Shown piece by piece: positions 1-64,000 of a stretch of DNA of 64,000 bases. Below the pieces are notes generated by a model. The model did not search any database and had not been told where the DNA came from. It saw only the letters and a program-made list of their open reading frames with translations. Numbering within the stretch: the first letter of the stretch is position 1; each line of letters opens with the position of its first letter. This DNA is from Spinacia oleracea (lineage: Eukaryota; Streptophyta; Magnoliopsida; Caryophyllales; Amaranthaceae): the NCBI RefSeq assembly GCF_020520425.1, contig NC_079491.1, positions 7,427,143 to 7,491,142 of the forward strand, written 5' to 3'. The position numbers and the translations under genes are program-made.

Positions 1-101
1 GTTTGTCTGTGCAGTAAGCCCATAGCTCGAGCTTTTTCATGAATTGTTTGTTTGTGTAGTATATATCTGAGATGACGGCCTAAATATTTTCTAATCTACA
101 G

Positions 102-3100
102 TTAAACTGCTTGACTGGGGTGAGGAGGGGCAGAGAACGACAGCTGAAGTAGCTTCGCTCAGGGCAGCCTTTACGCAGGAAGTTGTAGTGTGGCACAAGC
201 TTAACCATCCGAATGTGACTACGGTGTGTATTCTTAATTTTTCTTTTGCTTTAATCAATGTGGATGGAAATTATGTAACTTCAGTTTTGTTTTTCCCTGT
301 GCATAATTGGGGCATTACTGAACTAAAACAAGAATTTAATACAAAAAATAGGAAAATAATTTTATTGGAGAGAGTTGTACACCTGTACTGAATCAGGTTG
401 TATGGGCAAAAATCTCAATGTTCTTGCATATTGGAAATATGTATTCTTAGATACTTTCAAGTGGCATGATTTCATTTTTTTTTTATTATTGGATGTGGAT
501 GAAGTTGCTCTTTTTGGCCTGTGTCCAACTGTCCATGATTGACATGTCATGTCTGCTTGGATGGTTTAATTGTTTGTAATCTCTGATGTGTTCCTTGTTG
601 GATTCTTTTTCTTTTGAATGCATGAGTAATAAAGTTTAAAAAATGATACTCCGTAGTTCACTAGGCAAATGTCTTAGTATGCTTCTTGAACATGGAAATA
701 GTAGTGCTGGATGGGGGGTAGATCTTTCTAGTAAGTAGCAACATGTTAAGCTGTAAGGAAATTCTAAGTTCTATGCAACTTATTATTTATTATATGCCCT
801 TTATCGATCTGGGGACCTGTCTCGAATGACATCTGATTACATTTAATCTACTGCTACTCTGTGTGTGAACAAGTATTGAGGAGATCATCACATCAGTTTC
901 ATCAGGCATTAAGGTTATAGAAGATATTATGATTTTGAGAGTTATACAGAGTACTTGATCAAATCTAGGTTCTTATAGGTGCTTGGCCAAGCTTTTAGGA
1001 GGACTGTTACTAGGACCCAACATCTGAAACAAGGCCAAACTCTACAGAACATGAAAGTAGTTTCTAATTGCTAGCGAACTCAGAACAGTTTCTAGGATAT
1101 GAACGAAGGAAACAACGATGTTTTATTTTTAACTTATCTAGATTACTCTTCTTCTTTTAAGTCAAAAAGAAAATAAGAAGATTGGAAATTTAAGGAGCAG
1201 TTTCCTTATGATCACTTCTAGGACAGGGTAGCCAAACACCTCACGGTTTCTTTAAAAGAAGTTTCTATAGAAGTGTTTTTAAAGTAGTTGTTTTTCAAAG
1301 CTTAGCCAAATGGACTCTAATTATGATTTGAAAGATTCCTAGTGTGTGTGGTAGCCTGATAGCATAATGAATTGCTGTGTCAATCAAAGGAGTCACCCAG
1401 CTATCACTGATCGAGACATTAGTTTTCTTCTCCCTCTCTTTCTCTCTCTAATGGGGTTGCTGCTGGCTAGTGTATCTACTTATTTTTTCATGTATGTAAA
1501 CCTCACACAAGAAGGCTTGCCTATTTGTTTTAATCAACATCCAAAAGACATTAATGAAAGTATTGATGATCACCTATCTAATCCTTAACGTGGTGTATAA
1601 CGATGAGAGATTCGTTGCAAAATAAATATTGCATTTGACTTTAGAGGTCAAACTTTAAAATTAAGCTTTTATGTAATCATTTCTTCGTCCGTTTCATATT
1701 GATGTTCCTGGTTTTCTTTTGGGGTGTTTCAAAAAGATGTTCTTGTTATGAATCTTTGCCACTTTTGACAAGTCTCTTCCCGATTTTCCCTTATACCAAT
1801 ATATCTTACTTATGGGAGCACTGCCATCCTTTTTTAGGAGAGAAAATAGCACAGGGGTTACTTTTCTAGGATTCAGACTTTCAGAGGGAGGGAGGGACGG
1901 AGAAGGAGAGAGAGAGATGGTAAGATTTTAGGAAAGAACTTAACTAGGAACATCAATATGAAGCAGGCGGAGTGTATCATAATTCATGGTAGGAGTTATT
2001 AAATGATAATTATACTAAAGATCCATCAAGATTTTCTATTAATGGTACTTCGACATTATAGCTCTAATACATATTTTGATATACTTATGGTCAAAGTTAG
2101 CAAAGTTCAATGATTAAATAATGGGTTATTAATGTGGGATGGCTATATAACTCGGGTACTTTTGTCCCTTAATATTTGCTCCGGTGCAAGATGTTTTATC
2201 GTGCCAAAAGTGTAAGTATGTAATTCTTGTCACACCTTTCCATGTATTTCTTCACCAAAAAAGTAAATTACAATTAATAAGCCAATCAATTACCACCTTT
2301 GTTTCTTAATGTGTTGGTGAATTACTATTTGCACAAGAATTAACGCTAGAAAGAATGAAAAATAGGGCCACAAGTGTCAAAAACATGAAATTGGGTCAAT
2401 TAATGACTAGTGACTCAAGAAGTGAGGTGGTTGTGTAGGGGTAGGGTAAGTAGTAGGAATTATTGTAAAAAATGGAACAAGGTAGAAGTGTAAAGAACAA
2501 AAAGGATCAAGCTTATGAGGAAAGCATAGAACAAAAAAGAATGTAGGTAATATACGCACCCTTGTATTAGACTATTACATTTCCATAGCTCGGTAGTTAT
2601 TTCTCTTGGATAACTTTACATCATTGCTGAACATTTGCATATGATGTTAAAAGCCTAGAGAGAGTTTTGCCAAAAAAACCTCGAGAGACAGTCTTGACAA
2701 GGTAAATTGATTGCTTAGCTGAGGTGGACAATGATTACCTGATATTCCAGAAATTAAGAAACCGTGACAATTTGTTTGATGTTCCACATTATCTACCGAC
2801 TTTTTATTTTCATCCCTTCACTTATTGAGAGTTCGGTCATGGATGGAAATATGGAATCATCATATCCTTAAACAGAATGAGGTAAGTGATCAAGGGCATT
2901 AGTCTGTTCTCTTATTTTCTTTCTATCATTTCCTGACCTCGACAATTTTCTACTCTACACCATTGTACGATACCATATCATTACCCTGAAGAGATTCTTT
3001 TATTATTTATACTTTTTTACTCCGAATTATTCTTATTTTTATTCGGGGGGGGGGGAGGATTCTGCAGATATAGATGTTTGCAAGTAGCAATATTTACCCT

Positions 3101-5277
3101 ATAATTGCAAAGATACTCAAGCCTCATCCAGTCAACCTTGCAATTTATATAAGATTTAGGAAACAGTAATTGCTGTTGACGAGTTATTGAGTTCTTAAAA
3201 TCTTTTGAATCTTAGAGTGAACTGTCCATATTTCAACTGTCCATCAGGTTGGACTTCGACTTCCGAGACCAAAATATTCTGGACTGGACTCTTGGTCTCA
3301 AACTCTTGGAGTTCAAAGTCCAACCTTATGCCCAAAGTTTTGAAATTTTATTTAAAGTGCTTTGTATATTAGATAAAAAGTATTTATTATTTATGTAATG
3401 CATATACTGTGTAGAAGTACTACGTATATCTTATTATCAGATCTCTAGCTTGACTATAATTGATTTGGTTTCAAGGGTAGTCTACCAGATTTTTGCTACT
3501 TTTACATTTAACTCAATACGTGTTGAAAATGATATATTATTATCAGAGCTCTTAGTCATAAAAACCATTAATGCATGCTGCAGTTTATTGGGGCAAAGAT
3601 GGGTGCATCAGGACTACAAATACAAACAGAAAGTGGCCTAATTAGCATGCCAAGTAATATCTGCTGTGTTGTTGTGGAATATCTTCCTGGGGGTGCCCTG
3701 AAGAATTACCTCATTAAGAACCGAAGAAAGAAGCTAGCTTTCAAGGTTGTCCACCAGTTGGCGCTTGATCTTGCTCGAGGGTAATAATATGAACTTCCAC
3801 TAAATTATTTGTATTTTTTTATTATTGTGTTGTTGAAATTAGTATAAATTCAGATAATTTTGCAAACTCATCCAACCTAATACATTGTGTTTTCAACAGG
3901 TTGAGCTATCTCCATTCTGAGAAGATTGTTCATAGAGATGTAAAGACAGAGAACATGCTACTAGATAAAACAAGGACTCTTAAAATCGCAGATTTTGGTG
4001 TAGCCCGTGTTGAGGCTTCAAATCCTAGTGACATGACTGGAGAGACCGGAACACTTGGTTATATGGCCCCCGAGGTAAGTCTGTAACCCGTACCTCTTTT
4101 CATTTTTGAGCGAGGATTGAGTTATGCGATGCAACTTAACAGTTAGCCTGGAGTTGTATCACTGTCTTCAGAAGAGAAAGACTGGACTGGAATATTCATG
4201 TGTATGGATTGCTTGTTTGGTTTCACTGCTATATTAACTTACCCGTACGGCCCAACTAGAACAAAAAGGAAAACAACTCTTCTGAACTAACATGATGAGC
4301 TGTTGGAAACTAGGAGTAGAATAAATATGTAATAAAATTTACCATGCTACCATTCCCGGAGACTGGCTTTTACTTTAGCATCCTTTTGTCAATCATTTTT
4401 GGAGTATGGTTGATTTAACAAAGAAAAATTCCTTACAGTAAGTAACCACTAATGCACAGAGACCTAAAACAAGACTAGACTCTAGAGCACCGAAGACTTA
4501 CGTGATGTTTGGTTGCACTTGGGAAGTTATATTTCCCTTGTATTTGCAATTTCCATGTATTTTAACTTCCTAGGGATTGGGTGTTTTTGTTTGGTTGAGC
4601 AAAGGATGTTAGAATTCCCATGGGAAGTTCTACTTACCTAGGGGGGAAGTTTCACTTCCTATGTTCATGTCACCAAACTACTTCTTTGCTCTATACTTCC
4701 TAGGAAAGTAGACTTCCCATGCATTATAATGTCAACCAAACTAGCCCTTAGATTGTGTTATATACTGAAGATCTAGCAAGTCCCGCAAAAAAAAGATCTG
4801 ATAAATTACTAATGGTTTGAGAAATGGATATAATTTTCAGGTTCTAAACGGGGATCCCTATAACAGGAAATGTGATGTGTATAGCTTTGGTATCTGTTTG
4901 TGGGAAATATATTGCTGCGACATGCCTTACCCGGACCTCAGTTTTTCAGAGGTGACTTCTGCTGTGGTTCGCCAGGTATATATGCACTCACATATTTGCT
5001 CATCTCATGAAATTCTGACATTCCTGCCCTTTTTTCCGAGTGCTGAAATTGTTTGTCGTGGGATCCTCAGAACCTAAGGCCGGAAATGCCAAGATGTTGT
5101 CCGAGTGCATTGGCAAATGTAATGAAGAAATGTTGGGATGCAAATCCCGACAGGCGCCCCGAAATGGACGAGGTAGTTTCGTTGTTGGAGGCGATTGACA
5201 CGACAAAAGGTGGAGGGATGATCCCTGTTGATCAGCAGCAAAGCTGTTTCTGCTTCCAAAGACGCCGTGGACCTTAG
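102..5277 (+). CDS. CBC1-like: Raf-like serine/threonine kinase, CBC1/CBC2 type (5'-partial)
   Basis: The coding exons in the window are 102-223, 3584-3780, 3900-4074, 4841-4975 and 5071-5277. All have GT-AG borders with matching phase, and the gene begins to the left of the window. The first codon in the window after the split codon is the Lys of the VAVK-type ATP-binding motif (KLLDWGEEG). It is followed by the alpha-C region ([14 protein letters not shown]), the hinge (VEYLPGGAL), the catalytic loop ([14 protein letters not shown]), the DFG motif (IADFGVAR) and the APE motif (GYMAPE). The C-terminal tail ([15 protein letters not shown], then a Cys/Phe-rich end with RRRGP) is characteristic of the Arabidopsis group containing At3g01490 (CBC1) and At5g50000 (CBC2). 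Those two kinases act in guard cells in blue-light and CO2 control of stomata. All catalytic residues visible here are intact. The exact paralogue cannot be decided without the N-terminus. Confidence 0.93.
224..3583 (+). other. Large intron of the Raf-like kinase gene
   Basis: This 3.36 kb intron lies between the exon with the ATP-binding Lys and the exon starting FIGAKMG. It is AT-rich and non-coding. It contains a Stowaway-like MITE at about 1681-1974 and an interrupted run of G near 3045-3057. The open frame at 1367-1588 has no homology I recognise. Donor GTGTGT and acceptor TGCTGCAG are visible at the borders. Confidence 0.8.
1681..1974. mobile_element. Stowaway-like MITE in kinase intron
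   Basis: The left end contains TTCGTCCGTTTCATATTGAT and the right end is its imperfect inverse (ATCAATATGAAGCAGGCGGA). This gives inverted repeats of about 25-30 bp with the CTCCGTC-type terminus of Tc1/mariner MITEs. TA follows the right end; the left TA is not clear. The interior is non-coding. Confidence 0.6.
4501..4747. mobile_element. PIF/Tourist-like MITE in kinase intron
   Basis: The 247-bp element starts CGTGATGTTTGGTTG and ends CAACCAAACTAGCCC. Both ends carry the GTTTGGTTG inverted repeat and are flanked by TTA on each side (4498-4500 and 4748-4750), the 3-bp duplication typical of PIF/Harbinger. The interior repeats variants of AACTTCCTAGG. It sits in the intron between the APE exon and the next kinase exon. 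Confidence 0.6.
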
Positions 5278-6215
5278 AAGATATGGCTTTTAAAAACTTT
5301 CCCAAGCAAACCGACCTATATATATATCTATATATAGTCTGGGATTATTGGTTGTTGCTTTGGTTTTTGCAGGAGATACCATCCAGCCTTGTAATTATGG
5401 TGAAGAAAAAAAAGTAAAGGTAATGTGAGCATTTTATAGATGAGAAAAAAAAAAAAAAAAAAACTATTCTAGTTATTGGTTGTTCCAATTTGAAGTCTGC
5501 ATTAGTTTTTGCCAGACTTGTAAATCAATTTCTCCTGTTTCTCATTGTCTGTCACTCATTCCTCCATCTTTTTTTTACAGTTCGCATACTAAGTACATAT
5601 TAGGCTCCGTTCTATTGGATTTATTTTGACTGAATTTATATTATCTAAGCTCAACTTATTTTATCTGAAAAAAAACTTATTTTGTCTGAAATAAACTTAT
5701 TTGTGTGTGAAAATTCTGAAAATAACTTTTTTTTTTCCAAACTTATATTATTTGAACTTATTTTACATAACAGGCCTTGAGCAAAATTCTAAACAAAATA
5801 ATTTTGAAACACAATTCATCTTAAACAGTAAGATATTAAGGATGCTTGTTCTTCACTTGAGTTCACTTATTTTTGTGAATTTATCTAGCTTAAGTTAATT
5901 TATCTATTCTGAGTGAGTTTTAAAAGTTTTACGTTATTTTGAAGTTTTCAAAACACAATTCCTCTACTTCAAATTATTTTTAAAAGGTACTCAAATTTTC
6001 CATACAAATTACTCCTTAGAATATAATTGCACAAATATTAGACGAAAAACAAAGTATAATCCGAAAAAATCAAAATTGTATTGAAAACTTTCTAAAGTAT
6101 GAAACAAAATATAAACTAAACATCTTCTGCAAAACTCTTCTCTAACTATCAACTACTATGGTTTATCTAAAGCAATAAAACTAAAAAGACTATTGAGATA
6201 ATGAGATCATTCAAC
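5278..6215. other. Intergenic region between convergent kinase and SWEET genes
   Basis: Both neighbouring genes end here. The left part is kinase 3' UTR, with a short TATA run near 5318-5335 and an A run near 5443-5462. The segment at about 5600-5775 (GGCTCCGTTCTATTGGATTT, then repeats of ACTTATTTTATCTG) looks like a member of an AT-rich MITE family also seen near 9890-10015, 22215-22415 and 53225-53395. No gene is seen. Confidence 0.5.
5601..5775. repeat. AT-rich MITE-like repeat (ACTTATTTTATCTG family)
   Basis: The stretch opens with GGCTCCGTTCTATT and then has several near-copies of AACTTATTTTGTCTGAA. The same words recur in both orientations near 9890-10015, 22215-22415 and inside the ALDH gene near 53225-53395, so this is a dispersed repeat. 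Its termini are not sharply defined. Confidence 0.4.
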
Positions 6216-7425
6216 TTAAACTTCAGTAGCCATCTTTGTTGGGAGTTCAACTTCATTGGATGTGTTCGATTTTCGCTTGTAGTAAATTCCGTACAAGACG
6301 AGCTGCATTATTCCAGACAATGTGCCCAAACCATTTGGAACCTGCCATTAAAATCAGTAAATTAGTCGCGGTAATAATATAAAATAACATAATTAAACTA
6401 TAAAAATACGAGGTATTACAGTTCGAGTTATAAAAACTTACCACCATCCACCAATCAATATGGATCAATGCATATGAAGTCCAGCAAAGACCATTAAGGA
6501 ATCCAGTGAGTGTTAGAAGGAAGGGCATGTATTCCACACTCTTCGATTTCACCACTTGTGTCTGTAACAACAACAATTGTTTTGTTTTTATATTTTAAAA
6601 GATAAACTATAAGCGTAAATTAAAAGAGAAATTATACGCGTAAAATTATAGAGTAAAAAAGATTGATAGAAATTGTACATACCATGGCCAACAATGGTGA
6701 AAAGTACATGAAACAGTTGAAGATGACACAAAATACTCCAACAAATATAGTCCTAGCGTCTGTGGTGTGGAACACCTTCAAGGTTAAAACCAATACTACC
6801 GCAAAGATGATGACTTCTACGATCAAAGTCCCCAAGACCTTTTGCTGTAATAGATAAAACAATTATTGTCACATTACTCGTTCAAATTCATTATAGTATG
6901 AAATATAAATTAAAATAAATAAATATGTTATGTACCCTTTTTGTGCCAGATGAATAAAAGAGGAAGATGGCGACGTAGATGAGCTCTATGCCCAAACCAA
7001 TGCCGTTAATTGTAGTCACAAGGATGTTATTTGGATGTGTGACGGGAAGACCGTACAACATCCAAAATAAACAATTTAGTACGGTAACAACATATGGCCA
7101 TGGCTTAAACTCTTCGACAGATTTGTTCTTGATAATTCGGTAGAAAGTTGGCCTGTTGATAATTATAAGATATTTAAGGTTTATATCTAAATAAAACATC
7201 GTAACTAATAAAGAATTCGTAGTAAATTGGAAGAAAAAACTTACGAAGGTGAAAGGAAGAGACCAAAAGATATGACATTTCCTGCAACATTATACAACAA
7301 TTGGATGATATTAAAAACAAAAAATAAATCAAAGTTAATAAAAAAAAATTAAAAAAAAAAGAAAGAAAGAAAGAAATTGTACCTATAATTCCAAGGGCGT
7401 TTCTGACTTGATTAGGGCTCACCAT
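6216..7425 (-). CDS. SWEET: SWEET sugar transporter, clade II type
   Basis: Six coding exons on the minus strand (7383-7425, 7245-7281, 6936-7152, 6683-6844, 6442-6561 and 6216-6341) have matching phases and GT-AG borders. They encode 234 residues, the usual SWEET length, and the six-exon layout is typical of the family. The protein is two MtN3/saliva triple-helix repeats joined by a linker helix (seven membrane segments). The start [20 protein letters not shown], the first-repeat motif [13 protein letters not shown], and KSVEYMPF with [13 protein letters not shown] in the second repeat are family hallmarks. Family members are uniporters moving hexoses or sucrose down their gradient across plasma membrane or tonoplast. 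The sequence resembles clade II (SWEET4-8), whose members mostly carry hexoses. That clade call is by eye. The start ATG lies just inside the exon that follows a leader intron. Confidence 0.93.
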
Positions 7426-7449
7426 TGTGTGGTAATTTCAGCAAATTCT

Positions 7450-8719
7450 CTGGAAACAAAATCACAATTTGAGGGAAATTATTTATTGTGTTAAAGAAAT
7501 TTCACAATTCTGGCAATAAATCAAAGTGTTGATTACAAAGATTAAACTTCCATGAAAAGGTTAATCTAATGCCCTAAGGGGTTAAGTGATAATTAAAGAA
7601 TGGATTAGTAGGTACAAAAATTAATTAGAATGTTAATATTAATTCTCGGGATCCGTTAAGTACGAGGTTTAATAGTGACTTGTTATTCTGTTTGATTCGG
7701 ATTGTACGGATTACTATTCCGTATACTCCGTACTAATCTAGTACTTCATCACTCGAATTAATTAATTAATAATGACTTACCGTTGATAAATAAAATTATA
7801 AAAATAAGTCAAACGGTCCAATTTTAAAATAGGTCAAGTCAACAATATTAACTATACGTCTATATCCAATTCTTTACGTTTCGAAAATATGTTTCCTTTT
7901 ATACACTTCACATAATAAATAAAAAATTTAAGAATCATACACTAATTTTGCGTAACACCGTACTCATAATCATAATAATTGTAATGGAAATTATAATATT
8001 TCAATTAGAAATAAGCAAATTCATAATCATATTCGCCACACTCAAAATTTTATAATTATTTTAGCCGGTAAGAATTATATGGAAAAAAATCATTTAAATT
8101 CATAATTATTTAGCAATTCTCATGTTCATTGTTATTGTAAGACAATTATTTGTAATATTTCCATCAAAAATAAGTAAATTCATAATAATATACTACCACA
8201 ACCATATTCATGTTATCTTTATCGCAATATTTCTTGACAAAAATATTTCTTGAAAAATAAATCATGTAAACTAATTACTAGGGGTTGTTTTTGTACGTAC
8301 ATTGGTTACACACTTACACATCAAAAACACAAAAGAATCGTTCAAGTCAAACTTCAATAATACGGATTAAAACTCAAAAGGATGCGTTACTATACTACTA
8401 CATGATTCGAACGAATATTACACTCATATAACATCAATTAAACAAAAGAACATACATTATCGAAAGTTTAATTGTAAACTCATATAACAATCAATTAAAC
8501 AAAAGAACATACATTATCAAAAGTTTAATTGTAAACAAAAGAACATACATTATCGAAAGTTTAATTGTAAACTCATATAACAATCAATTAAACAAAAGAA
8601 CATACATTATCAAAAGTTTAATTGTAAACAAAAGAACATACATTATCGAAAGTTTAATTATAAAGAACAAAAAGGAAAATCACAATGAGAGAGATCGGAA
8701 AAGAAAAAAAAAAGCTTAC
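7450..8719 (-). other. Leader (5' UTR) intron of the SWEET gene
   Basis: On the minus strand the donor GGTAAGC lies at about 8714-8720. The acceptor TTTGTTTCCAG lies about 25 bases upstream of the SWEET start codon. Together they define a leader intron of about 1.27 kb, starting less than 100 bases below a good TATA box. The intron is very AT-rich and contains the 93-bp tandem repeat described separately. Confidence 0.6.
8425..8662. repeat. 93-bp tandem repeat in SWEET leader intron
   Basis: The word ACATTATCGAAAGTTTAATT recurs at 8454, 8547 and, with one base different near its end, 8640, giving an exact 93-bp period. Inside each unit a second, slightly different half (ACATTATCAAAAGTTTAATT) gives a compound structure. 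About 2.5 copies are present and are almost identical, so the amplification is recent. Confidence 0.9.
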
Positions 8720-8812
8720 CAGACTCTTGGTATTATCTTGATGATCTCCTTATTCTAAATACTATGTATGAAATATTGTGTGTTGTGTTTGGGTTAGGGT
8801 GAAGAGGGTATG

Positions 8813-8820
8813 TATTTATA
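8813..8820 (-). promoter_or_regulatory. TATA box of the SWEET gene
   Basis: On the minus strand this reads TATAAATA, a consensus plant TATA box. It lies about 95 bases upstream of the leader-intron donor, which places the transcription start near 8785-8790 and leaves a short first leader exon. Confidence 0.65.
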
Positions 8821-11727
8821 GTTTTTAGATGGCAAAGAAGTTTAATTGTTTGCCAAGTCATATTAGGGTTAACTTCCTAATCCAACGACACTTACTATCT
8901 GTAATTCTATCAGATTTTAAATAATTTGTAGGATAATTTTTATTTTTATTCTAAAATTGGATAAAAAATAATCATCCCAACGTAGGATTTCACAAATCAC
9001 AAACCCAATCAAATACAACTAGCTAATTGGCAGAATTATTTGTTGGCGAAATTGTGTAAAAAAAGGAAAAATAGTGTTATACTCCAGTTAGGATAAGACT
9101 AATAGACTCTGAATTCCTACAAATTCTTGGTATAATAATCTCTAAATTTAGAGTCCTAATTAAACTTGTCTTAATAATTAATTTTTGGTACGATAAAAAT
9201 AAATTTCTATAATTATTCAAGCAATAAATTTCAATTCCGGATAGGACAAAAAGAATCTATTATATTGACGTGATAATACATTAATACGGAGTACATACGT
9301 TAGTTTTAATTATTTTTCCAAGGTAAGAAAAGCCTTATTTTTTTAACGGGTTTTTTAGAGGAAATTAATTGTAATTAAATTTGTGACGGTTCATTAATAA
9401 TTTAATAAAATAATTCATTCAATATAAAAAAGAACATTGAATATAAAGGTTTCCTAGTTATACCAAACTATAGAGACTCCCATGTTAGAGGAAGACATTC
9501 ATAATCTACAGGATTTGGATATAGCGTACTCCGTATTATTCATCCATTACTGATCAAGGATTTAAGGAAAGTCGAAGATAAAATTAAGTCAAATATTGCA
9601 TCTCAATCTTAATTACACCACCTAGGAGTTTCATCCGTTGTCATTAGCATCTTTTGTAAATAATTCCTTTGATTAATTATTATATCATACTAATTGATAG
9701 CTTTCCATAAGTGTTATCATTACTTATCTTTCTGAATTATATCCTATCCTATCATATCCTACGGTAAAACTTCAACCCGTGACAAATCAAGGCTAACTCC
9801 TACAATCCTATGGTAATAGAGCCACATTATCAATACACTACAATTCACATGCGTGTCGAAAGCTTCAATTTGTGTCAAAGTTTTAAGTCTTTGGCTACAT
9901 ATTATTTATCTGATTTTCAATTATCCGAACTTATTTGAACTTATTTTAGTTGTAAGCTGAATTAAACATTATATTATTGTCTTATTCGAACTAAAATAAA
10001 AACTTATTTTAACATTTCCCTGAAATGATCGGTCAATAGGAAATAAAACAACACACCAAGGTCTTACATTAGATAAATGGTGGAAACCTTACATTGTGAG
10101 AAGGGATCATTATTTTGTAATGGGAAATATATGGAAAACAAGTAAATTTATTACTTTTCATTTGTTTTACTATTTAATACTATATGGTTTATGTATATTA
10201 TTGATCCAAAGTAGCAAAAGCTTAATGAAGCATTCATATTATTATCTTGCAAGTCGTTGGTGAGTTGACATTTTTGTGTTGGACAAATGGTGTAAAAATG
10301 ATTATGATATTTTATTCTCTAAATCTCCTGATTGATTAGAGAAATGATAATGAGGTTAATGAAGCAAGTTAATATGCTTGATACGCGTCGTTATATTAAT
10401 ATTTTAACCAAAAAGAGAGTGACTATATCCTTTACCATTAGCTGGCCGTCAACTACTTTTCCCCTTTAGTAGTGCTTCTTGCTAGATCTACCTAAAGAGG
10501 ACGTGGGCCATGCCGAGTCAGCGCCAAATCACCTAGTGTCGTGGTGTGTCGTGTCGTATCGTATTGTGTCGAAATTTTAAGAGGCGACTTAGACATGGTC
10601 TAAGTCTAGGTGCCTTCGTGTGAGGACATATCGTGGTTACGTATCTAAATCTAATTTCACTCAATTTAACGTGTTTTATCAGTACATCTCACACCTTCTT
10701 GCTCGTGCCATACTTTTTCCGTGCCCCTATATCTTGATTTTTTCATGTTGGATTGTGCCATTGTCATCTTTAGATATGCATGTTTGTTAGCTCCAAACCC
10801 CAAATTCCTTCTTTTGGAAATAAAATTGAATATATAATTTCTACAACTTCTTAGTTAGCTTTATTGATGAAATTTGAAATCCAACTTATTCATAAACAAA
10901 ATCAACAATAACACTATTCTTTCTACTTCCAAAAACATTTTTCAAGACAAATATTTCGAAATATAAGAAAAGTATATTCATGTAAATCATGTTACATAAA
11001 AAAATAATTCGTATGTTATTATTCATTGTCAAGAATCCACTTGAACTATTTGTCTTGATCTCCAAGTCGAAAGCTAATACTACATAGTGATACTATATAA
11101 TACTTCTAGACGAGTAAAAAAAACCATCAACTTTAGTTACAAGAAGTAAAGTTGTACTTGTATAGTTGTACCGGTCATAGATGCTACTTGGACCTTGGTA
11201 TATCATAGCTATTGGAGACAAGTTACATTTAAAATGTGATATTCCACCTCAAAACTAAAAACATTCATATATATTATTCCCAAAATCATTAATCAAGTCT
11301 AATTGGGTCATTCCAAATAGTAAGTCCATTAAAGAATATATAGGCACCATAAAAGGAATTTTTAGTTTCACAAGTGGATTACTTTTCTACTCTTCCTACA
11401 AATTTTGTCATTAGACTTCAAAAAAATCACATCTAAAACATACCCATTTTCACCCCCTTCATCATCAACACTTCTCTTGATATGCAATATTCCTAAATCT
11501 TCCCATATTCATTCTTTTCCCCCTTGAAAAAAACCCAAATAGATAAGTAATTATGATGCATAAACATGATCATTTTTACAAATCATGGAGCATTAAAAGA
11601 GAAATGAAGCAAAATAAGCAAATTTTCGGCGAAATTTGACAAGAAGAGTTCATCGAAAGAGATGAATGATCAAATAGTTGAGGATACTAAAACCTTTGGT
11701 AAACTCTTGATTTGAACAAGACAGGTT
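8821..11727. other. Intergenic region between divergent SWEET and ATL genes
   Basis: About 2.9 kb of AT-rich DNA with no coding signal. It serves as upstream region for both neighbours. Near 9885-10015 there is a stretch of the ACTTATTTT repeat family. Near 10450-10740 there is a GC-richer segment (TCGTGGTGTGTCGTGTCGTA, GGTCTAAGTCTAGGTGCC, CTTGCTCGTGCCATAC). It resembles the hAT-like repeat remnants near 58.9-59.3 kb. Confidence 0.5.
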
Positions 11728-12216
11728 ATGGTAATGGAAATTATCATATCTGTATTGTTATTATTTATAGGTATTGCAATTTTGGTAATGATTCATATAT
11801 GTATAGTTGGGAGGGCATTTAGGAGAGGTTTTTATGCAGATGGTGTCCCAATTATTAAAGGAGCAGGGATGACTATAAAAGACCTTAATAAACTCCCTTG
11901 TTTCGAGTACAAACAAGCTGCTGCTGTTGCTGCTGCTGCTACTGCTACTGCTACTGCAACAACTACTACAGTTGTTGATTGTGCTGTTTGTTTGGACAGT
12001 TTTGAGGTTGGTGATTACTGCAGAACTCTGCCTAATTGTCACCATTACTTTCATGTTCAATGTGTTGATCTTTGGCTTATCAAAACACCCTTTTGCCCTG
12101 TTTGTCGAACCTGCACCATTATGTCTGTGACTATGGTGTCGCCTAAAGTTGGCTCGAATGTAGTCGATGCAGGAAGAAATGCTTCATCAGCCAATGTCGC
12201 GAATGATTTGTGTTAA
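11728..12216 (+). CDS. ATL-type RING-H2 finger E3 ubiquitin ligase
   Basis: An intronless frame of 162 residues, as is usual for ATL genes. Residues 5-29 form a hydrophobic membrane anchor. A basic stretch follows (GRAFRRGF), then a GLD-like region ([16 protein letters not shown]). An Ala/Thr tract at residues 64-81 precedes the RING-H2 domain. The RING ligands are C85, C88, C104, H106, H109, C112, C123 and C126. Their spacing CX2CX15CX1HX2HX2CX10CX2C and the Trp after C112 match the ATL subfamily. ATL proteins are membrane-anchored ligases that accept ubiquitin from E2 enzymes, often in defence or carbon/nitrogen signalling; the substrate is unknown here. Translation may start at the first ATG or at MEII two codons later. 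The Ala/Thr tract is encoded by a GCT/ACT microsatellite and is likely variable. Confidence 0.9.
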
Positions 12217-12415
12217 GTACAAGTTTAAGTATTTTGTGAGTCGTCCCACATTGAAGGTTGAATTCGGCGCCATGTTCTGTTCTTGTATGTCTAGTTCAGA
12301 TCACAGGCTTATAAGTTTAAGTATGTTCTGCAACAATTTGTATATAGTGTTTCTGGGTGTCTCTGTACGGCAATCTCTCTCATTCTATGAGTTAAGTACT
12401 ATTTGATTTTCGGTC

Positions 12416-12620
12416 TGTTGGAGAGTTTTAAATTGCTAGCATAAATTAGTTTCCTAATTGTTTTTTCATCATTTTTTTTCCTAGTTGTAGTAGTCCTACG
12501 TACATACGATTACTTTGTACTATAAATATTCATCAGTTATGACTGAGTTATCAATCAATAATAACACATTATTAATCTTTTTTCCTTCGATTATATTTTA
12601 CATGGTACCAGAGTAAGGTT
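12416..12620 (+). mobile_element. Copia-like LTR fossil with primer-binding site
   Basis: A stretch from TGTTGGAGAG to TTTTACA (12416-12602) has the TG...CA ends, the TATAAATA box and the AT-rich 3' part of a short plant Copia LTR. It is followed directly by TGGTACCAGAGTAAGGTT, close to the complement of the initiator Met tRNA 3' end, the usual Copia primer-binding site. No coding domain or second LTR was recognised nearby, so this is an incomplete fossil lying just downstream of the ATL gene. Confidence 0.45.
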
Positions 12621-13399
12621 AGATTTTGAGATCGTCTACAAACTTTTCCAACTGCCATTTTCAAGACTTTAACCAATTAAACTAGTTGACATCCACATAA
12701 AGGTTGCCGAGCTCTCTTTAATTTGTTTGTTATAAAGAACGTCCGGTGTAATTACTACTAGCAAGCAAATTAGTAGTTGAATGCATTGCTAAGAGTACGT
12801 ACTCACACTGAACAACATTACATGTAAAATGATCAATTTTGATTTGTTGTGACCTTAATTATACCAAAATGGTATGAAAGTTCATTCTTAATCTTGCTTT
12901 GTCATGGTATGAAAGAAAAATCCAAGCTAATTTGATAATGTAGCTCTAAATTCTCTTAAATGCAAAATTTGTCATCATTCCATAGAGAAATACTTGTACA
13001 AGTCAATAAATAGTTAAACAGGATAAAAAAATTGGAGCTTGTCCCCTCCATGATCGAAATTTTGAGTGCTTTGAAGATATTTTTCTTTAAGATTAAGATT
13101 AAGATATTGATGAGATGGATCGCTTGTAAGTAGTGGGTCCTAAAACAGTAAAACTTCATCTAATATAAACATCATACCTAATTGATTATATCAAGAATTT
13201 AACCACTCTGAAAGTTCTGATGACTAGATGAGGATAAACCCACCCTAAAATAATAGAGTTTTACTAATGAAGAGCAACAACCCACTCTATGTGATTTTTA
13301 AGTACTAATGGATTGTTTGGTAGATGGTAATAACTAATAAGTGGTGTCAATATGATTGAACTATAATGTACATTTGTGAAAAGGACTTGCGCCAATTCT

Positions 13400-13475
13400 C
13401 TCGGTAATGTTACGACCTATTATACACAGACCTTTTGTCTTAACCAATAAGGTCAAAACCTCATTGATACATATT
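13400..13475 (-). mobile_element. tRNA-derived SINE fragment
   Basis: ACCTATTATACACAGACC followed by TCTTAACCAATAAGGTC matches, base for base at most positions, the body of the SINE at 62.99-63.12 kb (ACCTATTGTACACAGGGCC, TCTTAACCACTAGGCC). Only the central part is preserved. Confidence 0.5.
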
Positions 13476-13812
13476 TTCCTCATAAATCATCACCATGTTC
13501 CATTTCACTCGTATGTACGTGGTATTGTTCGGGACTTCGGGATGAAACCTGTTGAAGAAAAATACAGGTTAATTTAATATGATTGCATTACCATGAATAT
13601 TATGATACATGTTATTTGACATATTTGTCTTGCCAAATTACACTTAAAGTGATTTCATTCCCGTCATTTATTACTGGATACCAAAGTAGAACGAATGATA
13701 AGCTACTAAAGATGGAGCCACGTAGGTATTTGATGATAGTTGAAGACTTGCCATTCATACTAGTATATGATTGTGGAATAAGAGTTCGATTTTTACATTC
13801 AAGCAAGGATAA

Positions 13813-14072
13813 TACTACCTCACTTTCTGAAAGTTTTTTACGCTTTGGAAAATGTGTCCAAAGTATAAAAACTTTGACCGTAAATTCTCACTATTATATA
13901 CATCAAAACGTTACATGTAAGATCTTGTCAGATTGGTCTCGGTATGTATTTTCAGAATATCAAATTTTTATAATTTTTTCACATACGAAAATGGATATAT
14001 TAGTGGTTAAATATTGCATTGGAGTTCGTGCAAATAGTAACTGTAAAGATCTTTTTGAAACGGAGGAAGTGT
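13813..14072. mobile_element. Stowaway-like MITE
   Basis: The left end TACTACCTCACTTTCTGAAA and the right end TTTTTGAAACGGAGGAAGTG are imperfect inverse copies with the CTCCGTTTC terminus of Stowaway-type elements and TA-like flanks. The interior (TTTGACCGTAAATTCTCAC, CAGATTGGTCTCGGTATGTA) is related to the elements at 27.1 kb and 63.25 kb. A 163-codon open frame overlapping it is therefore not treated as a gene. Confidence 0.7.
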
Positions 14073-14396
14073 AAAACATTTTCTTTGTAGGAATAAAATT
14101 GTAAATTTGTACTTCGTATATAAGAGCAAATTACGCTCATTTTGTTATGTTGGTTCTTGTAAGGGTCTTTTAAAGAATTAAAGGCATATAAGTTTGTAAA
14201 GGATTCTTTATACGTCAACTTTGTATATATTTAAATTTAAAAAAAAAAAATCATAACGATGCGCTCTTAAAGTCTGAACAAGTCCTGGTGTAATAAACTC
14301 AAGATTTCGATCTTAATAATTGAAAAGCAATGAGGGGGCATAATAGATAAAGGAAACTATTCGGCAAAAGTAACCTGAAAAGGCTCATTTAAACTA

Positions 14397-14749
14397 GGAA
14401 AATTTGGTAATATTAATCCAACCTTTGGCCGATTTTCTTTTATTAAGCCCACCTATGACATATTTTTTAATAATCCCACCTTTGCTACCCGGCGACTTTT
14501 GTTGGACCTAAAAGGTCATAAACCTGTTGTAGGCGGTAATATATCCCTACGTAGTAGTAGTCTCTCTCGATATATCCAGTCATCATCATCAATTCATCAC
14601 CATCTCGTTGACTTTTTCACCGGTTTTCGGTCACTTAAGCCCAATAAAAGTCGTTGGGTAGTAAATGTGGGATTATTAAAAAATATGTCGTAGGTGGGAT
14701 TAATAAAAGAAAATCGCCCAAAGATTGGATTAATATTACCAAATTTTCC
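14397..14749. mobile_element. MULE-type MITE with long inverted repeats
   Basis: The 353-bp element has inverted repeats of more than 100 bp (left GGAAAATTTGGTAATATTAA, right its inverse), so most of it can fold back on itself. It is flanked by a perfect 9-bp direct repeat, TTTAAACTA, at 14388-14396 and 14750-14758. The 9-bp duplication and long repeats are diagnostic of Mutator-type insertion. The interior has no coding capacity. Confidence 0.85.
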
Positions 14750-15167
14750 TTTAAACTATGATAGTCAAATTTGATATAGTGACATGATAATACTTAGCCC
14801 AATAGGTCTGTCTATGTCACATTGCTTTCCTTCTTTAATACAAAAAAAGAACCTAATGAGAATAAAAATGAAACTATAGAGCATAATAATAGGATTGATT
14901 AATTTTAGTTGTTAAACTAATTAACTGATAACAAGGGTCTGTCACATGGGAAATAATCGTCTCCGTCTTTGAAAGAAATAAACAGTTCGTTTTCCGAATC
15001 AATGGTTGTAAATTCATGAAGGGAAAAATAAAAAAAGGGTTTTAGGAATTCGTTTTATTACTAGCTTGGGTTTCATCATAGTAAAATATGAAATACGGAA
15101 TAGTTGAAAGGAAATGGATAGGAATATAGGATTCTAACATATGCACATAGCTCTCCTTTGTACATTT

Positions 15168-15480
15168 AGGAATTGTTTGGTTTGGCGTTTTCATTGTAAA
15201 CATTTTACGATGTTATAACTTGAGCAATAAAGATTATAAGTAACGTACATAAAAAAACACAAAGATTTAACGTATTTCACTAACAATGTGTTAGCTACGT
15301 CCAGTTATGACTTAGAGAGTTTATACAGTACTTTCTAGACTGTTGCAGAAAAACCCAAAATATAGACTCAAAACAGATAAACCTAGTTCAGAATAACAGA
15401 TACTGTTAAGTAGGGCATTGCGGTAAGATGCTTGATTGATTCAAGGCATATGCTAACATACGCCAAACCAAAAAAGACCT
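15168..15480. mobile_element. Probable MITE with TTTGGTTTGGCG ends
   Basis: AGGAATTGTTTGGTTTGGCG at the left is mirrored by CGCCAAACCAAAAAAGACCT at the right, giving terminal inverted repeats of about 20 bp. No clear target duplication was found, so superfamily and borders are uncertain. Confidence 0.4.
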
Positions 15481-16330
15481 GAATCAATGACAAAAGGAGA
15501 AAGGAAAACTTATGTTTTACGGAATCAAAGAGTTGATATCTTTTGTCTCAATTCCCATGCAGGCCAACTAGTACTTGACATTAACAACTCACAAGTAACG
15601 AAAGTATGATTTGTAAAGCCATTTTAGTGCCACTACCCCAACTATGTCCTGTAATATCAAATTCCTGGTAAGTGGTACAACTGTGGTAAGTTTGTTACCT
15701 GAAAGCACTTCATGGAATGATCCCTCAACCATGGCTTTCTTTCGAGATAGTGACCCTATCGGCTCCGGGTTAGCGGGCAAGGCCTTTCGGGGTTGGGGAG
15801 GATAAAGGATGGATTAGGACAACCCTTGTTTGGCAATTGCTAAGTGCATCATTAAGAATTTGAAGGCTTTTGGTGGGACAATATATACGGACTATTTTTA
15901 TTCCTTACATTTTGAGGTGGTGGTGTCCTTTCATTCAGCATACCATTAATTTCAAAATTACAAGGATGCAAACTAAAAGGACATCATCCGTACTAAACTC
16001 CATATTTCTATCTTCATAATTGAAAAGCAATGAGTGGCATGAATGAACAGATAATAAAGGAGTGGCATAATTAGGTGAAAAAGCTAATTAAAAAATGACA
16101 AATCAAAATGAAAATTTGAAAGTTATTCGACAAAAAGAAAGGCACTGTTTTAAAAGTATCAGCCAAAATTAGCTTGTACAGTAGTCAAACTTGATATAGT
16201 GACATGAATCACATATTCACCTGATGAGAATAAAATTGAAACATATGGAATATATATAATTATAAAATAGACTAATGTTATTGTTAAATTAAGACTAAGG
16301 AAAGCAATTTTGAAAAACATAAATATTAGA

Positions 16331-16349
16331 GGGGGGGGGGGGGGGGGGG
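16331..16349. repeat. Homopolymer G run
   Basis: About 19 consecutive G residues in otherwise AT-rich DNA. Runs of this length are unstable in replication and in sequencing, so the exact length should not be trusted. Confidence 0.8.
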
Positions 16350-16678
16350 AACTGGTAAAAGGTTCAATATCGAAAAGCAAAAGCCGGAAGCCTAGCCAAA
16401 CAAAGCCGGAAATCACACGAAAGAAACAAGTTCAGCTAATATAATGGTCTAACGATGTTTAGAATGCGTTTTTTGTCTAAAATTCATTAGCAACTGCAAA
16501 GTTATCATGACCACTACCTTCTTCCCCTCCAAAACCATCAACAGAATTTCACATCGCCCGTAATAAAAGGTTTCAGATATTAGGAAAAACTACTACAGGG
16601 ATAAAAGCACCTCTACTTGAATTTCGAAAAGCTGATAGTTGGATTGAGAATAACCGGAAGCCATCAACAACAGATTGC

Positions 16679-19600
16679 TCATTTCTTTTCAGCAGCATTG
16701 CTCTCGAGTTCCCTCCTCAGTTGTAGTGAGAAATCATCATTGACATCATCATCATCCCAATCGTCTTCCCACTGTTGTGTCACCTCTTTGCCTTCTTCCT
16801 TGCTGTCCCACTCTGTAATTTTATACAGAGAACAAAAATGTGAGATACAAGTAACATATATCCACATTGAGAGCACACCATTCAAAAGGTTGTTTTCTTG
16901 CCTATCTATCCAAATTTTAAGGAAATTTGTCCAAGCAGTCTAACCTTATTGAATCACAATATAACTGCATGAATTGGATGAATATACCATATTAGGCATG
17001 AGACCAGATTTGTAAAGAGTAAAACAAGTGAACAAAATATGAACCATCGCCCATCACCTCCTCCTACGAGGTCAAGTGCATAGCTTGTTTTTCTGCTTAC
17101 AAAGATTCCTAATAGCAGTTGTACCACTTATCTCACAAAAACACCCAGTAACCGAATTGCCAGCACTTTTGTAGCATTGCCCTTACCATATAAAGCACGT
17201 GCTCTAAACATCCTAGAAATACATGTTAATGTCACGCATGAATGTCAAGAATTGGCGACTCTAAACAATTATATTGCATAAGCATCCTCTCTCAGGTCCT
17301 AAAACCTACGTACAAATACTACAAAACAGTCAACTCGGATATTGTAGAGCTAAATAGGTTGGCAAGCCCGGATATTGTAGAGCTAAATAGGTTGGCAAAC
17401 CCGGATATTGTAGAGCTAATACCACTATTGTACACAATTGCAGGGACCTTTTAAATGGAGATGAATGGCTGTAAAGTCGAGTTTGCATCGAGACACACTA
17501 ACAAGGTAGCAGATAGATTGGCAAAGGTGTGCCTAACGGATGTAATAGGTAGCTTTAATCTAGAATATTTTGAACAAACTCCAGGTTTTGTTGCGGATGT
17601 ATTTTGGGAAGATAAACCTCCTTAAACTCTCTTGTAACTCTTCCAAACTTTCTTTGTTTTAATCGTTCCAAGATTGCATCAGTGTATAAAAAAGCGCAAA
17701 GCGCACTAAAACAATATGAGTCCTAGAGCTTAAGCGCAAGGCGCGGGCTTCATTGAAGTGAAGCGCACTTTTTAAGAATTAAAGATTTTTACTATTATGA
17801 ATATATATCTTACTAAAATAACCACAAAAATATATAAACATCAGATTTGCTTCCAAAAATATATTACTCCTTGCTTTAACAAAAACATATTACTCCTTGC
17901 TTTAACAAAAATAAAGCATATAACATAGTGTTTATCCAGAAGCTAGAAGCTAGAAGCGTATTACTCCTTGCTTTAACAAAAATAAAGCATCTTTTTTGGA
18001 CTGTTGGTATACTTTCTATTGTTAAGGATTAATAGGGAGTGGTCCAAAACACAATAACAACATATAAAAAAGCTTTCAACGTAAAATAATAATAAAAAAA
18101 TAAAAAAAAATCAATGAAGCGCCAAAAGCGTGTTTTTTGCACTTCGCGGGCTTCATGCGCTTAAGCGCGCTTCGGCGGGCTTAATCACAAGAGCTTCGCT
18201 CAGACTAATTAAGCGTTTTGCCCTAGAGCTTCGAGCTTCAGGGCTTAAGCGTGCTTTAAGCGCGCTTTTTTAAACACTGGCTTGCATCAAAAAAAAATAC
18301 CAGCTAAAATCAAATTACTGAACAGAAAATCTAGATTCAGGCATTTATCCAAATAATGCACACCTAGCTCCTAGGTAATACCTTAACTTTTATCCGATAA
18401 GCCGGCAGTCCTACTCCCACAACTATGAAAATTTTGAATTTCAGATCTTCCTTATCCCTGTTATCTTGTGGACATATTATCTTGGAAAGCAGGTCCAGAT
18501 CTGAGCATTGGATCACTATCTTGGACAATTAAAGACATGTAATATAGGGCTCTGGATATCAGGTCACTGGTATGCTGTGAGACATTAAAGCTATTGATAT
18601 TTCTTAGCAACAAATACTTATTGGAAAGAGTTTCAAGGTAATGAGACACACTACCTCACGTGACAATCATATTGCAAAAGAAGCAAATGGTCTCAAGGGG
18701 TGAGTTTATGAGGCAAGGGGTGGAGGTACATGCATCAATAATTCAATAGATGCAAGGCACCAGAAACTTAGTTTCGAAAAGGGCATTGAATAAAAACACG
18801 ATAAGAGAGGAAAGGAAAAAGAGATCACAGAGATGATTGAATAGATTTTTAACAGAAGGCAAAAGTAATGAAGATGAACTAAAGGGTGAGAGAAGACATA
18901 CTAAGTGCAAGGACAGAGAAGTTATTCTTCGAATCACAGGGTCAAAAACTCCCTGTTTCAAGTCATATTCAGTCACGCACCTTCAATTGAAAACACTTCT
19001 CTCCTATTTCTTTCTCTCCTTAAGTTGACAGAAGACCTCATTCAAGTGATATAAAAGGAAATTCTAATAAGTTAAGAGACATAAATGCCCCTTTCTGTGG
19101 AAAGCCTACCCTCACAGCTTCTCGTCATCTCTCTCCCTATATACATATATCTCCCTCTCCCACCCCCATACTCCTCCCTCTCAGTCCAAGCCTCCAAGAA
19201 AGGCTTCTCAAGAATTATTTCTGTGGCAAGATGGTTGGCATACTAACAAGCTCCCTGTGCCTATATGTCCCATGTGAGTGTCACCAGGTTTAGGTGTTGA
19301 TTTAGACCCATCACTCTTCTAGCTTCAAGAAAAAAAGAATAACAGATGATACGTATCGCTCCAGTACTAAATGAACGCTTACAGATGGCACTGTTAAGGA
19401 TTATTTGAGCAATTAGGGTAAAACGGGTCAAAAAATTTCCCTTTTTTCTTTACAATTCCAGCAACCATGAGAAACAGCAGTAAAAGACTAAAAGGCAGGT
19501 TTACTACACACCTCAGATGCAAATAGGTCACAATCTCATAGTGCCCCATAACAAGGCATGCCAGAAGCAAGCTATCAAAATCCAGGGAGGGGAGGCGTTC

Positions 19601-21759
19601 AGAATTAAGACACCCTTATTTTCCGTAGGGTAATAAACAGCATCGTCATTTATTATTATATAAAAAACTTGTAGCTGTCACTTTTACTGAACTCTCCCTT
19701 ATTTGTTGCAGATATCCACACAGACATCAGAATATGGTGAAAAGGGGAAAGGGAAAGAGGGCTATTATTATTGTTTATTGTACCTTAGCTCTACAAAACT
19801 TCTACCTGGAAATCTTTAAAAAGAAAGAGGAGCCTCCGGCTGACAGAGAAATACATCCAAGGATATCCGTGACAGGCAGCTAAAGTAGTAGTATACTAGT
19901 ATACTCTCTTCAGACAACCAACCGAAAATCTTAACATCCCAACTCCTACCATCATCAATTTAGACTGAAATTGGTAAGTCCAAAATTCTTCCATTAAAAC
20001 GACATCAAAATTGATTAACTAGCACTTATCATGGATATCAGTCTGACAGACACGTCTACAAGACATCATACGATGGCTAGAGTGCTGAGATATCATAACC
20101 ATCGACCTTCATTGGAACTTGCTTTCAGGGCATGGACTGGATAAACACCAAATATATTTTCAGGATTGCATCCTGTTTTGACTGGAACAACACAAAACAA
20201 CCCTCTGCATGGATAAGCTGAAGTAACAGATCCCGGACAACTCATGGATAAGCTAAAGTAACACATCCCGGACAACTCATGGATAAGCTAAAGTAACACA
20301 TCCCGGACAACTCACTTATTTAACTATCAACATAAACCCTCACCCCCAATATAAGATTGGTATTAGATCGCCGGCGTCGGATCAGCATACCTCTGTATGT
20401 ACAAGTGCAAATGCATATAAGCTCTGAAGTTAAATGTTTGCATCTGCAATTTGCCTATCTAGTAGAAGTACCAAGTGTAAAACCGTCTTTTTGTGCATTC
20501 ATGATTATAATAGGAAGGATATGCTCAAGTCTTCTGGGCACCTTGTCACCCCTGATCTCAAAACTCACCCTTTCAGTTATCAGCCAAATCCATCCTGGAG
20601 AGAACCCTAGTACCCGAACTCTTAATCTTATCAATTTGGCCTACAATTATCAAATAAAAGGTTTTCCATTATATCCTAGATCTGCAATAATTATTTGACT
20701 TCCACTTCCTCATGAAGATTGGTAAATCAAATTTGTCTAGAAGACATCATCTGATGGCAATAATACAGTGATTAAACGTCATATTCCTTGACCCTGTTAG
20801 GGAATTTCTTCATGATTGCACTTTTATAGATTGGATCAACACAAAATAAGCTTTCAGGGTGCACTTTGTTTGGATTAACATAAAGGGAAATGGTTCGGCT
20901 AGGGTAGGTTAAAGTATCAGATCCCAGGCAACACAGAATCCCTAACTAGCACAACAAGCCTTAATCCAAAATATATGGTGTGTGTCTGTGTGTATCGGTG
21001 TATGTAAATATGTAAAAGTACACAAGCATATACGCGCTATGTTCTATGCTTGCATGTGACTATCTAGTGCAACCATTTTCGATTTCTTTCATGATTATAC
21101 TAGAAAGGAAAATTCTTAAATCTTCAGGGCATCTTTCTCCATCCATTAGAGTAAGCCACATCCATCCTTGTAATTTCTTTCTGAGCGATGAAGCGACTTA
21201 AGACTCTAAAGGCCTAGAACAAAAAGTCCAGTGGAACAATTAATACATTTAACCTCGGGCGATGACAGAAATTGAGGTTCCTTATCAATCTAATCATGGT
21301 GCTTACCACTTACTCTCTACAGTGGCTAACTAATTGACTTTTATGTCGGTCATAACATCCACTAGGTAAATGACCGTCGCACAGCTCAAACTGAAGGCAG
21401 CATTCTCAAATTCATAGTTAAATTCAATTGAAGATACAGCAACCACATGCCAATTGGAAAAAAGCAAGTTATAGGTTGCAAATTGAACAGCTCAATACAA
21501 CAATTGGGTAGACCTTTCATCACCAAATCGAGAATAATAAAAACCCTAATAAATCAAAACCTAGTCAATTTCTAAAATAACTGATTGAAATTAATTTCAC
21601 CATAACACATCAACCACGTAACCTAAAACTGAGAAATAAGAGGAAATTTATTTTGGAATAATTACCGAGATCGATTTCGAACTCCTCAAATTCATCATCG
21701 TCTTCAAACAGATCCATCTTAGCTTCTTCTGTTGCTGGTTTAGCCTCGTTCGTCGCCAT
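16679..21759 (-). CDS. DSS1: DSS1/SEM1, 26S proteasome lid subunit and BRCA2 partner
   Basis: Two coding exons on the minus strand, 21666-21759 and 16679-16812, join in phase across a 4.85 kb intron to give a 75-residue acidic protein; Arabidopsis DSS1 is about 74. The first exon carries KMDLFEDDDEFEEFEIDL. The second carries WDSKEEGKEV, QQWEDDWDDDDVNDDFS and LRRELESN. These two acidic Trp/Phe clusters are the conserved DSS1 signature and bind BRCA2 and ubiquitin. The protein is a small, largely disordered subunit of the proteasome lid and also works in homologous recombination and mRNA export complexes. A short leader intron is likely on the minus strand: donor GTGAGT at 21897 and acceptor just before the start codon (about 21763-21897). 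The second exon is preceded by a clear ATTACAG acceptor. Confidence 0.95.
17336..17425 (+). repeat. 33-bp in-frame tandem repeat
   Basis: About 2.6 copies of a 33-bp unit beginning CGGATATTGTAGAGCTAAAT are nearly identical. Because 33 is a multiple of three, one reading frame stays open and reads as repeats of DIVELNRLANP. This frame lies just before the LINE RNase H fragment but is not shown to be expressed. Confidence 0.85.
17461..17625 (+). pseudogene. LINE-derived RNase H domain C-terminal fragment
   Basis: A 54-residue frame contains VEFASRHTNKVADRLAK. This matches the end of the plant LINE/RVT_3 RNase H domain, where a His/Arg-Asn-x-x-A-D-x-LAK motif follows the last strand. The frame closes with FVADVFWEDKPP and a stop. 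The rest of the domain is absent, so this is a fragment lodged in the DSS1 intron. Confidence 0.6.
17680..18279. mobile_element. hAT-like MITE rich in AAGCGC/GCGCTT
   Basis: The element starts CAGTGTATAAAAAAGCGC and ends GCGCTTTTTTAAACACTG, an inverted repeat with CAGTG termini as in hAT transposons. The 8-bp flanks GATTGCAT and GCTTGCAT match at 7 of 8 positions. The 600-bp body is packed with AAGCGC and GCGCTT words at both ends. In the middle there are three copies of ATTACTCCTTGCTTTAACAA. Confidence 0.75.
20040..21190. repeat. Diverged tandem duplication in DSS1 intron
   Basis: A block from about 20050 to 20590 is repeated, diverged, from about 20740 to 21190. Shared landmarks in the same order are AGACATCATACGATGGC/AGACATCATCTGATGGC, GGATTGCATCCTG-type words, CATGATTATAATAGGAAGGA/CATGATTATACTAGAAAGGA and CTTCTGGGCACC/CTTCAGGGCATC. 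The offset is roughly 600-700 bp. Confidence 0.65.
20209..20313. repeat. 35-bp tandem repeat, three copies
   Basis: Three consecutive units starting ATGGATAAGCTAAAGTAACA at 20209, 20244 and 20279 are nearly identical. They lie inside the first block of the larger duplication and are absent from the second, so they expanded after the duplication. Confidence 0.9.
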
Positions 21760-22214
21760 TACCTAAAATGTACAACTTCACTATATGAAACCCTAACTTC
21801 CCAAAAATTGAGCTCGCGATTCAGATTAATGAAAACGAAATTAAAATTCAAAAAATTGAAGAAGTTAAAGAAGTAATTAAGCATTCAAATTACTCACCAA
21901 GAGAAGGTTTAGAGGAGAACTGAAGATTTCGAGCGAAGAGAGCGAGATTTTTTTTTGAGAGCGCGGTGAAGTAGCGAAGCAGAGCGTTGTTTTTTCGAAA
22001 CGAAACTAGAAAGAAGTAGACGAGAAGGAAAGAAAAGGATCTTGGATTCTTGGGAAGCAAATCTCTCTAAAAAACTATTGGGCCTCTTCCTAGTGGGCTT
22101 TTAGCATCTGTATTTTGGGCTAGGCTTATGACTAATGAGCTTTGACGGCCCTCGTAGCCGGAAGATTTCTTATACAACGGATCCACAGCGTTTAGACCTG
22201 TTAAATTCATTCAA

Positions 22215-22415
22215 TCGGGAATAAATTGAGTTAGGTTATGTTTTGTTTAACTTATTTTGATTTATTTCATACAAAATAAATTCAAATAAATTCAGTTAGG
22301 TTCAGATAATATAAGTTCAGCAAAAATAAGTTTTTTTCAAACAAAATAAGTTTTTTTTTGAGATAAAATAAGTTCAGTTAAGTTCAGATAATATAATTCA
22401 AATAAAAACAGAGTC
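22215..22415. repeat. AT-rich MITE-like repeat upstream of DSS1
   Basis: Copies of AGTTCAGATAATATAAGTTC and AAATAAGTTTTTTTC fill this stretch. It is the same dispersed family as at 5.6 kb, in the other orientation. It lies about 200 bases upstream of the likely DSS1 transcription start. Confidence 0.4.
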
Positions 22416-22567
22416 TTAATTGATATATCCAAAACTGAATGACTCAAAATTCACTCGACTCCGCCTAAAACTATTCTTCAAATTGCTAACAAAGAGGTGA
22501 GTGATTTAGTTTGTACTTGAACATAACTTGGCCCAAGTCAAACTTGAACCGAATAACCATTTTACCA

Positions 22568-23117
22568 TCTATACTAATATATTAAAAGGCGTTCTTAAGA
22601 ACGTATACGTGTCACGTATACCTCTTCTTATTACGCCACGTCACAACTAATCAGCATCATGACATGTATCAAGGATCGAACACCAGACCTCTTTGTTAAA
22701 AGTTCAACATCCAACCATCTTAACCAACTACAACTTATGTTATACATTTTTATATAAACATTTATGTTCTTTTTACAATAAATAACAGATTGAATAGAAG
22801 TGAATGCAAAAAAAGGGATTGATTACTTAATTTATAAATGCATGTACAGTTGTTACTTTTCTAGATTAAGCCTCAAAAAAATAATTCAGTGTAATAGAAT
22901 GTAATAACGAGTAAATGGTTGAATAATTATAGAACATATTACATGCACTCGGAGTAATAGAACGTGGAGTTTAAGCTTGAGAAGGTTGTTAATCGACCGC
23001 TAAGCTTGTGTGTAACCCCATAATTCTATGACGACACCATCTACATGGACACATTTTTACAACAAATAAATCTGAATAAAAGTCAAAACCTGAGGCAACG
23101 CTCGGGCCACACCCTAG
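22568..23117 (+). mobile_element. Non-autonomous Helitron
   Basis: The 5' end is TCTATACTAATATATTAAAA after a host A, and the 3' end is CGGGCCACACCCTAG followed by a host T. This fits the A/TC...CTAG/T rule of Helitrons, which leave no target duplication. Plant Helitrons commonly begin TCTATACTAATA and end with a GC-rich segment just before CTAG. The 550-bp body has no coding capacity. Confidence 0.7.
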
Positions 23118-23996
23118 TTTATACTTATAACCCCGAAATTGGGTGGTGGAGATACTCCGTAAGAAAACATCATACAAATATAGAATACTTTGACGTTTTA
23201 ATTGTGCCACATGAGATTAACGACTTTATTAAAAGAAAAATTTGTCAAATATAACCCTATAAACTTTCTAGTTTACGAGTTACAACCTTAACCTTTCAGT
23301 TTTGTGAATTACAACCTAAAACTTAATCATACACTTCAAATTACAACCTCGGGTCAAATTCCGGCAAAAACAATCGAAAAATAATGTCATTAATATATTT
23401 TCATCCAAATAAATGATTTCTAAAAAAAACAATTGATCAAAAATTTAAGATGATATCGAGGACAACTTACTCCAATATGCACCAATCAATTACTTCTTTT
23501 TTTTAAAAAAAAAGTTTTACTTAATTACTTAAATTTTGTGTGGTCTCCTACGCACTATTTAGTCATTTATATCTCTAAGTTATCCTCAATATCTTCACAT
23601 ATGGAGTAGTTGTTTTCATGTGGTCACACTCTTTGCTACTTATTTCACGTAAAACGCAACGTATAACGGTACAAGGGAAACGAACGAGTAAAGGACCAAG
23701 AGAAGATAAGATTTATTTATGTTTTCAGATTTCTTATACCCTACTATAGTACTACGTGTGGTTCACAATTTACCGACGTAAAGATAATACTCAGTGCAAA
23801 CGTGAAACATGCCCCATATATGTACGATCTACATGTCGTTATATTCGTCGCCATGCATAGAAGTTATTGTATGAAAAACAATTAAAAAAGAAAAAAATAG
23901 TAGTATAAATAAGAGCAATGCCATGAGTAAAAATGAGCAAAACAAATCCACTTCTTAAGTACCATCAAATCTTGTCTCTAAAGTGTGGCTGACATT
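23118..23996 (+). other. Upstream region of the knottin gene
   Basis: Mostly AT-rich. At about 23235-23390 there is GTCAAATATAACCCTATAAA followed by repeated TTACAACCT words. This resembles one terminal repeat of a MULE-type MITE, but no partner end was found. The last 100 bases hold a TATA box and a short leader. Confidence 0.45.
23904..23911 (+). promoter_or_regulatory. TATA box of the knottin gene
   Basis: TATAAATA stands 93 bases before the start codon, giving an expected transcription start near 23935 and a leader of about 60 bases with no upstream ATG-initiated long frame. Confidence 0.65.
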
Positions 23997-24541
23997 ATGG
24001 GTTTCTCCAAATTTGCTCTCTTTGCCATTTTCATGCTCGCTGCATCAGGTATGCATGGAGTTAATTTCACATTTGTTAATTAATCTTTTTAACCGTTAAA
24101 TTTCCTTTAAAAATGTATATTATATCGAAGCGAATATAACAAGATCTCACATGATCGGCTTTTATGTTAATTATTATACTCGGGACTAATGTAACAAGAT
24201 CTTAACGCGTAAAAATGGTGTTATTATGAGAAAATGTGTCGATTTGTGTATATGTAGACTGAAATTATTTGGATTTTGCAGCAGTGATAGATGCGAAATA
24301 TGAAGCAAGAACCACTGCATCGATAATGACTGAAGAGCTCCTGAAGGCCGAAGTGAAGGCAATGTCATCACTTAGGGAAGTGGAAAGGGCTGTTGCTTCA
24401 AAATTGAAGCAAAATGTGATGATGACTGAAGATAAGTGTTCTCCATCAGGGAACATATGCTCGGGTTTCGGACCTCCGGAACAATGTTGTTCCGGCGCTT
24501 GTGTTCCTCATCCTATATTAAGGATCTTTGTATGCCAGTAA
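23997..24541 (+). CDS. Secreted knottin-type antimicrobial peptide precursor
   Basis: Two exons (23997-24048 and 24282-24541) join in phase to give 103 residues. Residues 1-18 (MGFSKFALFAIFMLAASA) form a signal peptide cut off by the intron. Residues 19-68 are a charged, helix-prone pro-region. The C-terminal domain has six cysteines at 70, 77, 86, 87, 91 and 102. Their spacing CX6CX8CCX3CX10C is identical to that of Mj-AMP (Mirabilis) and PAFP-S (Phytolacca), and the GPP before the CC pair is shared too. Those peptides are Caryophyllales knottins active against fungi. The cationic GYGVCRNR-like tail of the known peptides is replaced by ILRIFVCQ, so the mature domain is nearly neutral. Antimicrobial function is therefore likely but not certain. 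Confidence 0.85.
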
Positions 24542-24724
24542 AAGGTCGGGTTGGGTCGGGTCGAGTCGAGTCGATCATCACCATCAATTTCCTTTGTTAA
24601 TTATGTACTCCGATTATCCGTACTTTGTAGTGTACCTGTGTACGAGATATAATAAAATTGACGAAGGTGTTGGTGAAGGAATTTTTTTATGGACTCCGGA
24701 TTCTCGATTTCTGGATTAACACAA

Positions 24725-26510
24725 GGATTTTTTGTCATTTAACACCTTAAAAAAATTACTTTTTGTAATTAACACCTTATTTATTTTTTATTATATTTAA
24801 ACACCTTAAAAATCTAAAAATTTATAAATCAACACCGTTTAACGATTTCCATAAGAAAAAAACGTTGATTTTTAATCATGCTATAACTTCCAAAGCATAA
24901 TTTGATGGTAGAAAGAGTTGTTTACCACCATATCATGCCTTGGGAACTTTAGCATAGTTAAAAACTAATGTTTTTTCTAACAAAAATTGTCAAGTGGTGT
25001 TGATTTCTAAATTTTTTTGTTTTTAAGGTGTTTAAAAACAATAAAAAAATAAGTAAGGTGTTAAATTATAAAAACTACTCCCTCCATTTCTAAATGTTGT
25101 ATCCATTTGGAATCTTGGGGGGGTTTTAAGAAAAATAGAATCTTGATTTGTATGGGTATAAGTGTAATGATTGGGTGTAAGAGAAATGATTGTGTGTAAG
25201 AGATTGGAATAAATGAAAGAGAGAGGAAATAATAAAGAAATAAGAGAAAAGGTATATATTTTATTAATAGTAATAATAAATCAGATTATAGGTTCTCTTC
25301 TCCCTCAATGGGCTAACATTACCAAACAAAATTCAACTAACATTACCAACAAAAATTCAAGAACATTACCAACAAAAAGTACCATTATCCAAGAACAAAA
25401 ATCACCAACAAAATTTCACCTTAATCGAACAAATTTAACGAACCCATAAAGTCGAACAAACAATTCACCGAAAATAAACAAAAATCGAACAAAAATTCAA
25501 CAACCCCAGAAAAAATCAAACAAAAATCAACGACATTCAACGAACAAAAATTCACCAAATTAACCTAGAAAAATCGAATAAAAATTCACCGAAATTACCC
25601 ACAAAAATCGAACAAAAAATCACCGAAATTACCAAGAAAAATCGGAAAAAAATTCAACGAATTTCACCACAAAAATTGAAGAAAAATTACCCAGAAAAAT
25701 CGAAGAATTACCCAGAAAAATTCAACGAACCCAGAAAAGTTCAATGAACCCAAAATTCAACGAACCCAGAAAAATTACCTAGAAAAATTCAACGAACCCA
25801 AAAAAAACGAACACAAATTCAAAGATTTTGAAGATTTAGAGGTCAAATTCGACCATGAAAACTCTAGATCTAGAATTTTTATGGTCGAATTTCACCATCT
25901 AAAGCCTTGATATAGAGTATTTTTTTCAGAGAATGGTGGTGGAGGCAGCGACGGCGGCGGAGGTGTGGTGGTGGTGGTGGTTGCGGCGGAGAAAAATGAA
26001 GAAGAAGAAGAATGAAGAAAATCACATAGTTTTTGGAGGAGAGAGACGTGTGAGAGAAGTGTGAGTCTTTGAATTCAATCTTGGAGGAGGAGTGAAATGG
26101 AGTTTTGGAGGAGAGAGAAAAATTCAGAAATGGAGTTTGAGGGAAGAGAGGAGTGAGAGGGGGTTACGTTTGAGGGAAAAATCTCAGAAATGGAGTTTGA
26201 GGGAAGAGAGGAGTGAGAGGAGAGAGATGGGGGGTTTTGGGGAAGTGGAAAGTAATTAAATAATTTTGGTTGGGAAAGTAAATTAATTAAATATTATGGG
26301 TGGGGAAATTTAGGTGGGAATATGGGTAGAATCTTTAGGTATTATGGTAATTAGATAGAAGTGTAAGGGTATTTTAGGATAAAATGTATGTCCAAAAATA
26401 GAAAAGATTCTAAGTGGATACAACATTATGAAACGACTAAAAAGGAAACGGATACAACAAAAAGAAACGGAGGGAGTAGTTTTTTTAAGGTGTTAAATGA
26501 CAAAAAATCC
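24725..26510. mobile_element. MULE-type MITE interrupted by an inner element
   Basis: The inverted ends are GGATTTTTTGTCATTTAACA at the left and its inverse at the right. A perfect 9-bp duplication TTAACACAA flanks them at 24716-24724 and 26511-26519, the Mutator signature. Only about 390 bp belong to this element; the rest is the inserted element at 25078-26476. The words AACACCTTA recur several times in its arms. Confidence 0.85.
25078..26476. mobile_element. 1.4 kb Stowaway-ended element nested in a MULE MITE
   Basis: It starts CTCCCTCCATTTCTAAATG and ends AAGAAACGGAGGGAG, with TA on both sides (25076-25077 and 26477-26478). The sub-terminal inverted words TTGTATCCATTTGGAATCTT and AAGATTCTAAGTGGATACAA extend the repeat. 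At 1.4 kb it is long for a Stowaway MITE. The interior has a monotonous stretch (about 25310-25830) of AAAAATCGAACAAAAATTCA-like words. A GGTGG/GGCGG-rich segment near 25930-25995 and a purine-rich GAGAGGAG segment (26040-26230) follow. No transposase was seen. Confidence 0.75.
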
Positions 26511-26747
26511 TTAACACAATGTTAGTGGCATTAAGACCACGGGGGACCAACTTGTTCCTAAAAATATTAGTAATATAGTCACACACTCACACAGGTACTC
26601 CGTATGCACTTAGATGGTCCCATTGGGTTCGAAAAGGCTATATATACCCTAACGGTATGATACCTTTGGATGTGATTAGTCTAAAATTTTAAATTTTATA
26701 TGGGGTTGCTATTTTAAATTTAAAATATTAATCTCATGTAGGATTGC

Positions 26748-27070
26748 TTATGTAAAAACAACTAATAAAAGCCCAGAAAATGTTAATCTCATGTGGGATT
26801 GAATTCTATAAAAATGAGATTGGAAACCATCTGGTCTAAGGGCCTTAAACTCACCTATGCTAAACATGGAATTTTTTATTTCAAGATTTGATGGGATATC
26901 TGCAACCGAGAAAGGGCCTAGAACATTCAAAAAGTCCAGCCCATCTCCTTTATCCCATTGGGCAGCCTGCTTAGATGTGGTGAACAGTTTCTCAAAGTAG
27001 GACACAACATGACTCTCAATCTCTGTTTGCCCAGACATGTTAAATTGATTCAATCTCTGTTTGCCCAGAC
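26748..27070 (-). pseudogene. LINE reverse-transcriptase fragment
   Basis: A 101-residue frame on the minus strand contains VVSYFEKLFTTSK and, later, EFKALRPDGFQSHFY. These are the pre-RT segment and a decayed KAPGPDGF motif of plant L1-type LINEs (compare KAPGLDGFNSFFF in the LINE at 42 kb). A 33-bp tandem duplication (CAATCTCTGTTTGCCCAGAC) sits at its 5' end. The rest of the element is missing. Confidence 0.7.
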
Positions 27071-27082
27071 ATGTTAAGTTGA

Positions 27083-27330
27083 TATATCCTTAAATATTGC
27101 ACCATGATTGACTTTACGTTTCCCAACGTATACTTTGACTCTTAATATCTCAAATTACGTATAAGTAAAAAAATATTATATTTGAAAAATATATGTATCG
27201 ATACGAATCCAACAAGATCTAACATGACTACAATTTTTCTCAAGTATGAATAACAAAAAAAAAAAAGTCTAGACGTCTAGTGTGAATAGTGTAAAAAACA
27301 AGATAGTGCAATATTTACGGATGAAGTATA
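27083..27330. mobile_element. Degenerate Stowaway-like MITE
   Basis: AAATATTGCACCATGATTGA at the left is mirrored by TAGTGCAATATTTACGGATG at the right. The interior (GATACGAATCCAACAAGATC, GTGAATAGTGTAAAAAACA) matches the element at 63.25 kb, so both belong to one family. The left terminus has lost the CTCCGT motif. Confidence 0.5.
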
Positions 27331-28713
27331 TAAAAGTGAATGAGTCATAAGTTTCATAATCGATACTACTCCGCCAGAAAATGATACTTCGTATTGTTTA
27401 AATTGGTACTCCATAACAAAGAAGTGAGTGATTTAGTTTGTACTTGAACATGACCTGACTTGAACCGAACAATCATTTTGCCACTTCTACTCATACACTC
27501 CCAAATTAGGTTGTGGTATTTTGATTAAAAGAAACAATACCATACAATACTTTGAGGTTTCGATTGCGCCACATGAGATTTATAATTTTAAAAGGTTTTT
27601 TTTAAAGCATAAATTGTTTTCTTAGGTTTGAATTAAACAAAAATGAGATAAGAGGACAATATTAGATTGTTAGGCAACACAAAATCAACTAACAATAAGA
27701 AATTTAAGGATATTAGTAGGTAAAATACAAGTAAAAGTTTAAGCATATGTCCTTACCTACTTTGGTGGTGGATCTCATATGTGCACTAACATTAATGTCT
27801 GCCTATGAAAAGCACAGCCACAAAGCAATCAAGATATTTATTATTTCTACCTTCTAAATTTAATGATCCCATCTTAATTATAGAGCAAAAGTGACCAATT
27901 TTACTAATTACCTATAACAATGCATTAACTCTCACAAGACACAGTCACTGGTACAGTGTTAAGGACTTAAGGAGAGGTCTCTAATACTCCACAAGTTGGC
28001 TACATATTGATTCAGCCCTAAGATTGAACTTTTCAAAATTTGACCAGTTGTATCTTTATTGGCTCCTTTTGCAAAAGTACACCTCTCATAAAACATACCT
28101 TGTACAACATTAATTTTGACCAAAAATAATCAACAAAATTATAAAATTATTGGTCAAATTCAACCTCTTTGACGGGAAATAGTCAAACTTAATGGAGTAA
28201 TCCTAATATGGAGAAAATATCAACTACTGTATAATGTTGTTAAGAGTTGTAAAACTTGTATTTGTAGCAAAAATCTCTTACGAGCCAAAGGCTGAACAAA
28301 TATATTCCAATAACTCAGTTGCATAAAAATTGAAATCATATACAGAAATGACATACATATTATAACCCTATAAATATTAATCAATGAAATAATCTATAAT
28401 CACCAAGTTTCACAATCTCACAGGAACAACATAAGAGTGAATAATGTAAGACAACAATATTTAGTCTTTTTATTCACGTAATTATCAAAATACCCTAACT
28501 GGAAAATAGAAGAAAAAAAATGCTAATTAATAATGTGTGAAATTTATACAGTATACAATAACCAACTGCAAAGAACCTAAGCCTAATATAGTGTTCAGCT
28601 CTTTGAAAAATCCAGCTGATAGCTTAAACTTAACTCTTATGGATTCCAATTTGTAAATCCCTACATATTTACATATAATGATAAGAGCTTAATTAATTAT
28701 ACTATTATTACCC
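27331..28713. other. Intergenic region downstream of the PUB gene
   Basis: AT-rich with no coding signal. The last 100 bases or so before the PUB stop codon are presumably its 3' UTR. Nothing else was recognised. Confidence 0.5.
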
Positions 28714-30771
28714 CTAAACTGCTTGAACAAACCTTTCCTTATGAACTTTAGAAGCTGCTGCTAAACTCGAAGAACTCGATTCCTGAAACTTCTGCAACAT
28801 ACTGATTAGCATTCTTGCTTTCCTGCTACCATGTGAACTCCCTTCAGTAACTGAATACAACGAAGGCATAATAGCTGGTTCCTTAGCCAAAACCGCTACA
28901 ACTTCAGCACCACCATTCATACACAATGATGCTAAGATTGAGACACAGTATTCTTTCCCAGATTTTGAAATGGAGGATTTCAACAGTCCAATGATTAATG
29001 GGAATGCTGATGTTTGCAGAATCGCGATAGTCCCATCAACTTTCTCAGCTAAACAAGCTAAAACTGCAAGAGAATCAGCTAAAAGGTCTGATCTTTCAAT
29101 GCAGGAGATAATATCAACTAAAGCTGGAACAATTCCTGCTTCAAGTACTCTTTCATGGTTTCTGTGATATAAAAGAAGCCCGAAAATTGCAGCAATTGCG
29201 TTCTTCTTCCCACAGATTGTTCCATCTTTGAGTAACTCAATAAGACCAGGTATTGCTTCTCTTGTTGAACCAATCAATCTCCTGTATTTCTCAACTGCTG
29301 AGAGGTAGAAGATTGTGGCTGCAGCAATCTGTCTCGATTCAATCTTCATCCCTCTCCTCAGAACAGAAATAACCAGCATTAATCCGCCTTCTTCAATGAT
29401 TGATTTCTGCCCCTTTGAATGCTTTGCTAGCTTTAAAATCGCAGCAATTGCATTCTCCTGAGTGATGGGATCAGCTGATGTGAGAAGATCTAACAAAGGA
29501 GGCACATTCCCCACTTCGATTAACATCGTTCGATTAAAAATACTCGATTTTGTTAATAATCTGATTTCATAAGCTGCCTTGTTCTTCTGCTCATCTGTAC
29601 CATAAGTTAACCTCCCAGCAAGAAACTGGGCTAAGAATCTCATGGCCTCCCTTGAAGCTGGACTTGGGGAAACTACATTCCTCGATAATTCCTTGCTTTT
29701 TCTACCTGATTTTGATATCAAAATCCCGTTATCAGTGCAAAACTGTTGTATCAGCCTCTTAAGAGCTGAATTTGGGACTAATTCTGAACTTTTAAGCTTC
29801 TCCCCTGTCTTGGGGCAGAGCATATGGCCTGAATTCAACCATTTTTGAATTGAAACCCGATCATATGTTTGCCCGGTTGATATTGTAACCGGATCCATCA
29901 TCAACTCTAGCGAAATCGGGCATCGGAAATCCTCAGGATTCAAGCAATTAAGCATCTCTCCTGGTGATTTAACCACTAATTGATCGATAATTTGCTCGTG
30001 GGTATCATCCAAAGCGTCGAAAATGACTCCCCGACAGTAGCACATCAAACTCAATATGCTACTAATTAGGGGAATTTCTCTTTCTTCTTCTTCAACATTA
30101 CTCATCTCTTTTTCTAGAAACTCGACCTCCTTGTTGCAATCTCCCCAACTAAAAATCACCAGATAATCAAGAACGCGTTTTATTAACCCCTTTTCGGGCT
30201 CAAACTCGTTCTCGAATTGGTTTAAGATCAAAATCACCCTCTCCATGGCACATTGGTCATTCAAGCTGACCTCAATCTTCGATTTCCGAGCTTGTTTTCC
30301 AAGTAATTCTAGTAGTTCCCTCACTTCACAGCTGATTTCAAGTGAATTTAAACTAATTATATCAAGGGATGTTGCAATTGAGCTAATCAAAACCCGGAAT
30401 TGATTAGCTACAAACTGCGACTTCATTAAAATGTAAAGCCTAGACCCTTCTCGTGTACAATCTTGAAGTAAAAATTGAATCTTTTGGATTGTAAAATGGA
30501 GCTCCGAAAGGCATAAAATGAGGGATTTGGTAAAAAGTGGTTGATCATTATCACGGATTTCCTCGAAGAAAATTTTGAGGATTCCGATTTGTCGAATCAC
30601 TTCACGGGCAAAGTTTTTCTGAGAAGTGAAATTTTTCGCCTTGAAAGTAGTGATCTCATTGGAGATAGTGATTAATGAAGCGAGAAGTATCGCCGGAGAA
30701 ATCGATTCACACGGCCGAACCGCTGGAAAATTAAGAATCCGGCGATTATCGGGATCGATATTTCGGATCAT
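28714..30771 (-). CDS. PUB19-like: U-box/ARM-repeat E3 ubiquitin ligase, PUB18/PUB19 type
   Basis: An uninterrupted frame of 685 residues; the Arabidopsis PUB18 and PUB19 genes are also intronless and of similar length. Residues 1-270 form the helical U-box N-terminal domain. The U-box occupies about 281-355 (FRCPISLELMMDPVTISTGQ, YDRVSIQKWL, LCPKTGEKL, LVPNSALKRLI). About 390-665 are armadillo repeats (LLDLLTSADPITQENAIAAI, IPGLIELLKDGTICGKKNAI). U-box proteins bind E2 enzymes without zinc, and ARM repeats recruit substrates. PUB18/19 are negative regulators of abscisic-acid and drought responses and are induced by those stresses; the promoter here carries several ACGTG motifs that fit this. 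The start is the first ATG of the frame. The 5' UTR holds a GAAGAT-type hexamer repeat. Confidence 0.93.
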   Translation of the reverse strand: MIRNIDPDNRRILNFPAVRPCESISPAILLASLITISNEITTFKAKNFTSQKNFAREVIRQIGILKIFFEEIRDNDQPLFTKSLILCLSELHFTIQKIQFLLQDCTREGSRLYILMKSQFVANQFRVLISSIATSLDIISLNSLEISCEVRELLELLGKQARKSKIEVSLNDQCAMERVILILNQFENEFEPEKGLIKRVLDYLVIFSWGDCNKEVEFLEKEMSNVEEEEREIPLISSILSLMCYCRGVIFDALDDTHEQIIDQLVVKSPGEMLNCLNPEDFRCPISLELMMDPVTISTGQTYDRVSIQKWLNSGHMLCPKTGEKLKSSELVPNSALKRLIQQFCTDNGILISKSGRKSKELSRNVVSPSPASREAMRFLAQFLAGRLTYGTDEQKNKAAYEIRLLTKSSIFNRTMLIEVGNVPPLLDLLTSADPITQENAIAAILKLAKHSKGQKSIIEEGGLMLVISVLRRGMKIESRQIAAATIFYLSAVEKYRRLIGSTREAIPGLIELLKDGTICGKKNAIAAIFGLLLYHRNHERVLEAGIVPALVDIISCIERSDLLADSLAVLACLAEKVDGTIAILQTSAFPLIIGLLKSSISKSGKEYCVSILASLCMNGGAEVVAVLAKEPAIMPSLYSVTEGSSHGSRKARMLISMLQKFQESSSSSLAAASKVHKERFVQAV

Positions 30772-30819
30772 TTGGTGGATATTATGGACAGTGAAATGAA
30801 ATGAAGAAGAATGAAAGAG

Positions 30820-30857
30820 GAAGAAGATGAAGATGAAGATGAAGATGAAGATGAAGG
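30820..30857. repeat. GAAGAT microsatellite in PUB 5' UTR
   Basis: Several tandem copies of GAAGAT (GATGAA register) occur in the presumed leader of the PUB gene. Read on the minus strand this gives a CTTCAT-rich pyrimidine tract, a common composition for plant leaders. Confidence 0.7.
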
Positions 30858-31029
30858 AAGAACAGAGGAGCTCTGTATTTTTATTTTCTTTTGAGCTAAT
30901 GAATATGAAGTGAAGAAAACTTTAACAGAAAAAGAAACTAATGTTTGGCGGTATATTAGGACACGAGTAGTTAATTAATTAGGGTTAAAAAATTAATAAC
31001 AGAGAATTACATAGGATATTTCCCTGGAA

Positions 31030-31223
31030 CACGTGGCAGCCGACAGTGCGGCTTGCACGCTGAGAGTGAACTGACACGTGTGGGTGGACACGTGGGGAGG
31101 TGGGGTTGGCGAGGAGATTTAATTCTTGGATCACGGAAACGATGCCGTTTTATGAGGGTTTTGTTGTTACTAAAATGTTTTGCTGATGTGGGAGTTGGAC
31201 CATAAAACCGACTAGGACACGTG
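31030..31223 (-). promoter_or_regulatory. Cluster of four CACGTG elements upstream of PUB gene
   Basis: The palindrome CACGTG occurs at 31030-31035, 31075-31080, 31089-31094 and 31218-31223, within about 450 bases upstream of the start codon. Three are in CACGTGG and one in CACGTGT context. These are G-box/ABRE cores bound by bZIP (ABF/AREB) and bHLH factors. Clustering of ABREs is typical of abscisic-acid-responsive promoters. Confidence 0.7.
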
Positions 31224-31552
31224 GAAGGTTATGATTCGGACAAGTGGTATGCCTGGTTCGTAGGAGGAAACCTACAGCATGAGAATTTGAAAAGAGACTA
31301 GGTGCGTAATGGATAATTGATGATGTAGACATAGGAAGACGCTTTGCGGAAGCTTGTAATTGCGTAATTAGACTTTCTGATGAGAGTTTACTATTGGATA
31401 TTTTGGATGTCAAACATGTAGACTTTTTTAGGCCAAGTATTTAAGTTTCATTGTCTTGATATTTTTTTATGTCATTATTAAAATTTGATCATTCATAATT
31501 TCATATAGCTATCATGAACTAGGATAGCTTGAGGTTTTTCCATTGCTTTATA

Positions 31553-31877
31553 CTCCCTCCGTCCCTTAATACTCGCACCGGTTTGACCGGTGCGGAGTTT
31601 AAGATCACTTGAATTGACTTATGAATTTAATAGTGTTAGTTGATAGTGGAGTATTTTTTTAATATAGTTAGTGGGAAATGTGTAAGGGATGGGAAGTGGT
31701 GAGTGGGGTATGTGAATTTTTAAATGATATTTTGTAGGGAGTAGTGGTGTAGGTGGGTTAGTAGGTAAGTGTGAGAAATAATATATATTGGTAAGAATTT
31801 CCATTTATAGAAACGGTGCAAGTATTAAGGGACGGCCCGAAAAGGAAAGCGGTGCGAGTATTAAGGGACGGAGGGAG
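31553..31877. mobile_element. Stowaway-type MITE
   Basis: The 325-bp element runs from CTCCCTCCGTCCCTTAATAC to its inverse GTATTAAGGGACGGAGGGAG, with TA on each side (31551-31552, 31878-31879). Near the right end the sub-terminal word GGTGCAAGTATTAAGGGACG is duplicated. Termini and target site are fully canonical, suggesting a young copy. Confidence 0.88.
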
Positions 31878-31879
31878 TA

Positions 31880-33666
31880 CTTAGTATCATACTACTTCGT
31901 TCTTTAATGTTTTTTACATTTCTACTTTATTTATAGTAAAGTATATTTTTTTAGTTATAGAAATGGGATTGGAGTTTTATTTCAAATGTATAGTGTATAT
32001 TTAAATCAAGTTATGGAGTACTTAACAAAGTTCTCATTTTCTATATGTGGAGTATTTCTGACCCTTTTTGTTTATTTTATTTTCTTTTTTTGTTCCCTTT
32101 GTTATGTTATTTCGATTTGTGAGGGACTTCTTCTCAATTCTCTAGATTTTCCTAAATTTTTGAGTTTTTTTATTCAGGTTTTAAATAATCGAGGAGGTGG
32201 TGTGATTTGGATTCGTGTGGATTTGGGTATTTTCTTCAACTCTTCGATCCAAACAATTATGGCGCAGAAATATATATATGTGAATGTCTCTACTAGAAAA
32301 GAAGTAAAAACGTATGCTCGTACCAAGTTTGAAGCAGTGAATGGTGAGTTATGCTTCAGTAAGCAGAAAATTAATGGTTTTATACACTCCGTAAGTCCGC
32401 AAGAGTTATGTTTTTTTCTCATAAATATTTGGTTTATAAATCTATTACTAAGTATATCATTCTAGATGTCGTATGATTCATTATTAATTATATTATTATT
32501 TTTCGTATAAAAAAAGTCACGATCACTTGACCTTTAACTAATTACGTACTCCATATAAAACACAGTATAAATACTTCGTAAAATATAATTTCAGATCAGA
32601 TTAGAACAAATATAAATTAAGTTGGATATATATAAATTCAGATTAAAAAGTATTTAAAAAGTAAGTTGAGATTTAGTTGAATCAGAGTTACGAAATGAAG
32701 TAAGTAATTAAGTCAACTAAGTAAACCTTAATTAGCTAGTTATACACATGTGCTTGTTGTGGAGTATAGTACCAAATGCAAATACTTTTTATGCATGGGA
32801 TTTGGCATGTTATACTAATTTAATTTAAAACTGAAGGAATAAGGTTCGATTCACAGTAAACACAATCTAAGGGGCTTCATTGGATACTTTTTAAATATAA
32901 TTAAATTAGTAATTACAAAAAAGTTCCAATAATTTGCAGGAAATAATCCAGATAGAAAAGACATACCATGTTGGTAGACACAGGACATTGTTCAAACAGG
33001 ACAAGCTAGCTTAAACCTTACTAATTAAGAGATGTACGATGGAGTAGTATTTAATTTTGGTACCTGATCTAAGTTTGTCCTTTTTTATTAGTTGATTAAT
33101 TACAATTAATTAGTGTTCGTACTTGCAAATTGTTCCTATGAGACAAGTTTCTTTGAAGCCACGCTTTGTTGATATCAATAATTCCTAATATTATCCATAT
33201 ACTATAAGTTGTCTTTCGGTTGGTTTTGCATCTTGCAATACAATTTGCAATTTTCGGAGAGTTTTGTTGATAGACAGTCGGTCACTTAGCTTATTCGTTA
33301 TGGGAATAACAAAAAGGGGTTTGGCTTTTTATGTTTTTTTTAAGGTCACTAATTTAACAAAGCTTTTAACGAGGTTTCATCCTTAAACCAATTGAAAATT
33401 ATTTAGCAATAGGAGGAGTAATTCAATTATGTTATTTAATTTGATAGACATGGCTTGTTCGTGATGGGTAAAACAAAAGGGGTTTTGGTTGTTTGTGTTT
33501 TTCGTTCATCTAAATGTTTAAATAAGAAATACTCTGAATAAACTAATTTAGGTAGCTAGATCAAGAAACATTAAGCACGAGAGAATATTTCCAACAAATC
33601 TACAACTTTTCTTTTTTAAATATGGTATGAACAATTCTCCATTCTTGTGCTTCCTGCGAAATTGTA
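31880..33666. other. Intergenic AT-rich region before the MULE
   Basis: No gene is supported. A 159-codon open frame (31986-32465) consists largely of Phe/Leu/Ile-rich translation of T-rich DNA and has no recognisable domain. No repeat structure stood out. Confidence 0.5.
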
Positions 33667-33675
33667 TTTTTTTTA

Positions 33676-33840
33676 AGGAAATTTTGTGCAGCACTACCTT
33701 TAAGTTTGGACGTTTTGTGAATTACTACCTTATAAATTTTTTTAAAATTTTTTCTACCTTATAAGTTTGTTTAGGTTGAGTAACACTACCTTGTAACAGT
33801 TTCTGTCAAATTCCTCCGTTTGTGGGCCCCACCTCCAACG
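33676..33840 (+). repeat. Left terminal inverted repeat of the MULE
   Basis: About 164 bp with the inner border CCCCACCTCCAACG. The repeat contains spaced copies of ACTACCTTATAA-like words (CACTACCTTTAAG, TTACTACCTTATAA, CTACCTTATAAG, CACTACCTTGTAAC). These could be transposase binding sites. It also serves as upstream region of the mudrA gene. Confidence 0.9.
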
Positions 33841-34580
33841 TTTCCCTCCATTTTCAGAATCAAAATTACCCCTATGTCCCCCCATTTACTTTCCCACCAA
33901 CTTCTATCTTCTCCTTTCTCTTTCCTCTGTCATTTTTCTTTTCCTCTGCTTTGACATTTATTCTTCTCTCCTTCAATCTCAACCACAAACCCTAAAGCCA
34001 TAATTGATGATGCTACACTTCTGAATCTTCTTCAAGTCAAGAGATTCTTCTCTTTCTTACGCGCAGTGGTCCAAAATGAGATCTTGGAAAGATGAAAACG
34101 ACAGGAAGTGGTCCAAAGGATAAGGGAAAGGGGATAATGCCAACGAACCGACAAGGTGGATCCCAAATCAGGTATTAAACAGTTAAAACAATGCGATTTT
34201 AGTAGTTTAATGTGATATTATTGGTTAATTAGTTGTTTAATTAGGAATCCCTAATTTTTTAATTGCACTGTGAAATTTTGAATAAAAAACCCTAATTTTT
34301 TATTGTCATTGAAATCCACGAATTCATTGTTTAATGTTGTTGGAAACCTTAATATGATTGTTTAAATGATTGTTTAATGTGAATAATGATTAATTGATTG
34401 TTTAATTGAAAAACCCCTGATTTTTTAATGTCTAGGGTTTCTGGATTGGGTTTCTGGATTAGTGTTGTGAAATAATTGTTTATTATTGGAAAAATTAGAT
34501 TAGTATAACTGATTAGTTTATTAGTTTACAGTGATTACATGTGGTTACTTTTTTGTTCGTGTTGTGTAACCAAGTCGAAC

Positions 34581-34609
34581 ACTTGGACACGTACCCGAGT
34601 CGGGACTTG
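34581..34609. repeat. Short repeat shared by two mudrA introns
   Basis: ACTTGGACACGTACCCGAGT followed by CGGGACTT occurs here in the first intron and again, identical, at 37555-37582 in the fourth exon-to-exon gap. A diverged copy adjoins it in each place. The core CCCGAGTCGGG is an inverted repeat. Confidence 0.8.
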
Positions 34610-37178
34610 GACATGTACTCGATTTGGGATTTTTTTAATTTTTTGTAATCACTGTTGATTTGCAGTTAATTTTTTTTTGGTAATTAAAATTGTAGGAATG
34701 AGCAGTTGGGTTACATTGATCTTGCAATATGGATGGGGGAAAAGTTTATTTTCAACAAGGGGGAAACTGATTATGTTGGTGGGAAGTTGTATACTAGATT
34801 GACAGTGTGGTTGCATGAGTTAACTGTTTTTAGTTTGAGGGAGCTTGTAATGAAAGGGATGAGTGGAACTATAGGGAGGATTATTGAGAATTTCAGTGTA
34901 TGGTTTAGGCTACATGGGATGAATTTGACTAAGGGTAGGAAGATTATACACACTCATGATGATATAGGGAGGTTATTGGAGACAAAAGATGGGTCTAACA
35001 GGGTGATTTTGTACATTATTGAGGAATCCAAACCAGCTTCTATTGGCCCATCTGTTACCTACCAAACTGCCAACTTTAAACCACCAAGACCACTGAAACA
35101 AGCTACACAAAGCAATCCTTCTGGGCCACAAAGAACACTGACCCAGCCCATTACAACCAAACCTGCTGGCCCATCAACAGTGACCCTAAAACAAGTGAAA
35201 ATGGAACCACTTCAGTCAAAGTTTTCCCCAGTTAGGAGAAGCCCAAGGCTTGGTTTTGATCCAGATGTGATTTACATGGGAAAGGGTACAGGGCCAAGTG
35301 AGAATCCATCCACTGTAAAAGAACCCAACAAAACCCAATTAAAAAAGCCAATTGCTTCAGCCACTGTCAAAGCAAGTGTTCCTAAACCTATTCCCTCAAA
35401 TATATCTTCAGTTGATCCTCACACTCCAAGTACAGAACCAACAAAAATCCCTCCTCATACTACCACCACTCCCACAAAACCTTCAAAAACACCTCTGCCT
35501 GCAAACCCACCTCTTCTTAGTCCAGATTTGAAGACCTCTACCCCTAGGAGAAAGAGTGTAGCACAGAAGGGGAAAAAGGTCAAAGGAAAAGCAGGAAAAG
35601 TAGGGAAGAAGAAGGGGAAAAGAAAGAAAAAGGATCCTGGGGACTGTTTATTTGAAAATGATGAGTTTGGTGATTGGTCTGAAAGTGATTCAGACTTTTC
35701 AGATTTAGATGTGGAATTTGAACCAGGGGAAGAGGACAGAAAACAACTAGAGGAGGATGAGTTGTTCTGTGAGCCATTGTCTACTGTGTTGAGGGGAAAT
35801 AAGAGGGTAGATAAGGTTGCAGCACCTGAGGTGGAGGTAGATAGGGTGGCAGTACCTGAGAGTAAGGTAGAGAACCAGGAAGAGAAAGTAAATGAGGAGG
35901 CAGGAGGGCAGTCTAGGCCATCAATTGTAGAAGAACAAGTGGATCTAGAACATGAGGTGGATTATGATTCAGAGGAGCTTAGAAGTCTTTGTGGTTCTGA
36001 TGATGAAGTAGATCCATACCCTACCTTTAATCCAGAGTCAGACTTCAAGAAAAAGATTGTGCTCAGTTTGGGTTTGAAGTTACCGAGTGTTCATGCTGTT
36101 AGGAAAGCGATAAGGTATCATTCGATCGAGAACCACTACGATTACTACCTTCTTCATAATGGAAGGAAGAGGGTGAGTGTGTATTGTAGGTATAGATGTA
36201 GTTGTCCATGGGATAAAAAGCATGCAAAGCTTGTAAAGTGTGTGTGTGATGATCCACATAAGTGTAGGTTTAAGATTCATGTGAAGAAACTAAGGATGGA
36301 AGAAACGTTTCAGATCAAGTCGTTAAGGTTAAAGCATACTTGTGGTGTGGTTCATTCAAGTTCTAAAATCACATCGGAGTGGTTAGCTGAGAAGTATTTG
36401 GAGGAGTGGAGGTCAGAACCATATTGGAGGCTTGTTAAGTTTAGGGAAAGGGTTTACAAGGAAACGGGGCTACATATTGGATACTACAAGTCATGGTTTG
36501 CTAGGGCTAGAGCCAAATTGATTCTGTATGGGGATGCTGCAGATGAGTATGCTGCTGTGTATGACTATGGGTATGCAATTCTTCAATACAATCCTGGTTC
36601 TTCAGCCTATGTACAATGCCAGATTAGAGACAACCCCACTCCGTTCTTTCAAAGATTGTATGTTTGTTTTGAGGCTCTCAAAGTGGGTTTTAAGAGTGGA
36701 TGTAGGCCCCTAATTGGAGTAGATGGTTGTCACCTTAAAGGGGCTCATCCAGGAATGATCTTAGTGGCTGTGAGCAAAGATGGAAATACAATATTTTCCC
36801 CGTAGCTTGGGCAGTGGTGGAAGTTGAGAATGCTGACAGTTGGACATGGTTTCTTGATTTGCTGATGAAGGACATAGGACACCATGACGGAGAAGGATTG
36901 ACTCTTATGTCTGATAGGCAAAAGGTAATCTAGTTTTATTCTTTTGTTCAATGAGGTACAGTTTCTGGATGGTTTACTAACCTTGTGTTTCTGTTTATTG
37001 TTTCAATTCAGGGACTATTGGATGCTATATCTGTTGTGAGTTCAAAAGCCGAGGTCAGATTTTGTGCTAGACACATATGGGCTAACTTCAAGAATAAATT
37101 CAGTGGCACAGCCTATAAGGACCTGTTTTGGGCAGCAGCAAGATCAACAACTAAGGTTTGCTATTCTTCAACTTGGTT

Positions 37179-37500
37179 GCATTTAGGCTTTCATGTTAGA
37201 AATCGACTCGTATTCTTAGATTTAGTAGCATTTAGGCTTTCATGTTAGAAATCGACTCGTATTCTTAGATTTAGTTGCATTTAGGCTTTCATGTTAGAAA
37301 TCGACTCGTATTCTTAGATTTAGTTGCATTTAGGATTTCATGTTAGAAATCGACTCGTATTCTTAGATTTGGCGGCACTTGTGATTTTATTTTAGAAATC
37401 GACTCGTGTTCTTAAATTTGGTTGCACTTGTGATTTTATTTTAGAAATCGACTCGTATTCTTAAATTTGGTTGCACTTGTGATTTTATTTTAAAAGCATG
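37179..37500. repeat. 49-bp tandem repeat in a mudrA intron
   Basis: Six to seven units beginning GCATTTAGGCTTTCATGTTA recur every 49 bp (37179, 37228, 37277, 37326, 37375 and on). The first four are nearly identical, and later ones drift (GCACTTGTGATTTTATTTTA). The array fills most of the intron between the catalytic-domain exons. Confidence 0.9.
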
Positions 37501-38905
37501 TGTGTTTAGGGTAGAAAAGTAAAGCATGCTTCTTGGACACGTTCCCGAATCGTGACTTGGACACGTACCCGAGTCGGGACTTAATCGCACTAAATGTATA
37601 AATGTATAGCATTTGTTATTGTTTGTTGATGTCATCCTTGTTTTTGTTTGTTAAATGTATAGCATTGGCATGATTCTTACATGGCTGAAATCAAAGAGCT
37701 AAACGAGGATGCATATAACTACTTGAGTGGCATACCTCCTGTGCATTGGTGTAGACATGCATTTGGATCGAATTCTAGGTCTAACATGTTGCTCAACAAC
37801 TTTTGTGAGACATTTAATGCTGTGATAAGGGAAGCTAGGGATAAACCAATAATAACCTGCCTAGATTGGATTAGGAGGTACGTAATGAGAAGGAATGCTG
37901 AGAAGTGGGAGGGTATTCAAAAGTATGAGGGGAGGTTTATGCCATTTGTTGAGAAGGTTTTAGCTTGGGTTTATGAAGCATCTTTGAATTGTATAGTCTG
38001 TCCTTCTAGATTAGATGAGTGGGAGGTGGAAACTGCTTTTGATAGGCATGTGGTAGATTTGAAGGAGTTGACATGCACATGCTTTAGGTGGGAGTTAACG
38101 GGAATACCATGTCCACATGCTTATGCATGTATTGTGAAGAAGAGGTGGAGGCCTGAAGATTTTGTTCATGAGTGTTACTCAAAGGCCAAATACTTAGCAA
38201 CTTACTCGCCTCATATCAAGCCAATGCCCGGGATGAAGCAGTGGAAGAAAACAGATTTGCCTCGACCTTTGCCTCCACTGTTAAGGAAAATGCCAAGAAG
38301 GCCTAAGTCACATAAGAGAAAGAAAGAAGCAGGTGAGGATGCTGAGGAGAGGTTTGTGAAGCGAGGGAAAAAGCCGAATAACTGCTCAAACTGTAAACAA
38401 CCAGGCCACAACAAGAGAAAATGCAATAATCCACCTGGTGTTATTCAGCCCAAGGAACCAGGGAGGGATCCCTCCAAGAACCCATGGGTTGTTGCTGACA
38501 GAAACAAGAGGGCTGCAAGAGTTTTAAGGGTGAGTTTTTGTCATGTATTTACATTGTTTCTGTTGTTTAGAGCTGAATCTGTTTCTGTGTTTCTGTTGTC
38601 ATTAACAATATGTGTTTCTGTTGTGTATGCAGAGGTATAATGCTGAATCAGTCACTCAACCACAGCAACAAAACTCAAGTGCATCTACCATGCAACAGAC
38701 ATTTAATGCTCCACCTCAATCCAGTCAGACAGGGAGTTATCAACCTCCTCCACTCAGTCAGACCTCAAGTCAGCAACCAGGTCAGACAGCAAGTCAGCAT
38801 CCAGGTCCATCCAGCCAAACATCAACTCATCAGCCTCAAACATCACTCCCTCCAAAACTCAGACCCAAATTGCAGACAACAAAGAAACCAGTGTGGCATA
38901 TTTAA

Positions 38906-39467
38906 GTATTGTTGGTTGTAATTCCTTTGAACAAGTAGTTAAGGTTTCTAATTAGCAACAAGGTTACATTTTGGCAATGACAATTCTAATTAGGTGCAAG
39001 GTTTACATTGTAACACTGTGTAAAGATTCATTTGCCCCTTAATTATATTTGACGTTCGAGCTCGGCTCACGCGTGGCTCGTTTCAGTTAACTGCAGGTTT
39101 AACAAGTTGTTGTTCTTGTTGTTCACTTGTTGAATTGTTGTTATGAATATATGATGTTCAGGTGTGGTTCATTTGAGAAAAATTTGTCCTCCATTTAAAC
39201 TAAGTCAATGGACCAAAGTTGACTCCCGTTGACTTCAAGGACTTTACCTAATTTATAGATTTATCCTCTGTGGTGAATGATAGGTGAAACGAGCACGTAT
39301 ACTAACCAAGTTTTAATCGGTACACAAATAATCGAACACAAGTTAATGCAAAAAGATATTGTCAAAAGCTAGAATTACCATTATTAAATGATTAGAGTCA
39401 ACTAATGGCAACAACATTACATTACATTACATGAAATCCAATTTCCCGTTCCATTGTCGCGTTTACA
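38906..39467. other. Gap between the two convergent MULE genes
   Basis: Non-coding DNA holding both 3' UTRs. It has an ATTAC pentamer run near 39415-39430 and a GC-richer patch near 39052-39085 (CGTTCGAGCTCGGCTCACGC). No further gene is seen. Confidence 0.5.
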
Positions 39468-39917
39468 CTAGAGGAACTTCATTACAAACTTCAACACACA
39501 ACAAACAACTAATCCCACAACAAACCAAAATACAGAATGGGCAATTTCTTGGCCCTTATCCTTTGTCCCCTTCATTCCAGCCACTCCACCATTGCATATC
39601 CTTTCAAGCCTCTCATTGGCAGCAACAAGAAGGGCTTTGTCATCCTCCAACTTCTGCAATTCTATCATCATGACCCTCAACTTTGTTTTCAGCAATCTCT
39701 TCTCCACCACCAATTCATTCGTCACGACTCTTTGCCACTCCACAACATCAGGATCAACCCAATAAAACCAACCACATCCTTTCCTACCAGTGTGTACATC
39801 AGAGAACTTACAAGTCAGGAATTTTCTCCCCGGGTTATCAGTTGTCCACGATGTCAACATCTTGGATGGAATGCCACAATAACATTTTTTTGAAGCACAA
39901 GGAGACCCACTCGACAT
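39468..39917 (-). CDS. GRF zinc-finger membrane-tail protein, second gene of the MULE
   Basis: A frame of 149 residues. Near the N-terminus is a GRF-type zinc finger: CYCG at about residue 12, CKFSD about 24 residues later, then KGCGWFYWVD. A Leu/Glu/Lys-rich coiled coil follows (residues about 70-115), and a hydrophobic C-terminal segment, SVFWFVVGLVVCCVLKF, ends the protein. GRF fingers bind single-stranded or flapped nucleic acid in topoisomerase III, APE2 and NEIL3. Small plant proteins with a GRF finger and a C-terminal tail anchor are common but uncharacterised. The start ATG follows an acceptor (ACTGTTGCAG) directly. The matching donor (AAAGGTGAGT) lies at 45305 near the right terminal repeat, which defines a leader intron now holding the LINE. 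The gene is intact, converges on mudrA and sits where mudrB lies in maize MuDR. A role in transposition is inference. Confidence 0.75.
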   Translation of the reverse strand: MSSGSPCASKKCYCGIPSKMLTSWTTDNPGRKFLTCKFSDVHTGRKGCGWFYWVDPDVVEWQRVVTNELVVEKRLLKTKLRVMMIELQKLEDDKALLVAANERLERICNGGVAGMKGTKDKGQEIAHSVFWFVVGLVVCCVLKFVMKFL

Positions 39918-40235
39918 CCTGCAACAGTTAAAACAACTAATTATTAGTATTTGTTTTATCAATCAAAAACCCCCAAATTGCAAATAACGATCAAAATTGA
40001 AATTTTAAACCACGAATACCCACATTTTTAGTCAATTCAAGAACCCAATTTTGCAATGTAGTTGTTTTCACATGACAATTTTTTTTTTTTTTTTTTTTTT
40101 TGGCAAATAAAAAATTTATTAACCAAAAGGAAAGAGCAACAACTCAAATATTACAAGCACCAGAACAACTGGAGCACTAGTTCCCCAACAGGAACAAAAC
40201 AGAACCACCTAGACTAGAACCTGACAGCAACAGGC

Positions 40236-43200
40236 CTAATACAGCAACAAAGCAATGTCTGAATCTCTACATCTGCAAGCAACCTTAAACACAATTTCTT
40301 TAACAATTTGCTCAGCTGATTGAACATGACCAGCAAAGACTCTTTGATTCCTTTGAATCCACAGGCAATAGACTGCTTCAGCAAAACCAGCAAGGAGAAG
40401 TTTGCTCACAGCAGTGCATTTTTTACTCATCCTCGTAGCAAATTGGAGCTCCTGATCAAAAGCTTGGCTGCTCCTATTGATATTCAGAATCTGCAGGAAT
40501 TTCTGCCAGACTTGTCTAGCATAAGAACACTGAAAGAACAAGTGCTGCACTGATTCTGGATCAACACCACATAAACTGCAAACACCATCAGTAACTATGC
40601 CCCACTGCAAGAGTCTGTATTTGGTAGAAAGCCTCCCATGAACAGCAAGCCACAAAATGAAAAGACTCTTAGGGCTAGCAAAGTTATTACAAACCACTCT
40701 CCTCCACTGAACTTTAGGAAACTGACCCAACAAACATAGGTACATCTTCTTGATAGAGTAACCACCAGTAGCAAAAAACAGTTGCTTGCACATAGGATCC
40801 CTTTCCAGCAAATCTCTACACCCCCAAATCTTCTTAAGAACCCAGGAAGCAGAACCTGGCAGAGCCATGGTGAACAAATCCTTGCCCTTGATATAGTATG
40901 CATTGACCCATTTAACCCATAGAGCATCAGGTTTGAAAGCCAAAGCCCACAAAAGCTTCAGAATAGCAGCTTTGTTCCAAAGATAGAAGTTTTTCACATT
41001 TTGCCCACCAGCAACTCTAGGTTTACACACTGAATCCCAAGCAATGGGAGATTTCCTAGAGGTTTTGGTGTCACCAGTCCACAGACAGGTCCTACAAATT
41101 CTTTCTATCTCTCTGAGAACCTTTTTTGGGAGCATAAATATTTGGCTCCAGTAGGTTTGAAGGCTAAACAAGATCACCTTCACCAACTGTAACCTTCCAG
41201 CATAGGACAATTTCTTAGCAACCCAAGAAGAAACTCTAGAGTAGAATTTATCAATGAGAGGTTTACACTGGTTAATGGTAAGTTTGGCACTAGAAAGTGG
41301 AACTCCTAAGTATTTAAAAGGAAGACTGCCTTTAGAAATACCAAGAGAAACCATAATTGCATCTTGTTCCCACTGAGGAACACCAGAAAAATAGATCTCA
41401 GTTTTCTCCATATTAGCTTCCAACCCAGAAGCTTGAGAAAAACAGGAAAAAGCTTTAAACATAAGCTGCAGGGAGATAATGTCACCTCTAGCAAAAAGCA
41501 ACAAATCATCTGCAAACATGAGATGAGTGAGCTTGATCTTCTCACATTTAGGATGATAATTGAAATCAGGATTGGTAGCCAAGTTCTTCATACATCTACT
41601 CAGATACTCCATGCAAATGGCAAACAAGAAAGGAGAGAGAGGGTCCCCTTGTCGAAGGCCTTTCTTTGCAGGAAAAGGCAGCATAGGTTTGCTATTAACA
41701 AGAATTGAATAGCTCACAGAAGTAACACAGGGGTGCACCCACTGAATGAACTGCCCAGGGAAGCCAAGCTCCTGTAACACCATGAAGAGAAAAGGTCATT
41801 CAACAGAATCATATGCTTTTCTCAAATCTACCTTAACCATACACCTAGGGGACATATGAGCCCTATTATATCCCCTAATCAGCTCAGTTGCAACAATAAT
41901 GTTATCAGATATGTTCCTACCTGGCACAAAACCAGCTTGATATTCAGAAACCACTTCAGACACCACCCTTTGAAGCCTAGCAGTCAAGATTTTAGAAATA
42001 ATCTTGTACATGGTAGAACAACAAGCAATGGGCCTAAACTGAGCAACAGAAGTAGGACATGGGACTTTAGGGACCAAAGTCACTGCAGTACAGTTAAACT
42101 TGCCATACAAAAAACCAGAATCAAAGAAATCCATCACTGCTCTATAAATATCATGTTTTATAATAGGCCAACCTTTCTTAAAAAAGAATGAGTTGAAACC
42201 ATCCAAACCTGGGGCTTTGGAAGAGTCAATGCTAGCCAAAGCATCATCAATTTCACCTACAGTAACAGGCAAGCAAAGCAAAGCTCTAGAATCAGAAGAT
42301 AAGACATTTCCATTTCTGATAGTAGGCACATCCAAGCCAGGCAGAGAAGAAGCAGCTGAACCCAGAAGCTGTTTATAGAAATCAATGATCTTGGACTGAA
42401 TCTCAGTAAGATCAGTGATCTCCACTCCCCCATCTCCATGAAGCAGATGCACTTTATTTATACAGAATCTCTCTTTCATAGCAGAGTAAAAGAACTGGTG
42501 GTTAGAATCTCCCACTGTAACCCACTGAACCCTAGACTTCTGCTTAAGAGCTTGTTCTTCAATAGCTAACCACTTTCTGAGATTGCAAATAAGCTCTTTT
42601 TCAGTACTAAGCAAGTGAGGACTGTTATCACTCCTCATCTGAGTTTGCAGATTGTCTAACTCACTTCTATAATACTCAATTTTCTCAGCTGTATGAGAAA
42701 ACTCCTCCTTATGTAAAACCTTTAGCTTGTGCTTAACTCTATTCAGCTTAAACCAGATTTGAGCCATTGGTCTACCCCTATCCTCACTATTCCAACACTC
42801 ACCCACAATATTCTCAAAAGAGGAGTGATCTGCTAAATAGTTCAAAAATTTGAAAGGTCTCCCACCAGAAGAAGGGTTAGTAATGCAAGGAATGATAATA
42901 GGAGAATGATCAGATAAGGAAGGATTCAAGTATTTAGTAGACAACTCAGAAAAAGAGTCCATCCACTTCATGTTTCCAAATGCCCTGTCAATCCTGCTCC
43001 ATACTCTAGGGTCATCTGTACCCTTGCTAGACCAAGAAAAAAACCATCCAGTGCTATGCAGTTCATTTAGGTCACGTACAATCTGAATTACATTGATTAA
43101 AATCCCTAGTTTCTGCATTACTCACAGCATTTCCATTAATTCTATCCCCAGAATAAAGAATAGAATTGAAGTCACCAGCAACCAGCCAAGGACTAGCTGA

Positions 43201-43612
43201 ACTGCTAGTACTCAGATGGTTCAACTCATCCCACAAAGCTTGCCTATGCCCAACACTATGCAAGCCATAAACAGCAGTAAAGAAAGAAGAAAATTTATGG
43301 TCCTTAGTGTGGATCCAACAATGAACTTTTTGAGAGGAACTACTAAGAATCTGTAAGTCCACATCAGCAGTCCTCCAACCAACCCATATTCTACCTTTTG
43401 GAGAGTGAGGATAGTTGCAGAACCAAGTCCACACCCCCCCCCCCCCCCCCCCCCCCCCCAAATCTCTTCTGAACCTTCTCCTTATTTCCAAGCCTTACTC
43501 TTGTTTCTAATAAAGCTACTACATGAATACTATGATTATTAAGGAACCTCCTAACTTCATTAGCTTTGAGAGGCTCATTAAGCCCTCTTATGTTCCAAGT
43601 ACAGATATTCAT
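40236..43612 (-). pseudogene. LINE ORF2: endonuclease, reverse transcriptase, zf-RVT
   Basis: The frame opens with NICTWNIRGLNEPLK, the start of an apurinic-type endonuclease, whose later motifs are LLETRV, VAGDFNSILYSGDR and SDHSPIIIP. Reverse transcriptase follows with KAPGLDGFNSFFF, FRPIACCSTMYKIISKILTA, YQAGFVPGRNISDN, MVKVDLRKAYDSVE, GLRQGDPLSPFLFAICMEYL and the catalytic LMFADDLLLFARGD. The C-terminal part has the zf-RVT motif (FILWLAVHGRLSTK, CSLCGVDPESVQHLFFQC). Breaks: a frame change at a long G run (plus-strand C run near 43434-43459), another near 43075-43100, and one TGA in place of the Trp codon after AYDSVE (41796-41798). The start codon overlaps the ORF1 stop. Confidence 0.9.
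43434..43459. repeat. Homopolymer C run inside LINE ORF2
   Basis: About 26 consecutive C residues (G on the coding strand) sit in the endonuclease domain and coincide with one of the ORF2 frame changes. Length errors or replication slippage are both likely. Confidence 0.85.
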
Positions 43613-45045
43613 GGATTAGGAGGATCTTTTCCAGAACCAACTACCCCATTCCCAACATTCTCATCTCCCTCACAATCAGATAAGTCCTCATCAGACTCTT
43701 GTTCCAACACAGCAAAAGAGTTCTCTACTCCCACAGCTGTACCACCTCCCTTGCTCTGAGTCTTCCTGGTAACAACCTTCCATCCAGTGTTTGAGTCTGG
43801 AGTAGGAAGACCTTGATTACAAGGAGTGACAACTTGAGCAGCAGCAGTAACAGGGTTCACTGGTTGAACCTTCTTTGGCACCCATACTCTCTTAGGTTTC
43901 CCAACCTGTTGAGGTTTCACAAGAGTTGTCTTAGCACAGTCATGCCCCACCTTGTTGCAGGATTTACAAAAGGGGGGAGTCCAATCATAAACAACCTGTT
44001 GTTTCATCAGTTTACCTAGCTCATCTTCTATCCAGACACAATCAGGCAATGCCAAAGTGACATCCATTTCGATTAAAACCCTGGCAAAAGAGATTCTGTC
44101 CTGTCTAGTTGTGCAAGCATCAGCAAATAAAGGAACACCCAAGCTGCTACCTATCCTACTCAACGAGTCAGAACTCCAACAATTGAGAGGAAGATTAGGG
44201 AACTTCACCCAAATGGGAATCACCCTAAGAATTTCTTCACAGAAATCAAAGTTTGCCTTCCATGGCTTAATAATCATGGCCTTGCCAAAGAAGAGGTGTG
44301 GACCATCTGCTAACACTGCATTCTTATCATCCATAGACATGAATTTCACCACAAAATATCCATCATCATGAAGAAAAATCTTAGGCATTCTCACATAAGA
44401 CCAATTTGCAGCAACATACTTAGACAAAGAAGCTATAGTAGGGGTATATCCTACAACATACAACACAATAGATTGCTGCCAGTGCTTATTCAATTTATCC
44501 AATTCTGAGGGTTGCAACTTAATCACTTTCTTTCCATCCTTAATAACAGGAGCAATAAAAGAGAGAGGAACTCCTTTACCTGCAAGTTTCGACCCTGCAA
44601 CAACAGAGGACCACGACGGAGGCTTCTCAGGTTGTTCCATCTCCAATCTCCGATTAACTGGAGCATGCTGACCAGAAGCTCTCTGATACTCCGCAATCAC
44701 CTCAAGCAACTCACGAGTGACAGGTCCAGTACTTGGATGAGGAAGGAATTTTGGATCTATATTAGAGGTATCAACAATCTCCTCCCCTCTAGCTTGATTC
44801 TCAATACTACGTTCAAGAGAAAGAGCTACTCTCCTTATGCGTGCCGCTGTTGTCTCCTGTAACATCTCCATAGAAGAAGCAGCTTGAAATCCAGTTGAAG
44901 GGGGAAACCCAGAATTCAACCCAGAGGTCGAGCTCAGACCCCCAACCCCTCTCATGGCATTATTCGACCGATTTTGATTACCAGAAGAAGATGACAAACC
45001 TTCCTGATTAGTTTTGTTAGAGTGAAGCTTCTTCCTCCCTCCCAT
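43609..45045 (-). CDS. LINE ORF1 nucleic-acid-binding protein
   Basis: An intact frame of 478 residues. The N-terminal 180 residues are Ser/Gly-rich and likely disordered. About 185-330 correspond to the DUF4283 fold found in plant LINE ORF1 proteins (IVLYVVGYTPTIASLSKYVA, WKANFDFCEEILRVIPIWVK). Residues 360-370 (CKSCNKVGHDC) are a zinc-knuckle-like motif whose last Cys is closer to the His than in the usual CX2CX4HX4C. The tail is Val/Asp/Glu-rich. The stop codon TGA overlaps the ORF2 start as ATGA. ORF1 proteins coat the LINE RNA and act as chaperones. Confidence 0.88.
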   Translation of the reverse strand: MGGRKKLHSNKTNQEGLSSSSGNQNRSNNAMRGVGGLSSTSGLNSGFPPSTGFQAASSMEMLQETTAARIRRVALSLERSIENQARGEEIVDTSNIDPKFLPHPSTGPVTRELLEVIAEYQRASGQHAPVNRRLEMEQPEKPPSWSSVVAGSKLAGKGVPLSFIAPVIKDGKKVIKLQPSELDKLNKHWQQSIVLYVVGYTPTIASLSKYVAANWSYVRMPKIFLHDDGYFVVKFMSMDDKNAVLADGPHLFFGKAMIIKPWKANFDFCEEILRVIPIWVKFPNLPLNCWSSDSLSRIGSSLGVPLFADACTTRQDRISFARVLIEMDVTLALPDCVWIEDELGKLMKQQVVYDWTPPFCKSCNKVGHDCAKTTLVKPQQVGKPKRVWVPKKVQPVNPVTAAAQVVTPCNQGLPTPDSNTGWKVVTRKTQSKGGGTAVGVENSFAVLEQESDEDLSDCEGDENVGNGVVGSGKDPPNP

Positions 45046-45467
45046 TAATGGCGAAACGGTTCACGGTAGCTGAACACCCTAAACGTGCGCCGAGAGCATT
45101 TCTTGAGAGAGAAGAAAACCTTTTCTTTAATTTTCGTAATTATTGTGAGTACATGTTAGTTTTGGTTCACATGACAATTCAAAGGTTTCAAACGCTAAAA
45201 TTATCAAAAGGATTCGAATTTAATAAAATTGAACAAGAACAAAAACCCTAAATTGAAAAAATAAACCCAGAAATTGAAGAACAAGAACGAATTTAATGCA
45301 CTCACCTTTAGGTTACTCGATTCCTCAACCAAATTGCGAATCTTGCTTTGAGAAAAAAATTACCCAGATTTCTTGATTTTTTTTCGAAAAATTGGTTGAA
45401 TGTGGTTGATAAAACTTTACAGGAAGTTTAAATAAGGGGGAAAGGGAGTTAAGCACTTGAATATAGC

Positions 45468-45631
45468 CGTTGGAGGTGGGGCCCACAAACGGAGGAATTT
45501 GACAGAAACTGTTACAAGGTAGTGTTACTCAACCTAAACAAACTTATAAGGTAGAAAAATTAAAAAAAAAAATTATAAGGTAGTAATTCACAAAACGTCC
45601 AAACTTAAAGGTAGTGTTGCACAAAATTTCC
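45468..45631 (-). repeat. Right terminal inverted repeat of the MULE
   Basis: This is the inverse of 33677-33840 with only a few differences. It lies immediately upstream of the inferred first exon of the GRF gene and therefore probably contains that gene's promoter. Confidence 0.9.
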
Positions 45632-45640
45632 TTTTTTTTA

Positions 45641-46230
45641 CGGTAGTAACTCTTTTACTTCCTATAAAATTGTACCTTTTTACTATAGTAATTCTTCCAC
45701 TTTCTACTAAATAGTACTCCATAAGTAGTACATTTTTGTGAGTAACACTATGTCGATTGATATCGACATAATTTATAACTTTGATCCAACAATGTACTTA
45801 CCATGCATAAAGATCTAAAAATCTCTTATAAATGGAGAAAAATCCGATGTAAACAAAAACAAAAGGAGATTCTTAAACAAATTAAAATAAATAACTAGTG
45901 GTCTAGTGTATGTACGTACGTGGGACGTACGTGTATGCGTTCCATAGTGAATTTTGTATGCATACCAATAATATAATGCATGGTTACATTGTATAATTTG
46001 ATGACTCTAATCTACTATTTGAACTGTTTGAAACATCACCATTTTTATTTCATCAGATCCTTTAAAAGGATTTTCTGAATAATTCACTACATTTTTCATA
46101 TCTAGTTTTCTGAATAATTCACTACATTTTCCATATCTTGAGATTTCATACTCCGTATATGCTAGTAATGCACTAATGCTAATACGAAGAGGTCAAACCC
46201 AATATTAATTTGATAATGACAATGGATAAT
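45641..46230. other. Intergenic AT-rich DNA right of the MULE
   Basis: No coding signal. TACGTACGTGGGACGTACGT near 45912-45931 is a short palindrome-rich patch, and TTTTCTGAATAATTCACTAC occurs twice in tandem near 46071-46121. Confidence 0.5.
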
Positions 46231-46312
46231 GGTATGCTAGTGGCCTGTTAATTAAGACTGATAATTTGTGTAAGATATGTCTCAAGTTCGGATCCTACCA
46301 CCTTCATTTAAA
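46231..46312 (+). mobile_element. tRNA-derived SINE fragment
   Basis: ATGCTAGTGGCCTGTTAATT resembles an A box region, and CTCAAGTTCGGATCCTACC resembles the B box. Both are in the same order and spacing as the SINE copies at 63 kb. It directly abuts the Helitron that begins a few bases later. Confidence 0.45.
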
Positions 46313-46319
46313 ATTTATA

Positions 46320-47031
46320 CTAGTACCGGCCCGTGCTAATGCATGGTTTTTACAAAATTAGGGAGTAAATAAAATAATGCATTAGATACAAAACACTTAC
46401 TCTGCAGATTATAATGGTACGTAGTAACACAAACATCGAGTACTCCGTGGTTATGACATTAATAAATCAATGATATATCTACGTCTATATGAGAAATGAT
46501 TTTTTTTTAATGATGTTAGGCAATTGAAATGTTGGTAGATGTCTAAGATAAAATGTCATATTCTAATAATGTAGTGTAAGTTATAAATTGTATGGTTTAA
46601 CCATTTGATTGAAGTATCTATTTTTTACCTCAATTGCAGAATTAAAAAAATGACGTTTTCTATATTTGTTAGATTGATTAAAATTATTTTTCTATTTATT
46701 TCATAATTTTTGAAGATCTATTTCGAAATAGTCAGTCATTATATTTATGTTATTCAAATTTTCATTCTAAAGATATACAACCTGTTTTTTTTTTTCCTCT
46801 TATTCATTTGTATTTATATTTCATTCATTTAGTATAAAATTTGCTATTTTCTTTTTTGTGAATGGTTATTTTACTTTCTTGCTTGATTAATGCTAGAATG
46901 ATGTTGTGAATAGATTAATTAGTTTCCTTTTGAATGGGTATGATGTGACAATTGACGTAACATAAGTAAGAAAAAAATATTAGGGATTTGATTACTTCTC
47001 ATTAATCATCACTTTGCTTTAATTATATAGA
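46320..47031 (-). mobile_element. Non-autonomous Helitron
   Basis: On the minus strand the element begins TCTATATAATTAAAGCAAAG after a host A (47032). It ends GCACGGGCCGGTACTAG before a host T (46319), fulfilling the A/TC...CTAG/T rule. A small hairpin (CCATGC/GCACGG with a TAAT-type loop) lies just before the end, as in typical Helitrons. The 712-bp body is AT-rich and non-coding. Confidence 0.78.
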
Positions 47032-50000
47032 TTATCTTACGTGTATATATCATTTGTATGGGGTTGGGTCGTAAAAGCTATAGCCGCCAAGTCGTTTGAT
47101 ATTAATTAGAGGCCAAGTTATTAATGAAGTAGCTACCTTATACTATTGCTCGTAATGAATTCATTAATATATGGCCGTTTCCTGGTGTGCAGTCTGTGCA
47201 TCACCACAACATTAATTAAGTTGTTAAACCATTTAATTATTTCCTACTCCATAAATATATCTTGCAACCTTGATCGATCTATTCTTGGGATTTGGGAGTA
47301 CCCATGCACGCATTACATCATCTAATCTAACCTTGTGTTAATTATTAAAAAAAAAAATACTCATAATATAGTATACAGTTATACATAAAACACTTCTCTT
47401 AAATTCTGTCGAAATGCATGATTAAAACTCGAACCCAACCAAATCATAAGTGATACGGACTACATGCTTTTAATATCTCAAAAAAAAAAAATCAATTATC
47501 ATGGTTAGCGAATAAAAAATGGACATGAATAAATATATTACCATGAAACAGATTAACAGAGGAAGTAGAAAGTATAATCGACCAAATAATTCAATTGGTT
47601 CACATTTCTAAGTCTTTTTATAAAGAATTTTGGTGGTATAAATGTCGGATGCAGAATCATTAGACGTAAAGGGTCCTCATCAATAACCATCAACCATGGT
47701 CCATGGCTTAATTATTCTATGACTAATTAATACTCACAATATTAATATTATATCATATTCCCAAAATGTAATTTAAATTAGCATGATCCAATTCTACCAT
47801 ATCGTGGCAATCTATGAATCGAGCAAATTAAGTTATCTTTATATATACCTAAATTCATAAAAAAAAAAAGAAAAAAAAAAAAGAAGAAGATATACTATGA
47901 TAGTTACACTTCATAGATTATTTAACTACCAGAAAAAACTAACTTCTCCTTCACAAAATCACAATCAAAGACGTGGTTGGTTAAATGGTTAATTAGTGAT
48001 TTAATGATGTGTATATGAACATCTAACAAAGTTTAGGAAGCAGCTAAACGTAAACATGGACCAATCATAACATGACTTGTGTTACGCGCTTGGACAAAAC
48101 TCTATCTTTCACACTTTAATCAAAATGTTGAATACAAGTATGAAACAAATATTGTAGCTTAATCATAAACCTTGTTAGTTAGTTAAGTCGTGTCCTAATT
48201 AGTATTATTATTTTGTAATTAATTAAATGAGGAAAATATAATATAGAAATCAAAGTGGGCCAAAAGTTTATGAAAGTGGCAACATATAAAGGACTGTGTC
48301 ATGGGGTACACACGGAGTGTCCAAATCCAGTAAAGCCCAGCTATGGCCCACTAAATCAACCCAACAATCAAATACAACTTGTTTGTTTTACCGACCTACT
48401 CCTATAGTCCTATTATCTTTCTTACTAGTTTTAACCTACAAAGTTTAATATTTTTTCAGGTGTAAATGAAAAGGACAGGAAAATATCTACCAAAGAGACA
48501 ATCAGTTTGCACAAAAAGAAAAGAAAAGAAAAGGAGAGACAATAAGCAATCATTAATTTTTATTTTTAAAAAATCATGTACGGAGTATAGAATTCGAGAT
48601 ATTTATATTTGAGTCTTGAAAACTGGAGTAATTTTAAAGGATAGGTAACTAGTGTTGAGGACAACTATCTGAAATGTCTAAAACCCTAAACTTGATTCTG
48701 TATCCGATCTGAAAAGTGAGTATTCGAAGCTATATGGTTATCGATTCAGGTATGTAATCAGAAAATTCATTAACGGGTACGTTTAAGGATATCATTTTAA
48801 GAGTAATAAGTACCCGATAACAATCCGATATAGCATATTTGTTTTTTGCGAAAACTTAAAATCCAGTTATTTGATAATCACTTTATATTTTGAGCAAATA
48901 ATACATCATATAATCTAATACCTATTCTATAAAAAGGACAATCAGTAGATTATTAGAAGCCATGTGTCATCTCTCATTTCATTCATCGATTCGTTTTTTT
49001 ATTTCTTCTATGTTTTACAACTTCCTTTACTCTTCCACTGCATCTTCCCTATTCAACTTCGAATAACCTATATTCCAATATACACATTAGCCTCTTCCAC
49101 TTTACCTCCTCTAACATTCAAAATTCAACATATAACTTTTACATTTTTTACAACTTTCAAATTACACCTCTATTTAATTCATATATATTACCAAAAATCA
49201 CATGTCCTCACTAATTAAAACTTTAAAATACAGTTAAACAACCACTATACAACCGCCCATTCTTTGAACAGGCTCAAAAGCTAGTTTTATTAATAATGTA
49301 GTCGAATTCATGTGGTAATATTGATTATTAGTGTTGAATGATATATATTAATCCAGTACTCTGTAACAAAGACTAAAGTTTTCAATTGGATATCAGATCG
49401 GGTACCTGATATACGATCTAAAAGTTCGGATATCCGGACTTATTGGTTCGTTTCATGGATAACAACTTAGAGTTATTGATTATCAGATACCCTCCAATAA
49501 TGATATCGGTTCTGGTACCCAATTTATGCTCACCCCTTCAAATAGCATAATCAAATGTTACCTGTATCAAGATTATTTTTATTGTTTAAGTAGTAGACCA
49601 TAGATGTTTTGGTCACTAACTAGTTTCCGGTCTCGTACAACCACATATATATATATATTTTATTTTAATCAACTAGTGTGGTCCGTACAATGTATTGGAT
49701 TGTAACCATTCATCCATTAACATAAGGATGATGTCAACATTATTTGTACAACTATGTAAATGTCATATTGTGCGGCCTAGTATAGTTCAACTTGTTAAAA
49801 CAACTTAGCAGGTGAAGGTACGTACATACGAAGATACCATTATAATTCAAATTAATGGAGAAAAGTGGGGAATGTCAAATTATATGAATGTCGTTTTCAT
49901 AAAATATGGTTTGAAGCTTAAAATGGAGATAAGTAATGATAAGGAACTCTAATCATGGTTGGCAGCTTATTCTTATCTTAGAATTAGCTAATATCCCGTC

Positions 50001-50165
50001 AACTTGCCTTTTCAAAAGGGGTATCTAGTTGATCATACTAATGGTACATTGGTACAAGTAGGAAGTAGTTTTTATTGCTTTTAGAACATCAAAATTCATA
50101 TCCAATATATTCAAATCATTCCAATACATATAGGGACGAAGTCACAACTCCATTCCAATGGAGAC
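47032..50165. other. Intergenic region with repeat remnants
   Basis: No gene is supported. The segments near 48655-48840 and 49340-49540 contain ATCGGGTACCTGATATACG, GATATCCGGACTTATTGG and, at the right end, GGTACCCAATTTATGCTCAC. This resembles the hAT-like 'GGGTGAGCA' repeat type, interrupted in the middle. A-rich runs occur at 47340-47360 and 47857-47890. Confidence 0.4.
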
Positions 50166-50204
50166 TAATAATAATAATAAAATAATAATAATAATCATAA
50201 TAAC

Positions 50205-50237
<33 letters not shown>
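50166..50237. repeat. TAA microsatellite
   Basis: About 70 bp of TAA/AAT trinucleotide with a few interruptions (AAAT, ATC, AAC). Confidence 0.95.
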
Positions 50238-50364
50238 CACACATGCTGCTTAGAGTAACGTGATCAATGCTAATATTCGATTTGTTCTTTTTCAACGGTT
50301 ATGTTTTGCTTTGAATAAGGGTGTCGGGGCGCAGTTGGTTGTTAGGCTCCCATCCAACTTTGTG

Positions 50365-50807
50365 TAATTGATAAATGGAGACTCAAAACTCGTCTATTCT
50401 CATTAATTCTCTCCGTATATATATTACATGGGAAGGTTAATTAAGTAACTTCGTATATCTAGAATAATACAATATTAACATAATATACTATCGTATACTC
50501 CGTATATATTATCGTAACACCCCCCTCAAGGTGGAGCATGAAAATCTCGAATGTCCATCTTGTTTAGGAAAAACTTAAATTGCGCCTTATCCAACGCTTT
50601 GGTGAAAATGTCTGCTAATTGGACCTTCGTTGATACATACGAAGGACATATGATCCCTTCCTTGATTGCATCACGAATGAAATAACAATCCGACCCAATA
50701 TGCTTTGTCCGCTCATAAAACACTGAATTCTGTGCAATATGCAACGCAGACTGACAGAACAACACTTCCACCAAACAAACATACAAGTACGTATGACTTA
50801 ATAACAA
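50365..50807 (-). mobile_element. Copia retrotransposon 3'-end fossil
   Basis: On the minus strand a piece of the Copia RNase H region is readable (SALHIAQNSVFYERTKHIGS, VSTKVQLADIFTKALDKAQF). It is followed by a polypurine tract (TTGAGGGGGG at about 50520-50529) and an LTR beginning TGTTACGATAATATATACGG, extending to about 50365. Only the 3' end of the element remains, broken and old. No partner LTR was found in the window. The protein region is incomplete and was not reconstructed. Confidence 0.8.
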
Positions 50808-52700
50808 TTATATTTTGTGATTAAAATTCACGAATAAATTAAACATAAATTAAAAATTTATTAACTTGTTTAAGTAAAAATTATCATTTCATTCACTCAT
50901 AATTGACTTAAAGATGTAAAAATTAACATTTCTAGAATTCTCCCCAAATATGTCATTGAAATGTGCAAATGTGCAAATGTGCAATCACGAATTAGCCCTC
51001 CCAATTCCCAAAACATAGGTGCAAATAGTGCAATAGCCAACAACTCAACAAGTTAAAAGAAAATATAATTGGATGGGGTAATGAAAATGTCATTTATGCA
51101 TAAGAACTTTTGCAGTGGTCACAAATAAAATTATGGTCCCTATTTGTGCACCAATCTATGATACTCCATGCATCAAAAAAAAAAAATCTATGATACTCCA
51201 TTGGACAAGTGTTGAAAATTTTATTTGATATCCTAGATTTTTACTTTTTATTTTTCATAAAGGAATGAGTAATCTAGATTTTCCCATTTTCAGTTTTATG
51301 ATTTACAACATCATGTATGATGTAGGTTGGATTATAAACTTAAATTTTATCATCCTTATAATAATCAGGTTAGTTTTAAAAAATGACAACAAAAAATTAA
51401 AACCTGCTTTTCGTAGTTTCTATATATTTTTCAAGTAAAAACAAAAAACAATAATGAATGGTCACAGATTATTAGCTCTATTTGTTTTTGTTTTTTTTTA
51501 AAGCCTTTTTCTTTGTTTTCTTCTTATCTAGGGCCTCTAATTTGGTCTTTCCATCAATTAAGTAGTATAGCCCAAAACAAACGTAACTGTCTAATTGAAC
51601 ATACTTTGAGTTGAGCTACATTCTACAATGATAAATAATTGTGAAGCAAAATGAAAATAGGCTAAAGCCCTGGCCCATAATAATATGTTTTTTTTGGTGT
51701 TAGCACCTGGTTCACCCTTAGGGGCTAATTCGGATTCGGGGCGTGTTCTGGGTGGATATGTTCCAGTTCCCTCCCAATTGTTATTGCGGGGGATCGAATA
51801 CGGGTCCTCCCTATCAAATTCAGCCCCAATATGTTAAGATAACCCGTTTTCACTTTGACAAAATAATTCATTATAGAGTACTACATAGTACATACTCCAT
51901 TACATAGTAGTTAAAAGCACTCATAAACAAATTTACTTCATGTAATACACTGCTAAGATTGAGTTGGAATCAAACAAGCTCCATTTTTGTCTTTTCTAAC
52001 TGACTTAACTAGAATCAGTCACTTACAAGAGGTGAGTAGTTATTTCAATTTCAAAATTACGATAAATAAGAATCATAACCATAACCTACAAAATATGAGT
52101 ACCCTTTTGAATTCCAAATTCATGAAATAATAATCATAATCCTACACGAAACGATCTCACGAAACAAGTATGGTTAAAGTCTTAAAGGTGAGCCGGAATA
52201 CATGGTTTCTGCTGAAGTTGTCTACACAAAACAAATAGGCTTCAAACATGATCATCTTGAACCTACCCGCCCAAAAAATAGCGGGTTTTGGGTACCCAGA
52301 AACCCAGTCTGGTCTGATTTTATACCTTTTTGGGCGGATTTTGGAAAACTCAAAGCTATACTTTAGTTACTATTATTTGCATGGCCCAAAAAGACCTGAA
52401 AAGCCGCTATTTTTACCCCAAAATAGCTTTTGGGAACACAAAATCGGTCGAAGTTTGACCCGAGCAGCTTGACAAAATGGGCTGATTTTACGCCACAGCC
52501 CAGCCTGAACCTGAACCGGCGGCGGCATGCCTTTTGATCAGCTCTAGTATGGTTGAAGCCTTAAAGGCAAGCATTGTTGAAAGAGATTGGAAATATACAT
52601 TGAATATCTATATATATGCTGCATTTCTTCTGTACTTGTTCTGAATCAAAATTCAGAGAATATGGAACAAGAACAAACTAACAGGAATACATGAAACGGT
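50808..52700. other. Intergenic region before the ALDH gene 3' end
   Basis: No gene is supported. The segment near 51690-51830 (TTAGCACCTGGTTCACCCTT, GGGGGATCGAATACGGGTCC) resembles a repeat terminus common in plant DNA. The segment near 52250-52540 (CCCAAAAAATAGCGGGTTTT, TTGGGCGG, CCCAAAATAGCTTTTGGG) looks like a degenerate hAT-like MITE related to those near 57-62 kb. Confidence 0.4.
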
Positions 52701-52722
52701 GTTACATTACATAGTTAAAAAA

Positions 52723-55700
52723 TTACAACCAAGCTGGATTTTTCAGAGCAGTAACAACAGCTTTCACCTGCAGATAGTTGTTAAGGCTGTAAACACCCTT
52801 TTCCCTGCCTATACCACTCATCTTGTACCCACCAAAGGGTATGGCTGCATCAAAAACATCAAAGCAGTTCACCCATACTGTCCCAGCCCTCAATGCCCGC
52901 GACAATGTGTTGGCTGTGTCAAGGTTTTGGGTGAATACTCCGGCTGCTAGCCCATACCGCGTTTTATTAGCCCTCCGAATCACATCATCAAGGTCCCTAC
53001 ACCATAAATTGGGAAAGAAAATGGAGTATAAGTGTTGGGTTACAGGAACTGATTAACAACATTAATGTAGCAGAAGAATTGTCTGGTTTACTTGAATTTC
53101 AAGATAGTCTGTACAGGGCCAAATATCTCATCTTGTGCAATCAGCATGTCATCCTGATATACAAGAACGCTGAATGTCAGAACTGTTATGGCTAAGTACT
53201 TTCAGTGTTCGCCTAAAAATAAAGATAAGGGTGAGTTCTATTCACCTGATTTTCACTTACTTTTCCTGAACATCTATTATTAGAACTTAACTGAACTTGT
53301 ATGAACTTATCAAAACTTATGATCTTATCAGAACTTATCTGAACTTAATTTTCATGAAATGAGTGGAAATAAGGTGAATAAAACAGACTCCTAGGTTACC
53401 TGAACATTTGAGAAGACGGTGGGCTGGACAAAGAGACCTCTAGATCCAAATCTCTCACCTCCACACTCGAGCTTAGCATTGCTCTCCGTACCAGACTTTA
53501 TGTACCTCAATATCTTTTCAAATTGCTCTCTATCTATCTGCAGTTCCGTGTTATATACACCTTACAACTTTCTCAAGTTGCTTAAACGCAAAGGGAGAGG
53601 GACAGCAATGGAAATGTATTACCTGAGGACCTTGCTCAATGCCGCTCTTAAAAGGATCTCCAACAGTACGTCTCTTGGCACGTTTAGTTGCTTTTTCTAC
53701 AAATTCATCATATACACTCTCATGCACAAAAGTACGGGAGCCAGCACAGCAACATTGGCCCTATGATGAACACCATAGAGCTTAAGAAAGATACCATATT
53801 CTCAACTCTTTGATACAACTGACGAAAAAAAAGGTGAGTGGGAATACCTGGTTAAAGAAAAGAGCAAAATGTGCAAGTTCCACTGCTTTATCAACATCAG
53901 CATCCTCGCATACAATGAAAGGCGATTTCCCACCAAGCTCTAAAGTCGCTGGCTTAAGATTGCTCTTAGCTGCTAGTTCTAGAACTGCCTTTCCAGTTTC
54001 AGTAGATCCAGTGAAAGCAATCTGTAAACCAAATTTGATATGTTCAACATTATTTCAGCAACATTATTTGTAGTGTAGATTATCTTAGGATCAAGAATAT
54101 GGTATTAAAGGTAAAAGAATGAGTACCTTGTCGACATCCATGTGACTTGCAAGTGCGGCACCAGCTGTTGGACCAAAACCAGAAACTATGTTTAAAACAC
54201 CAGGAGGAAGACCAGCCTGTATGGCAGTAAATGTAACAGGTTAAATGTGAAGTACATGTTAGACAACATTTTGTTTCAAGGTATTGATAATTATTGTCAA
54301 TGGAACTTCTGATGTCCGCTACAATTGCACATAGGATTTGCATTAAGGAAAGAACATCACAGAAGATTGATTAACGGCATGACAATGGAGTGAGATAAGA
54401 TCACAGTTTGTCAAAGAGCATACTACCAAACTGCAGCTGGGACTCACAAGTCACAGTCTGTTTGGTAACCGGTAATAAATGGTGGAAATAACAATAAATC
54501 TTAGTGTTATCTGGCAAGAAAATGACATCGTGATGTTCATGGTAATGGAATTTTGTCTCAAACTTGGTGTTTATCTTCATAATTTGCATTCCTGGTAATG
54601 GAAATTTATAAAGAAAAAGAGATGATTTTGAGTGAACTAGCATTACCATGGGAATGATTGATTTTCTTTACAAATTTACATACAAATACATTCTCATTGA
54701 CAACATTTATGACTAGCTACCAAACGGGCTGTCAGCACGTGACAACATGTTGTCTTACCTCATGGAAGAGTTTCCCAACAAAGAGAGCAGTCAATGGAGT
54801 TTGCTCGGCAGTCTTCAAAACAATAGTATTGCCACATGCCAAGGCAGGGCCAACTTTCCAAGCAAACATGATGAGAGGAAAGTTCCATGGAATGATTTGA
54901 CCGGCTACACCAATTGGTTCGTGCAATGTTTGTACATGGTATGGACCATCAGCTGGAACTGTCATACCATGGATTTTATCCGCCCAACCTACAATTTTTT
55001 CAAGACAAAATCTTCACATTCAACTCAATCAAGTAATGCTTATATATGACTAGAAAATGAGTTTAATTTGTTGCTTTTTCTACCAGCATAATAGTGAAAT
55101 TTGCGGACAAACAATGGAAGCTCTGATTTGGCAGACTGTTGAAAAGGCTTCCCATTATCCCAAGTTTCCAAGGCAGCAAGTTCCTCACTGTGTTTCTCAA
55201 CCAAATCAGCAAATTTCAGAATGATTCGCGCTCTTTCCTGAACAGACCAAACAAGTGAATTTGCGAAACTTACAACAAATCAATGCCAAATGAAACATAC
55301 ATAACTTAGACAAATTAAAGAAAGAGAAGATGGGGGAGGTAGAGGATATTACATAAGCTGTCATTTTAGGCCATGGACCTTCATCAAAAGCTTTACGAGC
55401 AGCAGCAACTGCACGGTTGATATCTTCTGCATCACCTTCAGCAACATGAGCTATCACATCCCCAGTCCGGGGATCATATGTAGGAAATGTCTTTCCTGGA
55501 ACAAGTTTATTTAATGTTTGATCATTGACAAACTATATATAGTGTACAAAAGAGTAGTAATTAAGGCTCAATTTGATAGGGTGTAAAACGCTTTCATGGA
55601 AAACGATCTTCTCATTTTCAATCATTTTACGTTATTTAGTTAGGCAAGGGATGAAAAACAATTTTCCATAACTCCCTCAAAGATGGAAAAACGTTTTCCA

Positions 55701-56387
55701 TTTGAAAAAGAGGGAAACACTTTTCCACATTTCCTCCTTTCCCCTCCATCTTCACCATCCTCATACATTTTCTTTTAAGAAGGAAAACTAGTTTGAAATT
55801 GTATTTTCCCTTGGAAAATATTTTCCATGGAAAATCATTTTGCACTGAAAACATTTTACACCAAACCAAACGGAACCTAATGTATACTACAACTAATAGG
55901 AAACTATCATAAGCAATAAGCAATACAAGAAGTAGTGTACTGAAATTTACAAAAGGACTGAAGTAGAGAAAATAGTTACCAGATGCTGCATCAACAAATT
56001 GTCCATTGATCAGAAGTTGAGTATGCTTAATTTTGACATCAGGGGCAATAGGGTTTTCGATTTCAGCAGCCGTGCTATATCGGCTTGAACATCTTCCCCA
56101 GCTCGACCCTTTACCTGAACCACACACAACATAACTTAGCAGTTAGCAATAACTAAAGGCAGAAACTGACACAGTACAGTTGAGTAATCTATCAATTAAT
56201 AGCAATCAAAGTAAAATTCTACAAACTGCTGGGAAAAGAATAAACATACAATCAAGAACACAAAGTTTCTGTTTTACACGAAATAAAGGAAGATAAAGAG
56301 AAGGGTACTGAACTACTTACCAAGAGAAAGAGGAAGAGAAGATGATAAAGAACGAGAAAGCAGAGAAGAAATCCTGCGAGCAGCCAT
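52723..56387 (-). CDS. ALDH2: Mitochondrial aldehyde dehydrogenase, ALDH2 family
   Basis: Eleven exons on the minus strand (56321-56387, 55980-56114, 55353-55495, 55084-55237, 54759-54988, 54127-54216, 53848-54021, 53623-53760, 53400-53537, 53092-53153, 52723-52996) join in phase to 534 residues; Arabidopsis ALDH2B4 is 538. The N-terminus ([20 protein letters not shown]) is an Arg/Ser-rich mitochondrial presequence. Catalytic parts are intact: the Asn in [14 protein letters not shown], the Rossmann-loop [13 protein letters not shown], the general base Glu in [10 protein letters not shown], the nucleophile in [13 protein letters not shown], and EIFGPVQ. The enzyme oxidises acetaldehyde and other aldehydes to acids with NAD+. 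In plants it serves the pyruvate dehydrogenase bypass and fertility restoration (maize rf2a). The first ATG of the exon is chosen because it starts the presequence. Confidence 0.96.
53225..53395. mobile_element. MITE-like repeat in ALDH intron
   Basis: GGGTGAGTTCTATTCACCTG at the left is mirrored by AAGGTGAATAAAACAGACTC at the right. The interior repeats GAACTTATCTGAACTTA-like words of the dispersed AT-rich family. It lies between the tenth exon (53092-53153) and the ninth (53400-53537) and nearly touches the ninth. Confidence 0.45.
54454..54731. mobile_element. MITE with CAGTCTGTTTGG ends in ALDH intron
   Basis: The 278-bp segment starts CAGTCTGTTTGGTAACCGGT and ends ACTAGCTACCAAACGGGCTG. 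The inverted repeats match at most of about 25 positions, and TCA stands on both sides. It resembles the GTTTGG-ended PIF-like MITEs elsewhere in the window. Confidence 0.55.
55565..55877. mobile_element. PIF/Tourist-like MITE in ALDH intron
   Basis: The 313-bp element starts GGCTCAATTTGATAGGGTGT and ends ACACCAAACCAAACGGAACC, with TAA on both sides (55562-55564 and 55878-55880). The interior is rich in GGAAAAC/GTTTTCC words in both orientations, so it folds extensively. Confidence 0.7.
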
Positions 56388-57536
56388 GGCTGATGTCAGA
56401 TGTCAGATGTCTGATGATGATAATCAGAAATCACACACCTCTAAATTCTAATTGATGATGTGATTATTGAGGATAAACTTCAACTTTTGGTGGCAAATCC
56501 TACTGGAACCAAAGATGAACAAACAAAATACTAGGAAAGAATGGATAAGTCTTCGTGTCCCTTAATTTATTTTTATTTTTTTTATATATTTTGGAAATTA
56601 CAACGGGCAAAGGTGGCAATATGCCAATATTTGTTTGGTTTTTCACTTTTTAGTGCTAATCAATTTGTTGTCATCTCTACTCTAAGAGTCACTGTCTTCA
56701 TTCTCCCATGGATAAAGGAGACAAAACATTTGTGTAGTAAGTGAATTTTTTTTCTAAACTTAGAATTCGTTCTCCCATATTCGATTTAATAATCACACCT
56801 AAAATATAGAAGTATTAGACCTATCAAACAGGATAGTATTGTAAAAAAAATTGATATAAGACATTATTGAAATTTATTGACCTGATAGAACTTGATTACA
56901 ACTTATTTGTACTAACTGGACCCAAAATGTATTAGCTTTATAGGATCTAATTGCAACTTACCGGAACTTATTGAACCATAAATTTAATTCTTTTATTTTA
57001 TTTTAAGGTGAAGAGAACACATTGCATGTTCTTCAAAATATGAAAGCAATAGCTAAAACAAAGTGATCCATAGCAAATTAGTAAATTTTCATATTTGAAT
57101 TGGTAGATAAATATTCAATTTCAAATTACTACGGAGTAAATATTGGTTTCAAATTACTCCATAGTAGATAAATGTTTATCCTAAACAAGTGTACAACTAC
57201 CGCTACCTAGGTGTAGGCCGCGTAGCTAAAAATGCCGTGGAGTATTGGACCTATTGGCCCATTGGGTATGGGTGTTCGAGGTCTTTAAGATAGGTTAGGC
57301 TTGTAACTTGAAATAGGCGCTCCAAAACAGCAAAACATAGTACGTAATTTATATTACAACTAGTGTTTGGCTCGATAATGTCCCAGGTTACTATTTAGGA
57401 CATCGTATATGTGGTGTGCCGGGTACATTATGTAAAATGTTGGTGTATATTATACGCTTAGATGTTAATATACGAAGTGAAATAAACATTTTTGAAGATA
57501 ACTTGAATGATTTTAATGAACTGGTACCTTTGACAG
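56388..57536. other. Intergenic region upstream of ALDH
   Basis: The first 100 bases hold the ALDH leader (TGTCAGATGTCAGATGTCTGATG, a short direct repeat). The rest is AT-rich without coding signal. Words of the GAACTTATTG type near 56870-56990 are remnants of the dispersed AT-rich repeat family. Confidence 0.45.
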
Positions 57537-57992
57537 GTAGGGGTGTGCAAAAATTGGTCCGGACCGACCTAGATCGGACCGGACCGGACCGAAGGCAATC
57601 GGTCCGGTCTTCGGGTCGAGAAATTTCAATTTTCGGTCTTCGGTCCTATCCGATCCGGTCCAAAACCCGATTTTGGACCGGATCGATTTTTCCTTCATAA
57701 AATATAATAGAACCTATTTAAAATTTGTAGTCTCTCCTTTAATATGTTGTAAATATTACTATATTGTGATATATTTTATTTTAGCTTCCAAAAAAATACT
57801 TAAACAATTAGTTTTTTTTTATATTTTTTCTTTTTTACCATAATTTTTATAAAAAATAAAAAAAATATAAATAGGTCTACAACCGGTCCAAACCGGTCCG
57901 GTCCAAGCATAATCGGTCCGGTCTTCGGGTCTTGAATTATCACAATTTCGGTCTTCGGTCCGGTCCGAATTCGGACCGATGAACACCCCTAC
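57537..57992. mobile_element. MITE with GGTCCGGTCC repeats (hAT-like)
   Basis: The 456-bp element starts GTAGGGGTGTGCAAAAATTG and ends GATGAACACCCCTAC. TGACAG stands on both sides (57531-57536, 57993-57998). Its two ends are dense in CGGTCCGGTC-type words and separated by an AT-rich centre. The superfamily is uncertain because the duplication seen is 6 bp. Confidence 0.65.
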
Positions 57993-58339
57993 TGACAGGT
58001 ATCGATCCTTAGAAGTGAGGGAGGTTGATAAAGGAATCTTCACATCCAAAGCGCCTCTAGTAAGGTTTGATCTCATGACCTTGAGGTTATGAAGCTAAAC
58101 ATTTACCACTCGGTCAAACCTTGTTTGGTTCCAACAACGTAATATATACTCCAACATTCATGCATCATTCATTCTACATGATCGAAAGTGTTAGATAACC
58201 CTCCACACCATCAAGTCACAATTTTTATGAACCTATAAACAAGGAGCTTTGGCGTTGTAACTAATAAGTAATAACTGTCCTATTTATATGATCATATACC
58301 CTTTCCTCTTCACAACTGAGTCTCTTATACTAGACGAAA

Positions 58340-58507
58340 ATGGTGGATTTGGAAGACCTCATAAAAATGGTGTTACGTATGTGTTTCGGGTTGCAGTTGT
58401 ACTTGATTGAAATGGCTCGTAGACGTCTTCGTTTGGTAATCCTTGAAAGCGAATTACAAAGCATCGACCCCAATTACATCCTCCCTAATGATGTCTATAG
58501 ATTCTGA
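58340..58507 (+). CDS. Possible small protein, unrecognised
   Basis: A 55-residue frame, MVDLEDLIKMVLRMCFGLQL onward, with a basic middle (ARRRLRLV) and an acidic/Pro end (SIDPNYILPNDVYRF). A TATTTATA word lies about 65 bases upstream. I recognise no family. Codon pattern looks coding-like, but the frame is short and could be chance. Confidence 0.25.
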   Translation: MVDLEDLIKMVLRMCFGLQLYLIEMARRRLRLVILESELQSIDPNYILPNDVYRF

Positions 58508-58699
58508 TTCTATTCTTTCGTCTACAAATCAAATGACATATATATGGTACCATGTTAACTAATGTTGTGATCTTTTTTCAATTGTATTTGTAATCATTAT
58601 AATCATAATCATTTTTCCATATCTTCATGCTCCTTTTATTTTTTATTTGGTTTTGCGTCACTCTTTGAAATCATCAATCTTTAACGCAAAAACTCATGC

Positions 58700-59310
58700 C
58701 CAAATCCGTAAATTTAGTGCATGATTTTTGGGCTAAAATACATGCTTTTTCAAGGAGGGCTCGTGCTTTGGTCTAAAAATGCCTATTTAAGGCTACCTGA
58801 ACCCACTTTTTTTCAGGCCGGACTATAGATGATCAGGTCTATCTTTAGGCAAAACATCAATCGTAGCTTCCTTAGAATTCTTCATAACATACGTAATATA
58901 ATATAAAGATGGTTGTGGGTCGAGGCTCGTGCCAAACCTATGTGCTTTGGACCAGGTACAGAGTACAATACAAAGATGGCTATGGGACCGATTTCGTGTC
59001 GAACCTGTGTGCTTTGGGCTTGAATAGGCCCGGCCCACATCAAACCCACTCATTTCATGTCGGGCCAGGTCGTGTCGAAGTTTTCAAAAAGACAGCTCAG
59101 GCACGGCCTAAGTGCACATGCCCTCGTGTTGGGACTTCATACCTAAGCCTAATTTTCCTAATTGTAACATGATTTATAGTGTTATAACTTATCGTGTTTT
59201 TTCCACAAAATGGGACTCAAGAACAGCCCACGACTTCTTGCTCGTTTCGGGCCGTGCTTGTGGCAGCCATGCCTTTTCTTGCTGGGCCATGGCGTGCCTC
59301 AACCCTGCTT
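58700..59310. mobile_element. Remnants of hAT-like GC-rich repeats
   Basis: AAAGATGGTTGTGGGTCGAG and AAAGATGGCTATGGGACCGA (58905, 58973) are partial copies of the terminus of the element at 61743-62040. CGGCCCACATCAAACCC and GGGCCATGGCGTGCCTC are further pieces. The segment is a patchwork without clear outer borders. Confidence 0.45.
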
Positions 59311-59341
59311 AGCCCGCATTCCATTTTTAGTGCAATACAAC

Positions 59342-60019
59342 AAGGGATGGCAATGGGTCCAGGATCCGACCCAGATCCGGTTGGACCCGATCCATTTATA
59401 AGGGTCTGGGTCCAAAATAATTAGACCCTGTGGATCTGGGGCGGATCTGGGTCTTTGTTCAATGGGGCGGGTCTGGGTCCAAGAATTAAAGATCCAGATC
59501 CGGTCCAGATCCGACCCACAGACCCATATATATAATTTTAAAAAAAAATTATTAAAATTTAAATATGATTCTATCTTTATGTGCCAAACTTTATTAAGTT
59601 CTTATGATGCTAAACTATTTAAATATTGTTTGACGTGACATATAAATAATAATATTAGAAACTTTAAATACTTATTGTATTACAAGGCTAATATGATTTT
59701 TTTTCCTAAACAAAATTAACGAATATTCCATATTTAGTGGTTTTATCAAAGCAACGTTACATTTACATACATAAAATGGGCGAAAAAATTACGCAATATA
59801 TGAAAAATGAGGGACAGATTTTTTTGGAAAACAAATACGGTTAGACCCATTTAGGACCCAGATCCGACCCTAGACCCATTAGACCCAGTGGATCTGGGTC
59901 TGGATCTGATTTTTTTGGACCCAATGGATCTGGGTCGGATCTGGATCCACCTCTTAAAAAGCGGGTCTGGGTCTGGATCCTGTCGGACCCAGTCCAGATC
60001 CGACCCATTGCCATCCCTA
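59342..60019. mobile_element. hAT-like MITE with GATCTGGGTC repeats
   Basis: The 678-bp element starts AAGGGATGGCAATGGGTC and ends GACCCATTGCCATCCCTA. It is flanked by a perfect 8-bp duplication AATACAAC (59334-59341, 60020-60027), diagnostic of hAT insertion. Both arms carry many copies of GGATCTGGGTC/GACCCAGATCC around an AT-rich centre. No transposase is present. Confidence 0.88.
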
Positions 60020-60481
60020 AATACAACATATATGTAACACTAGGTATCAATAACTTTGATGTTAGCAATGAAATGTCAGCAATACGACTAACGGGTAATC
60101 AATGATAAAGGTCACAAGTTGCGACAATTAAAATGTGTCACAATCTTACGTATCATTCTTTTAATGGTACCATAAGGGTGTCACATAAGCCGCAACTCGT
60201 CAAATTATTTTTACTATCATATATTAGCTTTTATCTTGTAAATTAAAAAATTAAAAACAAAAATTACAAAAATATGTTTTTATGTAATTAAAAAAAATAG
60301 TTGTGACACAAACAATTTTTCACAATTTTCGATTTTTATCACTTTGCAAGACTAAATGTGTCGTAGAAGCCTAGAAGGCACATCAACCACCAAATCAAAC
60401 TACAATCAGCCAATCAGGTTTACAACCTACTCAAATATGGATTTCTTCTACATTCTACTCTGAGAATAATCTTACATATTC
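60020..60481. other. Downstream region of the membrane-protein gene
   Basis: AT-rich, non-coding. Words such as CACAAGTTGCGACAATTAAA and GTGTCACAATCTTACG near 60108-60200 may be part of a decayed MITE, but no matching opposite end could be assigned. Confidence 0.4.
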
Positions 60482-62782
60482 CTATAAGGGAAGTTGTTCC
60501 ACTACATCATGATAATTATCTTTGGGGTTGTTCATGGACAAAATGCACAAAGAGTGAGGGGTGAAAAAGTAAATGAATAAGAACACAAGAACACCCAGAT
60601 CAGCTTCCTCACCAACAGCTGGTCGACGAGGTTGTACCACATAAATCTGGGTTGCGCACCATAAGCAGTACAAAGATGCTATGATCATTACCAGTTTTAT
60701 AGATTGATTGTACTGTGTTTTTATGGATTTGGAAGGTCTTACTCTGCAAACAAGTAAACCAAATATTATCAGAGATCAAAATTTAAAATATACTTATTTT
60801 TGTTTCAATCTTAGCTTTTTCAAAAGATTACCTATTGATGTATATAAAACCAACAATTAACCCGGTGCATAATAAGCTAATCACCATCACGGCGTCTGGG
60901 TTGATAGGGGCACGACTCGTCCACCAGCCAGTGCTCAATATCCATGTATATACAGAAGTTTTCCCATTTTCCTACACAACTTTTAAGGCACTTCAATTAG
61001 ATAAGATATACTTCCTCCTTCCCTTAATACTCGCCCCTGTTTTTCTTATAATGTCGTCCCTTAGTACCTACACCCCGTTTCTATAGATGACATATTTTTA
61101 CTAATATTATATTATTTTTTCACTTAATCAAGGATCCACTTATGTTCCTATTTTCCAAAAAAAAAAAAATCAACCTTTCACTCACTCATCCCTAAAAAAA
61201 AGTTTGACACATTTTTCACTAATTATATTAAAAAAATATCCACAATCAACTACCACCTAATAAATAAATATATAAGTCGATTAAATTGCTTAAAACTCTG
61301 TGCCAATTAATCTGGGGCGGGTATTAAGGGTGTATACAAGATGGTCATTTCTGACTGTATGAAAATGTAGTTGGGTATAGAACGTTACCTCAAATAAGTG
61401 ATCTAGGAAAAAATGTGATAGAGAACCAGCTGAAATCAGAAGAAAGCATTGTGGCCTAGAGAGGGGAACCTTTCATTTCAGGGGAAAACAAATTATGAAG
61501 TCAGCCACATTAATAATGTACGTTGTTTCTATAAACATGAAAATGAAGTAATTAAGTACCAAACTGAAAAGATCATAAAATAGACCGGAAGATTAGAAGG
61601 TCACAGGTTCAACTCTTGGAAAACTCACACTCCATAGTCCGTACATACAAGTGGTTGTATAAGCCATAAGGCACCTCCCAACACTGTCTTTTTTTTTTTT
61701 TTGAGACGGAACAACCAACAATATAATTTTTCTTAGGCTCGTTAAAGATGGCTGTGGGCTGGGCCTTCCTGACCCGGCAAATCACGGCCCGGCATGGGCA
61801 CGAAATCGTGGGTCGTGGCCTTGATTTTTGGAAGAAGCACGGCACGATAAAGCACGCTAAATTTGGTAAAATTAGCTTTAGGCACGACGCAAACCCGACC
61901 CGACAAAAAAGCCCGTGGGCTTGGGCCGAGCCCAGTCCATGTTTTGAACTTTTCGGCTCGCCCCGATACAATATAATGTGGGTCTGGCGTGGGGTTAGGC
62001 CCACGGCTCGTGGGCTCGGCCCGGCCCACGGCCATCTTTAGTAGCTCGTCGCACAATCAACAAGATTATAATTCAAATTTGTTTAATTTGGTTCAAATGA
62101 GGGGGGAGGAATTCGAACCTGTAACCTATCTTACGTAACGCTTAGTTTAACCTGGCCAAGAAATGATTGGTTGGTGCAGTAATTTATAAACCTTAACACA
62201 TCAATTCATTTTATTTTGCAATAATTGAGACTATTGCTAATTCTATCAAATGGGTAATCTTCTTCTCGTACATAATTGGTTTTTAATTACGGAAAGAATC
62301 ACCTAAAACATTTAACCATTAATTTACCAAATTCGAACCTCATAACACACCTGAGATTAAGTTAGTTAGTTACTAAATTTAGAATCCCAATAAAAGCAGT
62401 AACGGAAAACTAACTAATTAACAGAAACTAATCTTAATTTAACACAATAGTTGAGCAAATGACTCACCCCAGAAATGGAATCAAGAATACCCTTCCGGAG
62501 GGCAACTCGAGAAGCCCAGGAATAGAGGAAAGAGAGTGGCATACTTAACAAAACGACGTAGTACAAAGGGTGGTGGATGACATCAGCTACGTCAGACCCC
62601 ATGGAGTCCCCAAATCCAACGATGGAGGTTAGCCACTCGGTGAAGGACCCGATGTCCGGCCCAAAAAAGGCGTTGAGAGCGTAACATAAGCAATGATGCG
62701 GGCTGAACCTACCGTTGGATGCAACCATCAGACCCAGGCCCGAACCAAGGGCGTACATCATGTGCGGACCGGGTCCCGGCAT
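60482..62782 (-). CDS. Conserved plant membrane protein of unknown function
   Basis: Four exons (62468-62782, 61389-61469, 60832-60971, 60482-60743) join in phase to 265 residues. The start MPGPGPHMMYALGSGLGLMV is followed by an HHCLCYALNAFFGPDIG segment, then DVIHHPLYYVVLLSMPLSFL, then SLSHFFLDHLFE, then YTWILSTGWW. Three further hydrophobic stretches (VMVISLLCTGLIVGFIYI, LVMIIASLYCLWCATQIYVV, LGVLVFLFIYFFTP) make about five or six membrane segments in all. I recall similar proteins in other land plants but no assigned function. The repeated His and Asp in membrane segments (HH, HH, SHxxLDH) resemble the bacterial YdjM/DUF457 class of putative membrane metal-dependent hydrolases. This likeness is inference only. 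The first ATG gives the longest frame and a conserved start. Confidence 0.85.
61008..61335. mobile_element. Degenerate Stowaway-type MITE in an intron
   Basis: CTTCCTCCTTCCCTTAATAC at the left and GGGGCGGGTATTAAGGGTGT at the right are diverged versions of the ends of the element at 31553-31877. It sits in the intron between the second and third exons of the membrane-protein gene. Confidence 0.65.
61743..62040. mobile_element. hAT-like GC-rich MITE in an intron
   Basis: The 298-bp element starts TAAAGATGGCTGTGGGCTGG and ends CGGCCCACGGCCATCTTTA. The 8-bp flanks (AGGCTCGT and GTAGCTCG/TAGCTCGT) are similar but not identical. Because it is largely an inverted repeat of GC-rich words, it yields open frames on both strands that are not genes. 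It lies in the first intron of the membrane-protein gene. Confidence 0.7.
62100..62172 (-). mobile_element. tRNA-derived SINE fragment
   Basis: On the minus strand CTTGGCCAGGTTAAACTAAG (A-box region) is followed by CAGGTTCGAATTCC (B box). It is shorter and more diverged than the copy at 63 kb. Confidence 0.5.
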
Positions 62783-62990
62783 TTTGGCCCGGGAAGTAGG
62801 TGGGTGAATTGTGAAGGCTGAGCTTCAAGATATTTTGAAGAGAATTGTTGGTGGAAAATGAAAGATGTACCTTTTTTTTTGTTTAGGGAAAGTTAAGATG
62901 ATGTTGAAGTTAAAGTCGTAAATTTGGTACTCCTATTTTTCAAATGTTGAAAGGTTGAAATGTTGAATGAACCATCCCCACCAAGGCAAG
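62783..62990 (-). other. Upstream region of the membrane-protein gene
   Basis: Short leader and promoter region without a clear TATA box. It ends at the T run that marks the 3' end of the neighbouring SINE, so this SINE lies about 200 bases upstream of the start codon. Confidence 0.4.
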
Positions 62991-63122
62991 TTTTTTTTTT
63001 TTTTTTTACGCGAATGAGCCACAAGGGCAATATAAATTACAAATGGGGGCGGGGGATTTGAACCTGAGACCTATTGTACACAGGGCCTCAGTCTTAACCA
63101 CTAGGCCAAGACATCATTGGTA
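62991..63122 (-). mobile_element. tRNA-derived SINE
   Basis: On the minus strand it begins TTGGCCTAGTGGTTAAGACT, with an RNA polymerase III A box (TGGCCTAGTGG). The B box GGTTCAAATCC follows at 63054-63064. Next come a short tail ending CTTGTGGCTCATTCGCG and a poly-A of about 17. The A-to-B spacing is like that of a tRNA gene. The same body occurs near 13.4, 46.2, 62.1 and 63.9 kb. Confidence 0.8.
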
Positions 63123-63248
63123 GCTCTACCACCAAGTAGTGATACGTTATTTGCATGACAAGATTGATACAAGTCATACAAGTACAGAAGTACTACTATA
63201 ATTCAATTGTACTCCGTACGAATTATTATCATATCCTATATTCATATA

Positions 63249-63486
63249 CTTCCTCCGTTTCGGAAATATCGCACAATTAGTTTTTTATACTATTCACAAT
63301 ACGTTTGGCCATTTTTTTGTGATTCGTACGTAATGAAATTTTAGTCATCTGGGGTCATGTTAGATTCGCATCGATATATATTTTCTAAATATCAACTTTA
63401 TAATTTTTACTTGCACACGATTTGAGATATTAAGAGTTAAAGGATTAAAAGTCAACCATGGTGCGATATTTCTGGAACGGAGAAAG
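63249..63486. mobile_element. Stowaway-type MITE
   Basis: The 238-bp element starts CTTCCTCCGTTTCGGAAATA and ends TATTTCTGGAACGGAGAAAG, with TA on each side (63247-63248, 63487-63488). The sub-terminal inverted words ATATCGCACAATT and GGTGCGATATT extend the repeat. Confidence 0.8.
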
Positions 63487-63858
63487 TAGTAAAATTATTA
63501 CACTGTTTACGTGATTATTAATACGATAAAAGGCTCATTTTACATGATAGCAGAGCAAGGCCATATGTGTAATGCATTTATAATCGTCCAAAACAAGTGA
63601 GAGGATAACCAAGTGTTTTTGTTAATCAAATCATAATGCATGTTACCTAATCTATATATTGAATTAAGGCGGTTGAATCAAAATAATCGGTTATCTTTCA
63701 TTGAGGGCTAAAATTTGTGAAGAAAATAATCAAACTGAATTAGTGGATCTTTTTCTTCAGAAAAAAGAGAGGAAATTTTAGGTAATTATTGGCAATTTAG
63801 CATGTTTCCCATGAAAGTTTTATTGTGGAAACAAAATGTGTCTTATATTAATATCAGT

Positions 63859-63975
63859 GCGGTATTGGCCTAGTGTTTAAAAGTGAGATTTTGTGTACAA
63901 TAAGTCACATGTTCAAATTTCTCATCATCATTTGTAATTTATATTGCTCTTGTGTCTCATTTACGCCCAAAAAAT
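63859..63975 (+). mobile_element. tRNA-derived SINE, second orientation
   Basis: ATTGGCCTAGTGTTTAAAAG, TTGTGTACAATAAGTCACA, TGTTCAAATTTC and TTGTAATTTATATTGCTCTT follow the same order as in the copy at 62.99-63.12 kb, but on the + strand and more diverged. It ends in a short A-rich tail. Confidence 0.7.
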
Positions 63976-64000
63976 TATCCAGAATATGGGATAAGGTAGT

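What the first reader, a model, noticed from the sequence alone, without database searches (positions are those of the whole stretch)
33676..45631. Two-gene MULE with a GRF zinc-finger gene in the mudrB position
The element has nearly identical 164-bp ends, a 9-bp target duplication and a mudrA-type transposase. It also has a second, intact, convergently transcribed gene for a GRF-finger/coiled-coil/tail-anchored protein. Maize MuDR has the same two-gene convergent layout, but its mudrB product is unrelated. A GRF finger, known to bind flapped or single-stranded DNA, could assist excision or end joining. The pairing is seen; the joint function is inference.
Basis: partly seen in the sequence, partly recalled or inferred. 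Interest (0 to 1): 0.78.

Follow-up and report, generated by a model that had tools for sequence, protein, structure and literature searches.

The report
GRF zinc-finger gene carried by MULEs
A plant DNA transposon of the Mutator superfamily carries, opposite its transposase, a small zinc-finger gene with a membrane-tail-like end, and the same gene pair recurs in many distinct transposon families of this genome, so it looks like a long-standing transposon gene rather than a one-off capture of a host gene.

Summary
Confirmed and extended. Window 33676-45631 is a two-gene MULE: 165-bp TIRs (159/165 identical), a mudrA-type transposase and a convergent 149-aa GRF-finger gene. A LINE (about 40081-45165) inflates it to 12 kb; sisters are 6.4-6.9 kb. 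The window transposase frame is broken; the GRF frame is open. The GRF gene is present in 18 of 20 fetched copies, shows purifying selection where there is power (dN/dS 0.19-0.20), and recurs beside transposases only 32-57% identical. Intersecting search coordinates, 190 of 307 GRF sites have a MULE transposase within 8 kb, 189 convergent; random placement of 264 sites gave mean 2.3, maximum 9. Three families have it near 26 of 27, 9 of 9 and 57 of 58 transposases, within 30 kb. Against universality: 147 of 150 top PF10551 hits and 8 of 8 relatives of one family's transposase have no listed GRF site nearby; 117 of 307 GRF sites are unpaired. I found no paper pairing the two (open-licence library). 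Function is inference: perhaps a membrane-anchored helper that binds exposed DNA ends.

The parts
33667..33675 (.). left copy of the 9-bp target duplication (border ambiguous by one base)
   Evidence: sequence; scored as 9-bp duplication
33676..33840 (+). left terminal inverted repeat, 165 bp
34688..36805 (+). mudrA-type transposase, 5' frame with DBD_Tnp_Mut at about 36059-36214; frame ends at 36805, where the window is one base shorter than all 18 relatives that align at 36760-36835
37113..37504 (+). 49-bp minisatellite (six overlapping 147-nt copies, step 49) in an inferred transposase intron
   Evidence: intron is inference from reading the sequence
37663..38640 (+). transposase, 3' frame with SWIM finger at about 38047-38127
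39468..39917 (-). second gene: 149-aa GRF-finger protein, open frame, convergent with the transposase
39753..39887 (-). GRF zinc finger (residues 11-55, PF06839)
39480..39536 (-). hydrophobic C-terminal stretch (residues 128-146; best 19-residue mean hydropathy 2.44), possible membrane anchor
   Evidence: helix 122-148 in the model
40081..45165 (-). LINE insertion (RVT_1, zf-RVT and DUF4283 frames) between the GRF gene and the right repeat, with 14-bp duplications at 40067-40080 and 45166-45179; not part of the MULE proper
45468..45632 (-). right terminal inverted repeat (last base shared with the duplication, border ambiguous by one)
45632..45640 (.). right copy of the 9-bp target duplication
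   Evidence: sequence

Best explanation
The GRF gene is a resident, inherited second gene of a large group of MULEs in this plant genome, not a one-off host capture (shown: recurrence, fixed orientation, selection). It sits where mudrB sits in maize MuDR, reading inward from the far terminal repeat towards the transposase. Inferred mechanism: a small helper protein made by the element. The GRF ribbon binds single-stranded, flapped or broken DNA; the long helix pairs the protein with itself or with the transposase; the hydrophobic tail anchors it to a membrane (ER or nuclear envelope). It would act after transposase cleavage, holding or protecting ends for insertion, as MURB is reported to be needed for insertion in maize. 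The confidence given is for the first part (resident, selected second gene). I give the DNA-end-binding helper mechanism about 0.35 and membrane anchoring about 0.5.
For: GRF gene and transposase present in 18 of 20 fetched copies. Purifying selection in three informative pairs: dN/dS 0.19-0.20 at dS 0.12-0.14, synonymous excess P 0.0003-0.0013, against 0.32-0.50 for the transposase block in the same pairs. Two further families read directly, L059 and L060, have the convergent GRF gene beside transposases about 52% and 32-34% identical, with Pfam support (L059's GRF is under the curated cut-off at 22.1 bits). 190 of 307 GRF sites have a transposase within 8 kb, 189 convergent. Per family within 30 kb: 26 of 27, 57 of 58, 9 of 9, and 20 of the next 28. 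Same architecture in three proteins 30-41% identical to the first: finger cysteines kept, hydrophobic end. [quoted passage not shown]
Against: 117 of 307 GRF sites have no listed transposase within 8 kb; 147 of 150 top PF10551 hits, 8 of 8 transposases 52-61% identical to that of L060, and 10 of 10 that I chose from a 721-750-aa group have no listed GRF site nearby, so the gene is not needed by every MULE. Lists are capped at about 150 rows, and most transposase queries came from GRF-bearing elements. Copies of one family are not independent. Some pairs with few synonymous changes give dN/dS near or above 1 (L046-L051 1.17, L051-L052 0.83, window-L053 0.79), and between near-identical copies the test has no power (P 0.20). 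In barley, authors suggest the convergent ORFR of Abermu may be unimportant for transposition, since rice Abermu without it seems recently active (PMC9168764, section 23). No DNA binding, interaction or location was tested.
Confidence: 0.88

Rival explanations
1. One-off or recent capture: an ordinary host GRF gene was picked up by this MULE family and copied along as a passenger (Pack-MULE-like).
For: MULEs are known to capture host genes (PMC6446971, passage). Some related transposase lineages lack a listed GRF site.
Against: The same gene in the same orientation occurs in families whose transposases are 32-57% identical to this one; the frame is selected; the elements also carry transposase, unlike Pack-MULEs.
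Confidence: 0.04
2. Repeated independent capture: several MULE families separately took up members of one host GRF gene family, always in the convergent position.
For: The gene is patchy across transposase lineages. The Abermu authors raise independent acquisition of ORFRs as one possibility (PMC9168764, section 23).
Against: 189 of 190 paired sites share one orientation, and GRF and transposase frame lengths pair off family by family in the tables (grouping by eye). Three proteins share finger and hydrophobic end.
Confidence: 0.1
3. Anti-silencing or regulatory gene: the GRF protein acts on the element's own chromatin or transcription, as VANC of Hiun does, not in the cut-and-paste reaction.
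For: An anti-silencing extra ORF exists in another MULE (PMC6446971, passage). A DNA-binding finger would serve this role too.
Against: A hydrophobic tail is odd for a chromatin protein. No direct evidence either way.
Confidence: 0.25
4. Membrane-side host effector: the protein acts at the ER or nuclear envelope on host factors (for example repair or traffic), and the finger binds protein or RNA.
For: Strongly hydrophobic C-terminus kept in the three diverged proteins examined.
Against: No localisation or partner data; GRF fingers with known roles mostly bind nucleic acid (PMC9266487, passages).
Confidence: 0.15

Closest known systems
Maize MuDR (mudrA + mudrB)
   Same: Two genes in opposite directions between long TIRs, 9-bp duplication, transposase with DBD and SWIM. 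Layout of MuDR and the need for MURB in insertion as stated in PMC9168764 (passages; section 23).
   Different: The second protein here has a GRF finger. Whether MURB is a very distant relative was not tested: no MURB sequence is held.
Abermu family MULEs (barley and other plants)
   Same: Transposase ORF1 plus an opposite-strand ORFR between ORF1 and the 3' TIR in type II elements; 9-bp duplications; Ka/Ks of ORFR below 1 (PMC9168764, sections 15 and 16).
   Different: ORFR is reported as unknown, with no similarity between distant plants or to MURB (sections 16, 23); the passages and sections I saw name no GRF finger. Here one recognisable gene family fills the position in many families of one genome.
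MULEs with antisense PMD, mutB (Mutyl), vanB/vanC (Hiun/VANDAL)
   Same: Extra genes beside the transposase, some antisense (PMC6446971, passages).
   Different: Different protein families; the paper's text holds no 'GRF' (listing).
GRF fingers of NEIL3 and APE2
   Same: PF06839 ribbon; NEIL3 fingers are the relevant GRF hit by sequence, by Foldseek and by VIA-align.

Membership tests
Mutator-like element (MULE) | long terminal inverted repeats | tested here: met
   165-bp arms, 159/165
Mutator-like element (MULE) | 8-11-bp target duplication | tested here: met
   perfect 9 bp in 12 of 18 two-ended relatives; in the window exact only with a one-base border shift
Mutator-like element (MULE) | mudrA-type transposase domains | tested here: met
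   DBD_Tnp_Mut and SWIM in the window; PF10551 not hit in the broken window copy but present in related L059 and L060 frames
MuDR-type two-gene MULE | second gene convergent with the transposase inside the same TIRs | tested here: met
MuDR-type two-gene MULE | second protein homologous to MURB | not testable with these tools
   no MURB sequence in the collections held
GRF zinc-finger (PF06839) proteins | match to PF06839 above the curated cut-off | tested here: met
   31.6 bits against 25.9; L060 29.1; L059 22.1, under the cut-off
GRF zinc-finger (PF06839) proteins | binding of single-stranded or forked DNA | not testable with these tools
   known for NEIL3 fingers (PMC9266487, passages); needs an assay here
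Tail-anchored membrane protein | single hydrophobic stretch at the very C-terminus | tested here: met
   best 19-residue hydropathy 2.44-2.76, ending 1-5 residues from the C-terminus in three diverged proteins; sequence feature only, membrane insertion not tested
Pack-MULE (host-gene capture, non-autonomous) | lacks transposase and carries host gene fragments | tested here: not met
   both transposase parts found in 18 of 20 fetched copies; frames of up to 726 aa in sisters
Abermu | sequence identity to Hvu_Abermu | not testable with these tools
   no barley sequence held; paper sections only

The most novel reading that the evidence does not exclude
A GRF-finger, membrane-tailed helper is an ancient core gene of a major branch of plant MULEs, functionally equivalent to mudrB, and many of the small 'GRF zinc finger' genes annotated in plant genomes are transposon-borne or transposon-derived. 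If the tail is a real anchor, these transposons bring a membrane-tethered DNA-end-binding protein to transposition, a new kind of helper for a DNA transposon.
Probability: 0.3. Interest if true: 0.82.

Novelty: new variant of a known kind. Interest (0 to 1): 0.64.

Why it matters
Two-gene MULEs have been known since MuDR, but the second genes described looked unrelated to each other and to known proteins; a 2022 study of Abermu leaves open whether the convergent ORFRs share one ancestor and what they do (PMC9168764, section 23). Here one recognisable gene with a testable DNA-binding domain holds that position across many diverged families of a single genome, under selection. That turns an ORF of unknown function into a protein that can be expressed, assayed and removed. 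It also bears on annotation: plant studies list 'GRF zinc finger' genes among ordinary genes, for example among transcription factors in switchgrass (PMC5206262, passages) and among differentially methylated protein-coding genes in peanut (PMC6293580, passages); whether those are transposon genes I could not test.

Tried and rejected
I tested the association instead by intersecting coordinates of separate genome searches, with random placement as control. GRF relatives in IMG/VR viral contigs and in GTDB genomes: none confirmed. PDB by sequence: 25 sequences at E up to 10, best E 0.44 (NEIL3), none significant. PDB by fold: no Foldseek match at E <= 0.001; NEIL3 GRF fingers among weak matches; the higher Z rows match the long helix only. 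A heptad test of the helix was not significant: 1988, 1181 and 840 of 5000 shuffles reached the observed value for window, L059 and L060, and the L060 segment was not cut at the homologous start.

Papers: searches gave no paper describing a GRF finger beside a MULE transposase. The ones holding both kinds of word that I opened use them apart: in PMC8774480 'GRF' is a repeat-finding program; PMC11734081 lists the two domains in different NLR proteins; in PMC10250235 'mudr' is part of an author's name. The other listings I did not open, seven of the nine among them. The library is open-licence PMC only; subscription papers, preprints and repeat libraries such as Repbase are not covered.

Rejected: one-off host capture; 12 kb as the native size of the element (it holds a LINE). 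A GRF tree against a transposase tree was not attempted, because DNA of only three families was in hand.

Full report
What is there. The window lies in an 894-Mb genome of 242 contigs, evidently a plant; the size and six large contigs would fit spinach, but that is recall, not a test. At 33676-45631 there is a MULE with 165-bp terminal inverted repeats, 159/165 identical. Its 9-bp duplication is a T-run ending in A and is ambiguous by one base. The family settles the point: a perfect 9-bp duplication was scored in 12 of 18 relatives with two mapped ends; the six without are L011, L015, L018, L020, L025 and L027, of which L018 and L025 have a right end that aligns only in part. In seven of the 18 the two repeats are identical over 164-165 ungapped columns (L013, L014, L015, L017, L023, L024, L026), which points to recent movement.

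The two genes. The transposase frames at 34688-36805 and 37663-38640 carry DBD_Tnp_Mut and SWIM; between them I infer introns, one holding a 49-bp repeat array. The window copy's frame ends at 36805: all 18 relatives that align at 36760-36835 show a one-base gap against it, and sister copies have frames of up to 726 aa, some longer ones with stops. The second gene, 39468-39917 on the minus strand, encodes 149 aa with a GRF finger (PF06839, E 1.8e-7). It reads inward from the right repeat, convergent with the transposase. A LINE with DUF4283, reverse-transcriptase and zf-RVT frames lies between the GRF gene and the right repeat, at about 40081-45165, with a 14-bp duplication. That explains the 12-kb span; two-ended relatives measure 6357-6861 bp.

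Is the second gene part of the element? Of 20 fetched relatives, 18 hold the GRF gene and both transposase parts in the same arrangement. The two others are L021, where only one repeat was found, and L028, whose transposase is interrupted within the fetched stretch and whose nearest GRF site lies 15 kb from it. The frame is under selection where there is power to see it: window against the copies in L019/L046, L011/L044 and L022/L051 gives dN/dS 0.19-0.20 at dS 0.12-0.14, with a synonymous excess of P 0.0003-0.0013. The transposase block in the same pairs gives 0.32-0.50. Against this: near-identical copies give no power (P 0.20), and some pairs with few synonymous differences give ratios near or above 1 (L046-L051 1.17; L051-L052 0.83; window-L053 0.79).

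Is it wider than this family? The GRF protein finds 34 rows of its own family and 116 rows at 35-52% identity, 150 being the cap. Two distant elements were read. L059 has a transposase about 52% identical in its DBD/catalytic part and a convergent GRF protein (44% over 118 aa). L060 has 162-bp inverted repeats (93%), a 919-aa transposase frame 32-34% identical, and a convergent GRF protein (34% over 101 aa). L060's frame has DBD_Tnp_Mut, MULE and SWIM; L059's GRF scores 22.1 bits, under the curated cut-off of 25.9. In L059 a copia-like frame follows, and the pair of repeats of that element was not identified.

Coordinates. With GRF sites (264 after merging) and transposase sites (514 after merging), 170 GRF sites have a transposase within 8 kb, 169 of them convergent and one on the same strand; random placement of 264 sites gave mean 2.3, maximum 9 in 500 trials. 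With one search added: 190 of 307, 189 convergent. Starting from the Pfam DBD profile alone, 69 of 150 transposases have a convergent GRF site within 5 kb and one a same-strand site. By family, within 30 kb to allow for nested insertions: window family 26 of 27 (24 within 8 kb), L060 family 57 of 58 (54 within 8 kb), L059 family 9 of 9 (8 within 4 kb), and 20 of the next 28 transposases, which are 64-90% identical to that of L059. In the tables the frame lengths pair off in about a dozen groups (my grouping by eye: for example GRF 154 aa with transposase 708, 153 with 787, 156 with 720, 133 with 763, 146-152 with 919).

Limits of that count. Copies of one family are not independent. Each search lists about 150 rows, so counts are lower bounds, and apart from the two Pfam profiles the transposase queries came from GRF-bearing elements. 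117 of 307 GRF sites have no listed transposase within 8 kb. The gene is confined to some lineages: a listed GRF site is near only 3 of 150 top PF10551 hits (2 of 150 before one search was added), 0 of 8 transposases 52-61% identical to that of L060, and 0 of 10 that I picked from a 721-750-aa group. Those lineages either lost the gene, never had it, or have one too diverged to be listed.

How it probably works. Shown: a selected, resident second gene of MULEs in the mudrB position. [quoted passage not shown] Known for the position: MURB is reported to be needed for insertion in maize (PMC9168764, section 23). Inferred: the GRF protein binds exposed ends or flaps made during transposition and helps insertion or end processing, perhaps from a membrane anchor. 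Rivals are an anti-silencing role like that of VANC (PMC6446971, passage) and action on the host at membranes; nothing here separates them. [quoted passage not shown]

Known or new. Two-gene MULEs are known. A survey lists mudrB, mutB, vanB/vanC and antisense PMD as extra ORFs (PMC6446971, passages), and its text holds no 'GRF' (listing). Abermu elements have a convergent ORFR of unknown function without similarity to MURB or between distant plants (PMC9168764, sections 15, 16 and 23). Searches joining GRF-finger terms with MULE, MuDR or Mutator terms found no paper that describes the pair. The library is open-licence PMC only, and curated repeat libraries may hold such elements without comment. 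I therefore call it a new variant of a known kind.

Noticed in passing
window 40067-45179: A LINE (DUF4283, reverse transcriptase, zf-RVT frames, minus strand, poly-T on the + strand) nested in the MULE with a 14-bp target duplication.
   Followed up: partly
window 37113-37504: A 49-bp minisatellite inside an inferred transposase intron.
   Followed up: no
G000:C4:117771172-117776313: Three GRF frames in a row on one strand, 75-79% identical to that of L060, about 2.4 kb apart, with no listed MULE transposase nearby: tandem elements or a host-retained array.
   Followed up: no
G000, for example C1:46797218, C3:53020935, C5:54856474, C5:91528494, C5:92558516, C5:121043171, C6:30263199: A group of GRF frames mostly of 127 aa, matching the finger region, with no listed transposase nearby; possible non-autonomous elements or host genes.
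   Followed up: no
L011, L020, L027 (G000 contigs C1, C40, C102): Element copies in L020 and L027 share flanking bases with L011 in reverse orientation, so the small contigs are probably alternative assemblies or duplicates of one locus and not independent insertions.
   Followed up: no
G000: transposases at C1:132113727, C4:16257638, C3:95555671, C6:122987687, C1:103821434, C4:49311056, C1:70351413, C6:137471155: Relatives (52-61%) of the L060 transposase with no listed GRF site within 12 kb; a place to ask whether the gene was lost or replaced.
   Followed up: partly
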